Shown here: positions 1 through 64,000 of the stretch, in pieces | Position numbering within the stretch: the stretch's first letter is position 1 | How the letters are laid out: each line of letters begins with the position of its first letter | Assembly (NCBI RefSeq): GCF_900095865.1 | Contig: NZ_FMIZ01000006.1 | Coordinates: forward strand, 310,001 to 374,000 | Direction: 5' to 3' | Origin: Massilioclostridium coli | GTDB taxonomy: Bacteria > Bacillota > Clostridia > Oscillospirales > Ruminococcaceae | Length of the DNA: 64,000 nucleotides | Position numbers and translations under genes: made by a program | The notes under the pieces: generated by a model | What the model saw: only the letters and a program-made list of their open reading frames with translations | The model's database searches: none | Told to the model about the DNA's origin: nothing

Positions 1-370
1 GTAATAATCAACACGGCTAATGTACTAGAAATAATGGCTATATTTTTTGTTGTGAAACAGCATTTCCACTTCACTAATTTTTCAAGTAATCTCATTGAAA
101 ATATCCTCGTTTTACTTCATTTTAAATCACATCATCAAATGATATATCGTTCTATTTGAAAAATAGTTTTTGAACATGATACCACAAAGTAATATAAATT
201 CATCATTTAATTGGAGATAAAATATCCTTCTGATAGAAAATAATTTATTGAAAATGATATAAAGAAAAAACTACATCCTAATTTCTATTGCCTAAAATGT
301 GGTTTATAATTTACAGTTGTATTATAAAAAAGAGAGCCGCAATAAAAACAAGATTATCACTCATAAAAAC
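1..370. other. AT-rich intergenic region, no supported gene
   Basis: This stretch is very AT-rich and holds no convincing gene. The plus frame is open from base 1 to a TGA at 157-159 (52 codons, hydrophobic), which could be the last codons of a gene lying to the left, but no family is recognisable and it may be chance. Confidence 0.4.
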
Positions 371-400
371 AAAAAAGCCTGAACGCAACTTGCGTCCAGA
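371..400 (-). terminator. Intrinsic terminator of tRNA-Leu
   Basis: Read on the minus strand, CTGGACGCAA and TTGCGTTCAG form a stem with one G-T pair, followed by TTTTTTG. It lies eight bases beyond the encoded CCA end of the tRNA-Leu gene. Confidence 0.7.
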
Positions 401-407
401 CTCGCTC

Positions 408-494
408 TGGTGCGGATGAAGGGACTTGAACCCATATGAGATTGCTCTCACTAGAACCTGAATCTAGCGCGTCTGCCGATTCCGCCACATCCGC
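408..494 (-). tRNA. tRNA-Leu(CAG)
   Basis: The minus strand folds as a class II tRNA. The acceptor stem GCGGATG/CATCCGC is followed by discriminator A and an encoded CCA. The D-arm region reads GGCGGAATCGGCAGACGCGC, as is typical of bacterial tRNA-Leu. The anticodon stem CTAGA/TCTAG encloses the loop TTCAGGT, giving anticodon CAG. The variable arm is GAGAGCAATCTC and the T loop is TTCAAGT. The length of 87 nt, including CCA, fits. Confidence 0.97.
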
Positions 495-603
495 ATATCT
501 AATTTTAAGTCCGAAACTCGAACTGCTTAGCTATTATATCACGGCAGTTTTATTCTGTCAAGGATTTTTAGAAAAAAAATTAAATTTTTTGTCGTTCCTA
601 CAA

Positions 604-632
604 TTGTTGTTTTTCCGGCAATATGTTATAAT
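604..632 (+). promoter_or_regulatory. Sigma-A type promoter of the GH13 gene
   Basis: TTGTTG at 604-609 and a perfect TATAAT at 627-632 are separated by 17 bp. The start codon of the GH13 gene is about 79 bases downstream of the -10 box. Confidence 0.65.
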
Positions 633-710
633 AAATTAAATTTTATTTGTATAAAATCGTTGTCTTTTGTTATCACTAAAATAGCCTGTGTGAAAGAAAG
701 GAAGAGAACA

Positions 711-2330
711 ATGAGCCACTGGATTCACCAAGCAGTTTTTTATCATATTTATCCTTTAGGATTTTGTGGAGCGCCAAAATATAATGAGGAAATTGAACCA
801 GTAAACCGTTTTGAAAAATTGATAGAATGGATTCCCCATTTAAAAATGTTAGGCATCAATGTTGTTTATCTAGGTCCAGTATTTGAATCCAGCAGACATG
901 GATATGATACAAAAGACTATTATACGATAGATAAACGCCTGGGAACCAATGAATCATTTCAAGAAATTTGCCGACAACTCCATCAAAATGGTATTCGCAT
1001 CGTATTAGATGGAGTGTTTAACCATGTAGGAAGAGAGTTCTGGGCGTTTAAAGATGTACAGGAGAAACGGGAAAACTCCCATTATTGCAGTTGGTTCCAC
1101 AACCTTAATTTTGGCGGTGGCAGCCCAATGGGAGATCCATTTTGGTATGAAGCTTGGAACGGCTGTTTTGATCTGGTAAAACTGAACCTTCGCAATCCAG
1201 AGGTAGTAGAGCATTTACTCAATGCGGTTGGAAAATGGATCGATGATTTTGGCATTGATGGATTGCGATTGGATGCTGCTGATTGTGTAGATATGGATTT
1301 CTTCCGTACTCTAAAGCATTTTACTACCTCTAAAAAATCTGATTTCTGGTTGATGGGGGAAATTATCCATGGGGACTACAACCGTTGGGCAAACCCTGAA
1401 ATGTTGGATTCTACTACGAATTATGAGTGTTATAAAGGGTTATATTCCTCCCATAATGATAAAAACTATTTTGAAATTGCCCATTCCTTAAACCGGCAAT
1501 TTGGCAATGGAGGAATTTATCAAAACATTTATACCTATAATTTTGTGGATAACCATGATGTAGACCGCCTAGCTTCCCATTTAAATGATAAAAAACATCT
1601 ACAAAATGTATATACAATTTTATATACCATGCCTGGGGCACCTTCCCTTTATTACGGAAGCGAATGGGGAATTGAAGGAAAAAGGACGAGAGATGACGAT
1701 AGTCCCCTGCGTCCTTGTCTGGATCTCACTGAAATGCAAGGGAAAAACCCAGCATTGGTTTCCCACCTATCTAGATTAGCTCAAATCCGTCAATATTTTC
1801 CTGCCATTCAATACGGTAAATTTGAAAACGTGCAAATCAAAAATGAACAGCTGATTTTTAAACGTTATACAGACGGGCAAGTAATTTATATTGTGTTAAA
1901 TCTGGCAGACCATGAAGAAACAATGGAGCTATATGCGAACTGCGCTATGCTGATGGACCTGTTGCGAGATGGTACAGCTTTTAAAAATGATGGTGGTAAA
2001 TTCCAGCTTGCGATCCCAGCAAACTCCGCAATGGTTCTATTGGAGACTCAGGACATATTCCAATGGCATAGTCCGAAGGAATCACCAGTAGAAAAATTAG
2101 AACTATCTGACGAGCAAAAATGGCGGCTAGGGAGATACCGTCATTTTAAAGGGAACGACTATCTGGTCATTGATTTCGCGCGGCATTCCGAAACCCAGGA
2201 GTGGTATGTAGTCTATCAACAACTATACGGGGATGGCTCTACCTGGATACGTCCAGCGGATATGTTTTACGAAATTGTGGAACGGGATGGCATCCAACAG
2301 CCCCGGTTCCGTTATATTGGCGAAGAATAA
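711..2330 (+). CDS. GH13 alpha-amylase family glycosidase with C-terminal DUF1653 domain
   Basis: This 539-residue protein has no signal peptide and is predicted to be a cytoplasmic alpha-glucan hydrolase or transferase. The four GH13 regions are present: DGVFNH (about residues 100-105), GLRLDAAD with nucleophile D188, GEI with acid/base E217, and VDNHD with D283. After the barrel and a small beta domain, residues 474-539 match the DUF1653 pattern (YRHFKGN, HSETQEWYVVYQ, LYGDGSTWIRPADMF), a domain usually found as a short separate protein. The chosen ATG at 711 follows AAAGGAAGAG; the open frame extends to 660 but without a ribosome site. The substrate is not determinable; maltodextrins or sucrose-type sugars are possible. 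Confidence 0.9.
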   Translation: MSHWIHQAVFYHIYPLGFCGAPKYNEEIEPVNRFEKLIEWIPHLKMLGINVVYLGPVFESSRHGYDTKDYYTIDKRLGTNESFQEICRQLHQNGIRIVLDGVFNHVGREFWAFKDVQEKRENSHYCSWFHNLNFGGGSPMGDPFWYEAWNGCFDLVKLNLRNPEVVEHLLNAVGKWIDDFGIDGLRLDAADCVDMDFFRTLKHFTTSKKSDFWLMGEIIHGDYNRWANPEMLDSTTNYECYKGLYSSHNDKNYFEIAHSLNRQFGNGGIYQNIYTYNFVDNHDVDRLASHLNDKKHLQNVYTILYTMPGAPSLYYGSEWGIEGKRTRDDDSPLRPCLDLTEMQGKNPALVSHLSRLAQIRQYFPAIQYGKFENVQIKNEQLIFKRYTDGQVIYIVLNLADHEETMELYANCAMLMDLLRDGTAFKNDGGKFQLAIPANSAMVLLETQDIFQWHSPKESPVEKLELSDEQKWRLGRYRHFKGNDYLVIDFARHSETQEWYVVYQQLYGDGSTWIRPADMFYEIVERDGIQQPRFRYIGEE

Positions 2331-2331
2331 C

Positions 2332-2374
2332 AAAAAATGCAGTTCTATTACAAAGAATAGGACTGCGTTTTTAT
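2332..2374 (+). terminator. Intrinsic terminator after the GH13 gene
   Basis: GCAGTTCTATT pairs with AATAGGACTGC around a short loop, followed by GTTTTTATT. It starts immediately after the GH13 stop codon. Confidence 0.85.
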
Positions 2375-2607
2375 TGTTTACTGGATATCATCACAATTTT
2401 TCATGGAGGAAGCAGGGAAAAAATTTAACATTTTATCAGAATTTTTTTTGAAACAAAAAAATAGGTTTTCTTTTTGTATGTTTTCCTATATAATAAAAGA
2501 TAGTGTTTATTTTCCCCTTTCTAGTAGGATAGTAAGTGGGATAAATTTTTGTCAGTAATTAGCTATCATAAATAGAATTTTAAATTGAAAGGAACGAGGT
2601 TATCTTC

Positions 2608-4017
2608 ATGGGTGGAGTATTTGGCGTTGTATCAAAAGAAAGTTGTGTGATGGATTTATTTTTTGGAATAGACTATCATTCACATTTGGGAACCCGCAGA
2701 GGTGGAATGGCTGTTTATGGTCCAAAAGGATTTGACCGCGCAATCCATAATATCGAAAATTCCCCTTTCCGTACAAAGTTTGAACGAGATGTAGACGAGC
2801 TGGAAGGTACAATGGGGATCGGCTGTATCTCTGACAGCGAGCCACAGCCACTGTTGGTGCAATCCCATTTAGGCAGCTTTGCGATTACTACGGTTGGAAA
2901 AATCAATAATGTAGATGAGCTGGTAAAAGAGGCATACGAAAAAGGTAGGACCCATTTCCTTGAAATGAGTGGCGGCAATATTAATGCTACCGAGTTAGTG
3001 GCGGCGTTAATCAACCAAAAAGATAGTATTGTGGAAGGCCTGAAATATGTACAGGAGGTAATTGACGGTTCTATGACAGTACTGGTAATGACCCATGAGG
3101 GGATTTATGCAGCCAGGGACCGCCTGGGAAGAACCTCTTTAATTGTTGGTAAAAAAGAGACTGGCTACTGTGTTTCATTTGAAAGCTTTGCTTATATTAA
3201 CCTGGGATATCAGGATTATAAAGAATTAGGTCCTGCCGAGATTGTGTATATCACACCAGAAGGGGTAGAAACAGTCAGCAAACCGGGCAAAGAAATGAAA
3301 ATCTGTTCGTTCCTGTGGGTATACTACGGCTATCCAACTTCTACCTACGAAGGGGTAAATGTTGAGGATATGCGTTACCGCTGCGGTAAAATGTTGGCAA
3401 AACGTGATTCTGACGAAGTTCATCCGGATATTGTCGCTGGTATACCGGATTCCGGCATCGCCCACGCTATTGGCTACGCAAATGAATCCGGCACTCCATT
3501 TGCGCGCCCATTTATTAAATATACCCCAACTTGGCCCCGTTCCTTTATGCCAACCAAACAAAGCCAGAGGAACCTGATTGCCCGGATGAAACTGATTCCA
3601 GTGGATGTATTGATTAAAAATAAAAAGCTGCTGTTAATTGACGATTCCATTGTACGCGGGACACAGATGCGGGAAACAACAGAATTATTGTATCAAAGTG
3701 GTGCGAAAGAAGTGCATATTCGTCCAGCATGTCCACCATTGTTGTATGGTTGTAAATATTTAAATTTCTCCCGTTCCAAATCGGAATTGGATCTAATCAC
3801 CCGCCGCATTATTTTAGAACGGGAAGGCGACCAAGCAGAAAAGATGCTGGAAGATTACGCAAACCCCGATAGCACAAATTACAAAGAAATGGTAAAAGAA
3901 ATTGAAAAACAATTAAAATTCACCTCCTTAAAATACCACCGCTTGGATGATTTGATCGAATCCATTGGAATTGAACCATGCAAGTTGTGTACTTACTGTT
4001 GGAACGGAAAAGAATAA
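2608..4017 (+). CDS. PurF-like amidophosphoribosyltransferase paralogue lacking the catalytic cysteine
   Basis: The 469-residue protein has the PurF layout: an N-terminal Ntn glutaminase-like domain (about 1-235) and a phosphoribosyltransferase domain with the PRPP motif LLLIDDSIVRG (about 341-351). True PurF begins MCGI after processing; here the protein begins MGGVFGVVSKESCV, so the nucleophilic Cys1 is a glycine and no ammonia can be released from glutamine in the usual way. The C-terminus carries a cysteine cluster (CKLCTYC). It stands alone between two terminators, away from other purine genes. It may use free ammonia, act on another phosphoribosyl acceptor, or be regulatory; the family membership is clear, the reaction is not. 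Confidence 0.85.
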   Translation: MGGVFGVVSKESCVMDLFFGIDYHSHLGTRRGGMAVYGPKGFDRAIHNIENSPFRTKFERDVDELEGTMGIGCISDSEPQPLLVQSHLGSFAITTVGKINNVDELVKEAYEKGRTHFLEMSGGNINATELVAALINQKDSIVEGLKYVQEVIDGSMTVLVMTHEGIYAARDRLGRTSLIVGKKETGYCVSFESFAYINLGYQDYKELGPAEIVYITPEGVETVSKPGKEMKICSFLWVYYGYPTSTYEGVNVEDMRYRCGKMLAKRDSDEVHPDIVAGIPDSGIAHAIGYANESGTPFARPFIKYTPTWPRSFMPTKQSQRNLIARMKLIPVDVLIKNKKLLLIDDSIVRGTQMRETTELLYQSGAKEVHIRPACPPLLYGCKYLNFSRSKSELDLITRRIILEREGDQAEKMLEDYANPDSTNYKEMVKEIEKQLKFTSLKYHRLDDLIESIGIEPCKLCTYCWNGKE

Positions 4018-4020
4018 AAG

Positions 4021-4058
4021 CGAAAAAACTGCCAGGAATTTATCTCCTGGCAGTTTTT
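4021..4058 (+). terminator. Intrinsic terminator after the PurF-like gene
   Basis: AACTGCCAGGA pairs with TCCTGGCAGTT across a short loop and is followed by TTTTAT. The stem is nearly perfect and begins within ten bases of the stop codon. Confidence 0.9.
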
Positions 4059-4162
4059 ATAATTGGGCTAAAAAAGAAAATTTAATTGTCGATAAAAGGT
4101 AATTTACCATAATTTTTTGTAAAATACTTTCTTTATTTGTAAAAAATAATTGAAAAATGTCT

Positions 4163-4190
4163 GTTCATCCCTGTATATAGCCATTCGTCC
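4163..4190 (+). promoter_or_regulatory. Candidate response-regulator site upstream of agrB
   Basis: TTCATCC at 4164-4170 and TTCGTCC at 4184-4190 are imperfect direct repeats exactly 20 bp apart, upstream of the agrB -35 box. LytTR regulators such as AgrA bind short direct repeats about two helical turns apart, so this is a plausible operator. The link to the neighbouring LytTR protein is inference. Confidence 0.35.
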
Positions 4191-4198
4191 CAAATATC

Positions 4199-4226
4199 TT
4201 GAAAATTAGAGCAAAACTGGTAAAAT
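4199..4226 (+). promoter_or_regulatory. Promoter of agrBD
   Basis: TTGAAA at 4199-4204 and TAAAAT at 4221-4226 have a 16-bp spacer. The agrB GTG start lies 33 bases beyond the -10 box. Confidence 0.55.
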
Positions 4227-4259
4227 AATACACGTAGATAAGAAAGGAATGCCAAACAA

Positions 4260-4844
4260 GTGGAACATATTTCTCAAAAAGTTGTTGCTTATTTTTTAAG
4301 AAACAATGTCATCACAGAGGATGAACAAGACATTTACCAATATGGTACAGAGTTGGTTTTATCCAGTATTCTTGGAATCATGTTGGTATTGTTAGCAGGT
4401 ATTATTCTTCATCAAGTATGGTATGCTGTAGTTTATTTAATCTGTATGATTGGGATTCGTCTTTACAGTGGTGGATTTCATGCAGATACTTATGTGGTAT
4501 GTAATCTGACATTTGTGGGTGCTTTTTTGTTAGTTTATGGTGTAACAGTTTGGCTGCCTCTTACAATGTGGTTATGGGGTACAATCATATTTTGTATTGT
4601 AGCGTTAATCATAGCTTTTTGTCTTTCCCCGGTAGAACACCCAAATAAACCGTTTACTAAAAAACAAGGGCGAAAATACCGGAAGATAAGCTTAACTATG
4701 ATGGTGTTGCTTTCCATTTCTGCGGTTATCCTTACCACATATCATATCTCGATTGGTGTTTGTATCGCCGCCACTTTATTGGTGATTTCCATGTTGATGA
4801 TTGTGGGGATAATAAAAAACCATTCTTTAAGGAGCGACGGTTAA
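4260..4844 (+). CDS. agrB: AgrB-type accessory gene regulator, peptide-processing membrane protease
   Basis: AgrB proteins are membrane cysteine endopeptidases that cut the C-terminal part from the AgrD precursor and help to cyclise the signal peptide. This 194-residue protein has the family core RLYSGGFHADTYVVC, with His74 and Cys81 seven residues apart, matching the catalytic pair of the family, and several hydrophobic segments. The start is a GTG at 4260 preceded by AGAAAGGA; the ATG at 4249 is in another frame. The AgrD gene begins one base after the stop codon, so the two are translated together. Confidence 0.92.
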   Translation: MEHISQKVVAYFLRNNVITEDEQDIYQYGTELVLSSILGIMLVLLAGIILHQVWYAVVYLICMIGIRLYSGGFHADTYVVCNLTFVGAFLLVYGVTVWLPLTMWLWGTIIFCIVALIIAFCLSPVEHPNKPFTKKQGRKYRKISLTMMVLLSISAVILTTYHISIGVCIAATLLVISMLMIVGIIKNHSLRSDG

Positions 4845-4845
4845 A

Positions 4846-4995
4846 ATGAAAAATTTAAAAAAATCGATTGCAAAAAAAGCTGCTAAAGTGGTATTGGGGA
4901 CAGTTAGAATGTCCAATGGTACAGCATCTATTTTTGATACTCATCAACCAAAAGAACCAGTTAATTTATCAGCTCGATTGGCAAATAAAAAATAG
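4846..4995 (+). CDS. agrD: AgrD-like cyclic autoinducer peptide precursor
   Basis: This 49-residue reading frame starts one base after agrB and has the ribosome site AAGGAGCGACGG. It has the three-part AgrD design: a basic amphipathic leader (MKNLKKSIAKKAAKVVLG), a short middle part (SNGTASIFDT) and a charged tail HQPKEPVNLS that resembles the PKE tails of AgrD. There is no cysteine anywhere, so the ring, if formed, would be a lactone through Ser28, Thr26 or Ser23 rather than a thiolactone. The gene position makes the assignment strong; the exact signal residues are inference. Confidence 0.85.
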   Translation: MKNLKKSIAKKAAKVVLGTVRMSNGTASIFDTHQPKEPVNLSARLANKK

Positions 4996-5052
4996 ATTAC
5001 TTTTTGATAACATCTTCTTTTATTAATTAAAATAAAGGAATTTTCGTAAAGA

Positions 5053-5160
5053 GGTTATAGGTTACTGAAAAAACTGTAGATAGCAAATTCCTCAGTAAAT
5101 CAAATAGTAAATGTCGAACACACAACATTTTTCTATTTAAATGATTCTGTAACTATAACC
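5053..5160 (+). other. Possible stem-bounded 3' region after agrD
   Basis: GGTTATAGGTTAC at 5053-5065 is the reverse complement of GTAACTATAACC at 5149-5160 except for one bulged G. The arms would close a loop of about 83 nt just before the terminator, in the untranslated region of agrBD. It could be a structured RNA or chance in AT-rich DNA. Confidence 0.3.
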
Positions 5161-5196
5161 CAAAAAACCGGAGTAAAATTTTACTCCGGTTTTTTC
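5161..5196 (+). terminator. Intrinsic terminator of agrBD
   Basis: AACCGGAGTAAAA and TTTTACTCCGGTT form a long perfect stem followed by TTTTCTAT. It separates agrBD from the regulator and kinase genes. Confidence 0.92.
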
Positions 5197-5208
5197 TATA
5201 AAATAGTA

Positions 5209-5241
5209 GTTCATCAGGATGGGTTGTTATTTTTTAGCCAT
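5209..5241 (+). promoter_or_regulatory. Shared words upstream of the response regulator promoter
   Basis: GTTCATC at 5209-5215 lies exactly 36 bp upstream of the -35 box, the same distance as GTTCATC at 4163 upstream of agrB. The word AGCCAT (5236-5241) also occurs in both regions but is shifted by 11 bp, one helical turn. This suggests a common regulator; binding is not shown. Confidence 0.3.
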
Positions 5242-5244
5242 CCC

Positions 5245-5273
5245 TTGAAAACCAATGATAAATCCTTTATACT
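5245..5273 (+). promoter_or_regulatory. Promoter of the LytTR regulator-kinase operon
   Basis: TTGAAA at 5245-5250 and TATACT at 5268-5273 have the optimal 17-bp spacer, 42 bases upstream of the chosen start codon. Confidence 0.7.
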
Positions 5274-5314
5274 TAGTATGGAAGGAAATTTCAAGACAAA
5301 AAGGAGTTTCTGTC

Positions 5315-6019
5315 ATGTTAATAATTGTTACTTGCGATGACAGTTGGGCATTTTTAAAACTGATCCAGGAAAAATTAACACATTACTTTTCAAAAAAACA
5401 TCTGAATATTGACCATCGTATATTTTCAGATAGCAATACAGCCATTCGTTACTGTTTAAAAAACACCGTGGATTTGGTTCTACTGGATGTAGAAATGCCC
5501 GGAAAAAATGGAATGGAAATGGCAAACATCCTCAACCAGAAAAAGCCACATCTACCCATCGCATTTGTTACCAGCCATGAAGAACTTGTTTTTGAGGCGA
5601 TCCGATGCCGTCCATTTGGATTTATTCGAAAATCCTGTTTGGATGAAGATTTAGAGGATCTGGTAAAACGTTTCCTTCAGTGGATCCAAAAGCGTAATCA
5701 AAAAATTTTATTGGATGCAGAAGGTAAGCAGGTATCTGTTAGCATTCCGCAAATTTTGTATGTGGAAAGTGCCAAAAATTATATTATGGTACATACAGCA
5801 AAAAACATCTATAAAATTCGAAAAACAATTAACCAGTTTGAAAAAGAAGTGGGGCGTTATGGGTTAATCCGTTGCCACAAAGGTTTTTTGGTCAACTATG
5901 CCCACATTGAGGAAATTTCCAAACATGAACTATTCTTAACTGGTGAAGTATCGGTTCCACTCAGCCGCACATATACCTCGTCCGTTAAGGATGCTTTCAT
6001 GCAATTTTCAAGGAGATAA
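5315..6019 (+). CDS. LytTR-family response regulator (AgrA-like)
   Basis: This 234-residue protein is the probable output regulator of the neighbouring Agr signal. The receiver domain has CDDSW near the N-terminus and phospho-acceptor Asp58 in LLDVEMPG. A LytTR DNA-binding domain follows from about residue 135 (ILYVESAKNYIMVHT, LIRCHKGFLVN, VPLSR). The ATG at 5315 follows AAAAAGGAG; the open frame begins at 5255, but the promoter's -10 box lies inside that extension. The kinase gene starts two bases after the stop codon. Confidence 0.92.
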   Translation: MLIIVTCDDSWAFLKLIQEKLTHYFSKKHLNIDHRIFSDSNTAIRYCLKNTVDLVLLDVEMPGKNGMEMANILNQKKPHLPIAFVTSHEELVFEAIRCRPFGFIRKSCLDEDLEDLVKRFLQWIQKRNQKILLDAEGKQVSVSIPQILYVESAKNYIMVHTAKNIYKIRKTINQFEKEVGRYGLIRCHKGFLVNYAHIEEISKHELFLTGEVSVPLSRTYTSSVKDAFMQFSRR

Positions 6020-6021
6020 GA

Positions 6022-7350
6022 ATGTCAACTGGTTTATGGATAGTGATAGAATTAATAACCAATGCGATAGAATCCTATATTATGCTCGATTTTGTCATAC
6101 AATATTTAGGGTATAAGACAAAGGAGAAAAAATGGAAATATTTTAAATGGCTTTTTTGGGGAATGTTATTTGTAGAGATTACTTTTTTCACATTGCCTTC
6201 AAAAGTAGAGTTTTTCTCTGTTCTCGCTTCAATGACCATTTGTTTTATCTTTTCATTACTATGTTTGCAGGGAGAAAAATGGCAAAAATGTTTTACCTCA
6301 GTGTTTACTGTCATACTGGATGCTGCAACATCAGTAATTGCCGGAGGATTTTGTAGTATCATTTTTGATTCTTCTTGGTATACTAGTACAACAGAACGTA
6401 ATGTACGACGTATTTTTCTACTGATTTTATCAAAAGTCCTTTATTTCTATCTTTCTCGTTTAAGTGTACGTTTTAAATTTCGTACCAATACAACGGTAAG
6501 TTGGTGGGTTATGCTCATTATCAATCCGTTGATTTCAGTTTTATTACTATACTGCGTTGTATTAATCTCTCATTACAGTTTGCAAGAAAATTTAATTTAT
6601 ATTTTGATTTCAGCTTTTTCTATCTTAATTTTAAATATCGTAACATACTGGATATTTATCCGATCCCAAAAAGATAATCAAAAGCAAATTGAATATAAAA
6701 TATCACTGGAAAAGGAACAAACCAAAAAACAATTTGCGGAAGAATTAAAAGCTTCCAACCAGCAACTACATGCTTTGCGGCATGATTTAAAATCATACCA
6801 TACATCACTGTTGTCGCTGCTAAGAAATAATCATCCCGAAGGTGCTATTAAACTTCTGGAAGAAAACCTGGACTATATTGATCAGACCAGAAGATTTGTT
6901 TTTACCGATAATATTTTAGTCGATGGTGTAATCAATAACAAAATGGCATTGCTGCAAGATGAACGTATTAAAACAACATTTTCAGTTTCTTCCCTTAAAA
7001 CAATTGCGGAAAGCAGTTTAAACGAGATGGATCTCTGCTTAATACTGGATAATTTATTGGAAAATATTTTAGATTATTATAAATCCAATCCCAAAACGGA
7101 CAAAAAAGAAGTTTACTTTGAACTTTTTGAAAATAGCCGTTCTATTCGTATTATTGTAAAAAATTCGATTTCCGGTTCTGTCTTAAAAAGTAACGAAAAA
7201 TTATTTACTACAAAAAAAGATAAAAATCTTCATGGCTTTGGTATCCCAAAAGTCAAAAAGCTAGTGAAAAAATACAATGGTGAAACTGATATTTATGAGG
7301 AAAACAGCTTCTTCTGTGTAAATCTAATACTATATTTCAAATTAAAGTAG
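6022..7350 (+). CDS. GHKL-domain sensor histidine kinase (AgrC-like)
   Basis: The 442-residue protein is a membrane sensor expected to detect the Agr peptide and phosphorylate the regulator encoded just upstream. The first 210 residues carry about six hydrophobic segments. A short coiled region leads to the phospho-acceptor motif LRHDLKSYH with His254. The ATPase part is of the GHKL type with LDNLLENILDYY (N box) and HGFGIPKVKKLV (G box). The start follows AAGGAGATAAGA. The layout matches AgrC rather than classical HisKA kinases. Confidence 0.92.
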   Translation: MSTGLWIVIELITNAIESYIMLDFVIQYLGYKTKEKKWKYFKWLFWGMLFVEITFFTLPSKVEFFSVLASMTICFIFSLLCLQGEKWQKCFTSVFTVILDAATSVIAGGFCSIIFDSSWYTSTTERNVRRIFLLILSKVLYFYLSRLSVRFKFRTNTTVSWWVMLIINPLISVLLLYCVVLISHYSLQENLIYILISAFSILILNIVTYWIFIRSQKDNQKQIEYKISLEKEQTKKQFAEELKASNQQLHALRHDLKSYHTSLLSLLRNNHPEGAIKLLEENLDYIDQTRRFVFTDNILVDGVINNKMALLQDERIKTTFSVSSLKTIAESSLNEMDLCLILDNLLENILDYYKSNPKTDKKEVYFELFENSRSIRIIVKNSISGSVLKSNEKLFTTKKDKNLHGFGIPKVKKLVKKYNGETDIYEENSFFCVNLILYFKLK

Positions 7351-7444
7351 CGTTTATTGAACCAAAACATCTATTCCCTAAAACAAATAACCCCTATTGC
7401 TATTCTAACCAGCTTATTTGCGCTATCGAAATTCCATCGCCTTA

Positions 7445-7499
7445 AAAAATACATCCCCCTAAAAGGAGCCGCTTCTGCCTTCCTTTAGGGGGATTTTTT
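7445..7499 (+). terminator. Intrinsic terminator after the sensor kinase gene
   Basis: ATCCCCCTAAAAGGA and TCCTTTAGGGGGAT pair around a 12-nt loop and are followed by TTTTTTAT. It is about 100 bases beyond the kinase stop codon. Confidence 0.85.
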
Positions 7500-7920
7500 A
7501 TAGATTAACGATTGATTTTCATAACTAATTCAGCACTATCGTTACGCCCTATTACAGATACAGTTAACACAGTATCTACGACAAAAGCTGTAAGACATTT
7601 TATTTTTCCTACAATATGAAATTTCCCTATTGTATTGTCCATTTTCCTATATTCATCACAGACAAATTATAAGGAATATTAGGGTATATCGTTTATCCAT
7701 TTATAATATCTATTCGCCTTATATAACGTAAATTTAGCTATACCAAATTGAAATAATTGTGATTATCTGCCTATTACCCGTCAAGTCCATTTGCGCACCT
7801 TACGTTACAGCTAGTAAACAGTCAACTACCATTATTGTCAACTTCTTAGCATCAAAAAATAACTTCTATTTTAACCCTTTGTTTTTTTACATACTCATTT
7901 TCAAATGAATTTAAGACAAA
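7500..7920. other. AT-rich intergenic region, no supported gene
   Basis: No open frame with a ribosome site, RNA gene or clear repeat is visible here. The region lies between the agr terminator and the first copy of the dispersed repeat. Confidence 0.4.
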
Positions 7921-8160
7921 AAAGCCACTAGTTTACTAGTGGCTTTGCCCAGACTCCTGTAGGAGATATTGAATCGCATCGCTTGCCTCGCTACTGGCAA
8001 AGCAGTTCGAGTTTTCTTTCCGTACCCTTGTATGAAAACAAAACTGTATGCAAAAATCCCCGAATTACTTTTTCAAAATATTCCATTCTCAAGTAGAAGG
8101 CAATCTTCATCTATAAGAGTTTCTCATTTTGCCAAGGTTTTATTAAACCTATAGGCAGCA
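7921..8160 (+). repeat. Dispersed repeat, copy A (about 240 bp)
   Basis: This sequence recurs at 26150-26430 and 60752-61020 in the same orientation. Shared blocks include the left hairpin GCCACTAGTTTACTAGTGGC, ATCGCATCGCTTGC, the run GTATGCAAAAATCCCCGAAT, CATTTTGCCAAGG and the right end CCTATAGGCAGCAA. The right end lies nine bases from the hairpin at 8168, which follows the minus-strand GH106 gene. A short plus frame through it is not credible as a gene. It could be a non-autonomous mobile element or an RNA gene. Confidence 0.85.
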
Positions 8161-8165
8161 ATAAT

Positions 8166-8198
8166 ACAAGCCCGATTTCAATCGAAATCGGGCTTATA
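8166..8198 (-). terminator. Hairpin after the GH106-like gene
   Basis: AAGCCCGATTTC and GAAATCGGGCTT form a perfect 12-bp stem with a 4-nt loop. On the minus strand it is followed by GTATTATT, a modest U-tract, about 25 bases after the stop codon. Confidence 0.7.
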
Positions 8199-8220
8199 AA
8201 CGTTTATCTTTCCCTTGATA

Positions 8221-11200
8221 TTATTTTTTCTTACGGGAAAGTAATACTGCTGTGCCTGCTACTGCCAACATTACTACACCTGCGATTGGAGCAAAATCCC
8301 CTGTTTTCGCTGCGTTTGCTTTTGTTGTTGTATTTTCCTGTCCAGTCTGAGTAGCATTGTTATCAGATGGTGTTTCTGTTCCTTCTACTGCTACTAAACT
8401 ATCCATTGCAGCCTGCACAGATTGTACTGCTGCGTCTACTTCTTTCTGGGTTGCGTTTTCATTTTCCAGTACTGCTTTTGCTTCATTTACTGCTGCTTCC
8501 AGTACTGCGTAGCTTTCTGCTGTGTATGCGTTCGCATCCACTTTCTCTGCCTCTGCTACTACTTCTTCCAAAATAGATTTATCTGCTTTGTATCTCAGGT
8601 TCAACATTGCGTTTAACAGATTATCCGCTACTTCATTGATTTCCGCCTGCATAGCGTCTCCATTATTGTAAGTATTCTGCGCCGCTTCTAATGCTGCGGT
8701 AAATTCTGCTTGACCTGCTTCTACATATTTGCTCAGGTCAATTCCTTCTGCTGCTGCGATTAAGCTTGCTAACGCTGTTTTATCTCCAGCTACAAACCCC
8801 AGTTTATGAATTTCGTTCATTAAGGTTTTCCATGCTGCATTTACTTCTTCCTGGGTTGCTGCTGCATTGCCTGCTACTGCTTTGGCATTCGTCAAAGCTT
8901 CATCAAAGGATTTTTGTACGGATGCGATGGCGTTATCATATTCCCCGCTTGCTTTGGCTTGTTCCGCATAAGCAATCACAGAATTCAAAACGCCTTTATC
9001 TGCTTCTTTTACCGTAATATCCTGGTAAGGAACCACGCATACATCCCCGATAACGCCATACTCTTGAATCTTTTTAGAACCAACTGCGTTTGCTAAAGTA
9101 GAAGCGACTTCAATTACCAAGGTGTTCTCTCCATCTACCAAATAGTCGCCTAAATCAATCTGTTTGGTAATCTGATTGATGGCAGGCAATTGCTGTCCAT
9201 TTACAAATACACGGAAGGTATCAAATACTTCTGTTACATCCAAATATGCACTGGTGTTATTGCTAGTATCAAAATTAAATGTTGTACTGTAAGTACCAAT
9301 ACCGGATACTGTTGAACCCAATTGTGGGATGTCTTTCCAAGCAATCAAATCTGTTTTGCCTACTGCAATATCTTCTTTCTTGGTATCCAATACGTCATTG
9401 TCAGCGTTATCACCCTTGCTCCAACTTTGCACTGTTAAATTCCAGTCATTTAAATCAATTGGTTCTGCAAGGCCAGTTACATTGTAGTTGTATTCTTTTC
9501 CTTCTTCATCTACTACAGTATAGGTTCCATCTTCTGTTGCACGTACTGTCAAATTGCCATCTTTATAGCTGACTTTAGCATTGGAAGAAATAGCATGATT
9601 ATCTGCTGGTTCTCCAAAGATACCTGTGGAAGAAATACCAACCATCATTGCATCATTGGTAGCGAGGTCAACTGGAACGATGATTTGTCCATCTTCAATT
9701 GTGTAATTTGCAATTGGAGTGATTTCGCCAGTCCATCCGTCTAACAAGTATGGGGTTCCATTACCTTCCAATGCAATTTCCAATTGTGCCTGTTCCCCTG
9801 CATCATTAAATAAGTAATAAAAATCAGCGTCTTCTGTAGTACGATGGATTGTAACGATATCTGCATTTGCAGTCTGTTTATCCACTGCTGGTTCAATACC
9901 TTTCGCTTCTAGAGCGGATACTACTTCAGAAGTATTTTCTACTTGAACAACGCCATCTATCGCTAACAACTCATTAAATTTATTTACAACATCCTGGGCA
10001 TTGTCTACTAAAGAAATAGATGTAGTTGGAGTCTGTCCCACTACAATAATTGGGAACCCTGCATTTGCATATTCAATTAATTTGTCAATGGTTTCAACCG
10101 CCATGGAAGAAACATTGTTGATTATCATTGCACGATATCCTGGACCATCTGGATTTAATACGCCATCTTTTATAACAGCGCTATCTAGGTTAAACAAACT
10201 TCTAGTAAAGAATTGATAGGAATAACCCGCTTCAGTCAAACCTGTATCGGTATAATATGGAGCGCCATAGCTTGCGTTATAAGTTGGTTGATAAATTGCC
10301 ACATCAGTTTTTTGTACCCCTTGCTGTAATACATATTGAGTGCGGTCAATATATCCTGTAATATCATTAATATGTTCCCATTCTGGCATTCTAGAGCTAA
10401 ACGGTCCTGGAATATCACTGCCAAACGCATGGAAACCTGGCCATTGTGCCTCTGGTGAATACGCATAAGAATAACCGTGGAGATACATGGAGTTAACTCC
10501 TGCTGCATAGTTCTTGTTAAAGTTTGCAATCAAATCGTCAAATGGGAAGCCATATGCGCTGCCATATCCAAAGTTGGCACCAATCTCATCGGATAAAATG
10601 GTGTTTCCGCCCATATCACGACCTGCTGCCATTACACGGAAACTATCGTGTTTATTTCCAAAGGTAAGAGATTCTCCTTCTGGGGTAGTAGCAATAGCAG
10701 AAGTTAAAGCAGAATCAATCGTAGAACCATACGCTTGTACCCGGTATCCCATACCGTAAGTTTCTGCCCAATCCACCATATCTTGGGTACGTTCATAGTT
10801 ATATAAATTACTTAACGTTTCCACATAATCATTTCTGACATTGGTTACTAAATTGTCTGTATCATCTGTCAATATAAAAGGTGAATTGTTGGAAATACTA
10901 TCCATACCTGTTACTTTTAATACAAATGGAAGATAGTTGGTTAAATCATACCCAGTTTCTTCTTGGAATTCCTCCAACATATCGTATGTCCACAGTCCTG
11001 CTGTCGTCATTTCCAAAGAATCCTCGAACCAGTTCCCACCTACTTCTTTTATCAATTCAGCGGTTTCAGGGTCAGAGAACAGGTTGTTTTCATAGTATTT
11101 CTGCATTACATTGACGCCAGCGTCGCTAAAATGGTCTACTACATAAGCATCGTAATTTGTGCCTGTGTGGTTATCCATAGAAGGCTGGTATCCTACCAAC

Positions 11201-12003
11201 TGTCCTGTACCACGCTGGTAAATCGCTACTACAACATAATTGTCATCTGGTGCTGTGAAATCAATTTCCCCATTTTCGTTTGGAGTTAACTGTACCATTG
11301 TGGATTGATCCAAGGAGTACTGGGTATATTTTGTTGCTGGCTGCATCCAGCCTCCTCCAGTTTCCACTTCTTTGGTAGAATCGTATTTTGCAGCGTAAAT
11401 ACCAATTAAATCATTTTCAATAACAGGGTTTTCTTCATTCGTAGTAGTAACTTTGGAAGTAACAGGTACACTACCTTGATAATTTTGCCCGTTTGACAAT
11501 TCCACTGTGCCATAAACCAGTTCTTTCGCTGCGGCATCATCATTTGGCGTAATTTCATTGGAAGATGCCGGCCAACGTTGTCCAAATGTCATATCCACAG
11601 TAAGGCCATATTTTTTCGCAGATTTTAAAATCTGTTTTACAGATTTCTCCCAGTTTTTAGAGCCATATAAATAGGTGTCCCCATTTTCATCTTTTTGAGC
11701 TAAAGCATCCAGCTCGGATTGGCTCATCTTATCCCTTACATCCGCAACCTCAACACAGCCGTAACCCGCATCCGCAAGTTCTTTAATCTCCCGGTCAATT
11801 TCATCCAGGTCTTTTGCTGCCCATCCACCTGGAATCCAATAACGTACCCTTAATTTTGAATCATGATTACTTGCATTTTTAAATTCTGTTTGGAAAGTAG
11901 AATTTCCACTTTCTGCAGCCTGGACAGGAAGTACCCCTGTAAAACAGCTTGCTGCTAAAGCAAGCGATGTAACAGCCGCTATTAGTTTTTTTGCCTTTTT
12001 CAT
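8221..12003 (-). CDS. Cell-wall-directed GH106-like alpha-L-rhamnosidase with FIVAR repeats
   Basis: The 1260-residue protein starts with a signal peptide (about 1-30, ending VLPVQA). The N-terminal catalytic part (RVRYWIPGGWAAKDLDEI, GYGCVEVADV, LSDEIGANFGYG) resembles GH106 alpha-L-rhamnosidases; a beta-sandwich of sugar-binding type follows at about 865-1000. Residues about 998-1215 hold three FIVAR repeats. The end is a sorting signal with NAAKTGD, a hydrophobic stretch and SRKKK, without the usual LPXTG. The ATG follows GGAGGAGGAG. The tail is almost identical to that of the GH78 protein. It is divergent from an AraC gene that may control it. The exact substrate is inferred. Confidence 0.78.
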   Translation of the reverse strand: MKKAKKLIAAVTSLALAASCFTGVLPVQAAESGNSTFQTEFKNASNHDSKLRVRYWIPGGWAAKDLDEIDREIKELADAGYGCVEVADVRDKMSQSELDALAQKDENGDTYLYGSKNWEKSVKQILKSAKKYGLTVDMTFGQRWPASSNEITPNDDAAAKELVYGTVELSNGQNYQGSVPVTSKVTTTNEENPVIENDLIGIYAAKYDSTKEVETGGGWMQPATKYTQYSLDQSTMVQLTPNENGEIDFTAPDDNYVVVAIYQRGTGQLVGYQPSMDNHTGTNYDAYVVDHFSDAGVNVMQKYYENNLFSDPETAELIKEVGGNWFEDSLEMTTAGLWTYDMLEEFQEETGYDLTNYLPFVLKVTGMDSISNNSPFILTDDTDNLVTNVRNDYVETLSNLYNYERTQDMVDWAETYGMGYRVQAYGSTIDSALTSAIATTPEGESLTFGNKHDSFRVMAAGRDMGGNTILSDEIGANFGYGSAYGFPFDDLIANFNKNYAAGVNSMYLHGYSYAYSPEAQWPGFHAFGSDIPGPFSSRMPEWEHINDITGYIDRTQYVLQQGVQKTDVAIYQPTYNASYGAPYYTDTGLTEAGYSYQFFTRSLFNLDSAVIKDGVLNPDGPGYRAMIINNVSSMAVETIDKLIEYANAGFPIIVVGQTPTTSISLVDNAQDVVNKFNELLAIDGVVQVENTSEVVSALEAKGIEPAVDKQTANADIVTIHRTTEDADFYYLFNDAGEQAQLEIALEGNGTPYLLDGWTGEITPIANYTIEDGQIIVPVDLATNDAMMVGISSTGIFGEPADNHAISSNAKVSYKDGNLTVRATEDGTYTVVDEEGKEYNYNVTGLAEPIDLNDWNLTVQSWSKGDNADNDVLDTKKEDIAVGKTDLIAWKDIPQLGSTVSGIGTYSTTFNFDTSNNTSAYLDVTEVFDTFRVFVNGQQLPAINQITKQIDLGDYLVDGENTLVIEVASTLANAVGSKKIQEYGVIGDVCVVPYQDITVKEADKGVLNSVIAYAEQAKASGEYDNAIASVQKSFDEALTNAKAVAGNAAATQEEVNAAWKTLMNEIHKLGFVAGDKTALASLIAAAEGIDLSKYVEAGQAEFTAALEAAQNTYNNGDAMQAEINEVADNLLNAMLNLRYKADKSILEEVVAEAEKVDANAYTAESYAVLEAAVNEAKAVLENENATQKEVDAAVQSVQAAMDSLVAVEGTETPSDNNATQTGQENTTTKANAAKTGDFAPIAGVVMLAVAGTAVLLSRKKK

Positions 12004-12034
12004 CGTTCTCCTCCTCCAAGGATAATCTTAATGC

Positions 12035-12064
12035 TTGACAATATCCTGCCAAAACATCTATAAT
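12035..12064 (+). promoter_or_regulatory. Promoter of the AraC-family gene
   Basis: A perfect TTGACA (12035-12040) and a perfect TATAAT (12059-12064) are separated by 18 bp. The araC-type start codon is 100 bases downstream, leaving room for operator sites in the divergent region. Confidence 0.75.
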
Positions 12065-12163
12065 TAATTTAACGGTCTGTTATAATTTTAATCTAATTGA
12101 ATAAAAAAATCATCGCTATTTTTTTAGAATACATATGTAATATTTTTAGAACTAGGTGACAAT

Positions 12164-13174
12164 ATGAACCAAATTATCGAACAGTATATTGAAAATTGGA
12201 AACAAAAAAATTTCCAAACACAGAACCATCGAAGGTTCCCTAACCTGAAAGACACCAATCAAATAGATATTATCTCAGACCATATTTTTGGTTTGAAACA
12301 GAATGATATCGCGATTGGTATTCACCATCCTGCTTTTAACCATGGCCCAAAACATAAACATGATTTTTTTGAATTAATTTATATTTACCATGGAAGCTGT
12401 AGCAATCATATCTACCGACAGCAGGACATTACCATACAGATGAATCAAGGGGATATCTGTCTTTTAAACCCCAACGCTGTCCACTGTTTGGATATAGGAG
12501 AAAACACCAATTCGATTGTTTTTAATATTATGTTTAAAACCTCTTTATTTGATAAAGCATTTATCAACCTAATTCCAGATAACAGTATTATGGTCCAATT
12601 TTTTATCAATTCACTTTACAATAAAAAAGATAAAAATGAATACTTATTGTTCCGCAACCATCCAGAAAATGATGTTTCTGAAATTATCGAAAAAATATTG
12701 GTAGAATTTATCCAGAAAAAAATCTGCTATCAAAATACCATCCAAGCATATTTAATCGTACTTTTCTCTTCCCTGATCCGACAATTTAGTGAGGATGAAC
12801 AAACTACAGAAGAAAAAAATTTTATTCCCACTGATATCGCGGAAATATTAGATTACATTTCTCAAAATTATAATACAGTTACTTTAACATCTGCAGCGGA
12901 CCATTTTTTTTATAACCCCAGTTATTTATCTTCTTATATTAAACGCTTTACCGACCGTACGTTTACCGATATTGTTTTAGAGTATAAATTAGAACATTGC
13001 TGCAATTTTTTGCGCAATTCTGATATGCCAATTGCTGATATCGTTAATTTAACAGGTTTTAACTATAGTTCCCATTTCTTCAAACTGTTCCAAAAACATT
13101 TTCACTGTACACCAGCAGAGTACCGTAAACTTTATTATCAGCCAAACCCATCACACGAGGATAATTCTTTATAG
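12164..13174 (+). CDS. AraC-family transcriptional regulator with cupin-like sensor domain
   Basis: The 336-residue protein has an N-terminal cupin-like region (PKHKHDFFELIYIYHG, GDICLLNPNAVH), typical of sugar-sensing AraC proteins, and a C-terminal pair of helix-turn-helix motifs (about residues 225-325) with VTLTSAADHFFYNPSYLSSY and IADIVNLTGFNYSSHFFKLF. It is transcribed away from the GH106-like gene, which is its most likely target. The effector is probably a sugar released by the enzymes, but that is inference. The start follows AGGTGA. Confidence 0.92.
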   Translation: MNQIIEQYIENWKQKNFQTQNHRRFPNLKDTNQIDIISDHIFGLKQNDIAIGIHHPAFNHGPKHKHDFFELIYIYHGSCSNHIYRQQDITIQMNQGDICLLNPNAVHCLDIGENTNSIVFNIMFKTSLFDKAFINLIPDNSIMVQFFINSLYNKKDKNEYLLFRNHPENDVSEIIEKILVEFIQKKICYQNTIQAYLIVLFSSLIRQFSEDEQTTEEKNFIPTDIAEILDYISQNYNTVTLTSAADHFFYNPSYLSSYIKRFTDRTFTDIVLEYKLEHCCNFLRNSDMPIADIVNLTGFNYSSHFFKLFQKHFHCTPAEYRKLYYQPNPSHEDNSL

Positions 13175-13219
13175 AAAAAACAGATGGCTTGCAAAATCCG
13201 ATAAGCCATCTGTTTTTAT
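13175..13219. terminator. Bidirectional terminator between the AraC and NSS genes
   Basis: AACAGATGGCTT and AAGCCATCTGTT pair perfectly, with an A-run on the left and a T-run on the right. It can end both convergent genes. Confidence 0.9.
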
Positions 13220-13226
13220 TGCTATA

Positions 13227-14573
13227 TCATCCAATTCCCTGGAATACTACTCCTAAAATAAATACCGCTGCCGTTAAACCGCAAAACACAAATTTTGTCA
13301 TTGGCTCTAACCATCTTCCAATTTTGCGTTTTCTCCCTTTTTGCATTTCTTTTCGGACATATTTAGAACCAAATACCCAATAGAACATGATGCCTGCCAT
13401 TCCAGCACCTAATGGACAAATATAAATCGAAACTGCATCCATCCATTGGCTTACAATCGCCTGGATACACACACCAACTACTGCACCAATCCCTAAAATG
13501 GATAAAACTGCTTTTGTTCTGGAAAACCCTAAAATCTCCTGTAAAGTAGCGATAGGTGCTTCAAACAGGTTAATCAGCGAGGTAATCCCTGCTAAAAATA
13601 CGGCAATAAAGAAAATAATAACTAATATCTGCCCACCTGGCATAGATTTAAAAAGATTAGGAAGATGGATAAACATTAAACCAGGGCCACCATCAAACAG
13701 GTTTGTACCAGCAGTAGCCATTGCTGGAATTATTACCAAAGCCGCCAGCATAGCAGCCAAAGTATCAAATAAAGCAACTTTCCATGCCGCTCCAATAATG
13801 TTCTCTTTATCGCTTAAATAGGAACCATAAATTAGCGTTCCATTGCCCGCTAAAGAGAGGGAAAAAAATGCTTGCCCAAGAGCATAAACCCATGTCATTG
13901 GATTTAAAATATTCTCATCCACCGAAAACATGTATCGGTAACCAGCCAAAGAACCTGGCTGGAACAACATATAGATTGCCAATCCAACAAACATGCAGAA
14001 AAATAATGGCATCATTACCTTATTAACTTTTTCGATCCCGGAACTGATGCCAAAAATCAAAATAACTGCTACCAATACAATACCCACTAGTTGCCATAGG
14101 TTATTTCCAAAATTGGAAGCCATACTGCCAAAAGCAGCGCTAAATCCTTCCACACTATTTGGTTCCAAGGTTTTTCCTGTAAACGCCCCCACTGTATACC
14201 GCAAAATCCAGCCCATTACAACGGAATATCCAATCGCTAAAGCCAAAGAACCCAAAACTGGAATAGCACCCAATACTTTACCAATTTTTCCATTTTTCCC
14301 TCTGGATTCTACTGCTTTTTGGAATGCATCCATTGGTCCGGAACGGGTTGCGCGACCAAAAGCCATTTCTCCGATTACTCCAGAAAATCCAATAATGATG
14401 ACAAACAAAAAATAGGGGATTAAAAATGAGCCTCCGCCATATTTGGAAACACGACTAGGAAACATCCAGATATTTCCCATACCAACCGCAGATCCAATAC
14501 AGGCTAAAATATAGCCCCACCTGGAAATAAATACATCCCTCTTTTTTAAGGATGTTACCTGATTTTTTACCAT
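13227..14573 (-). CDS. Sodium-dependent transporter of the neurotransmitter:sodium symporter (NSS) family
   Basis: The 448-residue membrane protein belongs to the LeuT-fold NSS/SNF family, which import amino acids or related amines with sodium. The first helix motif GSAVGMGNIWMFPSRVSKYGG carries the unwound sodium/substrate site of the family; around eleven hydrophobic segments follow. The ATG follows AAAGGAGTGTAAC. It stands alone between two terminators, so a link to the surrounding rhamnosidase genes is not supported. The substrate cannot be told from sequence. Confidence 0.9.
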   Translation of the reverse strand: MVKNQVTSLKKRDVFISRWGYILACIGSAVGMGNIWMFPSRVSKYGGGSFLIPYFLFVIIIGFSGVIGEMAFGRATRSGPMDAFQKAVESRGKNGKIGKVLGAIPVLGSLALAIGYSVVMGWILRYTVGAFTGKTLEPNSVEGFSAAFGSMASNFGNNLWQLVGIVLVAVILIFGISSGIEKVNKVMMPLFFCMFVGLAIYMLFQPGSLAGYRYMFSVDENILNPMTWVYALGQAFFSLSLAGNGTLIYGSYLSDKENIIGAAWKVALFDTLAAMLAALVIIPAMATAGTNLFDGGPGLMFIHLPNLFKSMPGGQILVIIFFIAVFLAGITSLINLFEAPIATLQEILGFSRTKAVLSILGIGAVVGVCIQAIVSQWMDAVSIYICPLGAGMAGIMFYWVFGSKYVRKEMQKGRKRKIGRWLEPMTKFVFCGLTAAVFILGVVFQGIG

Positions 14574-14875
14574 TATGTTACACTCCTTTTACAGTAGGCA
14601 AATACAGCCCAAATAAAATTTGCCCACTGTATCATTACCCAAATAAAAAATTTTTTCTATCTGTCATAGAAAAATTAGCGTCTATTCATAAAAATAGAAG
14701 TACTTTGTTCTCTATAATTTTACAATTTTTTTATCGCAATGTCAATTATTTATTAATAAAACTCAATGTTAACAAAATTCATTTTAATTTTATATATGTT
14801 ACTATCACATTGAAACAATTTATAAATATATGGACAAGTTTGTTTCCAAATAGTTATAATTTCTTTTCACATATT
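14574..14875. other. AT-rich upstream region of the NSS gene
   Basis: Apart from the ribosome site of the NSS gene, no gene, repeat or clear promoter was identified in this AT-rich stretch. Confidence 0.4.
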
Positions 14876-14912
14876 AAAATCCCCCATCTATTCTGTTTAG
14901 ATGGGGGATTAT
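14876..14912 (-). terminator. Intrinsic terminator after the GH78 gene
   Basis: AATCCCCCATCTA and TAGATGGGGGATT form a perfect stem; on the minus strand it is followed by TTTTAATATG. It lies about 30 bases beyond the stop codon. Confidence 0.85.
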
Positions 14913-14940
14913 TCAACTCTTGTTCTTCATAATATATTTA

Positions 14941-17900
14941 TTATTTATTTTTCTTACGGATTGTCATCAGCACTGCACCTGCAACCATTGCAACAACTGC
15001 ACCTGCTATTGGGGTAGTATCCCCTGTTTTCGCTGCGTTTGTTGTGCTTTCCTGTCCAATTTGAGCAGCACTATTATCAGATGGTGTTTCTGTTCCTTCT
15101 ACTGCTACTAAACTATCCATTGCACTCTGTACATTGGCTACTGCTGTGTCTACTTCTTCCTGGGTTGCGTTTTCATTTTCCAGTACTGCTTTTGCGTCAT
15201 TTATTGCTGCTTCCAGTACTGCGTAGCTTTCTGCCGTGTATGCGTTCGCATCCACTTTCTCTGCCTCTGCTACTACTTCTTCCAAAATAGATTTATCCGC
15301 TTTGTATCTCAGGTTCAACATTGCGTTTAACAGTTTATCCGCTACTTCATTGATTTCCGCCTGCATAGCGTCTCCATTATTGTAAGTATTCTGCGCCGCT
15401 TCTAATGCTGCGGTAAATTCCGCTTTTCCCGCTTCTACATAACGGTCAAGTTCCGCATTGATTTCATTGGCTGCTTCAATCAAAGAAGCTAGCGCTGTTT
15501 TATCTCCAGCTACAAACCCCAGTTTATGAATTTCGTTCATTAAGGTTTTCCATGCTGCATTTACTTCTTCCTGGGTTGCTGCTGCGTTATTTGCTACTGC
15601 CTTGGCATTTTCCAATGCTGCATCAAATGTTTTTTGTACACTTTCAATAGCATTGTCATATTCCCCACTAGTTTTAGCTTCTTCGGCGTATTTAATAATA
15701 GCATTCAAAATCGATTTGTCTGTATCCACAACTTCCGATTTTTCACGGATAATCGTAATCGATGTTGACTGAACTGCTTGGGATTCTTCTGTCACCACGT
15801 GAAGGATTAACTGGTTTTCCCCTTCTCTCAATAGGTATTTCCCTGTTGCCTCGTCTTTGCCCAACATATCACTGTCATCAAATGTTACAGATCCACCTTG
15901 GGAGATAGATGGCGTCACTAAAATGGACTCCACATCATTGGCAACCTCTACACGGTATTCTCGAACAGATGGGTCAAACGTTGGTTCTAAGTTTCCGTCA
16001 CTGAGGGTAATCCCTGTTAACTGTGCATCGGTTACTGGATGGTTATAAACTTCCATTTCAACTAACTGCATTCTATATAGGTTATTATCGCTTGGTTTTG
16101 GACGTAAACTAGTTGCGTGAACCCGAACATATCTTGCGAAGTAAGATTGATCTAGTACAAATTTTTGTGGATCACTGGTAGGTAATGGATAGTTCTGTTC
16201 TGTATGAACTGTTGTCCAATTGATACCATCGTCAGAAATGTCAATGGTAAAGTCAATTGGCATACCATAAGCATTGTTATTGGCATCAATTCCAGATGGA
16301 TACAATACAACTTCACTAATTCGATTGATTGTTCCTAAATCAACTGCCACCCATTCGGTATGGTTATTGTTGATATCATTGTTTGAAGTCCAACCACAAA
16401 TTTCATTGATAGAGCTTAAGTTTTTCAAATCTCCATCCGTTAAATTTCTAATATCCCAACCATTAGAACCATTCACAGAACTAGAAGCGGTAGGAGTACT
16501 ATTTAACGCTATATTTCCAGTACGGTAATAGCGCAACAATTCATAAGCCTGATTTAACTCATCCGTCACTTTTTGCAACTGCTCTGTAGTTGCTTGGATA
16601 TCTGTTGACAATGCAGAAGCTTTTTCGTATACAGCTTGAAAATCTTCCCAATGGTCAGTAAAGTCTGCTTTAGAAAGCGTAGACATGGATTGCAGTAGTT
16701 CTTTTAAGTTTTTACGAACAGTGTCAACTTTGTTTGTTAACACTTCAATTGCCTGTTCCAAGCTATTGGTTGCCTGGTTAACCGCAATTTGATTGGTATC
16801 CTGTTGTGATTCTACGGATTTGGCTTGTTCCAGAACCTGCTGGAATTCAGTCCATGCTTCCTGCAAATAATCCTCCTGCTGTAAGCTATCTGCATAAGAA
16901 ATCGCATCTCTCAGATCATCTTTATAAACAGTTTGGTTTGTGTTACAGAAAAATTGATAATTACCGGATTTTACTACTAATTTTGTGATTTCTCCTTGTT
17001 TTTCAATCGAAACAATACCTACATCCGATGTCGAAATTTCTTGATGGTCTTTATTATAAATTGTATCTGCTGTTGGTAGATAAATAGTCGCTGTTGTACT
17101 AACTGGAATTTGGTAACTAAATTCAGTATTCTGTTCTGTTATCTTCCAGGAAGAACGGATATTGCCATAGGCGGTATTTGTAACAGCGTCTACGTACTCT
17201 AAAGAGCCTGCCAGCTGTGGCTGAATTGTAAAGGTGTTGCCACCATCCGCAAAATCACGGATACCTGCCAGCCCTTTATAAAGCCATTCTTCATAGTTTG
17301 CCAAGAAATAGTGGTTATGGGACCGAGTTGTATTTTCAAAACCTTCCCAAGCGGAAGTAGCTCCTTGTTCTAACCAATATCCCCAACTTGGATAGGTGGT
17401 TTGGGTCAGCACCTTATAAGCTACATCGTTATAACCATTATCGCTTAGCACTGGCAACAACAATTTATTTCCTACCATACCAACTTCAAAATGATATCCT
17501 TTTTCCACAATGTCATTTACCAGGTTTTTCACTACAGCATCTTTGTATTCTTCCGGAACCAATCCAAAAGCCAATGCTACCAGCTGGGATGTTTGGCGGA
17601 ATTTTGTACGTAACCCTGCGTTTTCAGGAATCCAATAATTTGTATCATAAATCTGTTTTTCTTCATCAAAAAACTTTTCGTTAAACGCAGTATAAATCTG
17701 TTCCATAGCAGCACGATATTCTGCCGCATCCTCTTCTTTTCCTAAAACCTCTGCCATATGGGTCATTGTTTTTAAAATTTGGTATACATATCCCGTTCCA
17801 CAAATTGCAGAACCTTCTGGAGACATGGCAATACCTGGTGCGTTAGGATCAGTGCCTCCATAAGGACTAACCCAATCACCCATTTGAGTATCAAACCAAA

Positions 17901-20235
17901 CCCATCCGTTATTTTGGATTGTCTTAATATCTACCAACGCCATCTTTCTCATAGCATCGTATTGTTCTTCTACAAAGGATTTCATTCCAAACTGGTTATA
18001 TAACTGTTCTGTACCTAGGAAATAAATTCCATTCCATACTGGAGTATTTTCAATGCTCCAGTCAGCGGAAGGCGCAATATTTCCAATTGCTGTTTCAGTT
18101 TGGGTATCCTCCATATCATTTAGGAATTTTGAGAGGAACAGACGCATATCAAAATTATATGCCATGCTCTCGGTAGAAACATTTGCATCCCCAGTCCAAC
18201 CATTTTTCTCCCATACAGGGGTATCGGTTGGTTTTCCCTGGAAGTTGTTTAATAAAGTATTCACCATAACATCATGCATGGAGTTAATCATCTCATTTGA
18301 AGATTCAAAAGAAGAAGGAATTCCCACATCGTTATGGATGGCATACGCTTCAATTTGGTCGGAAGTCAATTCTCCTAAATATCCATCTACTTGAATATAT
18401 TCATAACCTTTATAACTAAAGCGTGGCTCAAAATTTTCTCCAGGTTCCCCTTTGGCGATGTACTTATCCTGTTGGATGGTGCGGATAAACCAGCTGTCAT
18501 TTCCCTGGGCAGCCAATGTGCCATCCGCGTTTAATTTCTCGCCATAAGTAATGGTAACCTCAGTACCTTCTGGAAGATTTCCCATATTTAACTTAATCCA
18601 TCCTGTTGTCATTTTTTCAGGATGAATAATATAGGAATCGCTATCTAATTTAGTCACGGTTGTATCCAGTGTTTCCGCCCGGCGCATTGGTTCCATCTGT
18701 TGGAAAATCAGTTTCCCGGTTGGAGCATCCACGTTTACTGCTGAATGCCAAGAGTCATCCTCTTTATAACCAGGCTGATCAAATCCTGTTTTTTCTAAAC
18801 GGGCATCATAAGTTTCTCCATAGTAGATGCTGTCAAATACAGTTGGGCCGTTGCTGGTAACCGACCAATCTGTGCCAGTATCTACAATTTGTTTGCTACC
18901 ATCCTGATAGGTAATTTCCAACTGCATTAACAATTTTGGATTATCCCGCCAAACAGCATTCTGCCAGTTCCAGGTAGTTACGGTTTCATTGTAGAAGCTT
19001 TTACCCAGCTCTACTCCAATGGCGTTGGAACCTTGTTGTAATTGGTTTGTAACATCAAACACTCGGTACATTACTGTTTTATTATATTGAGTATGGGCTG
19101 GATTTAATACGGTATCATCTGGATTCTCACCATTGATTTTTAAATCAAATAACCCTAATCCACAAATATAGGCCCTTGCAGATTCAATTTCTTGCTTTAC
19201 CTCAAATTCTTTTCGGAAGATTGGGGCAGATACTGGTTCCGTATTAGTTACTTCCATCACAACTCGGGTTCCCCAAGGGTCACCACCATATAAAACATTT
19301 TGGTCAGGGGTAACCCAATTACTATCATCAAACCCTGGCTGTTCCCAACCAGAATCCCCTATACCATTTACTTTCCAGGTATTATCTGTAATCACAGTAT
19401 CTGTCGTATCATCGGTATAAGCAATGGTCAATTTTCCAATAACACCGCCATAACCCTGGCTTGTATTATTGCCGTCCAAGGCAATTAAGTTTTCACCAGA
19501 GAGGATTTTATCGGTAATATCATATACTCCTCCGCTTTCCCAAGCCTGCGTTTGTCCAATTTTTTCTCCATTTAGGTAAAACACACCTTGGTCATCCGCT
19601 GTAAAACCAAAAATAACCTGTTTTACCGTTTTATTTGGATTTACTGAAAAAGTTTTACGGAAATAATGATGTCCTGCTGGAGCTTGGTCAAAAGGAGATC
19701 CATTTAGGCTCCAAATCCAGTAGCAGCCATCCACTGTAGTAGACAGAGTATTGCCAATGATATCGTCCCCTATCCACTCGGCTGTCCAATCCTCTGGATG
19801 AAGCATTCCTGTTTCAAATCTGGAAACCTCACTCCATCCAATCGACTGGCCATTTTCGTCCCAACATTCTACTGCCCAATAATACTCTGTTTTAGATGCT
19901 AGGTCTGTCCCCTCATACGGAATATCAAAATTTTGGCTACTCTCTATTTTGGTCGAATCCCAGATATCCCCCTCATGCGCTTCTGCTTTTTCCTGAGAAG
20001 AAGCTACAATAATACGGTAGGCAGTTTGTTCTTTTCCATTGATATTGGAGAAATATCCCCAACTGAATTTTGGCAATTGGTCAATTCCAAGCGGTTCGCT
20101 TAAGGAATTTACCTTCATTTCCTGAACGGATAGTGTGGCCTCAGCAGCAAAGCTAGTTGGTGCAAATACAACAACTGTGGATAACATTGCCGCTGTCAAT
20201 AACCCGCTTAAAAAACGAGTCCATCTTTTCTTCAT
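14941..20235 (-). CDS. Cell-wall-directed GH78 alpha-L-rhamnosidase, multidomain
   Basis: The 1764-residue protein has a signal peptide (about 1-31), the rhamnosidase N-terminal domain (PLGIDQLPKFSWGY), a galactose-binding-like insert, the second N-terminal domain (ARAYICGLGLFDLKING) and an alpha/alpha barrel with VWEKNGWTGDAN near residue 677, the GH78 acid region. FIVAR-like helices come at about 1100-1235, an F5/8 type C (discoidin) domain at about 1240-1397, a cadherin-like sandwich at about 1400-1495, and three more FIVAR repeats. The C-terminus is NAAKTGD, a hydrophobic stretch and RKKNK, a sorting signal without LPXTG. It should remove terminal rhamnose from glycans or glycosides outside the cell. 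The last 270 residues nearly copy the GH106 protein. Confidence 0.9.
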   Translation of the reverse strand: MKKRWTRFLSGLLTAAMLSTVVVFAPTSFAAEATLSVQEMKVNSLSEPLGIDQLPKFSWGYFSNINGKEQTAYRIIVASSQEKAEAHEGDIWDSTKIESSQNFDIPYEGTDLASKTEYYWAVECWDENGQSIGWSEVSRFETGMLHPEDWTAEWIGDDIIGNTLSTTVDGCYWIWSLNGSPFDQAPAGHHYFRKTFSVNPNKTVKQVIFGFTADDQGVFYLNGEKIGQTQAWESGGVYDITDKILSGENLIALDGNNTSQGYGGVIGKLTIAYTDDTTDTVITDNTWKVNGIGDSGWEQPGFDDSNWVTPDQNVLYGGDPWGTRVVMEVTNTEPVSAPIFRKEFEVKQEIESARAYICGLGLFDLKINGENPDDTVLNPAHTQYNKTVMYRVFDVTNQLQQGSNAIGVELGKSFYNETVTTWNWQNAVWRDNPKLLMQLEITYQDGSKQIVDTGTDWSVTSNGPTVFDSIYYGETYDARLEKTGFDQPGYKEDDSWHSAVNVDAPTGKLIFQQMEPMRRAETLDTTVTKLDSDSYIIHPEKMTTGWIKLNMGNLPEGTEVTITYGEKLNADGTLAAQGNDSWFIRTIQQDKYIAKGEPGENFEPRFSYKGYEYIQVDGYLGELTSDQIEAYAIHNDVGIPSSFESSNEMINSMHDVMVNTLLNNFQGKPTDTPVWEKNGWTGDANVSTESMAYNFDMRLFLSKFLNDMEDTQTETAIGNIAPSADWSIENTPVWNGIYFLGTEQLYNQFGMKSFVEEQYDAMRKMALVDIKTIQNNGWVWFDTQMGDWVSPYGGTDPNAPGIAMSPEGSAICGTGYVYQILKTMTHMAEVLGKEEDAAEYRAAMEQIYTAFNEKFFDEEKQIYDTNYWIPENAGLRTKFRQTSQLVALAFGLVPEEYKDAVVKNLVNDIVEKGYHFEVGMVGNKLLLPVLSDNGYNDVAYKVLTQTTYPSWGYWLEQGATSAWEGFENTTRSHNHYFLANYEEWLYKGLAGIRDFADGGNTFTIQPQLAGSLEYVDAVTNTAYGNIRSSWKITEQNTEFSYQIPVSTTATIYLPTADTIYNKDHQEISTSDVGIVSIEKQGEITKLVVKSGNYQFFCNTNQTVYKDDLRDAISYADSLQQEDYLQEAWTEFQQVLEQAKSVESQQDTNQIAVNQATNSLEQAIEVLTNKVDTVRKNLKELLQSMSTLSKADFTDHWEDFQAVYEKASALSTDIQATTEQLQKVTDELNQAYELLRYYRTGNIALNSTPTASSSVNGSNGWDIRNLTDGDLKNLSSINEICGWTSNNDINNNHTEWVAVDLGTINRISEVVLYPSGIDANNNAYGMPIDFTIDISDDGINWTTVHTEQNYPLPTSDPQKFVLDQSYFARYVRVHATSLRPKPSDNNLYRMQLVEMEVYNHPVTDAQLTGITLSDGNLEPTFDPSVREYRVEVANDVESILVTPSISQGGSVTFDDSDMLGKDEATGKYLLREGENQLILHVVTEESQAVQSTSITIIREKSEVVDTDKSILNAIIKYAEEAKTSGEYDNAIESVQKTFDAALENAKAVANNAAATQEEVNAAWKTLMNEIHKLGFVAGDKTALASLIEAANEINAELDRYVEAGKAEFTAALEAAQNTYNNGDAMQAEINEVADKLLNAMLNLRYKADKSILEEVVAEAEKVDANAYTAESYAVLEAAINDAKAVLENENATQEEVDTAVANVQSAMDSLVAVEGTETPSDNSAAQIGQESTTNAAKTGDTTPIAGAVVAMVAGAVLMTIRKKNK

Positions 20236-20280
20236 ACTCTTGTTCCTCCTTATTATTTATGGTTAAAACGATTTAAAATT

Positions 20281-20296
20281 GTTCACCTCCTTTTTC
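20281..20296 (-). promoter_or_regulatory. Second strong Shine-Dalgarno sequence in the GH78 leader
   Basis: The minus strand reads GAAAAAGGAGGTGAAC about 45-60 nt upstream of the GH78 start, which has its own site AAGGAGGAAC. No real gene follows the upstream site; a GTG inside it opens only seven codons. Such extra sites can bind 30S subunits and protect mRNA 5' ends (STAB-SD type), which is an inference here. Confidence 0.35.
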
Positions 20297-20755
20297 TAAT
20301 TTTCATAATATTTTTCCATAATATTCTTATATTTATATATTATAAAGATAAAAACTATGAAAATCAACATAAATTATCAACATAAAAATAATATAATTTT
20401 TAATAACTATAGCAATTATAACCAACATTAATCCTAATTTTATGATTACAATTATAAAAGCTGATATTGCCAACTAATCCTCTAAAATGCACCTTAAATT
20501 AACACAATACTACAAAAATCCTATATAAATGAAAATTTAGCTATCACAATAGCCATTGTTATTGTTTCTCTTTTTCTCTTTAGGAATCTGTATAAGATTA
20601 ATCTCATCTTAAATACTAGATGGATTCATAATATTAAATGTAAGTGAATGATATTATAGGTTGTTTTACTGCATCTTTGAAGGGTACTATTTCAAAGTTT
20701 TTTCTCCTAGTTTTGGAGCGAAATAAAGATGATACCATATCAATTCCATATAAGA
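20297..20755. other. AT-rich intergenic region, no supported gene
   Basis: This region contains several AATATT-rich runs and no frame with a ribosome site. It is likely to contain the GH78 promoter, but no clear -35/-10 pair was fixed. Confidence 0.4.
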
Positions 20756-20793
20756 AAAACCCCAATGGTTCCAAATTAGAACCGTTGGGGTTT
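20756..20793 (-). terminator. Intrinsic terminator after the fructokinase gene
   Basis: AACCCCAATGGTTC and GAACCGTTGGGGTT pair with one mismatch; the minus strand continues with TTTTCTTATATG. It is 13 bases beyond the stop codon. Confidence 0.88.
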
Positions 20794-20805
20794 CCTCTAT
20801 CCATA

Positions 20806-21762
20806 CTATTCATTCATCAATTTTTTTACTTCTTGTAAATCAGGCAACGCATAAATGGAACCCTTTTTCGTCGTTGTCAAGGAGCCAGTTGCGTTTCCAA
20901 AGGAAAGGCAGGAAATCAAATCTTCTTCCTGTAACGCATCCAAAGGCTTTCCCAATTCTAATAATTGATATAAAAATCCTCCAAAAAAGGAATCTCCCGC
21001 AGCTGTCGTATCCACTGCCTTTACCGGATATGCTGTTAAAGAAACACAGTTATGCCGGTTTAACGCAAGGGAACCATTTGCCCCTAGGGTCACTAAAATG
21101 ATCCGTAAATTATGGTAACGCTCCATCAATGTCTGAGCAGCTTTCATATAATCCTGGCAATTTGTTAAAAACATGGCTTCTTCTTCCGATAATTTTAAAA
21201 TATTGGCGTAGTCCAGCCCTTTTTGTATCATTTCTTTTGCCAATTGTTTGTTATCCCATAAACTAAGGCGCAAATTAGGGTCATAAGAAATGATTTTCCC
21301 TGCTTTTTTGGCGTATTCTAGGGCGGATAATGTAGCCTTTCTAGCAGGATTGCAGGTCAATGTTAACGAGCCAAAATGAAAAATTTTTGTCCGGTCAATC
21401 AGTTCATAACAAACTTCTTCTGGTTCCAACATCGTATCCGCACCTTGATTCCGATAAAAACGAAAGGAACGGTCCCCATGTTCGTTTAAGTGTACAAAAG
21501 TCAGGGTAGTTTGGTATTGCTTTGACATTACCATTCCTTCTGTGCTTACATGGTTGTCTTCCAGTGTCTTTCTCAATAAATGTCCAAACTGGTCATCCCC
21601 TACTTTTCCAAGAAAAGCAGCTCTTTTCCCGAATTTCGCCAAAGAACACAATAAATTTGCGGGAGCCCCTCCAGGATTTGGCGAGAACAGGTAATTATCC
21701 CCTTGCGATTTTACCGGAGTAAAATCAATCAACATCTCACCCAAAGCCACTACATCAAACAT
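20806..21762 (-). CDS. PfkB-family carbohydrate kinase, probable fructokinase
   Basis: The 318-residue protein is a ribokinase-fold sugar kinase, probably ATP:fructose 6-phosphotransferase. It shows the first PfkB signature (GGAPANLLCSLAKFG) and the second, DTTAAGDSFFGGFL, in which the aspartate is the catalytic base; the middle residue is Ala where Gly is usual. The start MFDVVALGEMLIDF is typical of bacterial fructokinases. It lies 23 bases after the D,D-carboxypeptidase gene and may be co-transcribed with it. Other ketose or deoxy-sugar substrates cannot be excluded. Confidence 0.85.
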   Translation of the reverse strand: MFDVVALGEMLIDFTPVKSQGDNYLFSPNPGGAPANLLCSLAKFGKRAAFLGKVGDDQFGHLLRKTLEDNHVSTEGMVMSKQYQTTLTFVHLNEHGDRSFRFYRNQGADTMLEPEEVCYELIDRTKIFHFGSLTLTCNPARKATLSALEYAKKAGKIISYDPNLRLSLWDNKQLAKEMIQKGLDYANILKLSEEEAMFLTNCQDYMKAAQTLMERYHNLRIILVTLGANGSLALNRHNCVSLTAYPVKAVDTTAAGDSFFGGFLYQLLELGKPLDALQEEDLISCLSFGNATGSLTTTKKGSIYALPDLQEVKKLMNE

Positions 21763-21785
21763 AAAATTACGTCCTTTCTACAAAA

Positions 21786-23165
21786 CTACCTTCTCCTTCT
21801 TTTTACCGTTTGTCCTTTTTTCCTACGCACAGGTATTTTTCCTTTTCTACGGCGCTTGTTATATACAACTACCATTACAAAATAAAGAATGAGCAATACC
21901 ACAATGATAACTACTAATAAGATAAACCACCAAGAGGTCAAAATCTTTTTTAAAATATTTCCTATATAAAGCCACATACTTCGGTCAATATCATTGGCAG
22001 CTACCACTGTTACCGTCTGTATAACTTCATTTTGTAATTTTAAATCTATTGTGCCAATTTCTTGCCCTTGTTTGATGGGAGCTTGTATTGTTTTTGGCAA
22101 ATTGGAAGTATCCCACATAATAGAGGAAACATCAATATCATTTGGCAATAACTCAGTAATCGTTTCCTTTGTCGTTAATTGGATGGTATCCGTATCTTTC
22201 GCAAGCTCCACCTTGATTTGATTTGGGATTGTTTTGGAATTTGGTTCCGCCACTGTTTTCAAGCTGAAATTATTAAACGCCCATTTATAGAGATTTTTAC
22301 TATCCAAGCAGGTATATTGTGGCAATTCATTTCCATAGCCATCACGGATTGGTGCGCCCATCACAACACAAATATAATTATATCCATCGTGGGAAGCCGC
22401 TGTTACTAGGTTTTTATAATCATCTCCTGTACCAGTTTTAATCCCTTTTACATACTCATAAAAATACTTATCTCCACCTAAAGATTTTACCAACATTCGA
22501 TAATTGGAGTGGGTAATAGTACGTTCTCCTTGTTTATTTGTTGCTTTCATAGTATGACGGACAGTAGTAGAAATCGTGGCAAACCGACCATCTTCCATAT
22601 TCATCCCATAGTTGGCAATCAAGTACATATCATAAGCTGTAGAAAGATTCCTATTATCCAGGCCACTGGCGTCATAAAACACCGTGTTGGTACATCCAAT
22701 TTCTTTTGCCTTATCATTCATCATTTGGATGAATTCTTCTGGTTTTCCACCACTAATATAATCCGCAATAATGTCTGCTGCTTCACAGCCAGATGGCAAC
22801 ATTAATCCATAGAGGAGATCTTCCATACTCAATGTTTCCCCTGCCATAATTCCAGCATCAGAAGCACCTTTTCCATATAAATTATCAAATACATAGTTTG
22901 GTGCCGTTACCATAGTATTCGCGATATCTTCACAGTGTTCTAATGCCACAATACAGGTAATCATTTTGGTTAAAGAAGCTGGTATCAGCTGTTTTTGCGC
23001 TTCTTTTTCATATAAAACTTTTCCTGTGTCTGTATTTACCAAATAAGCTGACTGGCTAACCACTTCAAAATCCGGGGTATAAGTAAGCGCTTCTGCTGTA
23101 AGAGGGGCGCAGAAAACACTAATTGTAATGACACAAGTCAGTATCAGAGAAATTACTTTTCTCAT
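21786..23165 (-). CDS. Serine-type D-alanyl-D-alanine carboxypeptidase (DacF/PBP5-like)
   Basis: This 459-residue secreted enzyme trims the terminal D-alanine of peptidoglycan side chains. It has a signal peptide (MRKVISLILTCVITISVFC), the SxxK active site in PASLTKMI, and KTG in VKGIKTGTGDD. The second motif, usually SGN, reads SGC here. A C-terminal membrane anchor is followed by a very basic tail (YNKRRRKGK). The ATG at 23165 has GGAGGAGA seven bases upstream; the longer frame to 23183 begins at a TTG before that site. Confidence 0.9.
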   Translation of the reverse strand: MRKVISLILTCVITISVFCAPLTAEALTYTPDFEVVSQSAYLVNTDTGKVLYEKEAQKQLIPASLTKMITCIVALEHCEDIANTMVTAPNYVFDNLYGKGASDAGIMAGETLSMEDLLYGLMLPSGCEAADIIADYISGGKPEEFIQMMNDKAKEIGCTNTVFYDASGLDNRNLSTAYDMYLIANYGMNMEDGRFATISTTVRHTMKATNKQGERTITHSNYRMLVKSLGGDKYFYEYVKGIKTGTGDDYKNLVTAASHDGYNYICVVMGAPIRDGYGNELPQYTCLDSKNLYKWAFNNFSLKTVAEPNSKTIPNQIKVELAKDTDTIQLTTKETITELLPNDIDVSSIMWDTSNLPKTIQAPIKQGQEIGTIDLKLQNEVIQTVTVVAANDIDRSMWLYIGNILKKILTSWWFILLVVIIVVLLILYFVMVVVYNKRRRKGKIPVRRKKGQTVKRRRR

Positions 23166-23310
23166 ATGGACAATCTCCTCCAAATAGTGTATTATTATTT
23201 AATATAAGTATATCAAATATAAGGATGGAATTCAAATAGAAACCATCATTATTTTATGAATTTTATCAGATAAAATCATGAAAAATTATCCTACAAGGAG
23301 GCTATCTATC

Positions 23311-24597
23311 ATGGAGCCACAAAAATACCAATTGGATACCATGGCATTACATAGTGGATATGAAATTGAGCCCACCACAAAATCAGTAGAAGTGCCATTG
23401 TATCTTACCAACGCATATGCTTTTGAAAACACACAAGATGCCTGCGATCAATTTGCTTTAAAAAAGCCTGGTTCCATCTACACTCGTTTGGCTAATCCAA
23501 CTGTAGACGTTCTAGAACAGCGTATTGCCGCTTTAGATGGTGGTATTGGGGCGTTAGCGTTTGCTTCCGGCCATGCTGCTATTTTTAATACAGTTGTCAA
23601 TCTGGCAAGCCAGGGAGATGAAATTGTGGCTTCGATCCAGATTTATGGTGGGGCTATTAATATGTTGGGTGTAACCTTAAAACGGTTAGGGATTCATGTT
23701 ACCTTTGTAAATCCAGATGATTTAGAAGCATGGGAAAATGCTGTTACCGATAAGACTAGAATGTTTTTTGTTGAAACAGTGGGAAACCCCAATGCAAATG
23801 TAGCAAATTTAGAACAAATCGGAAAAATCGCCCATAAACATGGTATCCCTTATGTAGTGGATTCTACTTTTACCACACCAGCCCTTTGCCGACCAATTGA
23901 GTTTGGCGCTGATATTGTCATCCACTCCGCAACAAAATTCCTGGGTGGCCACAGTAATGTCATGGGCGGTCTAGTTGTGGATTCGGGCAAATTCCAATAC
24001 AAAGATAACCCAAGATTCCCACTATATAATCAGCCCGATGAAAGCTATCACGGTTTGGTATACGCAGATTTGGGAGAATCCGCTTTTATTGCCCGCTTAC
24101 GCAGCTTAATTACTAGAGATTTAGGTGCATGTATCTCTCCATTTAATGCGTTTATGCTTCTTCAAGGAATTGAAACACTCTCTTTACGGATGGAACGCCA
24201 TTGCGAAAACGCTTTAAAAGTGGCCGAATACTTAGAACAACATCCACAAGTAGAGTTCGTAAACTGCCCTATGTTAAAAAGCAGCAAATATTATGAATTA
24301 GGTCAAAAATATATGCCAAAGGGCACTGGTTCTGTTTTCACTTTTGGCTTAAAAGGTACCCGTGAAACAGGCGCTAAATTTATTGATAGCTTAAAACTTT
24401 TGATTAACTGTGCAAACGTGGGTGACTCTAAAAGTCTGGTAATCCATCCAGCTACCACTACTCATTCCCAGTTATCTGCGGAACAATTGGTTGCTGCTGG
24501 TATTACAGAGGGTACCATCCGCCTCTCCATTGGTTTAGAGGATATTCAGGATATTATCGCTGATTTGGATCAAGCAATTGCAAACGCTACAAAATAA
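23311..24597 (+). CDS. metY: O-acetylhomoserine aminocarboxypropyltransferase/sulfhydrylase
   Basis: The 428-residue protein belongs to the Cys/Met PLP-dependent family and should make homocysteine from O-acetylhomoserine and sulfide. The family features are YTRLANPTVDVLEQRIAALD near the N-terminus, the PLP lysine in HSATKFLGGHSNVMGG, and the C-terminal SIGLEDIQDIIADL. The length and the VDSTFTTPALCRPIEFGADI segment favour the MetY branch. The ATG at 23311 has AAGGAGG upstream. No SAM riboswitch or T-box is visible before it. Confidence 0.92.
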   Translation: MEPQKYQLDTMALHSGYEIEPTTKSVEVPLYLTNAYAFENTQDACDQFALKKPGSIYTRLANPTVDVLEQRIAALDGGIGALAFASGHAAIFNTVVNLASQGDEIVASIQIYGGAINMLGVTLKRLGIHVTFVNPDDLEAWENAVTDKTRMFFVETVGNPNANVANLEQIGKIAHKHGIPYVVDSTFTTPALCRPIEFGADIVIHSATKFLGGHSNVMGGLVVDSGKFQYKDNPRFPLYNQPDESYHGLVYADLGESAFIARLRSLITRDLGACISPFNAFMLLQGIETLSLRMERHCENALKVAEYLEQHPQVEFVNCPMLKSSKYYELGQKYMPKGTGSVFTFGLKGTRETGAKFIDSLKLLINCANVGDSKSLVIHPATTTHSQLSAEQLVAAGITEGTIRLSIGLEDIQDIIADLDQAIANATK

Positions 24598-24616
24598 AAA
24601 TACCAGGAGGTCTAGC

Positions 24617-25282
24617 ATGATTTGGGTTACAGGTGACAAACACGGCCAACTTTCAGCTATGGAACTGCCTGATTATAAAAAGATTAAAAAAAATGATACT
24701 TTATTAATTTGCGGTGATTTCGGCTTTATCTGGGATCACTCAAGAGCAGAGACAAAAACTTTAAAAGCTTTAAATAAACGCAAGTATACCATCGCTTTTG
24801 TGGATGGTTGCCATGAAAATTTTGAATTATTAGAGAGTTATCCAATTGTGGAGTTTCATGGCGGAAAAGCAAGACAGATTATGCCAAATATCTTCCAGTT
24901 GATGCGGGGAGAAGTGTACGAAATAGAAGGAAAAAAAATTCTTGCCTTTGGTGGAGGATCTGTGGAAAATACGACTGGCGATTTAGACCAAAATTGGGAA
25001 AATGTTGAGCCAACAAAGGCTCAAATTGATAATGCGGTTCAACACATCAAGCAAGTGGAAGGTGCTGTAGATATTATTATCAGCCATGAACCACCTTATT
25101 CTATTTTGGGCTGTATGGATATCAACAAAGCGGATGGAACTACTATCCACGATGTGTTGGAACAGATCCGCACCCATTGTAAATTTAAAAAATGGTATTT
25201 TGGAAAGTTCCATGTCGATAAAGAAATTCCTCCCTATTATACCGCAGTATTTGACGGACTCATCCCAATTCAAACAAAATAA
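24617..25282 (+). CDS. Calcineurin-like metallophosphoesterase
   Basis: The 221-residue cytoplasmic protein shows the metal-binding series of the superfamily: VTGDKHG at the N-terminus, CGDFGFIWD, VDGCHEN and the late SHEPPY, with a GKFHVDKE region near the end. It begins 19 bases after metY with its own AGGAGG site and is probably in the same transcript. The substrate is unknown; relatives hydrolyse phosphodiesters or phosphoprotein bonds. Confidence 0.85.
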   Translation: MIWVTGDKHGQLSAMELPDYKKIKKNDTLLICGDFGFIWDHSRAETKTLKALNKRKYTIAFVDGCHENFELLESYPIVEFHGGKARQIMPNIFQLMRGEVYEIEGKKILAFGGGSVENTTGDLDQNWENVEPTKAQIDNAVQHIKQVEGAVDIIISHEPPYSILGCMDINKADGTTIHDVLEQIRTHCKFKKWYFGKFHVDKEIPPYYTAVFDGLIPIQTK

Positions 25283-25324
25283 AATTTCTAGATGACACAA
25301 CGCTAAAATAGCAATAATAGTATA

Positions 25325-25366
25325 GAAAAAATTCCTATGGCAATTTACAGCCATAGGAATTTTTTC
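25325..25366. terminator. Bidirectional terminator
   Basis: AAAATTCCTATGGC and GCCATAGGAATTTT form a perfect 14-bp stem flanked by A- and T-runs, between two convergent genes. Confidence 0.9.
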
Positions 25367-25379
25367 ATTTATCAAACAT

Positions 25380-25769
25380 TTACCAGATAGAACGGTAATA
25401 TTTTTTATTTCTTGTTTCACTCCAACAATTTGGTAGATACGCCATTGTTGCAAAAATAATAATAGGAGACATTGAAATAATCCAATTAGGTATTGGAAGG
25501 CTCCAGCTTATACATCCAAAAAGCAAAATAAGAATATTTAGAACAAACAAAATCCAATTTATCTTCATTCGCAGATGGTTTGTAAAATAATGTACCAATT
25601 GTGGTAAAATAAAAACAATCCCCAATAGAAGAAACAACAAATTCTCATAGAAAGAATAAATCCCACTATAATTGTGGATTTTTAATTCTTCAAAATAGTT
25701 CCAACCAAAACCAACTCCAGCGATACAAAGGCAAAAAAAGATGTAGTAAGCGATTGTTTTCCATTTCAT
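25380..25769 (-). CDS. Small integral membrane protein of unknown function
   Basis: The 129-residue protein is mostly hydrophobic with about four membrane segments (YYIFFCLCIAGVGFGW, FLLLGIVFILPQLV, WILFVLNILILLFGCISW, IISMSPIIIFATMAY) and a short basic tail. No family is recognised. The ATG at 25769 is chosen because GGAG stands about seven bases before it; the open frame runs further to 25829. Confidence 0.5.
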   Translation of the reverse strand: MKWKTIAYYIFFCLCIAGVGFGWNYFEELKIHNYSGIYSFYENLLFLLLGIVFILPQLVHYFTNHLRMKINWILFVLNILILLFGCISWSLPIPNWIISMSPIIIFATMAYLPNCWSETRNKKYYRSIW

Positions 25770-25829
25770 TTTATTGTCTCCATTTCTTCTTACAGCTACA
25801 GTTTGATTCTCATATATAAACAAAACCAA

Positions 25830-26149
25830 TTTATTTATAGCATACTATAAATAGTAAGCCTTTTCAATTGTTTTTGTTACCGAAAAAAGCAAGAAAAATT
25901 GTACATTTTTATAATACAAATAGAATACTATAAATATATAATACTATTTGTTATAAAAATAATGACATTTAGGTATTTTTCCTGACATCCCATTCAACCA
26001 TTCTCCTTGATTCAGTTTTAGTAGTAAAAACCATATTTTTAATATAATAGATACTATAATTTTATGAGGTAAATCCAGTAAGATATTGCCTGCTTAGTCA
26101 ATACTTTAGCTTGTTTATGGTTATATCCACAAACCTTCATTATCAATCA
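25830..26149. other. AT-rich intergenic region, no supported gene
   Basis: There is no supported gene or RNA between the small membrane protein gene and the second repeat copy. Confidence 0.4.
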
Positions 26150-26430
26150 AAACCACTAAAATGAATTAGTGGTTTGCTCAAACTCCTGGAGAAGGTATTG
26201 AAGGACTACCATCGCATCGCTTACTCCGCTACTAGTAAACCAGTTCAGGTTGTCTTTCCGTACTCTTATGGGAAAAGAAAACTGTATGCAAAAATCCCCG
26301 AATTGCTTTTCTAAAATCTTCCATTCTATCATCAAGCAGAATGAATTCTCTATCTGTTAGAGTTTCTTATTTTGCCAAGACTTTTTACCCCTAGTTCTAC
26401 CAGGGATTTTATTTAGCCTATAGGCAGCAA
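26150..26430 (+). repeat. Dispersed repeat, copy B (about 280 bp)
   Basis: Same element as 7921-8160 and 60752-61020, same orientation. The left end is a hairpin (AACCACTAA/TTAGTGGTT), followed by AAACTCCTGGAGAAGGTATT, CTACCATCGCATCGCTTACT, GTATGCAAAAATCCCCGAAT and the right end GCCTATAGGCAGCAAA. It carries an extra segment of about 30 bp near the right end. The right end is about eight bases from the rplQ terminator. Confidence 0.88.
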
Positions 26431-26431
26431 A

Positions 26432-26463
26432 CAAAAAAAGCTGGAGATTCTTCTCCAGCTTTC
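26432..26463 (-). terminator. Intrinsic terminator of the ribosomal operon
   Basis: On the minus strand AAAGCTGGAGA pairs with TCTCCAGCTTT and a TTTTTGTTT tract follows. It lies 17 bases after the rplQ stop codon. Confidence 0.92.
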
Positions 26464-26479
26464 TATTTATTGATTCGTT

Positions 26480-26821
26480 TTAGATCAACTCAATAATCGC
26501 CATCTCTGCAGCATCGCCGCGACGAGGACCGATTTTTACGATACGGGTGTAACCACCGTTTTTATCTGCATATTTCGGTGCAATCTCGTCAAACAATTTT
26601 TTGGTTACATCTTCTTTTGTGATATAAGCCAAAGCTTGACGTTTGGAGTGGAGAGTATTAGTTTTACCGAGAGTAATCATTTTCTCAGCCATTGCACGAA
26701 CTTCTTTTGCTCTTGTTACGGTTGTTTCAATTTTGCCATTTTCCAGCAAAAAAGTAACCATTGCACGTAACATAGCTTTTCTTTGGTCGGAAGTTCTTCC
26801 GAGCTTTCTGCTACCTGCCAT
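26480..26821 (-). CDS. rplQ: 50S ribosomal protein L17 (bL17)
   Basis: The 113-residue protein matches L17 ([20 protein letters not shown] at the start, [22 protein letters not shown] at the end), which binds 23S rRNA near the exit tunnel. It is the last gene of the operon, 22 bases after rpoA, and is followed by the terminator. Confidence 0.97.
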
Positions 26822-26843
26822 TGAAATTCACTCCTTACGGGAT

Positions 26844-27794
26844 TTATTCCTCATCAGCCTGAAGATCGTAGCCCAAAGATTTTAACTTGAGCACAACTTC
26901 ATCCAATGATTTACGTCCGAGGTTTCTAACTTTCATCATATCTTCCTCGGTTTTGTTTGTTAAGTCTTCAACCGTGTTAATGCCTGCGCGTTTCAAGCAG
27001 TTGAAAGAACGGACAGACAAGTCAAGTTCCTCAATGGTCATCTCCAGGACTTTTTCTTTGCTCTTATCGTCCTTTTCGACCATAATCTGCTCGGTATACC
27101 CTTCTTCTGATAAATCAACAAAAAGGTTAAGATGTTCATTGAGAACCTTGGCTGCTAAGGAAACTGCCTCTTTGGCGGAAATGGTTCCGTCAGTCCAAAT
27201 TTCCAAAGTTAACTTATCATAGTCAGTGATTTGACCTACACGGGTGTTTTCCACTGCGTAGTTTACCTTTAACACCGGTGTATAGATGCTGTCTATTGGG
27301 ATTACACCAATAGCAGGCTGCATATTTTGCTTATTGCGTTCAGCAGAAACATAACCTCTACCTTTATCAATTACAAGCTCCATATACAGTTTCGCACCTT
27401 CATCCAAAGTCGCAATATGCATCCCCGGATCAAGTATCTCAACTTCAGAGTCAGCTTTGATATCGCCAGCGGTAACCTCACATTCACCTTCTGCTTCGAT
27501 ATAAACTGTTTTTGGTACATCGCCATGTACTTTAGCGATCAACCCCTTGATGTTGAGAACGATTTCTGTCACATCTTCTTTTACACCTGGAATGGTTGAG
27601 AACTCATGCTGCACACCATCAATTTTAATGGAAGTAACTGCAACACCGGGAAGAGAGGAGAGTAGTACGCGTCTTAGGGAATTTCCAAGAGTAGTACCGA
27701 AGCCGCGTTCGAGTGGCTCAAGGATAAATCTTCCGTATGTGCCGTCTGACTTAAGTTCAGCCGTCTCAATTCTTGGCTTTTCTATTTCAATCAT
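26844..27794 (-). CDS. rpoA: DNA-directed RNA polymerase alpha subunit
   Basis: The 316-residue protein has the alpha N-terminal dimerisation domain ([19 protein letters not shown]) that starts RNA polymerase assembly, and the C-terminal domain with helix-hairpin-helix residues ([30 protein letters not shown]) that contacts UP elements and activators. Gene order rpsD-rpoA-rplQ is the usual one. Confidence 0.98.
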
Positions 27795-27859
27795 TCAAAA
27801 CCCTCCTAATTTGCAATAAATAACAAAGTACAACTTTGTTTGTCCAAACAATCATATTA

Positions 27860-28486
27860 TTATTTGGAGTACAATTCGACAATGAGATGTTCTGCGATTT
27901 CCAAATCAATTTCATCGCGGTTGGTTAAGCGCTCAATTTTAATGGACATATTTTCTTTGTCAACAGTCATCCACATTGGAACTGGACGGGAAGCCCAAGC
28001 TTCTACAACTGCTTTAAATTTTTCACTGGATTTGCTATCATTGCCAACAGTGATCACATCACCTGGTTTCACCAGCAAAGAAGAAATGTTTACTTTTTTG
28101 CCATTTAATTTAAAGTGGTTATGAAGGATCAACTGTTTTGCTTCTGCTCTGGAAGATGCAAAACCAGCTCTGTATACTACGTTATCCAAACGGGATTCCA
28201 GGATTCTCAACAGGTTTTCACCTGCCATACCAGGTTTTCTAACAGCCATTTCAAAATATTTTGCGAACTGGCTTTCAGAAACGCCGTAGTAACGTCTTGC
28301 CATTTGTTTTTCTCTTAACTGCAGGCCGTATTCAGAAACTTTCTTTCTGCTTTGTCCATGCTGACCTGGAGCGTATTCTCTGCGGGATACCGCACATTTG
28401 TCGGAATAGCAGCGTTCGCCTTTCAGGAATAATTTTTTGCCTTCACGGCGGCACAGTCTGCATACCGCACCAGTATATCTTGCCAT
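27860..28486 (-). CDS. rpsD: 30S ribosomal protein S4 (uS4)
   Basis: The 208-residue protein carries the S4 RNA-binding domain ([32 protein letters not shown]) and the N-terminal cysteines [10 protein letters not shown] and CYSDKC seen in zinc-type S4. S4 nucleates 30S assembly on 16S rRNA. It is placed inside the alpha operon here, 23 bases after rpsK. Confidence 0.98.
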
Positions 28487-28509
28487 ATCGTTACACCTCC
28501 TGCATCTAA

Positions 28510-28908
28510 TTAAACACGTCTTCTCTTTGGAGGACGGCAGCCATTGTGTGGGATTGGGGTAACATCTTTAATCATGCTAACTTCCAAACCAGCGGACTGC
28601 AAAGCTCTGATTGCTGCTTCACGGCCGGAACCAGGACCTTTTACAAAAACTTCAACTGTTTTCAAGCCATGTTCCATAGCTGCTTTTGCAGCGGTTTCTG
28701 CAGCTGTCTGAGCAGCAAAAGGAGTGGATTTTCTAGAACCTCTAAATCCTAACCCACCTGCACTAGCCCAGGAAATTGCATTTCCCTGTGTGTCAGTGAT
28801 TGTAACAATGGTATTGTTAAAAGTGGACTGGATATGCACAGCACCGCTAGCAATGTTTTTGCGTTCACGACGTCTACGAATCGTTGTCTTTTTAGCATTT
28901 TTAGCCAT
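28510..28908 (-). CDS. rpsK: 30S ribosomal protein S11 (uS11)
   Basis: The 132-residue protein shows [37 protein letters not shown] and the C-terminal [16 protein letters not shown], diagnostic of S11 of the platform. It follows rpsM by 15 bases. Confidence 0.98.
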
Positions 28909-28923
28909 GTCTGATATCCCTCC

Positions 28924-29292
28924 TTATTTCTTCTTATTCGCAATAGTCTTTTTAGGACCTTTTCTTGTGCGAGCATTTGTTTTTGTTTTTTGTCCTCTTA
29001 CAGGAAGACCTGCTTTATGGCGTCTGCCACGATAGCAGTTAATTTCGATCAAACGTTTGATGTTCATTGCAACATCACGGCGAAGGTCACCTTCTACCAT
29101 TAAATGTTTGTCGATGTATTCACGGAGCATGGAAGCTTCGTCTTCTGTCAGGTCTCTTACACGGGTATCTGGGTTGATACCAGTTGCTGCGAGGATATCT
29201 TTAGCGGTTTTATTACCGATTCCGTAGATATAAGTCAAACCTATTTCTACTCGTTTATCTCTAGGTAAGTCGACACCAGCGATACGCGCCAT
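28924..29292 (-). CDS. rpsM: 30S ribosomal protein S13 (uS13)
   Basis: The 122-residue protein begins [20 protein letters not shown] and contains [14 protein letters not shown] and [20 protein letters not shown], typical of S13 in the 30S head. It lies downstream of rpmJ. Confidence 0.98.
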
Positions 29293-29385
29293 TTCGTTTG
29301 CACCTCCAGTACAAAGCTAACGTTCTTCTTCCCAATTGGTTTACAAACAGCTTTGTTTCATTCTAAAGTTTATACTGCTTAAAGT

Positions 29386-29499
29386 TTAGCCTTGACGTTG
29401 TTTGTGTTTTTTGTTTTCACAAATTACCATAACGCGTCCTTTGCGTTTGATAACTTTACATTTTTCACAAATAGGCTTCACCGAAGGTCTTACTTTCAT
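29386..29499 (-). CDS. rpmJ: 50S ribosomal protein L36 (bL36), zinc type
   Basis: The 37-residue frame reads [20 protein letters not shown] and continues to [13 protein letters not shown], with the zinc ligands Cys11, Cys14, Cys27 and His32. AAGGAGGTATTTCAAG precedes the ATG. It sits between infA and rpsM, the standard place. Confidence 0.97.
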
Positions 29500-29548
29500 C
29501 TTGAAATACCTCCTTGTTACACGAAAAAACGTGAACTGAACTTATTGT

Positions 29549-29767
29549 TTATTTCGAACGCCATGTAATGCGCCCTTTTGTTAAATCGTATGGTGACATT
29601 TCCACTGTCACTTTATCTCCCACCAAAATACGGATGAAATTCATACGCAATTTGCCGGAAATATGAGCAAGGATAATATGGCCATTTTCCAATTCTACTT
29701 TAAAAGCAGCATTTGGAAGGGCTTCTACAACCTTACCTTCAATTTCAATTACGTCATCTTTTGCCAT
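29549..29767 (-). CDS. infA: Translation initiation factor IF-1
   Basis: The 72-residue protein is a single S1/OB fold domain ([46 protein letters not shown]). IF-1 binds the A site of 30S during initiation. It follows the KOW gene by 15 bases and precedes rpmJ. Confidence 0.98.
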
Positions 29768-29782
29768 GAACAGATTACCTCC

Positions 29783-30043
29783 CTAGTTGATAACGGCTTG
29801 ATCAGAATAGTTCCACTGCCAAAGCAGATTCCGAATTTTTTTATCGGTCGTATAAAGGGTAACATCAACCAAATGGGTTGTTGGCTGCAAATGTTTGTAA
29901 TTCTTAGCCTTTGGCTTATCCAGTTTTCTTCGTTTGCCATCTGAAATGTAAGCAACGGAATCGTCACAGGAAACTACCAAATAATACCTATCTTTATCAT
30001 GCCCCGATTTTGATTTTACAATCATTCCTTCAATAATCTGCAT
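29783..30043 (-). CDS. KOW-domain RNA-binding protein (L14e-like, YbzG-type position)
   Basis: The 86-residue protein begins with a KOW-like segment (EGMIVKSKSGHDKDRYYLVV) and has a basic middle (SDGKRRKLDKPKAKNYKHLQ). A small protein of this kind sits between map and infA in many Firmicutes, including Bacillus. It is probably ribosome- or RNA-associated; its exact role is unknown. It is two bases from map, clearly in the operon. Confidence 0.8.
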   Translation of the reverse strand: MQIIEGMIVKSKSGHDKDRYYLVVSCDDSVAYISDGKRRKLDKPKAKNYKHLQPTTHLVDVTLYTTDKKIRNLLWQWNYSDQAVIN

Positions 30044-30045
30044 CT

Positions 30046-30795
30046 TTACGCCTCTGAAAGGATGATAGGGCCATCCTTTGTAATTGCAATCGTATGTTCA
30101 AAATGGGCTGCCAAGCTGCCGCTGGCTGTTTTCACAGTCCATCCATCAGAGAGCAGTTTTACTGCATCCCCTTTCCCATTGATCATCGGCTCAATTGCAA
30201 TAACCATACCAGGCACTAAGCGAATGCCATGCCCAGGTTTCCCGAAATTCGGAACTTCTGGTTCCTCATGTAGATCAGTACCAACACCATGGCCTACATA
30301 TTGACGGACAATACCATAGCCATATGGTGTTACTGTACTCTCTACCGCATAGCCGACATCCCCTAGACGGTTTCCTGGCTGTGCCGCTTTAATTGCCTCA
30401 TACAAGCTTTTCTCTGTAACTTCCAAAAGCTGTTTTGCTTCCTTGCTTACTTCTCCTACTGTAAATGTATAAGCATTGTCTCCGTGGTAACCTTTATACA
30501 AAGCGCCAACATCAACGCTTACAATATCCCCTTCCTTCAAAATCTCATGTTTCGAAGGAATTCCATGGATAACGGTATCATTTACAGAGATACAGGCGTT
30601 CCCAGGAAAACCACCGTAGTGGTAAAAGTTAGGTGTTGCACCTGTAGAGAGAATAAACGTGCGGATTGCGGTATCAATTTCCTTTGTACTCACACCTGGT
30701 TTGCAGTGTTCCCCTGCAACCTGTAATGCCTGGGCGGAAATCCTACCCGCATCCCGTAATAGTTCCAGTTCTCTTGCTGTTCTCAAAGCAATCAT
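30046..30795 (-). CDS. map: Methionine aminopeptidase, type I
   Basis: The 249-residue enzyme removes the initiator methionine from new proteins. It has the pita-bread fold ligands in HYGGFPGNACISVNDTVIHG, SVDVGALYKGYHGDNAYTF, GHGVGTDLHEEP, IAIEPM and ahFEHTI. The ATG at 30795 is chosen over the TTG at 30798: the GGAGG that serves it lies in the last codons of adk. Confidence 0.96.
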   Translation of the reverse strand: MIALRTARELELLRDAGRISAQALQVAGEHCKPGVSTKEIDTAIRTFILSTGATPNFYHYGGFPGNACISVNDTVIHGIPSKHEILKEGDIVSVDVGALYKGYHGDNAYTFTVGEVSKEAKQLLEVTEKSLYEAIKAAQPGNRLGDVGYAVESTVTPYGYGIVRQYVGHGVGTDLHEEPEVPNFGKPGHGIRLVPGMVIAIEPMINGKGDAVKLLSDGWTVKTASGSLAAHFEHTIAITKDGPIILSEA

Positions 30796-30798
30796 CAA

Positions 30799-31431
30799 TT
30801 ATGCCTCCAAGGCTTTCAAAGTAAGGGCGGTTGTATCTTTTACATCTTCCTGCCCTTCTACAATAACCAGTTTACCTGTTTTTGTATAGTAGTCTTTGAG
30901 CGGCTCCGTTTGTTCATGGTAAACAGTTAAACGCTCTTTTATGGTATCTGGATGGTCGTCTTTACGCTGCACCGTATTCCCGCCACATTTATCGCATTTT
31001 CCTTCTTCAGCAGAAGGTTTATACATCACATGGTAGGATGCGCCACAAGATTCACAAACACGGCGTCCAGATAATCTAGCCTGAATTTTTTCATCAGGAA
31101 CTTCAATATCGATTACTCGATCAATTACTACGCCCATTGCATCCAAAGCTTCCGCTTGAGGAACTGTACGTGGAAATCCATCCAGCACATAACCATTTTC
31201 ACAGTCAGGCTGCGCAATCCGTTCTTTTAACAGGCCAATTACAACCTCATCCGGAACCAAATTGCCAGATTCCATATATTCTTTGGCTTTCAATCCCAGC
31301 TCTGTGCCATTTTTGACCGCTTCGCGCAGGATATTACCGGTAGAAATAGCTGGAATTTTTAATGTATCACAAATAATTTCTGCTTGTGTACCTTTTCCGG
31401 CACCCGGAGCACCTAAAAGAATTAAATTCAT
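30799..31431 (-). CDS. adk: Adenylate kinase, zinc-binding LID type
   Basis: The 210-residue enzyme interconverts AMP + ATP and 2 ADP. It has the P-loop GAPGAGKGTQ, DGFPRTVPQA, and a LID domain with four cysteines (CESCGASYH and CDKCGG) that bind zinc, as in Gram-positive enzymes. It follows secY in the usual order and its end provides the ribosome site of map. Confidence 0.98.
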   Translation of the reverse strand: MNLILLGAPGAGKGTQAEIICDTLKIPAISTGNILREAVKNGTELGLKAKEYMESGNLVPDEVVIGLLKERIAQPDCENGYVLDGFPRTVPQAEALDAMGVVIDRVIDIEVPDEKIQARLSGRRVCESCGASYHVMYKPSAEEGKCDKCGGNTVQRKDDHPDTIKERLTVYHEQTEPLKDYYTKTGKLVIVEGQEDVKDTTALTLKALEA

Positions 31432-31445
31432 ACTTGCCCTCCTGA

Positions 31446-32738
31446 TTATTCTAAGAAGCCTTTGTGTTTACGCATGGTCAATTGGGATTCCAATGCTCTC
31501 ATTGTATCCAAAGCAACACTTACAATAATGATGATGGATGTACCACCAAGAGCGATTTGAGCACCTGTTGCCATCTGGAAGAAGATTGGGAATACCGCAA
31601 TAATACCTAGGAACACAGCTCCCAGCATAGCGATTTTCCAAATTACTCTGGAGATGAAATCAGATGTTGGTTTACCAGGACGGATACCTGGAATAGCACC
31701 ATTATTTTTACGTAAGTTGTTTGCAATTTCAATTGGGTTATACTGAATCGCGATATAGAAGAAGTTAAATGCAATAATCAGTACAAAGTAAAGGATTGCA
31801 TAACCCCAACTATCATAACGGAAGACCTGGAAGAAATGCAGCCAGAAGCCTTCTTGAACATTTACAAACTGTGCAATCAAGCTTGGGATAGAAAGGATGG
31901 AGGTAGCAAAGATAATTGGCATTACACCACTCATACTTACTTTTACAGGAATATGAGAATTTTGACCACCATACATTTTTCTTCCTACAACACGTTTTGC
32001 GTACATTACTGGAATACGGCGTTCCGCATTTGTCATTACAATAATAAAGATAATCATTGCAATAAAGATTACCACAATTAATGGAACATAGATGTAATTC
32101 TGCCACTGGCCTTGACCACCCAATTCCCACATGCTTTTTAAAGTACTAAATGCTTGTGGTGCACGGGAGATAATACCAGCAAACAAGATGACGGAAATAC
32201 CATTTCCAATCCCTTTTTGTGTAATTCTTTCACCTAACCATACAATTAAGCAGGAACCTGCTGTAAATGCAGCTACAATAATAATACCTGTAAACCAAAC
32301 TTCCCAGCCTGTGGAATATTCAACAGCGTTGTTGGATTTCAGTAAGAAGAAGAAACCAACTGCTTGAATCAGCGCAAGGACGAATGTGAGGAAACGGGTG
32401 ATTTTACCCAGTTTCTTTCTCCCAACTTCCCCTTCTTTCTGGAGCCTTTCCAGATAAGGAATTGCCACAGTTAACAACTGGACAATAATCGAAGCGTTGA
32501 TGTATGGAGTGATGGACATTGCAAAAATAGTTGCTTTTTCCAACCCACCACCGGTTAATACGTTAAAATATCCAAGGAAACTATTATCTGAAGTAACGAT
32601 GCTTTTTAATACTGAAGGATCCAAAAACGGAACCGTAATAGCAGAGCCCAGTCTAAAAATGATGATGATGAGAATGGTATAAAGAATTTTCTTTCTTAAA
32701 TCTGCTACTTTAAACGCATTACGAACCGTCTGAAACAT
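31446..32738 (-). CDS. secY: Preprotein translocase subunit SecY
   Basis: The 430-residue channel protein of the Sec translocon has about ten membrane segments. Recognisable parts are TVPFLDPSVL (plug region), GIGNGISVILFAGI and the cytoplasmic loop RRIPVMYAKRVVGRKMYGGQ. It starts one base after the rplO stop codon. Confidence 0.98.
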   Translation of the reverse strand: MFQTVRNAFKVADLRKKILYTILIIIIFRLGSAITVPFLDPSVLKSIVTSDNSFLGYFNVLTGGGLEKATIFAMSITPYINASIIVQLLTVAIPYLERLQKEGEVGRKKLGKITRFLTFVLALIQAVGFFFLLKSNNAVEYSTGWEVWFTGIIIVAAFTAGSCLIVWLGERITQKGIGNGISVILFAGIISRAPQAFSTLKSMWELGGQGQWQNYIYVPLIVVIFIAMIIFIIVMTNAERRIPVMYAKRVVGRKMYGGQNSHIPVKVSMSGVMPIIFATSILSIPSLIAQFVNVQEGFWLHFFQVFRYDSWGYAILYFVLIIAFNFFYIAIQYNPIEIANNLRKNNGAIPGIRPGKPTSDFISRVIWKIAMLGAVFLGIIAVFPIFFQMATGAQIALGGTSIIIIVSVALDTMRALESQLTMRKHKGFLE

Positions 32739-32739
32739 C

Positions 32740-33180
32740 TTACTTCACCTCAGCCTTTCCGCCTGCTTTCTCAATTTTTTCTTTTGCAGTAGCTGAGAAC
32801 TTAGCTGCACAAACAGTCAGTTTTTTGGTCAGTTCTCCATTGCCCAAAACTTTAACGCCGTCCATTACTTTTTTCACCAAGCCAGCTTCTTTTAAAGCAG
32901 CTGTGTCAACAACAGCGCCATCTTCAAATTTATTTAAATCAGACACATTTACAATAGCGTAGTTGGTTGCAAAGATGTTGTTGAACCCTCTTTTTGGGAT
33001 ACGTCTTTGCAAAGGCATCTGTCCACCTTCGAAACCTGGTCTTACACCACCGCCGGAACGTGCGTTTTGACCTTTGTGTCCTTTACCAGCTGTTTTACCT
33101 GTACCAGAACCAGCACCGCGTCCAATACGTTTTGGTGCTTTTGTGGAACCAGCTGCTGGAGATAATTCGTGTAATTTCAT
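32740..33180 (-). CDS. rplO: 50S ribosomal protein L15 (uL15)
   Basis: The 146-residue protein begins [20 protein letters not shown] and has the glycine/arginine-rich [20 protein letters not shown] and [18 protein letters not shown], typical of L15. It lies between rpmD and secY. Confidence 0.98.
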
Positions 33181-33200
33181 CGGTTTACACCTCCTTAGGT

Positions 33201-33377
33201 TTAGATTTCTGTAACCTCAATAAGATGGGAAATCTTACGGATTTTACCCTGTGTAGCAGCGTTATCTGGTTGTGTAGTAACGTCGCCAATTTTTTTCAGA
33301 CCCAGAGAAGCAGCAGTTGCAATCTGGTCTTTTTTAGAACCAATCAGGCTCTTTTTCAATGTAATATTGAGTGCCAT
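33201..33377 (-). CDS. rpmD: 50S ribosomal protein L30 (uL30)
   Basis: The 58-residue frame begins [20 protein letters not shown] and ends HLIEVTEI. Its size, the start pattern and the position between rpsE and rplO identify it as L30. AAGGAGGCGCAGGCAA precedes the ATG. Confidence 0.96.
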
Positions 33378-33391
33378 TTGCCTGCGCCTCC

Positions 33392-33892
33392 TTATTTCAA
33401 AATTTCTACTACGCTCTTACCACGTAATGCAGCAACTTCTTCTGCATTGCGTAAAGAAGACAAACCTTGGATAGTTGCTTTTACAACATTGCAAGGGTTG
33501 TTAGAACGCAGCGCTTTTGTTCTGATATCTTTGATACCAGCAACTTCAACAACCGCACGAACTGGGCCGCCTGCGATAACACCAGTACCTTCTGGAGCTG
33601 GTTTCATCAAAACACGACCTGCACCGAATTCACCAACGATTTCGTGAGGGATAGAAGTACCTTTCAGTGAAATCTTAACCAGGTTTTTCTTTGCATCTTC
33701 GATGCCTTTGCGGATTGCATCTGGAACTTCACCAGATTTACCCAAACCGAAACCTACGGTTCCGTTTCCGTCTCCAACTACAACCAAAGCAGCGAATTTA
33801 AAAATACGACCACCTTTTACAGTTTTGGAAACACGATTAATCGCAACAACTTTTTCTTGCAGATCCAGTTGTGATCCATCTATTCTAGCCAA
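33392..33892 (-). CDS. rpsE: 30S ribosomal protein S5 (uS5)
   Basis: The 166-residue protein has the S5 double-stranded RNA-binding domain ([40 protein letters not shown]) and the C-terminal fold with [21 protein letters not shown]5 acts in decoding fidelity. It is 14 bases upstream of rpmD. Confidence 0.98.
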
Positions 33893-33907
33893 AAGTATAC
33901 CTCCTCT

Positions 33908-34267
33908 TTAGAACTTGAGGCCGCTTTCGCGGGCTCCAGCTGCTAACTCAGCAATTCTGCCGTGGTACAGGTAACCGCCTCTGTCAAATACAACAGTTTC
34001 AATCCCTTTTTCCAAAGCTCTTTTGCCTACCAGTTCACCAACTTTATGTGCAGCTTCTTTGTTTCCGCCGAATCCTTCAAATTCTTTATCCATTGTGGAA
34101 GCGGAAACCAGTGTAACGCCGTTAATGTCATCTATCACTTGTGCATAGATATGCTTAGCGGAGCGGAATACATTCAGGCGTGGGCATGCAGGTGTTCCGG
34201 AGATTTTGCCGCGAACTCTGCGATGTCTTCTTAATCTAGCCTTATTGCTACTAGCTTTGTTCACCAT
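33908..34267 (-). CDS. rplR: 50S ribosomal protein L18 (uL18)
   Basis: The 119-residue protein shows [35 protein letters not shown] and the C-terminal [20 protein letters not shown], which bind 5S rRNA. It lies between rplF and rpsE. Confidence 0.98.
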
Positions 34268-34286
34268 TGTTCAGTCACTCCTTTAA

Positions 34287-34835
34287 CTAACCTTTCGCAC
34301 CTTTACCGGCTTTACCTTCTTTACGCTGGATATGTTCGTTAACATATTTAATCCCCTTGCCTTTATAAGGTTCTGGTGGACGTTTTTCACGAACTTCCGC
34401 AGCGAACTGACCAACTTTTTGTTTGTCAGGGCCGGAAATGATGATTGAAGTCTGGTTTGGAACTTCGATGGTAATGCCATCGATTTCACTCATGGTTACC
34501 TGATGGGAATAACCCAGGTTCATAACCAGATCTTTTCCCTGTTTTGCAGCACGGTAACCAACACCGTTAATTTCTAATTCTTTTTTAAAGCCTTCGCTTA
34601 CACCGATTACCATATTGTTGATCAAAGATCTGGTTAAACCGTGCAGGCTTCTGTGATCTTTTTTATCACTTGGGCGAGTTACTTCGATGACACCATCGTT
34701 TAAAGCAACAGCCATATCTTTGTGGAAATCCATTTCCAAAGTTCCTTTAGGGCCTTTTACTGTAATGTGGTGGCCGTCAATTTTAACGTCCACGCCAGCA
34801 GGAACCTGAATTGGAGCTCTACCTATACGAGACAT
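34287..34835 (-). CDS. rplF: 50S ribosomal protein L6 (uL6)
   Basis: The 182-residue protein begins MSRIGRAPIQVPAGVDVKID and carries the signature PPEPYKGKGIKY near the end. L6 lies near the factor-binding centre. Spacing to rplR is 19 bases. Confidence 0.98.
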   Translation of the reverse strand: MSRIGRAPIQVPAGVDVKIDGHHITVKGPKGTLEMDFHKDMAVALNDGVIEVTRPSDKKDHRSLHGLTRSLINNMVIGVSEGFKKELEINGVGYRAAKQGKDLVMNLGYSHQVTMSEIDGITIEVPNQTSIIISGPDKQKVGQFAAEVREKRPPEPYKGKGIKYVNEHIQRKEGKAGKGAKG

Positions 34836-34853
34836 TCTTGATTCCTCCTTATA

Positions 34854-35252
34854 CTACCAAATAAATGCCAGAACTTCGCCGCCGCAGTTTGCTTTACGTG
34901 CAGCTCTATCAGTCATAATACCTTTCGATGTGGAAACGATAGCGATTCCAAGGCCTTTCATAACTTTTGGAAGATCTTCACAGCTAGCATAGATTCTAAG
35001 ACCTGGCTTAGAAACTCTGCGCAGACCAGTGATGATCTGAGATTTATTTTCACCGTATTTTAAAGTGATACGGATGATACCTTGTTTACCATCTTCAATA
35101 ATCTGGTAATTTTTAATATAACCTTCATCTACAAGAATCTGAGCAATCGCTTTCTTCATGTTGGATGCAGGCACATCAACTGTATCGTGTTTTGCTGAAT
35201 TTGCGTTTCTGATTCGGGTCAGCATATCAGCAATTGTATCAGTGATTTGCAT
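34854..35252 (-). CDS. rpsH: 30S ribosomal protein S8 (uS8)
   Basis: The 132-residue protein begins with [20 protein letters not shown] and ends with [20 protein letters not shown] followed by VLAFIW, the S8 signature region that binds 16S helix 21. Confidence 0.98.
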
Positions 35253-35279
35253 ACCGTCAACCTCCTTTGCTCGTGCTTT

Positions 35280-35465
35280 TTACCAGCTGGATTTTTTTAC
35301 GCCAGGGATTTGGCCTTTATAAGCCAATTCTCTAAAACAGATACGGCAGATACCGTATTTGCGGAGATACGCATGGGGTCTACCGCAGATTTTACATCTG
35401 TTATAAGCACGGGTGGAATATTTAGGCTCCCTTTGCTGTTTTACGATCATAGATCTTTTAGCCAT
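35280..35465 (-). CDS. rpsN: 30S ribosomal protein S14 (uS14), short zinc type
   Basis: The 61-residue protein has the zinc pattern [10 protein letters not shown]...CRICF (CxxC twice) and the end [18 protein letters not shown]. This short zinc-bound form, rather than the 100-residue one, is standard in Firmicutes. It lies between rplE and rpsH. Confidence 0.98.
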
Positions 35466-35480
35466 GTTCTGTATCCTCCC

Positions 35481-36020
35481 TTACTTTTCAAATGGAGCGC
35501 CCATCAATGTTAATAATTCACGGGACTCTTCGTCTGTTGTAGCGGTTGTAACAAAGCAGATGTCCATACCGCGGGTTTTATCGATTTTATCGTATTCAAT
35601 TTCAGGGAAAATCAATTGCTCTTTCAGACCCATGTTGTAGTTACCTCTACCGTCAAAAGAGTTCGGATTGATTCCTCTGAAGTCTCTTACACGAGGAAGA
35701 GCAATGTTGAACAGTCTATCAACAAAGTCATACATTTTTTCAGCGCGTAGTGTTACTTTTACGCCGATATTCATGCCTTCACGAAGTTTAAAGTTCGCTA
35801 CAGATTTTCTAGCTTTACAAACAACTGGTTTTTGACCTGTAATAGTAGCCAGGTCATTCATGATAGCATCAATAACTTTAGAGTTATCGCGTGCTTCGCC
35901 AGCACCTACGTTGATTACCACTTTTTCAAGCTTTGGAATCTGCATGACACTTTTATAACCAAATTTTTTCATCATTGCTGGAGCAATTTCGCTCTTGTAT
36001 TGTTCTTTCAGTCTAGCCAT
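35481..36020 (-). CDS. rplE: 50S ribosomal protein L5 (uL5)
   Basis: The 179-residue protein shows [38 protein letters not shown] and the end [20 protein letters not shown], typical of L5, which binds 5S rRNA and contacts the P-site tRNA. Confidence 0.98.
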
Positions 36021-36036
36021 GTCGTACCCTCCTCAC

Positions 36037-36357
36037 TTAAAAAGTAGCGTCGCATTTTACACAACGACGTTTTTTAGTGCCATCTGCTTCCACTTTGAAA
36101 GCAACACGGGTAGCTTTGCCACATTTAGGGCAAACCAACATTACTTTAGAAGCGTACATTGGAGCTTCTACTTTTAACAGTTGGCCAGCTTCACCCTGGC
36201 GTCTTGGTTTCATGTGTTTGGTAGCAATGTTTGCACCTTCCACAATAACTTTATTTTCTTTTTTGCTGACTTCCAGTACTTTACCTTTTTTGCCTTTGTC
36301 TTTACCGCTGATGATCATTACTTCATCGCCGGTTTTAACGTGCAACTTTTTAATCAT
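36037..36357 (-). CDS. rplX: 50S ribosomal protein L24 (uL24)
   Basis: The 106-residue protein has a KOW motif (GDEVMIISGKDKGKKGKVLE) and a C-terminal cysteine pair set (CPKCGKATR, RRCVKCDATF). The ATG at 36357 is preferred: the upstream GTG at 36369 would overlap the GGGAGG ribosome site. Confidence 0.96.
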   Translation of the reverse strand: MIKKLHVKTGDEVMIISGKDKGKKGKVLEVSKKENKVIVEGANIATKHMKPRRQGEAGQLLKVEAPMYASKVMLVCPKCGKATRVAFKVEADGTKKRRCVKCDATF

Positions 36358-36375
36358 GTTAAATTGCACCTCCCA

Positions 36376-36744
36376 TTAAAGTACTTCAGGAGCAAGAGAC
36401 AAAATCTTCATGTAGTCTTTATCACGAAGTTCCCTTGCAACTGGCCCAAAGATACGTGTACCTCTTGGGTTTTTATCTTCTCTAATAATAACAGCAGCGT
36501 TTTCGTCGAAACGGATGTATGTTCCATCTTCTCTACGAACGCCTTTTGCTGAACGAACGATTACTGCTTTTACTACGTCGCCTTTCTTGACAACGCCGCC
36601 GGGTGTTGCTTTTTTAACCGAAGCAACCACTACGTCACCAATATTTGCATACCTTTTACGTGAACCGCCCAGTACGCGAATACACATTAAAGTTTTCGCA
36701 CCAGTGTTGTCGGCTACTTTCAGGTAAGTTTGCATCTGTATCAC
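36376..36744 (-). CDS. rplN: 50S ribosomal protein L14 (uL14)
   Basis: The 122-residue protein begins [20 protein letters not shown] with a GTG start codon, eight bases after AAAGGAGG, and contains [20 protein letters not shown] and [11 protein letters not shown]. The family length (122) agrees with this start rather than the internal ATG nine bases on. Confidence 0.97.
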
Positions 36745-36784
36745 AGCGCGTTCCTCCTTTCGGTATTCCTATCAATTAGTAAAA

Positions 36785-37042
36785 CTATTTAGCCTTTTCC
36801 AAAATTGTAACAACTCTCCATCTTTTGTCTTTGGACAGAGGACGGGTTTCCATTACCTGTACAGTATCGCCGATTTTGCAAGCATTTTGTTCATCATGTG
36901 CTTTCAGTTTTACAGTACGTTTTACAATCTTTTTATAAAGGGGGTGTCTCACATTGTCGACGATAGCAACAACAACTGTTTTATCCATTTTGTCGCTTAC
37001 AACTTTACCGACACGAGTTTTTCTAAGATTTCTCTCGATCAC
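36785..37042 (-). CDS. rpsQ: 30S ribosomal protein S17 (uS17)
   Basis: The 85-residue protein has the S17 core [40 protein letters not shown] and [14 protein letters not shown]. It is an OB-fold primary binder of 16S rRNA, between rpmC and rplN. Confidence 0.98.
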
Positions 37043-37063
37043 AGCTTTATTCTCCCTTCACAC

Positions 37064-37267
37064 TTAGTTAACGCTTTCCTTTAATTCACGCTCACGAAGA
37101 ACAGTTTTAATGCGCGCAATATCTTTTTTTACCGCTTTGATGCGCATAGGGTTCTCGAGCTGATTAACAGCGAGCTGGAAGCGTAAGTTGAAGAGCTCGG
37201 CTTTAAGGTCACCCAATTTTTTATTGAGGTCATTTGTAGTCAAATCTCTGATTTCAACTGCTTTCAT
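37064..37267 (-). CDS. rpmC: 50S ribosomal protein L29 (uL29)
   Basis: The 67-residue helical protein shows [40 protein letters not shown] and [12 protein letters not shown], typical of L29 at the exit tunnel. The start overlaps the rplP stop by one base. Confidence 0.98.
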
Positions 37268-37692
37268 TATTGCTCACCATCCGTTTCTTCCTTAGTTACG
37301 AATTTGCATTTGATTGGAAGTTTGTGCATAGCAAGACGCATCGCCTCACGAGCAACTTCTTCTGATACACCTGCAATTTCAAACATAACTCTGCCTGGTT
37401 TTACCACAGCTACCCAATATTCTGGAGAACCTTTACCGGAACCCATTCGAGTTTCCGCTGGTTTTTCCGTAATTGGTTTATCTGGGAAAATTTTAATCCA
37501 TACTTGACCACCACGTTTGATGTAACGGGTCATTGCAATACGTGCTGCTTCGATTTGGTTGGAAGTGATCCAAGCTGGTTCGAGAGCTGCAAGACCGTAA
37601 TCACCATAGGTAACCTTGTTACCTCTCATGGCTTTTCCTTTTAAACGTCCACGATGAACGCGACGATATTTCACTCTTTTTGGCAACAGCAT
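37267..37692 (-). CDS. rplP: 50S ribosomal protein L16 (uL16)
   Basis: The 141-residue protein begins [20 protein letters not shown] and contains [20 protein letters not shown] and [18 protein letters not shown], diagnostic of L16 near the A-site tRNA. It overlaps rpsC by one base. Confidence 0.98.
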
Positions 37693-38399
37693 TACTTGTT
37701 ACCCCCTTCCCTGCGGGGTCTTCTGCGGTTAGAAGGTCTTCTTCTTGGTTCTTCTGTGCGAGCCATTTCGCCTTTCAGAACTTCACCTTTGTAAATCCAT
37801 ACTTTAACACCGAGTTTACCATAAGTGGTATCCGCTTCAGCGAAACCGTAATCGATGTCAGCTCTGATAGTTTGCAGAGGAATTGTACCTTCATGATAAG
37901 TTTCAGAACGAGCAATTTCTGCACCGCCGAGACGACCAGATACACAAATTTTAATACCTTTAGCGCCTAATTTCATGGTTCTTCCGATAGCTTGTTTCAT
38001 AGCACGACGGAAGGAAATTCTGCGTTCCAGCTGAGCAGCAATGTTTTCAGCTGTTAATTGAGAGTTCAGGTCAGGAGTTCTAACCTCAACAATATTGATA
38101 TTAACTGGTTTACCAATTAATTTTTCGATCTGTGCTTTTAATTTTTCAATTTCAGCACCACCGCGGCCGATTACAATACCTGGTTTCGCGCAGTGAATAT
38201 GAATTTTAGTTCTTACTGCATCACGTTCAATTTCAATTTTAGAAATACCAGCTACATACAGGTTCTTTTTAATGAAATTACGCAGTTTGTAATCTTCTAC
38301 AAGGGTATCGCCGAAAGCGGCTTTACCTGCAAACCAGCGGGAATCCCAATCTTTAATAACGCCCACTCTTAAGCCGTGTGGGTTTACTTTTTGACCCAT
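37692..38399 (-). CDS. rpsC: 30S ribosomal protein S3 (uS3)
   Basis: The 235-residue protein begins [20 protein letters not shown], has the KH type II motif [16 protein letters not shown], and ends in an arginine-rich tail ([18 protein letters not shown]). S3 lines the mRNA entry channel. Confidence 0.98.
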
Positions 38400-38420
38400 A
38401 GTTTACCTCCTCTTTCAGCC

Positions 38421-38756
38421 TTATGCCTTTTCTTTCACAGTTAAAGTAACATGTGATGTTCTCTTGAATACACGATATGCTCTACCCTGAGCTCTTGGTC
38501 TAATTCTTTTCAGGATTGGACCTGGAGTTACATAACAAGCAGATACATAAAGATTATCTTTATCCATGCCGAAATTGTTTTCTGCATTGGCACAAGCGGA
38601 CTTCAGAAGTTTTTCAAGATCCTCACAAGCAGCTTTAGGTGTGTGCTTTAAAATTGCCATTGCTTCAGTTGTGTCTTTCCCTCTGATCAGGTCAAGCACA
38701 ATTTGCACTTTACGAGGTGCAATACGGGTAAATTTTAATTTAGCCGTTGCTTCCAT
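38421..38756 (-). CDS. rplV: 50S ribosomal protein L22 (uL22)
   Basis: The 111-residue protein shows [20 protein letters not shown], the internal [14 protein letters not shown] and the tunnel-loop region [20 protein letters not shown] with RTSHVTL. It lies between rpsS and rpsC. Confidence 0.98.
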
Positions 38757-38775
38757 TTAAAATCCTCCTTTCGGC

Positions 38776-39060
38776 CTACTTCTTGCCGTTATTTGATGTT
38801 TTGGAACCGGCATGTCCTCTGTAAGTTCTGGTTGGAGCAAACTCACCCAGTTTGTGTCCTACCATGTCCTCTGTTACATATACTGGAACGTGCTTACGTC
38901 CGTCATGAACTGCGAATGTATGGCCAACGAAATCAGGGAAAATTGTGGAAGATCTGGACCAGGTCTTCAAAACTTGTTTTTCACCTTTTTCGTTCATTTC
39001 TTGAACTCTTTTTAAAAGAACCGGTTGTACGTAAGGTCCTTTTTTAATACTTCTACCCAT
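38776..39060 (-). CDS. rpsS: 30S ribosomal protein S19 (uS19)
   Basis: The 94-residue protein begins [20 protein letters not shown] and has [40 protein letters not shown] and [11 protein letters not shown], typical of S19 of the 30S head. Confidence 0.98.
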
Positions 39061-39082
39061 AACAACTGCCTCCTTTCAACAA

Positions 39083-39916
39083 CTACTTAGCATTTCTGCG
39101 TTTTACGATAAATTTGTCGGAGCGATTATGTTTTTTACGGGTTTTGTAACCAAGAGCAGGTTTGCCCCAAGGTGTAACTGGTCCTGGACGTCCGATCGGT
39201 GATTTACCTTCACCACCACCGTGTGGATGGTCGTTAGGGTTCATAACAGAACCGCGAACGGTAGGTCTGAAACCTAAGTGACGGGTTTTACCAGCTTTAC
39301 CAACTTTTACGTTTTCGTGGTCAATGTTGCTAACCTGGCCGATTGTAGCCATACAGTTAACAGGAACATTTCTCAACTCACCGGATGGTAAACGAACCAG
39401 TGCGTAAGCACCTTCTTTTGCCATCAGCTGTGCTGTATTACCAGCACTTCTTACCAACTGAGCGCCTTTTCCTGGGTACAGTTCAATGTTGTGGATGAAA
39501 GTACCAACTGGGATGTTGATTAATGGCAGTGCGTTACCTGGTTTAATATCAACTTCAGCACCGCTGCAAACAACGTCGCCAACTTTCAAACCAACTGGAG
39601 CAACGATGTAACGTTTTTCTCCATCTTCATATTGGATCAAAGCGATGTGAGCGGAACGGTTTGGGTCATACTCTAAAGTAAGAACAGTTGCGTTCATATC
39701 CGCTTTATCACGTTTAAAATCGATTACACGATATTTTTTTCTGTTTCCGCCGCCACGGTGACGAACGGTAATTTTACCTGTGTTGTTACGACCGGAATTT
39801 TTTTTCAAAGACTCCAACAGGCTTTTTTCAGGAGCAACTTTGGAAAGCTCAGAGTAATCGGTTACTGTCATATTACGTCTGGAAGCGGTCGTTGGTTTAT
39901 ATGTTTTAATAGCCAC
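39083..39916 (-). CDS. rplB: 50S ribosomal protein L2 (uL2)
   Basis: The 277-residue protein shows [20 protein letters not shown] near the N-terminus and the conserved peptidyl-transferase-near stretch [20 protein letters not shown] followed by [13 protein letters not shown]2 helps join subunits. A 73-base gap, with no gene, separates it from rplW. Confidence 0.98.
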
Positions 39917-39989
39917 AGTGTTCTCTCCTTCTTAATGGTTTAGCGACAGCAACTTTGGCTGCCATACATTACCTTGAATAGGTTCTAAA

Positions 39990-40286
39990 TTAGAACATAT
40001 TCTCGAAGAATTCAATCCCTTTTGAATCTTCTTTCAGGGTTACAATTGCTTTTTTCCAGTCTGGTTTGTAACCAGCGGTAGCACCCTGACGTACATATCT
40101 GCCTTTGCAGTTCATGGTGTGAACTTTGGCAACTTTTACGCCAAACAAAGATTCAATTGCCCGAGCAATTTCAATTTTGTTTGCAGATTTTGCTACTTTA
40201 AAGGTGTATTTCTTTTCCTGCATACCTTCCATGGATTTTTCAGTCACGATAGGGCGCAGAATGATATCCTGTGCAGTAACTTTCAT
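39990..40286 (-). CDS. rplW: 50S ribosomal protein L23 (uL23)
   Basis: The 98-residue protein begins MKVTAQDIILRPIVTEKSME and has SANKIEIARAIESLFGVKV and VNTMNCKGR-like MNCKGRYVRQGATAGYKPDW. L23 is a docking site for SRP and trigger factor. Its start overlaps the last base of rplD. Confidence 0.97.
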   Translation of the reverse strand: MKVTAQDIILRPIVTEKSMEGMQEKKYTFKVAKSANKIEIARAIESLFGVKVAKVHTMNCKGRYVRQGATAGYKPDWKKAIVTLKEDSKGIEFFENMF

Positions 40287-40909
40287 TATGCGTACACCTC
40301 CTCGATTTTCTGAGCAGCAGCCTGAACAATAATTAATTTATCATTGTTGAGGATGTCATAAACGTTTAATTCGTTTACTTGTGCTGTTTTCACGCCTTTG
40401 ATGTTGGATGCGCTTTTAATTACTTTCGCATCAACTTCTGGAAGAACGATTAACGCTTTTTTGTCAGCACCCAGTGCGGATAGCATTGCAACCATATCTT
40501 TGGTTTTGTATTCGTTCATTGTGATAGCGTCAACAACAATCAAGTTTTCTTCTAAAACTTTAGCGGAAAGAGCAGATTTCACTGCTAATCTTTTCACTTT
40601 TTTATTCAGAGAATAGCTATAGTCACGAGGTTTTGGTCCCAGTGCTACGCCGCCGTGTGTCCATTGTGGAGAACGGGTAGATCCCTGACGAGCATGGCCT
40701 GTTCCTTTTTGTCTCCAAGGTTTTTTACCACCACCGCGAACTTCTGTACGGGTCAGAGTGGATTGTGTACCCTGGCGCTGGTTTGCCAAGTAGTTGACAA
40801 CAGCCATATGGAGAACAGCTTTATTTGGCTCAATTCCAAAAACGGCATCTGCGAGATCGATTTTAGCAACCTCTTTACCTGCCATATTAAATACTGCAAT
40901 ATTTGGCAT
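40286..40909 (-). CDS. rplD: 50S ribosomal protein L4 (uL4)
   Basis: The 207-residue protein has the tunnel-loop region RTEVRGGGKKPWRQKGTGHA, RQGSTRSPQWTHGGVALGPK and the globular part with LSAKVLEENLIVVDAI. In some bacteria L4 autoregulates the S10 operon through its leader, which is relevant to the structured leader upstream here. Confidence 0.98.
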   Translation of the reverse strand: MPNIAVFNMAGKEVAKIDLADAVFGIEPNKAVLHMAVVNYLANQRQGTQSTLTRTEVRGGGKKPWRQKGTGHARQGSTRSPQWTHGGVALGPKPRDYSYSLNKKVKRLAVKSALSAKVLEENLIVVDAITMNEYKTKDMVAMLSALGADKKALIVLPEVDAKVIKSASNIKGVKTAQVNELNVYDILNNDKLIIVQAAAQKIEEVYA

Positions 40910-40924
40910 GATGCTTCCTCCTTC

Positions 40925-41560
40925 CTATGCCTTTTTCACACTGTTAGTGATGGAAACGATACCGCCTTTAGGTCCTGGAATAGCACCTTTAATTGCGATC
41001 AGGTTGTTTTCAGCGTCAACTTTTACAACAACCAGGTTTTGAACGGTAACGGTTTCAGCACCTAAGTGACCTGCCATCTTTTTACCTTTGTAAATTCTCG
41101 AAGGAGAAGATGCGGCACCCATGGATCCTGCTTGTCTAGCAACTGGACCAGTACCATGGCTGGCTTTCAGGCTTCTGCTACCGTGACGTTTGATTGCGCC
41201 GGCAAAACCTTTACCTTTGCTGGTTCCACAAACATCAACGATGTCACCTTCTGCAAAGATATCAGCTTTGATGATATCTCCCAGATTGTAAGCATCTGTG
41301 TCATCCAGTCTGTATTCTTTCAGTGTTCTTTTTGGAGCTGCGTCTGCTTTTGCGAAATGTCCAGCCTGTGGTTTGTTCACATTGTGTGGCTTCATATCGC
41401 CAAAGCCGATTTGAATTGCCTGGTAGCCATCATTTTCGATTGTTTTCTTTTGAACAACTACGCAAGGACCAGCTTCAATTACTGTAACCGGAATTACGTT
41501 TCCGACTTCATCGAAAATTTGGGTCATACCGATTTTTTTACCGATAATACCTTTTTTCAT
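40925..41560 (-). CDS. rplC: 50S ribosomal protein L3 (uL3)
   Basis: The 211-residue protein begins [20 protein letters not shown] and has the extended loop [40 protein letters not shown] and [11 protein letters not shown], diagnostic of L3. Confidence 0.98.
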
Positions 41561-41633
41561 TGTTTCTTCCTCCTATAAGGTTATTGGTTGAGAGGTTCCT
41601 CCCAACATGACCTGCTTAGCTTTCGAATCTAAA

Positions 41634-41945
41634 TTAAAGCTTGATTTCGATTTCTACACCAGCAGGAAGTTCGAGGCTCTGAAGAGCTTCTACAGTTTTG
41701 TTAGATGGTCTGAGAATATCGATGAGTCTTTTGTGAGTTCTCATTTCAAATTGCTCACGGCTATCTTTGTACTTGTGTACCGCACGCAAAATGGTTACTA
41801 CCTCTTTTTTGGTTGGCAGAGGGATTGGTCCGGACACCTGAGCTCCGGTGCGTTTTGCGGTTTCAACGATCTTTTTGCAAGATGCGTCGATCAGGTTGTG
41901 ATCATAACTTTTCAGTCTGATTCTGATTTTTTCTTTGACTGCCAC
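41634..41945 (-). CDS. rpsJ: 30S ribosomal protein S10 (uS10)
   Basis: The first gene of the operon encodes S10, here 103 residues from the GTG at 41945 ([20 protein letters not shown]). AGGAGG lies eight bases before this GTG; the in-frame ATG at 41951 is only two bases from that site and so less likely. Conserved parts are [20 protein letters not shown] and [21 protein letters not shown]10 also works with NusB in antitermination. Confidence 0.95.
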
Positions 41946-42025
41946 AGTCATCGCCTCCTAAAAATTTTGTTCAAGGGGGGCTGGACCAAACTTACACGTT
42001 GCCGTGTGTTTCGTGCTTGGACATG

Positions 42026-42058
42026 AAAAAACCGAAAAAACAAATTCTGTTTTTCCGG
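42026..42058 (-). terminator. Intrinsic terminator (attenuator) in the S10 leader
   Basis: On the minus strand CCGGAAAAACA and TGTTTTTTCGG form an 11-bp stem with one G-T pair, followed by TTTTTTCATG. It lies between the promoter and rpsJ, about 75 bases before the gene, so it must be read through or prevented for ribosomal protein synthesis. Confidence 0.8.
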
Positions 42059-42076
42059 AGCATGTTGCAAACACCT

Positions 42077-42179
42077 ATTTTTAACATAAACGCAGTTAAT
42101 CCTATAAGTGCGCAAGTCACCCTAGATTAAACAGCTTGGAAAGCAATGCTTTCTAGTCCTGCGGTCTGCATGTTAAAAA
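42077..42179 (-). ncRNA. Folded domain of the S10 operon leader RNA
   Basis: On the minus strand the arms TTTTTAACAT and ATGTTAAAAAT plus CCGCAG and CTGCG close a domain of about 100 nt. Inside it GAAAGCA and TGCTTTC form a further hairpin, with CTAGA/TCTAG next to it. The position between promoter and attenuator fits a regulatory leader; no known leader family was recognised. Confidence 0.55.
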
Positions 42180-42289
42180 GATTAAGTTTTGTCGCCCGGT
42201 TTGAAATCGGACATACTCCACAGAAATTCCCCACCGCAAGGATGGCCACCTTCTGCTTCATCGCATATCTTGTACAGTCATACCTCTAT

Positions 42290-42317
42290 ATTATAACATA
42301 GCTTTTTCAGATTGCAA
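42290..42317 (-). promoter_or_regulatory. Promoter of the ribosomal protein operon
   Basis: On the minus strand TTGCAA (42312-42317) and a perfect TATAAT (42290-42295) have a 16-bp spacer. Transcription would begin near 42283, giving a leader of about 330 nt before rpsJ. Confidence 0.75.
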
Positions 42318-42447
42318 GGGATTGCAAAAATTAATTTGTAAATTATTTATGAACTTAAAAATTATTTTATTTGCTTTTATTTTATCGTTTTTTCCGACAG
42401 AAATGTTATAATGAATATGAAAGAAAAGATAGGAAGAAGGTTTTAAT

Positions 42448-43281
42448 ATGTTTCTTACGCTACAAGGATTTACCCTTTATCAGTTATTCTTTTACTTTAT
42501 CATTTATAGCGTAATGGGATGGATCATGGAAACCATCCTGTGTAGTTATAATGAGAAAAAATTTGTAAACCGTGGTTATCTCTCTGGCCCATACTGTCCA
42601 ATTTACGGAGTTGGTATGTGCTTAATTATCTTAACATTAAGCTCCTATCAAGACCGATTAACCGATCTATTCCTTGGTGGAATTTTGGTTGCCAGCACTT
42701 TGGAATATTTTACTGGATGGCTGATGGAGAAATTATTCCATACAAAATGGTGGGATTACAGCGACAAAAAATTTAATCTTCATGGCAGGATTTGTTTGCA
42801 AATTTCCTTAGCGTGGGGAGTCCTTTCACTGGTGATTATTAAAGTAGTACAACCATTTGTTAACCAGTTTGTCAATTGGATTCCTGTTAATATAGGTAAG
42901 GTTATTTTAATTGTTTTTGCTATTATTTTTATTGCGGATGCCATTCATGCTACTATTATTGCAGCACATCTGTCGAAGAAAATCCATCTTATTAATCAAA
43001 TTAAAGCAGACCTACATAATCTCTCTTTAAAATTAAATCCACATCCACAGGAAAAATTGAAAAACCTTACCATAAATCAGCTTTTTGCCAACGTTGCTTC
43101 CTATTTAAACACGAAAAAAATTGAGAACAGAGAAAACTTTCAAAAAAGAATTGCGGAATTAAAAGCAAACTATCGGCATACTCAACACAAATCTATTTTT
43201 GAGCGTCGTCTGCAAAAGGCTTTTCCTTCCATGAAATCTATACCTCGGAAAAAAGAAATAAATAAAACCACAAAAAAATAG
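42448..43281 (+). CDS. CmpB-like putative ABC-transporter-type membrane protein
   Basis: The 277-residue protein has about five membrane segments in the first 175 residues and the pattern of the CmpB/putative ABC transporter permease family (YSVMGWIMETILCSYNEKKF, GYLSGPYCPIYGVGMCLIIL, HTKWWDYS, HGRICLQISLAWG). The last 90 residues are basic and helical. Members of this family are common in Clostridia and have no settled function. The ATG follows AGGAAGAAGG; a TATAAT at 42408-42413 is a likely -10 box. Confidence 0.75.
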   Translation: MFLTLQGFTLYQLFFYFIIYSVMGWIMETILCSYNEKKFVNRGYLSGPYCPIYGVGMCLIILTLSSYQDRLTDLFLGGILVASTLEYFTGWLMEKLFHTKWWDYSDKKFNLHGRICLQISLAWGVLSLVIIKVVQPFVNQFVNWIPVNIGKVILIVFAIIFIADAIHATIIAAHLSKKIHLINQIKADLHNLSLKLNPHPQEKLKNLTINQLFANVASYLNTKKIENRENFQKRIAELKANYRHTQHKSIFERRLQKAFPSMKSIPRKKEINKTTKK

Positions 43282-43298
43282 CCTTTGTTCCCCTTCTA

Positions 43299-43327
43299 TC
43301 GACAAATCTAAAAGAACATGCTATAAT
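43299..43327 (+). promoter_or_regulatory. Promoter of the lipoprotein gene
   Basis: TCGACA (43299-43304) and TATAAT (43322-43327) are 17 bp apart, 33 bases before the start codon. Confidence 0.65.
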
Positions 43328-43359
43328 GTTGACATTGATTTAAAAAGGAGCTATTGATT

Positions 43360-43821
43360 ATGAAAAAAGCAGTCCAATTATTCGTTACCGCTTTATTAGT
43401 AACATGTGTTGTCTTTGTTTTTGCAGGATGTATTGACAATAAAGAAAAAACATATGTGGAACAATATACCCAAATAACAGCAGATCTCAATGAGGAAATC
43501 GGAAATATCTCCAATTTGGATACTTCCACAGTAGAAGGGTTTCAAGAATTTTTAGATATGATTGATTCAATCGATGAACAAATCCATAAATTGGCTGACT
43601 TAGATCCTCCAGAAAAATTTCAGGAAGCACAAGAATGTTACCGCACTGCCAGCAAAGGCATCACAGAGGCCAACGAAATATTCCAGTCATTGGATCCAGA
43701 AGCCGTCCTTTCCGGGGATGAAAACGCTTATTCCCAATATGTTGATGCACTAAATAAATATATGGAAGCTTGCGATGAATTACAAAAAGGCGATGATGCC
43801 ATTAACGCAGCAAATAAATAG
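43360..43821 (+). CDS. Small helical lipoprotein of unknown function
   Basis: The 153-residue protein starts with a lipoprotein signal peptide (MKKAVQLFVTALLVTCVVFV) ending in the lipobox FAGC, so it should be lipid-anchored outside the cell. The rest is acidic and helical, with DLDPPEKFQEAQECYRTASK resembling small substrate-binding or four-helix lipoproteins. No named family is recognised. The ATG at 43360 has AAAAAGGAG nine bases upstream. Confidence 0.75.
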   Translation: MKKAVQLFVTALLVTCVVFVFAGCIDNKEKTYVEQYTQITADLNEEIGNISNLDTSTVEGFQEFLDMIDSIDEQIHKLADLDPPEKFQEAQECYRTASKGITEANEIFQSLDPEAVLSGDENAYSQYVDALNKYMEACDELQKGDDAINAANK

Positions 43822-43909
43822 AATAAAAAAGGGTAGTAGAAAAAATATATTCTGCCCCAAATTGTGCGGACAGTACAAAAAAGAGCCTCAAATGATAGAA
43901 ATCGAATAA

Positions 43910-44721
43910 TTAAGCAACGAACTGACTTCTAAATTCTATGGGAGTCAGTTTTGTTTTTGTTTGAATACATTGATTGTTGTAGAAAGAAATATATTATCAA
44001 TCAGCAAGCGAACCTGCTGAAAAGTTTTGAGTTTAACGCGATTAATTCACTCTATTTTGAGTATCGAAAAAAATTTTCCGCCAAAGCAATTATCATAAGG
44101 GTTCTCGTGTCTTGACATTGAAGGCGCAATGCTGTAAGATTTCGTCGGCTTAAAATACTTTTGAGAAGTGTATGCCCTGGTCACTGTGGAGTTGCAGGTC
44201 TGCAGTGATTTTTTCTTTCCTCTTTACAGCACGAATAGTAGACAGCACAAATCAATATTTAATTTAGTTCCAATTTTGTAAGATTCGATACTATTATCAA
44301 ACAAATCCCTGATACAAGTTTCCTCGTGGTGTATATATGATATATCTGTAACCCATTTCTAATTCGGTTTTGTGGAGGTGAAATCTCTATTTAATAGATT
44401 TGGATATTTATGAAGTGCATTTCCATAATTACGATACTTCTTTCTTCTTACTGACGATAACAGAGTATACTTTTGCATTGTACACAATATTGTCTTAGGA
44501 TTGCGGTGTATTCCTTGTCTTTCAAGCCATATATGTACTCTGTGATAACCATAAGTTCTATCGTATTTATCCTGACATTCTTTTATCTTTTGAACTATAT
44601 CTATTCTTTGTACGTATCCATAATATTCACTGCGCGATACATCAAAGAAACGACACATTGAACTGATTGGATACTGTTCTCTATGCCGATAGATTACATT
44701 GTATTTTACCTGTAATCTCAC
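43910..44721 (-). pseudogene. IS3-family transposase OrfB, frameshifted
   Basis: The first 120 residues (44721 to 44359) are intact and show ISSMCRFFDVSRSEYYGYVQ and YGYHRVHIWLERQGIHRNPK, the N-terminal part of IS3 OrfB. The rest is broken: VTDISYIHHEE-like and NPYDN pieces of the DDE domain appear in shifted frames, and the end reads TKLTPIEFRSQFVA before TAA at 43910, the common OrfB C-terminus. The catalytic domain is therefore destroyed. Confidence 0.8.
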
Positions 44722-44769
44722 TTCCTTTCTGTAAGTGAGAGAAAATCCATCATTAGTTCATTCTCTATT

Positions 44770-44913
44770 TCAAGCTATTTTATCTTGGCATCCTTTTTTG
44801 TTGTATCTTGTTATGAAATTTTCATACTGTTTTTTATTAGATCCTAATTTTTGGTAAATTTCTTGTCCTCTAAATCCCTGCGTTCTTAATTTGATTATTT
44901 CAATTTGATACAT
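44770..44913 (-). pseudogene. IS3-family OrfA remnant
   Basis: A 47-residue frame (MYQIEIIKLRTQGFRGQEIY, NFITRYNKKG) resembles the start of an IS3 OrfA helix-turn-helix protein but stops early, well short of the usual length of about 90-100. It precedes the OrfB remnant in the expected order. Confidence 0.6.
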
Positions 44914-45043
44914 ACTTATGTTTCTGTAGCTTCTTGGCGTAAAAAACCTCCTATGATAGTTTTTATTCTATCATAGGAGGTTTTACTTTCTATGTTTGTT
45001 TTGTACGAACCTGTGCAGGTAATATTGCCCCTCTGTTTAGATA

Positions 45044-46753
45044 CTATTTTATCTTTTCTACAATTTCCGCAATCTTAACAGGGACATCCGCAATATCTAC
45101 AACTTCCTGGATAGATTTATCGCGGGTAGAAATTTCTACTTGTCCATTCTGGGCATTTTTTACTCCTACTACAATCCGGATTGGAATCCCTAACAAATCA
45201 GCGTCCGCAAATTGAACCCCTGCGTTTGCTCCACGGTCATCCAATACCACTTCATACTGTCCGCCTAATTTATCATATAAGTCTTTGGCAATTGGCATAA
45301 CATCCATTTTCTTATTGCTTAACGCACAAATGTGAATCTGCCAAGGAGCAACGGCGTAAGGCCAAATTGGGCCATTTTCATCGTGATGCGCTTCAATGAT
45401 ACAAGCAGCCAAACGTCCAACACCAATACCATAACATCCCATAATTGGAGTTTTCTGTGTACCATCTTTGTCCGTATAGGTCATTCCCATACTTTCGGTG
45501 TATTTGGTACCCAATTGGAAGATGTTCCCCACTTCAACACCACGGCTTAATTTTAACTCCTGGCCGCATTTTGCACATTTGGAGCCTGTAATTACTTTTG
45601 CCACATCAATATATTTTTCTGGTTTAATATCACGGTCCATACACACGCCAGTATAATGATAGCCATCCTCATTGGCACCACAGGACATATCATTGGCATG
45701 GGCAATGGTTTCATCATAGTAAACTTCGCATTTTCCTGGATTCAATTGATAAGGCCCCAAAGAACCAAACGCCAAATCAACATCAGAATAATCCGTTAAT
45801 GGAAATACATTCGCCCCAACAATACGGCGCAATTTTGCCTCGTTTACCTCATAATCAGCACGGATAAATACAATTACCACTCTATCACTGTTTTCCACAG
45901 CAAACACTGTAGCTTTAATCATCTGTTGTGGTGGAACTTTGCCTTCAAAAAACGCAACCAGTTCATCAATTGTTTTTACTCCTGGAGTCGCTACTTTTTG
46001 AATTTCGCTCTCTGGACGTTCAATGGCTTCATGCTCAAATTCAGCTACTTCCATATTAGAACGATAACCACAATGAGGGCAGGTTACAATGGTATCTTCC
46101 CCAGCGTCGCACAATAGCATAAATTCATCTGCTACCGCGCCACCCATCATGCCGCTATCCGAAGTAACAGAAATTACTTCTGGCACACCACAACGGGCAA
46201 AAATACGTTCATATGCTTCAAAACAGATTTTATAATAACGTTCCAAATCTTCCTGGGAAGTATGGAAAGAATACGCGTCCTTCATGGTGAACTCACGTAC
46301 ACGGATTAATCCACCCCTTGCCCGTGGTTCATCACGGAATTTGGTTTGGATCTGATAAATCATAAAGGGATACTTTTGATAACTCTTTGCTTCAGAACGC
46401 GCCAAATGCACAGCGGCTTCCTCGTGGGTCATACCGAGTACGCATCCTGCACCGGAACGGTCTGTAAACCGCAATAATTCACTTCCAACAGAGTCATAAC
46501 GGCCGGATTCATCCCATAAATCACGTGGCAGCACCACTGGGAACAATACTTCCTGGCCGCCGATACGGTCCATTTCCTGGCGGATAATTTCCTCAATCTT
46601 TCTCGTTACTCGTTTCGTTGGTGGCAATAAAGAAAAAATACCGTTGGCAACTTGACGAATATAACCGCCTTTTAACATAAATATATGGCTTGGAATACTA
46701 GCATCAGAAGGTTTTTCACGATACCGTTCCCCTAACAATTGGCTTAATAACAT
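45044..46753 (-). CDS. proS: Prolyl-tRNA synthetase, bacterial type
   Basis: The 569-residue enzyme charges tRNA-Pro. Class II motifs are visible: GGQEVLFPVVLPRDLWDESG, TKFRDEPRARGGLIRVREFT (motif 2) and GCYGIGVGRLAACI (motif 3). The editing domain is inserted between motifs 2 and 3 (about residues 230-400). The anticodon-binding domain ends the protein (WQIHICAL, VLDDRGANAGVQFADADLLG). No T-box leader is seen upstream. Downstream lies the IS remnant. Confidence 0.97.
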   Translation of the reverse strand: MLLSQLLGERYREKPSDASIPSHIFMLKGGYIRQVANGIFSLLPPTKRVTRKIEEIIRQEMDRIGGQEVLFPVVLPRDLWDESGRYDSVGSELLRFTDRSGAGCVLGMTHEEAAVHLARSEAKSYQKYPFMIYQIQTKFRDEPRARGGLIRVREFTMKDAYSFHTSQEDLERYYKICFEAYERIFARCGVPEVISVTSDSGMMGGAVADEFMLLCDAGEDTIVTCPHCGYRSNMEVAEFEHEAIERPESEIQKVATPGVKTIDELVAFFEGKVPPQQMIKATVFAVENSDRVVIVFIRADYEVNEAKLRRIVGANVFPLTDYSDVDLAFGSLGPYQLNPGKCEVYYDETIAHANDMSCGANEDGYHYTGVCMDRDIKPEKYIDVAKVITGSKCAKCGQELKLSRGVEVGNIFQLGTKYTESMGMTYTDKDGTQKTPIMGCYGIGVGRLAACIIEAHHDENGPIWPYAVAPWQIHICALSNKKMDVMPIAKDLYDKLGGQYEVVLDDRGANAGVQFADADLLGIPIRIVVGVKNAQNGQVEISTRDKSIQEVVDIADVPVKIAEIVEKIK

Positions 46754-46918
46754 AATCCATTCTCCCTTTTGTTTGATGAGTTAAATTTATGATATCATTT
46801 TATGGCAGGAAATTCAAGTATTTTTCCTTGGCTAATCTATTTTATTTCCTGCAAAATAAATGATTTTGTAGAATACTGCTGCAAAAACAGTTATCTAACA
46901 AGCTTTTGGAAAAATTTG

Positions 46919-46947
46919 TTGCAAACAGTAAAAACACGGCTTATAAT
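46919..46947 (+). promoter_or_regulatory. Promoter of the MNT-HEPN-yifB operon
   Basis: TTGCAA (46919-46924) and a perfect TATAAT (46942-46947) have a 17-bp spacer, 40 bases before the first gene. Confidence 0.7.
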
Positions 46948-46986
46948 AATACTAAAAGAGTACCAGTCAGAAAGGATGCGGTTTTT

Positions 46987-47283
46987 ATGATTCATAATGA
47001 ATATATCCAACAAGTTACAAAGGAAATTATTGAGTACTGCCATCCAAATAAAATTATCTTGTTTAGCTGGAAACACAATGTAAAAGATGAGTTATCCAGC
47101 TTTAAACTAATTGTCATCGCCGACCATTCAGAAGGGTTAAGCCATGACCTGTACCTCAATATTGACTGCGAGATTCCTTTTGATTTAGTCGTATACAGCC
47201 CAACACAATGGGAAGAACTGAGCCATACCCAAAACTCTCTGGCAGAACGGGCAATTCAAAAGGGGGTTGTATTATATGGCTAG
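46987..47283 (+). CDS. Degenerate MNT-type nucleotidyltransferase-fold protein
   Basis: The 98-residue protein has the outline of minimal nucleotidyltransferases that pair with HEPN proteins: a first helix, strand KIILFS, strand FKLIVIAD and a later PFDLVVYSPTQWEELS. The catalytic signature is missing: the usual GSxARG reads SWKHNV and the SDxD pair reads SFKL. It is therefore unlikely to transfer nucleotides. The chosen ATG follows AAAGG; the frame is open upstream to 46906, but the promoter -10 box lies there. It overlaps the HEPN gene by eight bases. Confidence 0.65.
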   Translation: MIHNEYIQQVTKEIIEYCHPNKIILFSWKHNVKDELSSFKLIVIADHSEGLSHDLYLNIDCEIPFDLVVYSPTQWEELSHTQNSLAERAIQKGVVLYG

Positions 47284-47728
47284 ACGAGGAAGCTGGTCCC
47301 GGGACAGTAAAGATTACGAAGACTGGATTGACGCAGCTTACCAGGATCGTCTGGCGGCCGAGCTCCTATTTACTGACCCCCGCCTTTATGATAGTTGTGC
47401 TTTCCACTGTCAACAATGTGCGGAAAAAGCATTAAAGGCGTATGTTATTTTTAAAACCCATCGCTTGGTAGATGGGCATAACCTTACCTGGCTGTGTAAA
47501 CAAGCTGTAAAACACGACCAAAAATTTGTGGAATGGCTGGACGAAAGCGCCAACTTAAACCATTATTATATTGAAACCCGTTATCCAGGGGATTTTCCCT
47601 TGGAATTTAATCAAAAACAAATGGAATCCGTTTTAAAAATGGCACAGGATATGAACGATTTTATCTATCAGGAGATTAAACAATCCACACAAAAACAAAA
47701 TAAAGGGGAAACGGCAAGTGTTATGTAG
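47276..47728 (+). CDS. HEPN-domain protein
   Basis: The 150-residue helical protein matches HEPN proteins (DRLAAELLFTDPRLYDSCAF, HCQQCAEKALKAYVIFKTHR). Arg63 and His68 in HRLVDGHNL form the RX4H motif that is catalytic in HEPN ribonucleases. The gene lies directly after a nucleotidyltransferase-fold gene, the common HEPN/MNT arrangement, and its end overlaps yifB. It could be a toxin-type RNase or a non-toxic accessory protein; the sequence cannot decide. Confidence 0.85.
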   Translation: MARRGSWSRDSKDYEDWIDAAYQDRLAAELLFTDPRLYDSCAFHCQQCAEKALKAYVIFKTHRLVDGHNLTWLCKQAVKHDQKFVEWLDESANLNHYYIETRYPGDFPLEFNQKQMESVLKMAQDMNDFIYQEIKQSTQKQNKGETASVM

Positions 47729-49247
47729 CATCAATAGCATTGGATTAATTGGTTTGGACGCATACCATGTAACAATTGAAGTAGATATCGCCAATGGGAT
47801 GCCAGCATTTGAAATTGTCGGGCTACCAGATGCCGCTGTCAAAGAGAGCAAAGACAGAGTGCGGGCTGCCATGAAAAATTGTGGCTATGAACTTCCCGCC
47901 CGCAGGATTACAGTCAATTTGGCACCTGCAAACACCAAAAAAACTGGTCCTATCTACGATTTGCCTATCTTGATTGGATTATTACAGGCAACAGGGCAAT
48001 TAAATTACAATAATACCAACGATATCTTTATCGGAGAGTTATCTTTAGGTGGAGAAATCAGGCGTTGCAATGGTATTCTGCCAATGGTACTTCACGCAAA
48101 ACAATTGGGGTTCCAAAGAATTTTTGTCCCACTGGAGAATATCAAGGAAGCCAGTGTAGTACAAGGGGTTCAAGTCTATGGCGTAGACTCTGTTACCAAA
48201 TTAACCTCATTCTTAGCACAAGCCACTTCGCTGGAACCAGCCCAATTCTCGATAGACTTTTCCCAACAAGAACAGAATTTACCCGACTTTGCGGATGTAA
48301 AAGGGCAGGAAATCGCAAAACGAGCTTTGGAAATCGCCGCGGCGGGCGGTCACAATGCTTTACTGATTGGTCCACCAGGTTCTGGAAAAAGCATGTTGGC
48401 AAAACGCCTTCCCTCCATCTTGCCCAAAATGACGTTTGAGGAAGCAATTGAAACCACAAAAATCCACTCCATTGCGGGAATCCTTCCAGAAAATTGTGCT
48501 TTAACCACAGTCAGACCATTCCGTAGCCCTCATCATACCATTTCCGCTTCTGGTTTAACAGGAGGAGGAATCCCACCAAAACCAGGCGAAATCAGCCTTG
48601 CCCACAACGGAGTGCTCTTTTTAGACGAGCTGCCAGAACTCCACCGGGACGCCAAAGAGGTTTTACGTGCCCCGATAGAAGACCGTGTTGTTCAGATCAA
48701 CCGAGCAAACATTACGGTTTCCTATCCATGTTCCACTATGATTATCGCCGCTATGAATCCCTGCCCATGCGGTTATTACGGCCACCCAACTAGGGAATGC
48801 AGTTGTTCCGCCAGCAAAGTACGTCATTATCTCAATAAAATTAGCGGGCCGTTACTGGACCGTTTGGATTTACATATTGAAGTTGCTCCAGTGGAATTCG
48901 ATCAGCTTTCTTCCCAGGAAAAGGCGGAACCATCCCGTGATATTCGTGCAAGAGTAGAAAAAGCCAGAAAGATACAACAAAACCGGTATCAGGAATTGGG
49001 GTATTATTGTAATGCTATGCTTCCTACTGCGGACTTGGAAAAATTCTGTGTTATGACTAATCAGGCGAAACAAACATTAAAACAGGCTTTTGAAAAAATG
49101 AGTTTATCCGCCAGAGCTTATGACCGTATTTTAAAAGTTTCCCGAACCATTGCGGATTTAGCAAACCAAAATGTTATCCAACAGGAGCACATTTTTGAGG
49201 CCATCCAGTACCGTAGCCTTGATCGAAAATATTGGTCCGCTTATTAA
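47718..49247 (+). CDS. YifB/ComM-family magnesium-chelatase-like AAA+ ATPase
   Basis: The 509-residue protein has the N-terminal ChlI-like domain (GMPAFEIVGLPDAAVKESKD), the Walker A LIGPPGSGKSMLAKRLPS, Walker B VLFLDELPEL, and the C-terminal domain with LSARAYDRILKVSRTIADL. Relatives such as ComM act as helicases for branch migration in natural transformation. The start is GTG at 47718 after AAAGGGGAAACGG and overlaps the HEPN gene by 11 bases. Confidence 0.93.
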   Translation: MLCSINSIGLIGLDAYHVTIEVDIANGMPAFEIVGLPDAAVKESKDRVRAAMKNCGYELPARRITVNLAPANTKKTGPIYDLPILIGLLQATGQLNYNNTNDIFIGELSLGGEIRRCNGILPMVLHAKQLGFQRIFVPLENIKEASVVQGVQVYGVDSVTKLTSFLAQATSLEPAQFSIDFSQQEQNLPDFADVKGQEIAKRALEIAAAGGHNALLIGPPGSGKSMLAKRLPSILPKMTFEEAIETTKIHSIAGILPENCALTTVRPFRSPHHTISASGLTGGGIPPKPGEISLAHNGVLFLDELPELHRDAKEVLRAPIEDRVVQINRANITVSYPCSTMIIAAMNPCPCGYYGHPTRECSCSASKVRHYLNKISGPLLDRLDLHIEVAPVEFDQLSSQEKAEPSRDIRARVEKARKIQQNRYQELGYYCNAMLPTADLEKFCVMTNQAKQTLKQAFEKMSLSARAYDRILKVSRTIADLANQNVIQQEHIFEAIQYRSLDRKYWSAY

Positions 49248-49603
49248 AGTTAAATTTCTACCACTCTAACCATGCATCTAGTAATTATATATTGCGATTA
49301 AAGCAACCTATTTCTAGATGAACAAAATATCCTTTTCTCATAGCATTACATACTCTGTTCTATTATCATTGATGTTGTTATTTTTATCGCTTACATTTAT
49401 TTAAGGAATCAATACCATTATGAATTGATAGCTTTCGATTGATTTCGAAGGTAGTGAATAATCGTCTTAAAAGTTTAAGAAATAAACTACTGGCATTCCT
49501 GTTTCCGCCACGAACTTTCTTGTCTTATGATTTTTTCATTGCTTATTTTTATTGATACTTTAAGTAAAAAGCCTTTAATATCCAGCAATTAACCATTTTA
49601 CTA
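49248..49603. other. AT-rich intergenic region, no supported gene
   Basis: No gene, RNA or terminator of yifB was identified in this stretch. Confidence 0.4.
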
Positions 49604-49641
49604 AACAAATAAGCACCTAGTTAACTAGGTGCTTATTTGTT
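49604..49641. terminator. Perfect palindrome terminator
   Basis: AACAAATAAGCACCTAG and its exact complement form a 38-bp palindrome with TTAA at the centre. It lies 28 bases after the stop of the minus-strand gene at 49670 and has T-rich flanks. Confidence 0.8.
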
Positions 49642-49669
49642 ATTATAAAATTTTATTTGGCCGACAACA

Positions 49670-51184
49670 CTATGCCGCAGGTTTTATATCAATCACATTA
49701 TATTCTACTTTATTGGCGTTAATCAGTTCATCAATTAAAGTAACATTGTTGGTAGAACAATCCCCATATGGAGAAGGTTTCTCTACATTATCCACCACAA
49801 CTTCACCATTTAAAATACAAATATCGGATAATGCAACTGCGATATAACCGGTTTTTGGTCCATCTGGTTTATCCCCAAAGGTAGAATCAGAACTAATATC
49901 AATCGTTACTTGATAGATATAAATAAGACGGTTATATCCATCCCAATAATATCCTTCTGGATCTTTTCCAACCAGTAAGCTTTGGGTAGAGATCACAGGA
50001 TCACTGACAGAAATTTTATTGGTACTGTAGTAATATTTATCGGAAAATTTTTCATAATAAGTGGACCAAGATTCTGCCAAAGATGCGTTTACAGCCTCTT
50101 TTGCTTTATTATCCAAGGCTGCCCGCACCTCATCGGTGATTTGTTCTGCACTGGTTAGATATTCGCTCAACCCTTCTACCGTAAATTCTTTTGTTTCTTG
50201 GGTGACAACCAACAATTCATCTTGTGCTTGATATTTATCGTAATTTGCGGTAATTGTTACAACATCCCCATTGCTCAAACCACTGGTTTTATCTGCTGAA
50301 AAGTAGATGTCACTTACAAAATCATCTGTGCTGTTATTGACAATCTCAACTTCTCCTTTTGGTGCAATACCGGTAAAAGTAACCTGTAAATCCTCAAAAA
50401 CATCTATTTTTGTACCATCTTTTAGTCCTTTTACTTGAAGGCTCAATTTGCTATTTTTAATTTTAATATGTAGTTCTTCTGCCAAATCTTCATCATAAGT
50501 CAATGTAGCTTCAATGGTATCCCCATTGCTAATCCCTTCTGTTTTTGAAAGCTCAGCGGATACCGATTGGAAAAACCCTGCGTAATTCACCAGTTCACTA
50601 TATTGGTTGGATTTTAACCCCAGGTCTTTCATCAATTCTGTATCCGTAATCGAATCATTAGTAATTACTTCTGCAGTTGCGTTACCATTCATCCCTTGTA
50701 CCGATATCATATAATATTTTCCAAGGTCAAATTTTTTCCCACCGCCAAGCAGGACAATACATAAAATAATGGCAACAATAATTAATACACCGCCGCCAAT
50801 AGAGCCAAATATAATTCCTTTTTTTGCTTTGGAACTCAATGGTTTTTTTGGTGGAGGTGGGGGTATAGCCCCTGGAGTTTGAAGAGGCATTCCCTCAGGG
50901 GAATACCCCATTGTTGGAGGTACCATATTGGTCGTATATGGTTGAGAAGGCTGGTTTATTGGAGGATAAGGTGGATTCACTGGAGGGATTTGAGTGGTTG
51001 GTTGCATTTGATCCGGTATTGGCTGTGTCTGCTGTGGGATAAATGCTGTAGTAGGTGCCACATCCGGAGTTGGTATTTGTCCTTGTTCCGGTTTTTCAGG
51101 TTCTATTGGCGGAATGGTATTACTGGAAAAAATATCTTCCATATGATCCGACCGGTTTGGATTGTTTTTATTTTCATCATTCAT
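49670..51184 (-). CDS. Membrane-anchored protein with proline-rich N-terminus, unknown function
   Basis: The 504-residue protein has three parts. Residues 1-115 are rich in proline and glutamine (PPIEPEKPEQGQIPTPDVAP, PPYPPINQPSQPYTTN) and should be cytoplasmic. One membrane segment follows at about 126-152 (GSIGGGVLIIVAIILCIVLL). The outside part has two similar sandwich repeats (GISNGDTIEATLTYD and GLSNGDVVTITANYD, each ending in V-x-GL). A C-terminal domain of about 150 residues completes it. No enzyme motif is seen; a role in the envelope or signalling is possible. Confidence 0.7.
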   Translation of the reverse strand: MNDENKNNPNRSDHMEDIFSSNTIPPIEPEKPEQGQIPTPDVAPTTAFIPQQTQPIPDQMQPTTQIPPVNPPYPPINQPSQPYTTNMVPPTMGYSPEGMPLQTPGAIPPPPPKKPLSSKAKKGIIFGSIGGGVLIIVAIILCIVLLGGGKKFDLGKYYMISVQGMNGNATAEVITNDSITDTELMKDLGLKSNQYSELVNYAGFFQSVSAELSKTEGISNGDTIEATLTYDEDLAEELHIKIKNSKLSLQVKGLKDGTKIDVFEDLQVTFTGIAPKGEVEIVNNSTDDFVSDIYFSADKTSGLSNGDVVTITANYDKYQAQDELLVVTQETKEFTVEGLSEYLTSAEQITDEVRAALDNKAKEAVNASLAESWSTYYEKFSDKYYYSTNKISVSDPVISTQSLLVGKDPEGYYWDGYNRLIYIYQVTIDISSDSTFGDKPDGPKTGYIAVALSDICILNGEVVVDNVEKPSPYGDCSTNNVTLIDELINANKVEYNVIDIKPAA

Positions 51185-51717
51185 ATCAATAGGATCTCCT
51201 TTTTATTAATATCAATCATACTATGTTGATTATTATACCATACTATTTCAGATAATACAGTATGTTTTACTTTTTTCCGTAAAAAACGGGATTTTTCATT
51301 AAAAAACAATTGTAATTTTGTCATTCCTTCTAAAATAAAACGATAACAATTGATTTTACCAAATCCAATTGTACAAAATCCTTGTTTTTTATTTTTAAAA
51401 TGTCAAACCAATTTACCAAAAATTAGTTTTATCCAATAAAGTACTTTACAGTAGAATCTTCAAAGTAATTTTATAAAAGATTGTATGATATAACATATAA
51501 ATCCCCCTTTTACAATAGTTTTACTGCACATAAAGATAGGAATAATGACCGTCCTTTTACAAATAATTATTGTTTCTAAAAAATGTTCCAATATTATTTG
51601 GAGACAATATAGTCTTCAGCAATCAATAAAACTTCTTTGCAATGATTTATTGATATTGTTTATATCATTTATAAGATGAAATGGTCTATACTTTCTTAGT
51701 AGAAAACAAAAAACTAC
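51185..51717. other. AT-rich intergenic region, no supported gene
   Basis: This region contains several inverted short words (for example CATACT and AGTATG around 51240-51265), but no gene or RNA could be supported. Confidence 0.4.
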
Positions 51718-51760
51718 AAAAAGAGAGAGGCAAAACATAGTAGGTGCCTCTCTCTTTTGT
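51718..51760 (-). terminator. Intrinsic terminator of the desulfurase-thiI-cinA-sortase-SpoIID operon
   Basis: AAAAGAGAGAGGC and GCCTCTCTCTTTT pair around a 14-nt loop; on the minus strand TTTGTAG follows. It lies a few bases after the SpoIID-like stop codon. Confidence 0.85.
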
Positions 51761-51764
51761 CATA

Positions 51765-53198
51765 TTAATAAACTTGTGTGCCACTATAGTAATGGGTTAA
51801 AATCTGTTTATAGTTCCATCCTGCCTCACGGGCGTATAAATGTGCTCCCCACTGGCTCATTCCGACGCAATGTCCATATCCTCGAGTGGTAAAAATAAAG
51901 GTATCCCCAGAGGTTTCTACTGAAAAATAGGCACTTCTTACACCGCTTCCCCAGCCAGTTGCTTTATATAATTCCCATCCTGTCATCATTCGGTTTCCAA
52001 CCTGAACCTGATTCACATATCCATCCGCTGTATAATTGATGATTTTAATCCATCCAGAAATATCTCCATCTAATCCAAGGTCAGTTGTACCAAACCAGTT
52101 TTCTAAATACTGACGGAATTTATCTTTGGATACTTCCCTTTTGTAGTCCCAGTTGCTTCCAAGCGATTCATATTCACTGGGAACACTAACTAAATAAGGT
52201 AAGCTACCACCAAATACATCTTTAGAGTTTCTGCTGTAAGAAGCCATCGCAGCAGTATACATGGCATTAATTGGCTTGCCATTGTAGTAGACCATTTCTT
52301 CCGCAACTTCTTTGCAAATCTGTTTTACTTTTTCACTGGGTTTTTTATTGGTTGGCACTACATCTGCTTGTCCATTCATTGCTTTATATTGCGCATAGGT
52401 ATGGCTAGCTACTGCTTGTGCCTTCAATGCTTCTGTTGACCAACTAGAAGACATTTCCGTCTCCACATAAAATGGTAGAATTTCACTTGATAAATAATAA
52501 TCCTGTTTTCCTTTAAAACTTACCAACATCCATTGAGGATTATTTTCGTAATCCCCACCGCCTGGCGGAACAGGAGTTTGGGACGATTCTTCTGATGAAG
52601 AATTAGAAGAAAGTGGTTCACTGGAACTTGAGGAAGGAGGTGGGGAAACAGAGCTTGGTTCTGAACTACTACTTGGTTGGGAGGGTTCTTCCTGTGAAGA
52701 TGATCCCACTGAAGGATCTCCACTACTAGAAGAATCTTGGGAATTTATCTCCTGTTGCGAGCTCTGAGCTGGAATGCTGCTGGCAATAATAGAACCTGTA
52801 CCTCCAGTAGAAGAAGCTGCGCTTTGCATACTGGAAGGATTATCTTTTGTATCATCCACAGTAACCTGACTGTACTGCGGAGCAGCATTTTGTTCTGTAG
52901 TTTTGGGAGGAATATATTCCTGGGAAGAAAATTGATTTTTCGTAGAAGAAACATTCTCAAAAGATTCTGGTGGCAAAGATTCCACCAGCTCTTCAGTACT
53001 CATTGTAATATACTCCAAATCATCTGGATCTTTGATGGGTTCAGAAGCATATTGTGATGTAATGGAATCGGAAATTTTCTGTAGTTCCGCGGAGGTAGGT
53101 TCTACTGGTTGGGAAGTACGGTATGCCACTAACACACCAAATACTCCTACCGTTGTTGCGCACAAACAGGAAATACCGCTCAAAATCCATCGTTTCAT
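51765..53198 (-). CDS. SpoIID/LytB-domain protein, probable peptidoglycan lytic enzyme
   Basis: The 477-residue protein has an N-terminal signal anchor (about 1-28), a low-complexity Ser/Pro/Glu-rich linker (about 110-215) and a SpoIID/LytB domain. The glutamate of SSSWSTEALKAQAVASHTYA is the catalytic acid position of SpoIID lytic transglycosylases, and the end TRGYGHCVGMSQWGAHLYAR with LTHYYSGT is conserved. The long linker suggests that it reaches into the wall. It directly follows the sortase gene (29 bases), so its role may be in envelope assembly rather than engulfment in sporulation. Confidence 0.85.
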   Translation of the reverse strand: MKRWILSGISCLCATTVGVFGVLVAYRTSQPVEPTSAELQKISDSITSQYASEPIKDPDDLEYITMSTEELVESLPPESFENVSSTKNQFSSQEYIPPKTTEQNAAPQYSQVTVDDTKDNPSSMQSAASSTGGTGSIIASSIPAQSSQQEINSQDSSSSGDPSVGSSSQEEPSQPSSSSEPSSVSPPPSSSSSEPLSSNSSSEESSQTPVPPGGGDYENNPQWMLVSFKGKQDYYLSSEILPFYVETEMSSSWSTEALKAQAVASHTYAQYKAMNGQADVVPTNKKPSEKVKQICKEVAEEMVYYNGKPINAMYTAAMASYSRNSKDVFGGSLPYLVSVPSEYESLGSNWDYKREVSKDKFRQYLENWFGTTDLGLDGDISGWIKIINYTADGYVNQVQVGNRMMTGWELYKATGWGSGVRSAYFSVETSGDTFIFTTRGYGHCVGMSQWGAHLYAREAGWNYKQILTHYYSGTQVY

Positions 53199-53227
53199 GG
53201 CAATCCCTTTCTGTAATTATGTATCAA

Positions 53228-54154
53228 CTAGCCTTTATATTTTGCAGGATAAACAGCATCGCTATTCACTGCCGCATTTTTTACATTGACATCCGAAGTT
53301 TCCCCTTCACGGACTTTACGAGCTACCAATACTGTACGTGCATCTGTAAATTCGTAAGAACAGGTGGAAAGGGTCAAAAGCTGGTCTCCGTATTGTACAT
53401 CCACATCTGCATCAAAGTAAGACCGGTCACGAACCTGTTGTACATAGCTGTTAAATGTTTGCTCATCCATATCTAAAAAGTTCTGGTATTGGAAGGATTG
53501 GTCTTCCGGATCTGCCAAAAAGACAGAAATAATCTTCCAATCCGCTTCTTCATAAACACTGTCAAAATTTACAATTGGGTGCTGCTGGTAAAAACTCAAA
53601 TCCTTATAGTTTGTAATCTGTCCAAACACCCTTTTTCCGTTCATATGATGGCCATAAATTAGCAGATTGTTGCTGGTTTTATCCTGTTCCAAAGTACAAC
53701 GGTAATCCAGGAATGGTACCCCATAAATATCGTATTTTTTATAGATATTGTGGTATAAGTATTCATCATTGTCTTTTCCCTGTACAACTGGGAAAGAAAG
53801 ATTGGTTCCCTGAATTTCAATATATCCTTTAATATCCGGATTAATCTGGTATAAATCAGCAAATTTTGCATTATATCCTGGTGGAAGGTTAACTGGTTCC
53901 TCCTCTGGATCAGCATTTGCAGTTGTATCTTTATCTCTATCATATAGAGTAGCTACCTGGTCATAAAGTACATCGGATTTGTGGCGAGTCCAGTAATAAT
54001 CCGCAATATAAATCGCTGAACCAATAAATACAATCAAAGCGACCAATAATACAATTTTACGGATTACTTCTCCTGGGCGGTCACCCTTCCAAGGAAGGAA
54101 ATACTTAAAAAAACGTTTGATCCATGATGGTTTTTTTGCAGTAGTATCACTCAT
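53228..54154 (-). CDS. srtB: Class B sortase
   Basis: The 308-residue membrane enzyme has one N-terminal membrane segment (KIVLLVALIVFIGSAIYIAD) and the sortase triad: His in LLIYGHHM, Cys in LTLSTCSYEF and Arg in ARTVLVAR. TLSTC and the helix-rich insert place it in class B. Sortases join sorting-signal proteins to the wall or to pili. It is the only sortase in the window; whether it handles the NAAKTGD proteins at 8221 and 14941 is open. It lies 18 bases after cinA. Confidence 0.9.
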   Translation of the reverse strand: MSDTTAKKPSWIKRFFKYFLPWKGDRPGEVIRKIVLLVALIVFIGSAIYIADYYWTRHKSDVLYDQVATLYDRDKDTTANADPEEEPVNLPPGYNAKFADLYQINPDIKGYIEIQGTNLSFPVVQGKDNDEYLYHNIYKKYDIYGVPFLDYRCTLEQDKTSNNLLIYGHHMNGKRVFGQITNYKDLSFYQQHPIVNFDSVYEEADWKIISVFLADPEDQSFQYQNFLDMDEQTFNSYVQQVRDRSYFDADVDVQYGDQLLTLSTCSYEFTDARTVLVARKVREGETSDVNVKNAAVNSDAVYPAKYKG

Positions 54155-54172
54155 ATTGGTTTTCTCCTTTAA

Positions 54173-55423
54173 TTAGATTAATTCCTGATTTAAAACGTTT
54201 AGTGCTAAACTAAGGACGTGCATTGCAGTACGCTGCCGAATATCCTGCCGTTCATCCGGTAATCCTCTGCTCAGATGTAATTCGATCGAACGGACCTGGT
54301 TGTGAAACGCAACCCCCACATATACCAAACCCACAGGTTTTTCCGCTGTTCCACCATCTGGCCCAGCAATACCAGTAATTCCAATACCAATATCAGCCTG
54401 CCCTCGCTGCTTGGCACAACTGGCCATCTGTTCCGCTACCTGGTGGCTTACAGCACCATAGGTTTTCAATGTAGTTGGGTCTACTCCCAGTTCTTCCGCT
54501 TTGACCCGGTTGGCATAGGACACAATCCCATATGAAAAGCACTGGCTGGAACCTGGAATAGAGGTGATTTTTTCTGCCACCATTCCACCTGTGCAGCTTT
54601 CCGCTAAAGCGATGGATTTATTGTGCTGGATCAACTGTTTTACCAGCACTTCCTCCAAACTGGAGACATCCATGCCATATACATATTCTCCGACACGCTG
54701 TTTCACCTGTTCCACCATGTGGGAAACCATTTCTTCACATTTCTCTTTTGTTTCCGCTTTCGCAGTAATCCTTGCCAGTACTTCTCCCCGCTTTGCATAA
54801 AGAGCTACCGTAGGGTTTTGGTTGTCCAGCAATTCATCCAAAAGTTCATCCACACGGGATTCCCCTAAGCCGAAAATCCTCAGGCTATGGGATAAAATCA
54901 TAGAATCTGTAAACTGCATCAAATAAGGGCGTACCTGTTCCTGAAACATTGGAACCAGCTCATAAGGAGGCCCTGGCAATAAAATTGCGGTCTTTCCATT
55001 TTTTTGTACAGCCATCCCTGGTGCAGTTCCATGTTGATTCTGGAATACTGTCCCACCCTCAGGAAGCAATGCCTGTTTCAGGTTGTTTTCCGGCATCTCT
55101 TTTCCAAGCCTTTGAAAATAATCTTTGATCCTATGGACGGTCTGTTCATCCCGTACCAGCGGGACCCCCATCTGTTCACAAACGGTTTCTTTGGTCAAGT
55201 CATCTTTTGTTGGGCCAAGCCCTCCAGTTACTACAATTAAATCGCTGCGCTGAAGCGCTTGTGCGACGATTCCCTGTAAACGCTGTTTATTGTCGCCAAC
55301 CGTTGTGTGGTACAGCAGGTTGATTCCCAATTCTGCCAGCTCATTGGATAAAAATTTTGCGTGAATATTTAAAATATCCCCTAGCAAAATCTCTGTACCA
55401 ACGGCAATTAATTCGGCATTCAT
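54173..55423 (-). CDS. cinA: CinA, competence/damage-inducible protein with nicotinamide-nucleotide amidase domain
   Basis: The 416-residue protein has the N-terminal MoaB-like COG1058 domain (GTEILLGDILNIHAKFLSNE, VVTGGLGPTKDDLTKE) and the C-terminal amidase domain (SIALAESCTGGMVAEKITSI, GIGITGIAGPDGGTAEKPVG). The enzyme deamidates NMN and may act on ADP-ribose. Position between thiI and the sortase is unusual; recA is not nearby. Confidence 0.95.
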   Translation of the reverse strand: MNAELIAVGTEILLGDILNIHAKFLSNELAELGINLLYHTTVGDNKQRLQGIVAQALQRSDLIVVTGGLGPTKDDLTKETVCEQMGVPLVRDEQTVHRIKDYFQRLGKEMPENNLKQALLPEGGTVFQNQHGTAPGMAVQKNGKTAILLPGPPYELVPMFQEQVRPYLMQFTDSMILSHSLRIFGLGESRVDELLDELLDNQNPTVALYAKRGEVLARITAKAETKEKCEEMVSHMVEQVKQRVGEYVYGMDVSSLEEVLVKQLIQHNKSIALAESCTGGMVAEKITSIPGSSQCFSYGIVSYANRVKAEELGVDPTTLKTYGAVSHQVAEQMASCAKQRGQADIGIGITGIAGPDGGTAEKPVGLVYVGVAFHNQVRSIELHLSRGLPDERQDIRQRTAMHVLSLALNVLNQELI

Positions 55424-55485
55424 TCTTCCACCCCCTGTGGACTGTTTTTATCTTTCTAATACAGATCGTTTTCTTCTCTTTTCCA

Positions 55486-56667
55486 TTAATATAATTCCAT
55501 CCGTTTAACTTCCATGGTAGTATTTTCTACTGCCTCGTCCAACAATGGTTCAAAATCAAATTTGGATTCCGCCAACTCTACAAATTTTAACTGTGGCCGT
55601 GTTTTTGGATGTTTTGGGGTAAAGACGGTACAGCAATCTTCATATGGCTGGATCGAAGTTTCAAATGTGCCAATTTGATTGGCAATCGCAATAATCTCTG
55701 TTTTGTCCATTCCAATAAGAGGACGTAAAACCGGTATCTCACAAACCGCATCGGTTGTAGCAAGGGCGTGTAATGTTTGGCTGGCAACCTGCCCCACACT
55801 TTCTCCGGTAATCAATGCTTGGGATTCATTTTTTGCACAAATTTTCTGGGCAATTTTCATCATCAGGCGACGCATAATAATTGTGAAAAATTCTTCTGGA
55901 CAGTGTTCCCGGATTTCTTCCTGGATTTTTGTAAATGGAACACAGTAAAACTGGATATCCCCACAGTAAGGGGTCAAGAGTTCACACAATTCCTCTACCT
56001 TTTGTTTCGCACGGTCGCTGGTATAAGGAGGGCTAATAAAGTGGATCGCGCTGATTTTCAATCCACGTTTTGCCATCATATACCCCGCTACTGGGCTATC
56101 AATCCCACCGGACAACAGCAGCATCGCTTTTCCACCGCTGCCAACAGGCAAACCGCCTGCGCCCTGGTAACGTTTTGCGTAAACATAAGCAGCAAAATCC
56201 CGGATTTCCACCATCACAACGACATCTGGATTGTGAACATCCACCTTTAAATGATGGAATTTTGAGAGCAAATATCCACCTAATTCCCGTGTGATTTCCG
56301 GCGTTTTCATTGGGAAACTTTTATCAGAACGTTTTGCCTCTACCTTAAAGGTTCTGGCATTTTCGAGTTCCTCCGCTACATACTCTACCGCTTTTGTCTT
56401 AATATACTCAAAGTCTTTTTCCACAATAGCGGCACGGGAAAAAGCTGCAATCCCAAAAATGCTTTTGATCCGTTCTACAGCCTCATCCATATCACAGGTA
56501 TCTTCTTCTGGACGGACATATATAGTGGACTGGGCACGGGTATATTTAAATTTTCCCAGATCCTTTAAGCGATACCTTACATTTTTCACCAAAATATCTT
56601 CAAAGGTTGCCCTGTTTAATCCCTTCAGGGCAATCTCCCCTTCTTTCAACAAAATAATTTCTTTCAT
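55486..56667 (-). CDS. thiI: tRNA 4-thiouridine synthase ThiI
   Basis: The 393-residue protein has a ferredoxin-like/THUMP N-terminal half (EIILLKEGEIALKGLNRATF) and an ATP pyrophosphatase domain with the PP-loop LLSGGIDSPVAGYMMAKRG. It adenylates U8 of tRNA and inserts sulfur. There is no C-terminal rhodanese domain, as in most Firmicutes, so sulfur should come straight from the cysteine desulfurase encoded 41 bases upstream. Confidence 0.96.
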   Translation of the reverse strand: MKEIILLKEGEIALKGLNRATFEDILVKNVRYRLKDLGKFKYTRAQSTIYVRPEEDTCDMDEAVERIKSIFGIAAFSRAAIVEKDFEYIKTKAVEYVAEELENARTFKVEAKRSDKSFPMKTPEITRELGGYLLSKFHHLKVDVHNPDVVVMVEIRDFAAYVYAKRYQGAGGLPVGSGGKAMLLLSGGIDSPVAGYMMAKRGLKISAIHFISPPYTSDRAKQKVEELCELLTPYCGDIQFYCVPFTKIQEEIREHCPEEFFTIIMRRLMMKIAQKICAKNESQALITGESVGQVASQTLHALATTDAVCEIPVLRPLIGMDKTEIIAIANQIGTFETSIQPYEDCCTVFTPKHPKTRPQLKFVELAESKFDFEPLLDEAVENTTMEVKRMELY

Positions 56668-56708
56668 TTCTATATCATAATCCTTTCCGTTTTTATGATG
56701 GATTCACA

Positions 56709-57842
56709 TTATTTCTGTCTTGCTAGGGTAGCCATACCTTCCTGAAGCCCTGCAATCAGACAATCCAAATCCTGTTTGGTAGTTTCATAACTAAAACTTA
56801 TCCGCAATGCAGAATCCACTTGCTGGTCAGAGCATCCTAGTTCGCTGAGTACACCACTGTGTGCCCCTTTGGAACAGGCAGAACCACTGGATACATAGAT
56901 TTCTTTCTGCTCTAAAAAATGTAGCATTATTTCAGAACGGATTCCCAACACAGAAAAATTGCAAATATACGGGGCATCATCTAGCTGGGAATTCCAAACA
57001 ATTCCTGGTATTCCTTCCATCTGTTCCCGCAAATAGTGGTTCAATTCTTGATAATAGGATAAATTACGCCGAATGGAGGGGGCAATCGCTTGAATAGCCG
57101 TGCCAAATCCGGCAATCATTGGAACGGATTCCGTACCAGAACGCAAACCTTTTTCCTGTCCTCCTCCTAAATTCCTAGGCAGTACTCGCACCCCTTTTTT
57201 AAGATAAAGAGCACCAATCCCCTTTGGCGCATAAATTTTATGTCCACTAATGCTCATCATGTCTACCGGCATTCTCCCAACCTGGAAAGGCAGTTTTCCA
57301 AACGCCTGTACAGCATCTACATGGAACAACAAATTAGGACTTTTCCGTTTTATTTTCTTTCCAATTTCATCAATAGGTAAAATCAACCCTGTTTCATTAT
57401 TCACATACATACAGGAAACCAAAATGGTCTGATCATTGACAGCTTCCACAAAATCTTCCGGGGCGAACTTCCCATTTTCCCTTGGGGATATCCGTATTAC
57501 TTCTAACCCCTGCTTTTCCAATTCATCAAATGGATGTCCAGTGGCCGGATGTTCCACTGTGGTAGTAACTACTCGGTTCCCACGGCGGCGCATTGCCTTT
57601 GTACCACCCAATATCGCCAAATTGCTGCTTTCGGTCGCACCAGAAGTAAAAAATAGTTCTGCCGGTGTACATCCCAACGTTTTCGCAATGGTTTTTCTCG
57701 CAGCGGTAACAATGTTTTCCGCTTCCAAACCAAATCTATGTAAAGAAGATGGGTTGCCATATTGTTTTTCCATAGCATTTACAGCAGCGTCCACTGCTTC
57801 CTGACGCACTTTTGTGGTGGCAGCATTGTCCAAATAAACCAT
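56709..57842 (-). CDS. Cysteine desulfurase (NifS/IscS family), ThiI partner
   Basis: The 377-residue PLP enzyme releases sulfur from cysteine. The PLP lysine lies in ISGHKIYAPKGIGALYLK and the active cysteine in YVSSGSACSKG; the start MVYLDNAATTKVRQEAVDAA is typical. It is the first gene of a five-gene operon with thiI, so it probably supplies sulfur for tRNA 4-thiouridine, like NifZ of Bacillus, although other sulfur acceptors are possible. Confidence 0.94.
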   Translation of the reverse strand: MVYLDNAATTKVRQEAVDAAVNAMEKQYGNPSSLHRFGLEAENIVTAARKTIAKTLGCTPAELFFTSGATESSNLAILGGTKAMRRRGNRVVTTTVEHPATGHPFDELEKQGLEVIRISPRENGKFAPEDFVEAVNDQTILVSCMYVNNETGLILPIDEIGKKIKRKSPNLLFHVDAVQAFGKLPFQVGRMPVDMMSISGHKIYAPKGIGALYLKKGVRVLPRNLGGGQEKGLRSGTESVPMIAGFGTAIQAIAPSIRRNLSYYQELNHYLREQMEGIPGIVWNSQLDDAPYICNFSVLGIRSEIMLHFLEQKEIYVSSGSACSKGAHSGVLSELGCSDQQVDSALRISFSYETTKQDLDCLIAGLQEGMATLARQK

Positions 57843-57976
57843 AGGTAATGAACTCGACTCCTTATTATTCTAATAAATTATCCCTAACTTTTGACCAATA
57901 TTGTACATGAATTTACACTATCATTTCAAAACTATTCTGATATTTTACTTTATATTGCCAAATATCTGAGAATACA

Positions 57977-58008
57977 AATAATATACACTAATATTAGTGT
58001 ATATTATT
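57977..58008. promoter_or_regulatory. 32-bp perfect palindrome, candidate operator
   Basis: AATAATATACACTAAT (57977-57992) is followed at once by its exact reverse complement (57993-58008). It lies between the divergent desulfurase operon and CoaX-like gene and has no T-run, so it is more like a binding site for a dimeric repressor than a terminator. Confidence 0.5.
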
Positions 58009-58065
58009 ATACTACATCATTTGTTCAAAATCTACTGTATAACATGTTAATTTTATGAATGTGAT

Positions 58066-58093
58066 TTGACTTTTCCCCGGTTTGCTTTATAAT
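58066..58093 (+). promoter_or_regulatory. Promoter of the coaX-like/rimM/trmD operon
   Basis: TTGACT (58066-58071) and TATAAT (58088-58093) have a 16-bp spacer; the start codon is 57 bases downstream. Confidence 0.75.
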
Positions 58094-58149
58094 GTTGACA
58101 GGAATACTTTTTATTTTTACAATCAAATCCAGAGGAGGGGATTCTTTCC

Positions 58150-58924
58150 ATGGTGTTAGCAATCTGCATTGAAAATTCCAATCTTATTTTATGTGGGACA
58201 TCTCACCACCGCAAACTGTTCCAGTCTTACCTGCGTACAGAATTAGAAGGAACAGCAGACGAATACGCGATTTCAATCCGGTCGATATTGGATTTACACG
58301 GATTAAGCGGCTCTAACATAGAAGGAGTTATTTTGTCTTCGGTAGTCCCTCCTTTGGCAAGTGTCGTAAAACAGGCAGTAAAGAAACTCACCAAAGCAAA
58401 CATACTGGTGGTTGGCCCCGGTATTAAAACTGGTTTGAATTTGAGGATTGAAAATCCAGCACAACTGGGAGCCGATCGTGTATGCAATGCAGTTGCTGCC
58501 CTAAAGAAATATCCTGCTCCTATTATGGTGGTAGACATGAATACCACTACAACGGTTTCGGTACTCAACGAAAAAAAGATGTTTATTGGCGGCTGTATTA
58601 TCCCCGGTGTATCCAGTTCACTGGAAGCCCTGTGTACAACGGCAGCCCAACTGCCGCAAATCAGCATTGAAGAAAGAATGCCCTGATTCGATTATTGGTT
58701 CCAATACAGTATCCGCTATGCAGGCAGGAATTCTATATGGAAATGCTTGCCTGTTAGATGGATTAATCCAACGACATCAGGAAATATTAGGAGAAGGTTT
58801 GACAGTCGTGGTAACAGGAAAACAAGCGGAGCCAATTATCCGCTTATGTAAATATCCCGTTACCTATGATCCCAGTCTGTTAATGGATGGATTGTTGATT
58901 TTATATGAAAAAAACACAAAATAG
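58150..58924 (+). pseudogene. CoaX-like type III pantothenate kinase, divergent and frameshifted
   Basis: The first frame (58150-58686, 178 residues) has the CoaX parts NPAQLGADRVCNAVAALKKY and KMFIGGCIIPGVSSSLEAL, then stops with TGA after SIEERMP. The second part continues one frame over (PDSIIGSNTVSAMQAGILYG, up to 58924), so a +1 shift near 58665-58685 would restore a protein of about 257 residues, the normal length. The N-terminal DxGNT motif that holds the catalytic aspartate reads CIENSN, and the second motif reads VDMNTTTT instead of DFGTATT. The gene is likely a decaying or non-catalytic paralogue, unless the shift is a sequencing error. It has a strong ribosome site (GAGGAGGGG). Confidence 0.8.
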
Positions 58925-58937
58925 TATGAGGTGAACT

Positions 58938-59459
58938 ATGGCTTACCAGAGATTTTTAGAAACAGGACAGATTGTGTCCACCCATGGCATCAAAGGGGAA
59001 GTTCGCATTCAACCCTGGTGCGACGATTCTGCATTTTTAACGGAGTTTGATTCCTTTTATCTTGATAAACAAGGAAAAAATAGTATTATGGTGGAGTCCG
59101 CCCGTGTCCACAAAAATGTAGTGGTTGCCAAACTCCAAGGCATAGATACTATGGAACAGGCACAAAAAATGCGCAACTGCATATTATATATTGACCGGGA
59201 AGAGTTAGAGCTGCCAGAAGATACCTATTTTATTCAGGATTTAATTGGGCTGACAGTAAAAAATGTTGATACTGGTAAAGTATATGGCAAACTGACACAA
59301 GTTTCCCAGCCAGGCGCAAACGATGTTTACCATATTACAGACGACCAGAAAAAAGAACGGTTAATTCCGGCAATCCCCGATGTAGTAATCCGTACCGATT
59401 TAAAAGACGGCATTATGGAAATCCGACCTTTGAAAGGATTGTTTGAAGATGAGGATTGA
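58938..59459 (+). CDS. rimM: Ribosome maturation factor RimM
   Basis: The 173-residue protein has the RimM N-terminal domain (GQIVSTHGIKGEVRIQPWCD) and the PRC-barrel C-terminal domain (YFIQDLIGLTVKNVDTGKVY, PAIPDVVIRTDLKDGIMEIR). It helps mature the 30S head around S19. It starts 13 bases after the CoaX-like gene and its end overlaps trmD by 11 bases. Confidence 0.96.
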   Translation: MAYQRFLETGQIVSTHGIKGEVRIQPWCDDSAFLTEFDSFYLDKQGKNSIMVESARVHKNVVVAKLQGIDTMEQAQKMRNCILYIDREELELPEDTYFIQDLIGLTVKNVDTGKVYGKLTQVSQPGANDVYHITDDQKKERLIPAIPDVVIRTDLKDGIMEIRPLKGLFEDED

Positions 59460-60186
59460 TATTGCTACATTATTTCCGGAAATGTGTGAAACGGTGCTAA
59501 ATGAAAGTATTATTGGCCGTGCCAGAAAAAAAGGAATTTTAGAGCTTTATACCCATAATATCAGGGATTATACCATGGACAAGCACCGAAGAGTGGACGA
59601 TACCCCTTATGGCGGAGGGATGGGGATGTTGATGCAGGCAGAACCGATTTACTGCTGTTACCAGGATATTGTACAAAAGAGCGGAAACACCCCCCATGTC
59701 ATCTATATGTCTCCGCAAGGGAAACCATTAACCCAGAAAAAAGCCATCCAGCTTTCCCAACAGGAACATTTGCTCCTAATCTGTGGCCATTATGAAGGGG
59801 TAGATGAACGTATTATTGAGGAAATTGTAGATGAAGAGATTTCCATTGGCGATTATGTACTGACTGGAGGCGAACTTTCGGCATTAGTGCTGGTAGATTG
59901 TGTGGGAAGGCTACAGGAAGGCGTATTATCGAGCAGTGAATGTTTTGAGGAAGAAAGTCATTTCAATGGTTTGCTGGAATATCCTCAGTATACCCGTCCC
60001 CCTGTTTGGCATGAAAAACAAGTGCCTGAGGTTCTACTTTCCGGCCACCATGCCAATATTGCAAAATGGCGCAGAGAGATGTCGCTGCTTCGCACATTAA
60101 AAAAACGTCCAGATATGCTGGATTCAGCAGATTTAACGGAGAATGACCTTAAATTTCTTAAAAATTGTAAAAATAAGGAAGTTTAA
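59449..60186 (+). CDS. trmD: tRNA (guanine-N1)-methyltransferase TrmD
   Basis: The 245-residue SPOUT-class enzyme methylates G37 of tRNA. It shows DIATLFPEMCETVLNESIIG, YTMDKHRRVDDTPYGGGMGM, LICGHYEGVDERI and ISIGDYVLTGGELSALVLVD. The ATG at 59449 lies inside the end of rimM. The usual neighbours rpsP and rplS are absent on either side. Confidence 0.97.
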   Translation: MRIDIATLFPEMCETVLNESIIGRARKKGILELYTHNIRDYTMDKHRRVDDTPYGGGMGMLMQAEPIYCCYQDIVQKSGNTPHVIYMSPQGKPLTQKKAIQLSQQEHLLLICGHYEGVDERIIEEIVDEEISIGDYVLTGGELSALVLVDCVGRLQEGVLSSSECFEEESHFNGLLEYPQYTRPPVWHEKQVPEVLLSGHHANIAKWRREMSLLRTLKKRPDMLDSADLTENDLKFLKNCKNKEV

Positions 60187-60336
60187 TTTTGATTTTTGCG
60201 AAAATAATATAGTTACTTTGCATAGTAGGTTGAAAACTATATAGTCATGTTGCACAATCAGATCATCCGTTTTGATTGAGAAATTACCATAGTATGAAAT
60301 CTTTCCAAAAATCCGCCGGATTTTGTATAATTGACG

Positions 60337-60365
60337 TTGACGGTTTGAATAATAATTCGTATAAT
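60337..60365 (+). promoter_or_regulatory. Promoter of the HPr gene
   Basis: TTGACG (60337-60342) and TATAAT (60360-60365) are 17 bp apart, about 66 bases before the start codon. Confidence 0.75.
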
Positions 60366-60431
60366 TAGGATTGTTGATTGAACCCATTCACTTTGATAAA
60401 ATTTTTAATTAGCTTTAATAGGAGTGTCTTT

Positions 60432-60695
60432 ATGTACGTAAAAGAAGTATCAGTAAAAAATCAGGTTGGTTTGCATGCTAGACCAGCAACATTTTTTATC
60501 CAGAAAGCAAACGAATTCAAATCTTCCATCTGGGTGGAAAAAGAAGAACGCAGAGTAAACGCAAAAAGTTTGCTGGGTGTTCTGTCCCTGGGTATTGTAG
60601 GCGGTACCAACATCAGAATTATTGCTGATGGCGCTGACGAACAAGAAGCTGTGGAAGGTTTGGTTTCTTTAGTAGAAAGCGGTTTTGCTGAATAA
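60432..60695 (+). CDS. ptsH: HPr family phosphocarrier protein
   Basis: The 87-residue protein has GLHARPATFF with the His15 that carries phosphate in the sugar phosphotransferase system, and NAKSLLGVLSLGI with the Ser46 used by HPr kinase for catabolite control. Having both sites favours HPr over Crh. The ATG at 60432 follows AGGAG; it is a single-gene unit. No other PTS gene is in the window. Confidence 0.93.
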   Translation: MYVKEVSVKNQVGLHARPATFFIQKANEFKSSIWVEKEERRVNAKSLLGVLSLGIVGGTNIRIIADGADEQEAVEGLVSLVESGFAE

Positions 60696-60710
60696 GTTGC
60701 GTTTTGGATT

Positions 60711-60750
60711 TGGCTCCATATCACTTTTGTGATATGGAGCTTTTTTCTTT
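60711..60750 (+). terminator. Intrinsic terminator of the HPr gene
   Basis: GCTCCATATCAC and GTGATATGGAGC pair around TTTT and are followed by TTTTTTCTTTTT. Confidence 0.95.
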
Positions 60751-60751
60751 T

Positions 60752-61020
60752 TAAATCAAAACTAGTGATTTGCTCCATTCCCAGATGGTTCAGTACTTGC
60801 TTACCTCTGGAAGAGGTTTGGAGGACTACCATCGCATTGCTTGCTCTGCTACTGGTAAACCAGTTTGGGTAGTCATTCCGTACCTTTATGTGGGAAAAAT
60901 GTATACAAAAATCCCTAAATTGATTTTCCTAAATTTTTTATTCCATTCTCAAGCAAAATGCAATCTCCATCTGTAAAAGGTTCTCATTTTGTCAAGGTCT
61001 TTTAAGCCTATAGGCAGAAA
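60752..61020 (+). repeat. Dispersed repeat, copy C (about 270 bp)
   Basis: Same element and orientation as 7921-8160 and 26150-26430. It shares ACTAGTGATTTGCTC, GGAGGACTACCATCGCATTG, CTACTGGTAAACCAGTTTGG, ATACAAAAATCCCTAAATTG, TTCTCATTTTGTCAAGGTCT and the right end AAGCCTATAGGCAGAAA. About 40 bp are inserted near the left end. The right end is five bases from the hairpin at 61024, beyond the Ltp lipoprotein gene. Confidence 0.88.
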
Positions 61021-61023
61021 TCA

Positions 61024-61056
61024 ATGGGCGAAGATACTTTTTTAGTATCTCCGCCC
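61024..61056. terminator. Hairpin beyond the Ltp lipoprotein gene
   Basis: GGGCGAAGATACT and AGTATCTCCGCCC pair with one bulge. There is no strong T-run on either side, so termination is uncertain; it lies 139 bases after the minus-strand gene. Confidence 0.45.
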
Positions 61057-61194
61057 ATTACATCTATTTGATGAAACGATTCCACTAGAAAACTTCTTGG
61101 TGACCAATACTTTAAAATCCATCCAGTTTCATCTCTGTATGGAAGGTTATCTTTGTAATATTGGAAATATTATCGTGCATTTTTAACTATAATA

Positions 61195-61842
61195 TCAATA
61201 CCCGTTTTGCTGCACACCATAAACCGCCTGTTCATGCGTAAAACCTTCATACTCAAGCTGTTCAATTAACCCCTCCCTTGAGAACGAAGAGTACTCCAGG
61301 TAGGATTTTGCTGATTTTGCTGCCTGCTCATTCCAATTCGCACCGCTATTGTCCACACCATAGGTTGCCTGGTCGTTTGTAAACCCCTCATATTCCAGCT
61401 GCTCAATCAGCCCTGTATAGGAAAACGCAGAGTATTCCAGATAAGATTTCGCTGATTTTAAAGCTTGTTCATTCCAATCTGCGCCACAATGGTCAGCAGC
61501 ATATACTGCGTCCTCGTGGGAATACTTTTCATACTCCAGTTGTTCAATCAGTCCTGTATACGAAAACTCGGAAAAAGACAAGTAGGATTTTGCCGACTCG
61601 AGGGCATTTCTCTGTCCAATCGTCATTTGGTCAGCAGGATTTGCCGATTGGCTCCCAGATTCGCTTTGGGTAACCTCTGGTTGAGATGCTTTGCTTACAG
61701 TATCCTCAAGCATCGAGAAAACATCCGCATAATCCGTACTGTAATTAGATGATTCTTCTCCAGTTGCTGTTGTCCCTGTGTCACAGGCCGCCAATGATAA
61801 AGGTACGATTATAGCAAATAACAATACAAAAAGCTTTTTCAT
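61195..61842 (-). CDS. Ltp-family host cell surface lipoprotein with three repeats
   Basis: The 215-residue protein has a lipoprotein signal peptide with lipobox LAAC (Cys20), an acidic linker (about 21-78) and three tandem repeats of about 47 residues (80-126, 127-173, 174-215), each with SAKSYLxxSxFSxxGLIEQL and a YEGFTxxQAxYGV part. This is the repeat of the Ltp/host-surface lipoprotein family; one phage-encoded member blocks injection of other phage DNA. The start at 61842 fits GAGAGGA ten bases before; the ATG at 61851 is an alternative. Confidence 0.85.
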   Translation of the reverse strand: MKKLFVLLFAIIVPLSLAACDTGTTATGEESSNYSTDYADVFSMLEDTVSKASQPEVTQSESGSQSANPADQMTIGQRNALESAKSYLSFSEFSYTGLIEQLEYEKYSHEDAVYAADHCGADWNEQALKSAKSYLEYSAFSYTGLIEQLEYEGFTNDQATYGVDNSGANWNEQAAKSAKSYLEYSSFSREGLIEQLEYEGFTHEQAVYGVQQNGY

Positions 61843-61902
61843 AATCTTCATTCCTCTCCTATGCCGCTGAGAAATACGGCAAATTATATTATAATAATAC
61901 AC

Positions 61903-62202
61903 CAGTATTTCCTAAAAGTAAATTATTAGGAGATTTTTCTACAAAACAGCAGAAGGAAAACGACTTTTTTCGACTTGTTTTGTAAGTTGTGATAAAGTGA
62001 AGCCATCACCAATTCCATTTCTTAAAATATTACATTACGACAACCTTATGCTCAGCCAATGACAAATCGGCTTTTCCCCCATAAACCCACAATATTATTA
62101 CATTTTTCCAATATATTTACTATGCCAACACTCATAGTTTTCTAAGACTCTATATCAAGCTTATACTATGCACCATTTAAAAGGAACAATCCCACTATAA
62201 AA
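61903..62202. other. AT-rich intergenic region, no supported gene
   Basis: Nothing beyond the upstream region of the Ltp gene could be supported here. Confidence 0.4.
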
Positions 62203-62235
62203 AACACCTCTGCTATAAAAAGTAAGCAGAGGTGA
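62203..62235 (-). terminator. Intrinsic terminator after the HD-domain gene
   Basis: On the minus strand CACCTCTGCT pairs with AGCAGAGGTG and is followed by TTTTTTATAG, 19 bases after the stop codon. Confidence 0.88.
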
Positions 62236-62253
62236 TCAAATCAAAATTTTATA

Positions 62254-62925
62254 TTATAACAAACGCTGTTTGTTTACGACAAGTCCAAACGATTTATGGA
62301 AATAAGCAGCGGCTTTATTACATAGCAACATACGGTCCATAAAAATTTCAAAATAACTCATAACAGGGGAAATGTCCGTGTCAATGGTCAATTCCAAAAT
62401 AATATTATCGCTTTCATCGGAAAAATTTAGGCTGGATTGAGTTACTGCATAGTTGACCCGGTCATGGATATCAAAACTGGCTAAATCCCGATTGCGGACA
62501 CGAGTACGCCGCACATCGCTTTTATCCGCTAAAATAAGCGCTGCCGCAATCGCGTTTACTGGAGCCGCTGTTCCTTCATCGTGGTTTCCAATGGCGGAAA
62601 TAATGATCGAAATTTCCTCTGGTGTCATCCCCATTTTATCCAAAATACGAAATGCCATTACCGCCCCACTTTGCGCATGATCTATCCGGTTGACAATATT
62701 TCCAATATCATGGATATACCCTGCTATTTTCCCCAGTTCTTGTTCTCTCTCAGAATATCCCATCTCTTTCAGAATATTTCCAGCGTTTTCCGCTGTTCTG
62801 GTCACATGGGCAAAGGCATGTTCGGTAAATCCAAGGGCTTTTAAAGATTGGTCTTCCATTTTAATATAAGTTTGAATTTCCGGGCTGTTTTTGATTTGTT
62901 CAAATGTCACGTTGCTGCATTCCAT
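62254..62925 (-). CDS. HD-domain phosphohydrolase
   Basis: The 223-residue protein carries the HD metal-binding series: His in FAHVTRTAENAGNIL, HD in AGYIHDIGNIVNR, His in DHAQSGAVMAF and a later GNHDEGTAAP, followed by ALILADKSDVRRTRVRNRDL. HD enzymes hydrolyse phosphoesters, often nucleotides or cyclic dinucleotides; the substrate is unknown. It follows uvrC by 14 bases with AAAGGAGAAT and is probably co-transcribed. Confidence 0.88.
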   Translation of the reverse strand: MECSNVTFEQIKNSPEIQTYIKMEDQSLKALGFTEHAFAHVTRTAENAGNILKEMGYSEREQELGKIAGYIHDIGNIVNRIDHAQSGAVMAFRILDKMGMTPEEISIIISAIGNHDEGTAAPVNAIAAALILADKSDVRRTRVRNRDLASFDIHDRVNYAVTQSSLNFSDESDNIILELTIDTDISPVMSYFEIFMDRMLLCNKAAAYFHKSFGLVVNKQRLL

Positions 62926-62939
62926 TTTTTATTCTCCTT

Positions 62940-64000
62940 TTACTTTAGTTGCTCCAAAAATAACTGAAGTTCCCTTGCCGTTTCCGGCTTGATTTTTGCC
63001 ACCTGGCAAAGTTCTTCCACTGTTGCGTTATATAATGCTGTTTTTGTTTTAAAATGTCTTAAAATTGCCAGGGCTTTTTTCTCCCCAATCCCTTTTACTC
63101 GGGTAATCTCCATCTCCAACATGGTTTTTTTCCGCACATTCCGTTGATAAGAAATAGTATACCGATGGACTTCGTCCTGTATCCGGGTCAGCAGATGAAA
63201 CGCCGATTTATAGGCGGCAATGGAGATTTCCCCACCCTCTTTGGCGATCGCTCGGGTTCTGTGTTTATCGTCTTTTACCATTCCAAAATAAGGGACGTCA
63301 ATCCCATATTTCTGGAAAATTTCTTTTACCGCAGCTACATGGCCTTTTCCCCCATCCAATAGGATAAGGTCTGGCAGCCTACCAAAAGAGGATTCCCCTT
63401 GTTCCGTCTGATAACGGGAAAACCGCCGTTCTAACATTTCCCGCATGGAACCATAATCATCCCTGGTATTGGTAGAATGAATGGCAAACTTCCGGTAATC
63501 CGATTTTTTTGGTTGGCCATTTTCAAACACAACCATTCCTCCAACAATGCCGCTATCCCCCAGATTGGAAATATCATAAGCTTCAATGATTTCGGGTGTA
63601 GAAGAAAGCCCCAATAGCCGGCTTAGCTCATCCAAGGCAGCGATAGCGCGTCCAGAACGTTTTACTTTATAGGAAAGCTGTTCTGCTGCGTTACTCATTG
63701 CCATCTGTACCAGCTTTCGATTTTCCCCCCGCTGTGGTACTTGAATTTCCACTTTATATCCAGCCAATTTGGTGAGATAATCAGTTAAAAGGGATTGGTC
63801 AATATTCACCTCATCTGTTAAAACGATCTTAGGAAAATCTGGATGTGAAGTATAATAACGGGAAATAAAATCATTTCTCACCTCAATAGGGTCATAAACA
63901 TCATCAAAAATAAAATCACTTTTATCCACCATTTTTCCATGCCGGAATTTTAACAGGGAAAAACAGACTGTAGTGCCATTCTGTGCCATCGCAATGACAT
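62940..64000 (-). CDS. uvrC: Excinuclease ABC subunit C, C-terminal part (cut by the window edge)
   Basis: The frame is open to the right end of the window, so about 353 C-terminal residues are seen. They contain the RNase H-like endonuclease domain (EAYDISNLGDSGIVGGMVVF, PDLILLDGGKGHVAAVKEIF) that makes the 5' cut, and the helix-hairpin-helix end (ITRVKGIGEKKALAILRHFK). The N-terminal GIY-YIG domain lies beyond base 64000. Confidence 0.97.
   Translation of the reverse strand, partial: VIAMAQNGTTVCFSLLKFRHGKMVDKSDFIFDDVYDPIEVRNDFISRYYTSHPDFPKIVLTDEVNIDQSLLTDYLTKLAGYKVEIQVPQRGENRKLVQMAMSNAAEQLSYKVKRSGRAIAALDELSRLLGLSSTPEIIEAYDISNLGDSGIVGGMVVFENGQPKKSDYRKFAIHSTNTRDDYGSMREMLERRFSRYQTEQGESSFGRLPDLILLDGGKGHVAAVKEIFQKYGIDVPYFGMVKDDKHRTRAIAKEGGEISIAAYKSAFHLLTRIQDEVHRYTISYQRNVRKKTMLEMEITRVKGIGEKKALAILRHFKTKTALYNATVEELCQVAKIKPETARELQLFLEQLK

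Follow-up and report, generated by a model that had tools for sequence, protein, structure and literature searches.

A putative composite leader with a transcription attenuator and a second conserved module upstream of the S10 operon of Massilioclostridium coli

In our estimate, there is about an even chance that the region upstream of rpsJ in Massilioclostridium coli is an autoregulatory composite ribosomal-protein leader of the S10 operon, in which a transcription attenuator is combined with a second module near the ribosome-binding site (RBS). Comparison of leader sequences establishes, as predicted features, (i) membership in the Rfam family RF03136, (ii) a central stem, (iii) an intrinsic terminator, (iv) a conserved hairpin, H2, and (v) a long-range helix, LR; an antiterminator and the exchange of the aptamer hairpin P3 for LR are supported but not settled. 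We infer the protein ligand, the direction of control, and the translational layer; the operon itself most likely encodes the ligand, by the Escherichia coli precedent L4. Since the aptamer is joined to a stop signal and to a second conserved element, expression of the operon is probably restrained at several steps. Many of the ribosomal proteins are encoded in the S10-spc cluster, and the literature consulted holds little on its balancing outside E. coli and its relatives; the map of competing helices makes this regulation directly testable.

The window, i.e. the whole stretch of 64,000 nucleotides analyzed, carries the rpsJ leader on its minus strand (Table 1). The leader has an inferred start at about 42283 and a length of about 332 nt, and its minimum free energy (MFE) of -94.9 compares with -83.6 +/- 4.7 for shuffled sequences (z -2.39; 1 of 100 shuffles equally good), which bears out the folded S10-operon leader proposed in a preliminary description of this DNA. 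We take the genes of the operon to be rpsJ, rplC, rplD (for L4), rplW, rplB, and onward, the names being assigned from the translations. Between 42317 and rpsJ, the promoter scan of the minus strand lists no site besides 42317-42290, and hence no promoter-like site between the terminator and rpsJ. Over 3 kb, neither the promoter-like sites found by the pattern scan (7 versus 8.5 expected) nor the terminator-like ones (2 versus 2.7 expected) are significant alone. In 138 of the 157 near loci (see below), a loose -10-like hexamer precedes the RF03136 start by no more than 60 nt, a count that comes with no chance control. Within 41943-41959, the ATG at 41951 stands just 2 nt past AGGAGG, and a GTG at 41945, with a spacing of 8 nt, is the likelier rpsJ start. 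On the other side of the promoter, a divergent ORF of 277 aa (42448-43281), membrane-protein-like by eye, has its upstream region in common with the S10 promoter. A minus-strand ORF at 44359-44721 resembles what we take to be the beginning of an IS3-type transposase, apparently a fragment.

Table 1. Features of the rpsJ leader, in the order of transcription (positions in the window)
Feature	Position	Strand	Basis
Promoter-like site TTGCAA-16-TATAAT, extended -10	42290..42317	-	pattern scan
RF03136 S10-Clostridia aptamer, model 1-81	42189..42269	-	42.4 bits, gathering cut-off 35.1
P3, aptamer hairpin: GUCCGAUUU (42212-42204) with AAACCGGGC (42202-42194), register inferred	42194..42212	-	calculated folds, partner swapping
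Hub CCGGGCGAC, common to P3, the antiterminator-like helix, and helix LR	42191..42199	-	folds and partner swapping
LR, 5' strand	42184..42197	-	13 pairs with the 3' strand once made; partner swapping
Variable central stem, arms 42179-42166 / 42095-42078	42078..42179	-	12 pairs; partner swapping
Predicted pairing segment for the hub (antiterminator-like helix), shared in part with the base of the terminator 5' arm	42055..42062	-	forced window fold
Intrinsic terminator: 12-bp stem 42058-42032, six T 42031-42026	42026..42058	-	scan and conservation
Conserved hairpin H2, GAAACACnCGGnnnnGTGT	41994..42012	-	motif counts
LR, 3' strand	41978..41993	-	folds and partner swapping
CCCTTGAA, predicted partner of the Shine-Dalgarno region	41970..41977	-	calculated fold
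Shine-Dalgarno AGGAGG	41954..41959	-	sequence
rpsJ (S10), at the head of the S10-spc operon	41634..41951	-	ORF list

The preliminary description had matched the leader to none that is recognized. This does not hold: the Rfam search that it proposed found RF03136, over the full model and above the gathering cut-off, and in the scan of the whole window only this family and one tRNA exceeded their cut-offs. About 240 nt separate the end of the match from rpsJ of the S10 operon, which lies downstream of it, and the model spans only 81 nt of a leader of about 330 nt. H2, LR, and the pairing close to the RBS had escaped the preliminary description. At E <= 0.001, RF03136 was matched in 52 of 61 relatives (47 above the cut-off), in 167 of the 197 family genomes (161 above it), and in 165 of 291 genomes of the class (128 above it); among 14 control genomes, the matches were in B. 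subtilis and L. lactis.

For the comparison of leaders, we used a helix test that asks whether two segments of one leader pair better than partners swapped between leaders; because partner swapping ignores phylogeny, the z-values below are indicative only. The near set comprised 158 loci, 146 from the family (the M. coli genome counted) and 12 from other families of the order; the matched family genomes outside this set have mostly the weakest matches. Exclusion of L036 (rpsJ not found), of L017, L054, and L058 (rpsJ not downstream of the match), and of L087 and L109 (shorter than 200 nt) gave 152 leaders, and 150 near leaders were retained after L062 and L111, with three mismatches in H2, were dropped. 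The class/named set held 148 loci, L161 and L219 among them being without rpsJ; 66 class loci were picked by RF03136 and 80 named loci by S10 similarity only, and the RF03136 scan covered 20 of the latter. In the alignment of the 152 leaders, the conserved blocks are the aptamer, the terminator arms (CCGganaaAC...), GaaACACnCGGnnnnGTGt after the terminator, and the RBS. The distance from the RF03136 start to rpsJ has quartiles of 276, 289, and 309 nt in 157 near loci, three misplaced ones counted.

The segment between the aptamer and the terminator is occupied by the central stem. The paired arms of the preliminary description (42170-42179 with 42077-42087) lie inside those of Table 1, and the 12 shared pairs were recovered in all seven transcript lengths, the stem being held in every length folded. 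The covariation that was to be sought in rpsJ leaders is seen here: native partners exceed swapped ones with a z of -6.6 in 101 near leaders, at -0.4 and -2.4 for the controls. The fold of the same-genus locus L015 shows a counterpart stem. At 42171-42180, the stem contains CTTTTTAACA, which we take to resemble rrn boxA, the site of NusB and S10; since L015 has TTTTCAACA at this place, the likeness is probably due to chance.

The intrinsic terminator before rpsJ was also recovered as described before, and its position is kept in near leaders: a hairpin followed by at least five T in 8 nt, 14-24 nt before H2, was found in 121 of 150, with at least six T in 81 of them and a hairpin-to-H2 spacing of 19-20 nt in 93. 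In the window, this spacing corresponds to 42012-42032, and it is about 20 nt in many class leaders too, though the hairpin and its sequence vary. Among 70 class/named leaders, 45 have a hairpin with at least four T in 8 nt between the aptamer and H2 and 25 have none; in 32 of the 45, the 8-nt tail contains just four or five T.

According to the attenuation model, the hub in the 3' strand of the aptamer would have competing partners, and P3 is the proposed anti-antiterminator. With free ribosomal protein bound, the hub would be kept in P3, the terminator would form, and transcription would stop before rpsJ. With no protein bound, the base of the terminator 5' arm would be available to the hub as a partner, and the polymerase would read through. 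After synthesis of H2 and of the segment that follows it, the hub strand would pass to LR, and H2/LR beside the RBS would provide a second layer, translational or acting on stability.

Evidence for the first of these alternatives differs between the sets. P3 hardly varies in near leaders, and its covariation test is therefore uninformative there (z 0.2); in class/named leaders, P3 covaries (z -4.0, n=70). In the register of the Rfam model, 61 and 44 of 149 near leaders cannot form the two outermost pairs (UGUC:GACA), and an alternative register, GUCCG:CGGGC, is kept in these leaders. The antiterminator-like helix could be anchored in 122 of 150 near leaders, 112 after thinning. Its variable part, the hub side against the 9 nt before the terminator CCGG, gave a z of -5.6 (0 of 500 swaps as good, n=112), and its nine slid controls ranged from -1.0 to +2.3. 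For the entire helix, z was -3.0, and helices of at least 5 bp occur in 41 of the 122 anchored leaders versus 28.6. The same test in the class gave -4.5, with slid controls of -3.7 and 0.1, so it is not clean.

Folding of growing window transcripts is consistent with the exchange of P3 for LR. P3 has only three pairs in transcripts up to the U-run, which weighs against the model; in the RNA ending after H2 it has six pairs and LR none, and 19 nt further on P3 is lost and LR is formed with 13 pairs. The free fold at the U-run amounts to -69.5 kcal/mol, the forced terminator to -67.3 kcal/mol, and the forced antiterminator, with four pairs, to -64.8 kcal/mol, and the antiterminator is in no MFE fold of the window transcripts. 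Terminator formation is thus the default in the window, and kinetic effects or assistance would be required for antitermination, in these calculations the weakest step of the model. Transcription attenuation, as put forward in the preliminary description, stands as the best-supported reading in so far as a terminator is accompanied by an antiterminator-like alternative, with the reservation that the latter is weak in window energy and not clean in the class.

The weak antiterminator energy would suit a mechanism as in E. coli, where the polymerase pauses at the terminator hairpin and the pause is stabilized by bound L4 with NusA, with no antiterminator involved. The presence of a leader terminator, the E. 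coli precedent itself (in the available text of PMC10931766), and the short T-runs of the 32 class/named hairpins, pause-like rather than indicative of strong termination, are in line with it. Nevertheless, the covariation between the hub and the upstream arm of the terminator would be needless in such a leader, and RF03136 is the sole Rfam family above cut-off found in it; we regard this mechanism as distinctly unlikely.

The second conserved element of the composite leader, H2, was detected by its motif AACACnCGGnnnnGTG, up to two mismatches being allowed: 149 of the 152 near leaders contain it (5.2 expected), as do 65 of 66 class loci (0.9 expected), loci in both cases chosen for RF03136; the class count covers RF03136-bearing loci, and the 126 of 291 class genomes without RF03136 lie outside it. 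Among the 80 named loci, chosen by S10 alone, the motif is present in 55 (1.9 expected). Of the 61 relatives, 28 contain the exact pattern RWAACACNCGGNNNNGTG, with 29 occurrences in all versus 11 for the reversed pattern used as a control, and 27 of the 29 occurrences adjoin the RF03136 match of that genome; around the two others (G017 and G018), rpsJ was looked for and not found. The map of competing helices also applies to named Faecalibacterium, Gemmiger, and Acetivibrio loci. Mimicry of rRNA by H2 or the aptamer was rejected: seven H2/aptamer consensus words compared with the organism's own 16S and 23S loci and their flanks gave nothing clearly above shuffles (in the best case, 3 of 30 shuffles were as good), and the longest identity, the 11-nt GTGGAGTATGT in 16S, was judged near chance.

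H2 can also be read as a part of a short reading frame, M-x-x-x-E-T-H/P-G-x-V, that would attenuate transcription through a leader peptide. The window indeed contains the frame ATG TCC AAG CAC GAA ACA CAC GGC AAC GTG TAA, and roughly one third of the 150 leaders have an ATG 12 nt ahead of the motif. However, starts in this frame (91 of 150) compare with 79 and 42 of 150 in the other two frames, some leaders contain in-frame stops, the frame has no common end, and its codons are fixed (ACA in 145 of 150, GTG in 127 of 150), with no synonymous variation. An upstream ORF in H2 was rejected on these frame, stop, and codon counts, and we consider peptide-mediated attenuation highly improbable.

Covariation in the near leaders was also obtained for LR, which encloses the terminator and H2. 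When the 14 nt that follow the hub were tested with the 14 nt that follow H2, native partners scored -4.90 and swapped ones -2.93 (z -13.0, 0 of 300, n=140), with eight slid controls from -2.2 to +1.5; helices of at least 7 bp are found in 66 of 150 near leaders versus 27.6 with swapped partners. The two strands change together between leaders, being AAACTTA/TAAGTTT in the window and AATACTGAA/TTCAGTATT in many relatives. In class/named leaders, z was -11.1 (n=70), in a run without slid controls of its own and with segments slightly wider than in an earlier class run (n=49), where z was -4.5 and the four slid controls ranged from -1.4 to 0.0. The run with 70 leaders excluded L178, L179, and L192 (for their place), L198, leaders with more than two H2 mismatches, and named loci that lack a match to RF03136. 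When 14 short leaders were aligned with MAFFT, RNAalifold returned four P3 pairs only and did not recover LR. In the 70 class/named leaders that have both elements, RF03136 and H2 are separated by 27 to 280 nt.

Downstream of LR, the predicted pairing of the RBS leaves AGGAGG with a mean unpaired probability of 0.29 in the full leader and 0.21 in the tail alone (window). Sequestration of the Shine-Dalgarno sequence was rejected as a rule for near leaders, since their tails equal composition shuffles (3.62 versus 3.62 of 6, n=138). The C-rich segment before the RBS of near leaders is more complementary to the hub and to the RBS than its own shuffled letters are; it covaries slightly with the RBS (z -2.6) and not significantly with the hub (z -1.6). 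In the class/named loci, the hairpin P4, between the end of LR and the 16 nt before the Shine-Dalgarno sequence, gave a z of -7.6 for 69 of 112 loci, a score favored by the preselection of these loci for GTYGYRC within one mismatch.

These pairings, the class-wide P4 just before the Shine-Dalgarno sequence and the covariation of the C-rich segment with the RBS, raise the question whether the leader acts on translation only, with the RF03136 aptamer and H2/LR working on the RBS and the terminator serving as a constitutive reduction of read-through. Such a leader would agree with the terminator being the default window fold and with the 25 class/named leaders that have no hairpin and T-run between the aptamer and H2. 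It would agree as well with four Bacilli loci (Cohnella, Halalkalibacter, Viridibacillus, and Bhargavaea) in which the RF03136 match reaches the RBS and H2 is absent; they were found among the named loci scanned for RF03136, of which 16 of 20 are above the cut-off, a fifth Bacilli locus, Paenibacillus L284, being below it. The position of the terminator, kept in four fifths of the near leaders (121 of 150), and the covariation with the hub of the very segment that would antagonize the terminator speak against it, and we find purely translational control unlikely.

The attenuation model with a second module can be compared with several described systems. According to PMC7247131, RF03136 is the S10 r-leader of Firmicutes, taken from Yao et al. 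2007 and extended to Clostridia; the main text of this paper gives Clostridia examples of it with no further discussion. Our leader has in common with it the first 81 nt, i.e. the aptamer, and the gene preceded; the Rfam model, on which alone this comparison was made, does not extend to the central stem, the terminator, H2, LR, or the RBS-proximal pairing. RLC-47-1 is an rpsJ motif found in Clostridioides difficile, with 87 representatives in three genera of Peptostreptococcaceae, and it is likewise a structured 5'-UTR of rpsJ (available text of PMC11109978). In the C. difficile locus L300, 13 consecutive LR pairs close H2, and RLC-47-1 therefore probably describes H2/LR; it was reported from three genera of one family, whereas H2 was found here in nearly all of the class and near leaders. 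Because these H2 loci were chosen for RF03136, H2 is in them fused to the aptamer and, in many, to a terminator too.

If the model is right, the alternation of anti-antiterminator, antiterminator, and terminator, with the protein favoring termination, is shared with L10(L12)4 attenuation in the B. subtilis rplJL leader, as far as PMC4538822 and PMC10931766 describe it; that leader differs in the operon and the protein, and H2/LR are additional in the S10 leader, the kink-turn being no part of the comparison. With the E. coli S10 leader, in which L4 controls transcription and translation (PMC10931766, available text), our leader shares the operon, a leader terminator, and perhaps two levels of control, a likeness drawn from the published description and not from sequence homology. 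In the literature searched, which stopped short of supplements and most subscription papers, we met no description of the composite leader.

A further reading of the composite leader is that two independent ribosomal-protein leaders, the RF03136 aptamer and the H2/LR module, were fused in Clostridia and possibly sense two ribosomal proteins; we hold it to be conceivable, if on the unlikely side. Because the strand GGGCGAC is common to both modules, one strand exchange would relay the state of the first element to the terminator and then, via LR, to the RBS. Each module also occurs apart from the other: RF03136 stands alone at the RBS in the four Bacilli, and H2/LR stands by itself in C. difficile, where the search of the first 600 bases of locus L300 gave no RF03136 match up to E = 1. 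The composite leader would be a case of modular growth of ribosomal-protein leaders, and it suggests an extension of the Rfam family RF03136. Two RF03136 matches, at C24:57784-57864 and C7:3165-3243, were observed in one genome of the family (G220).
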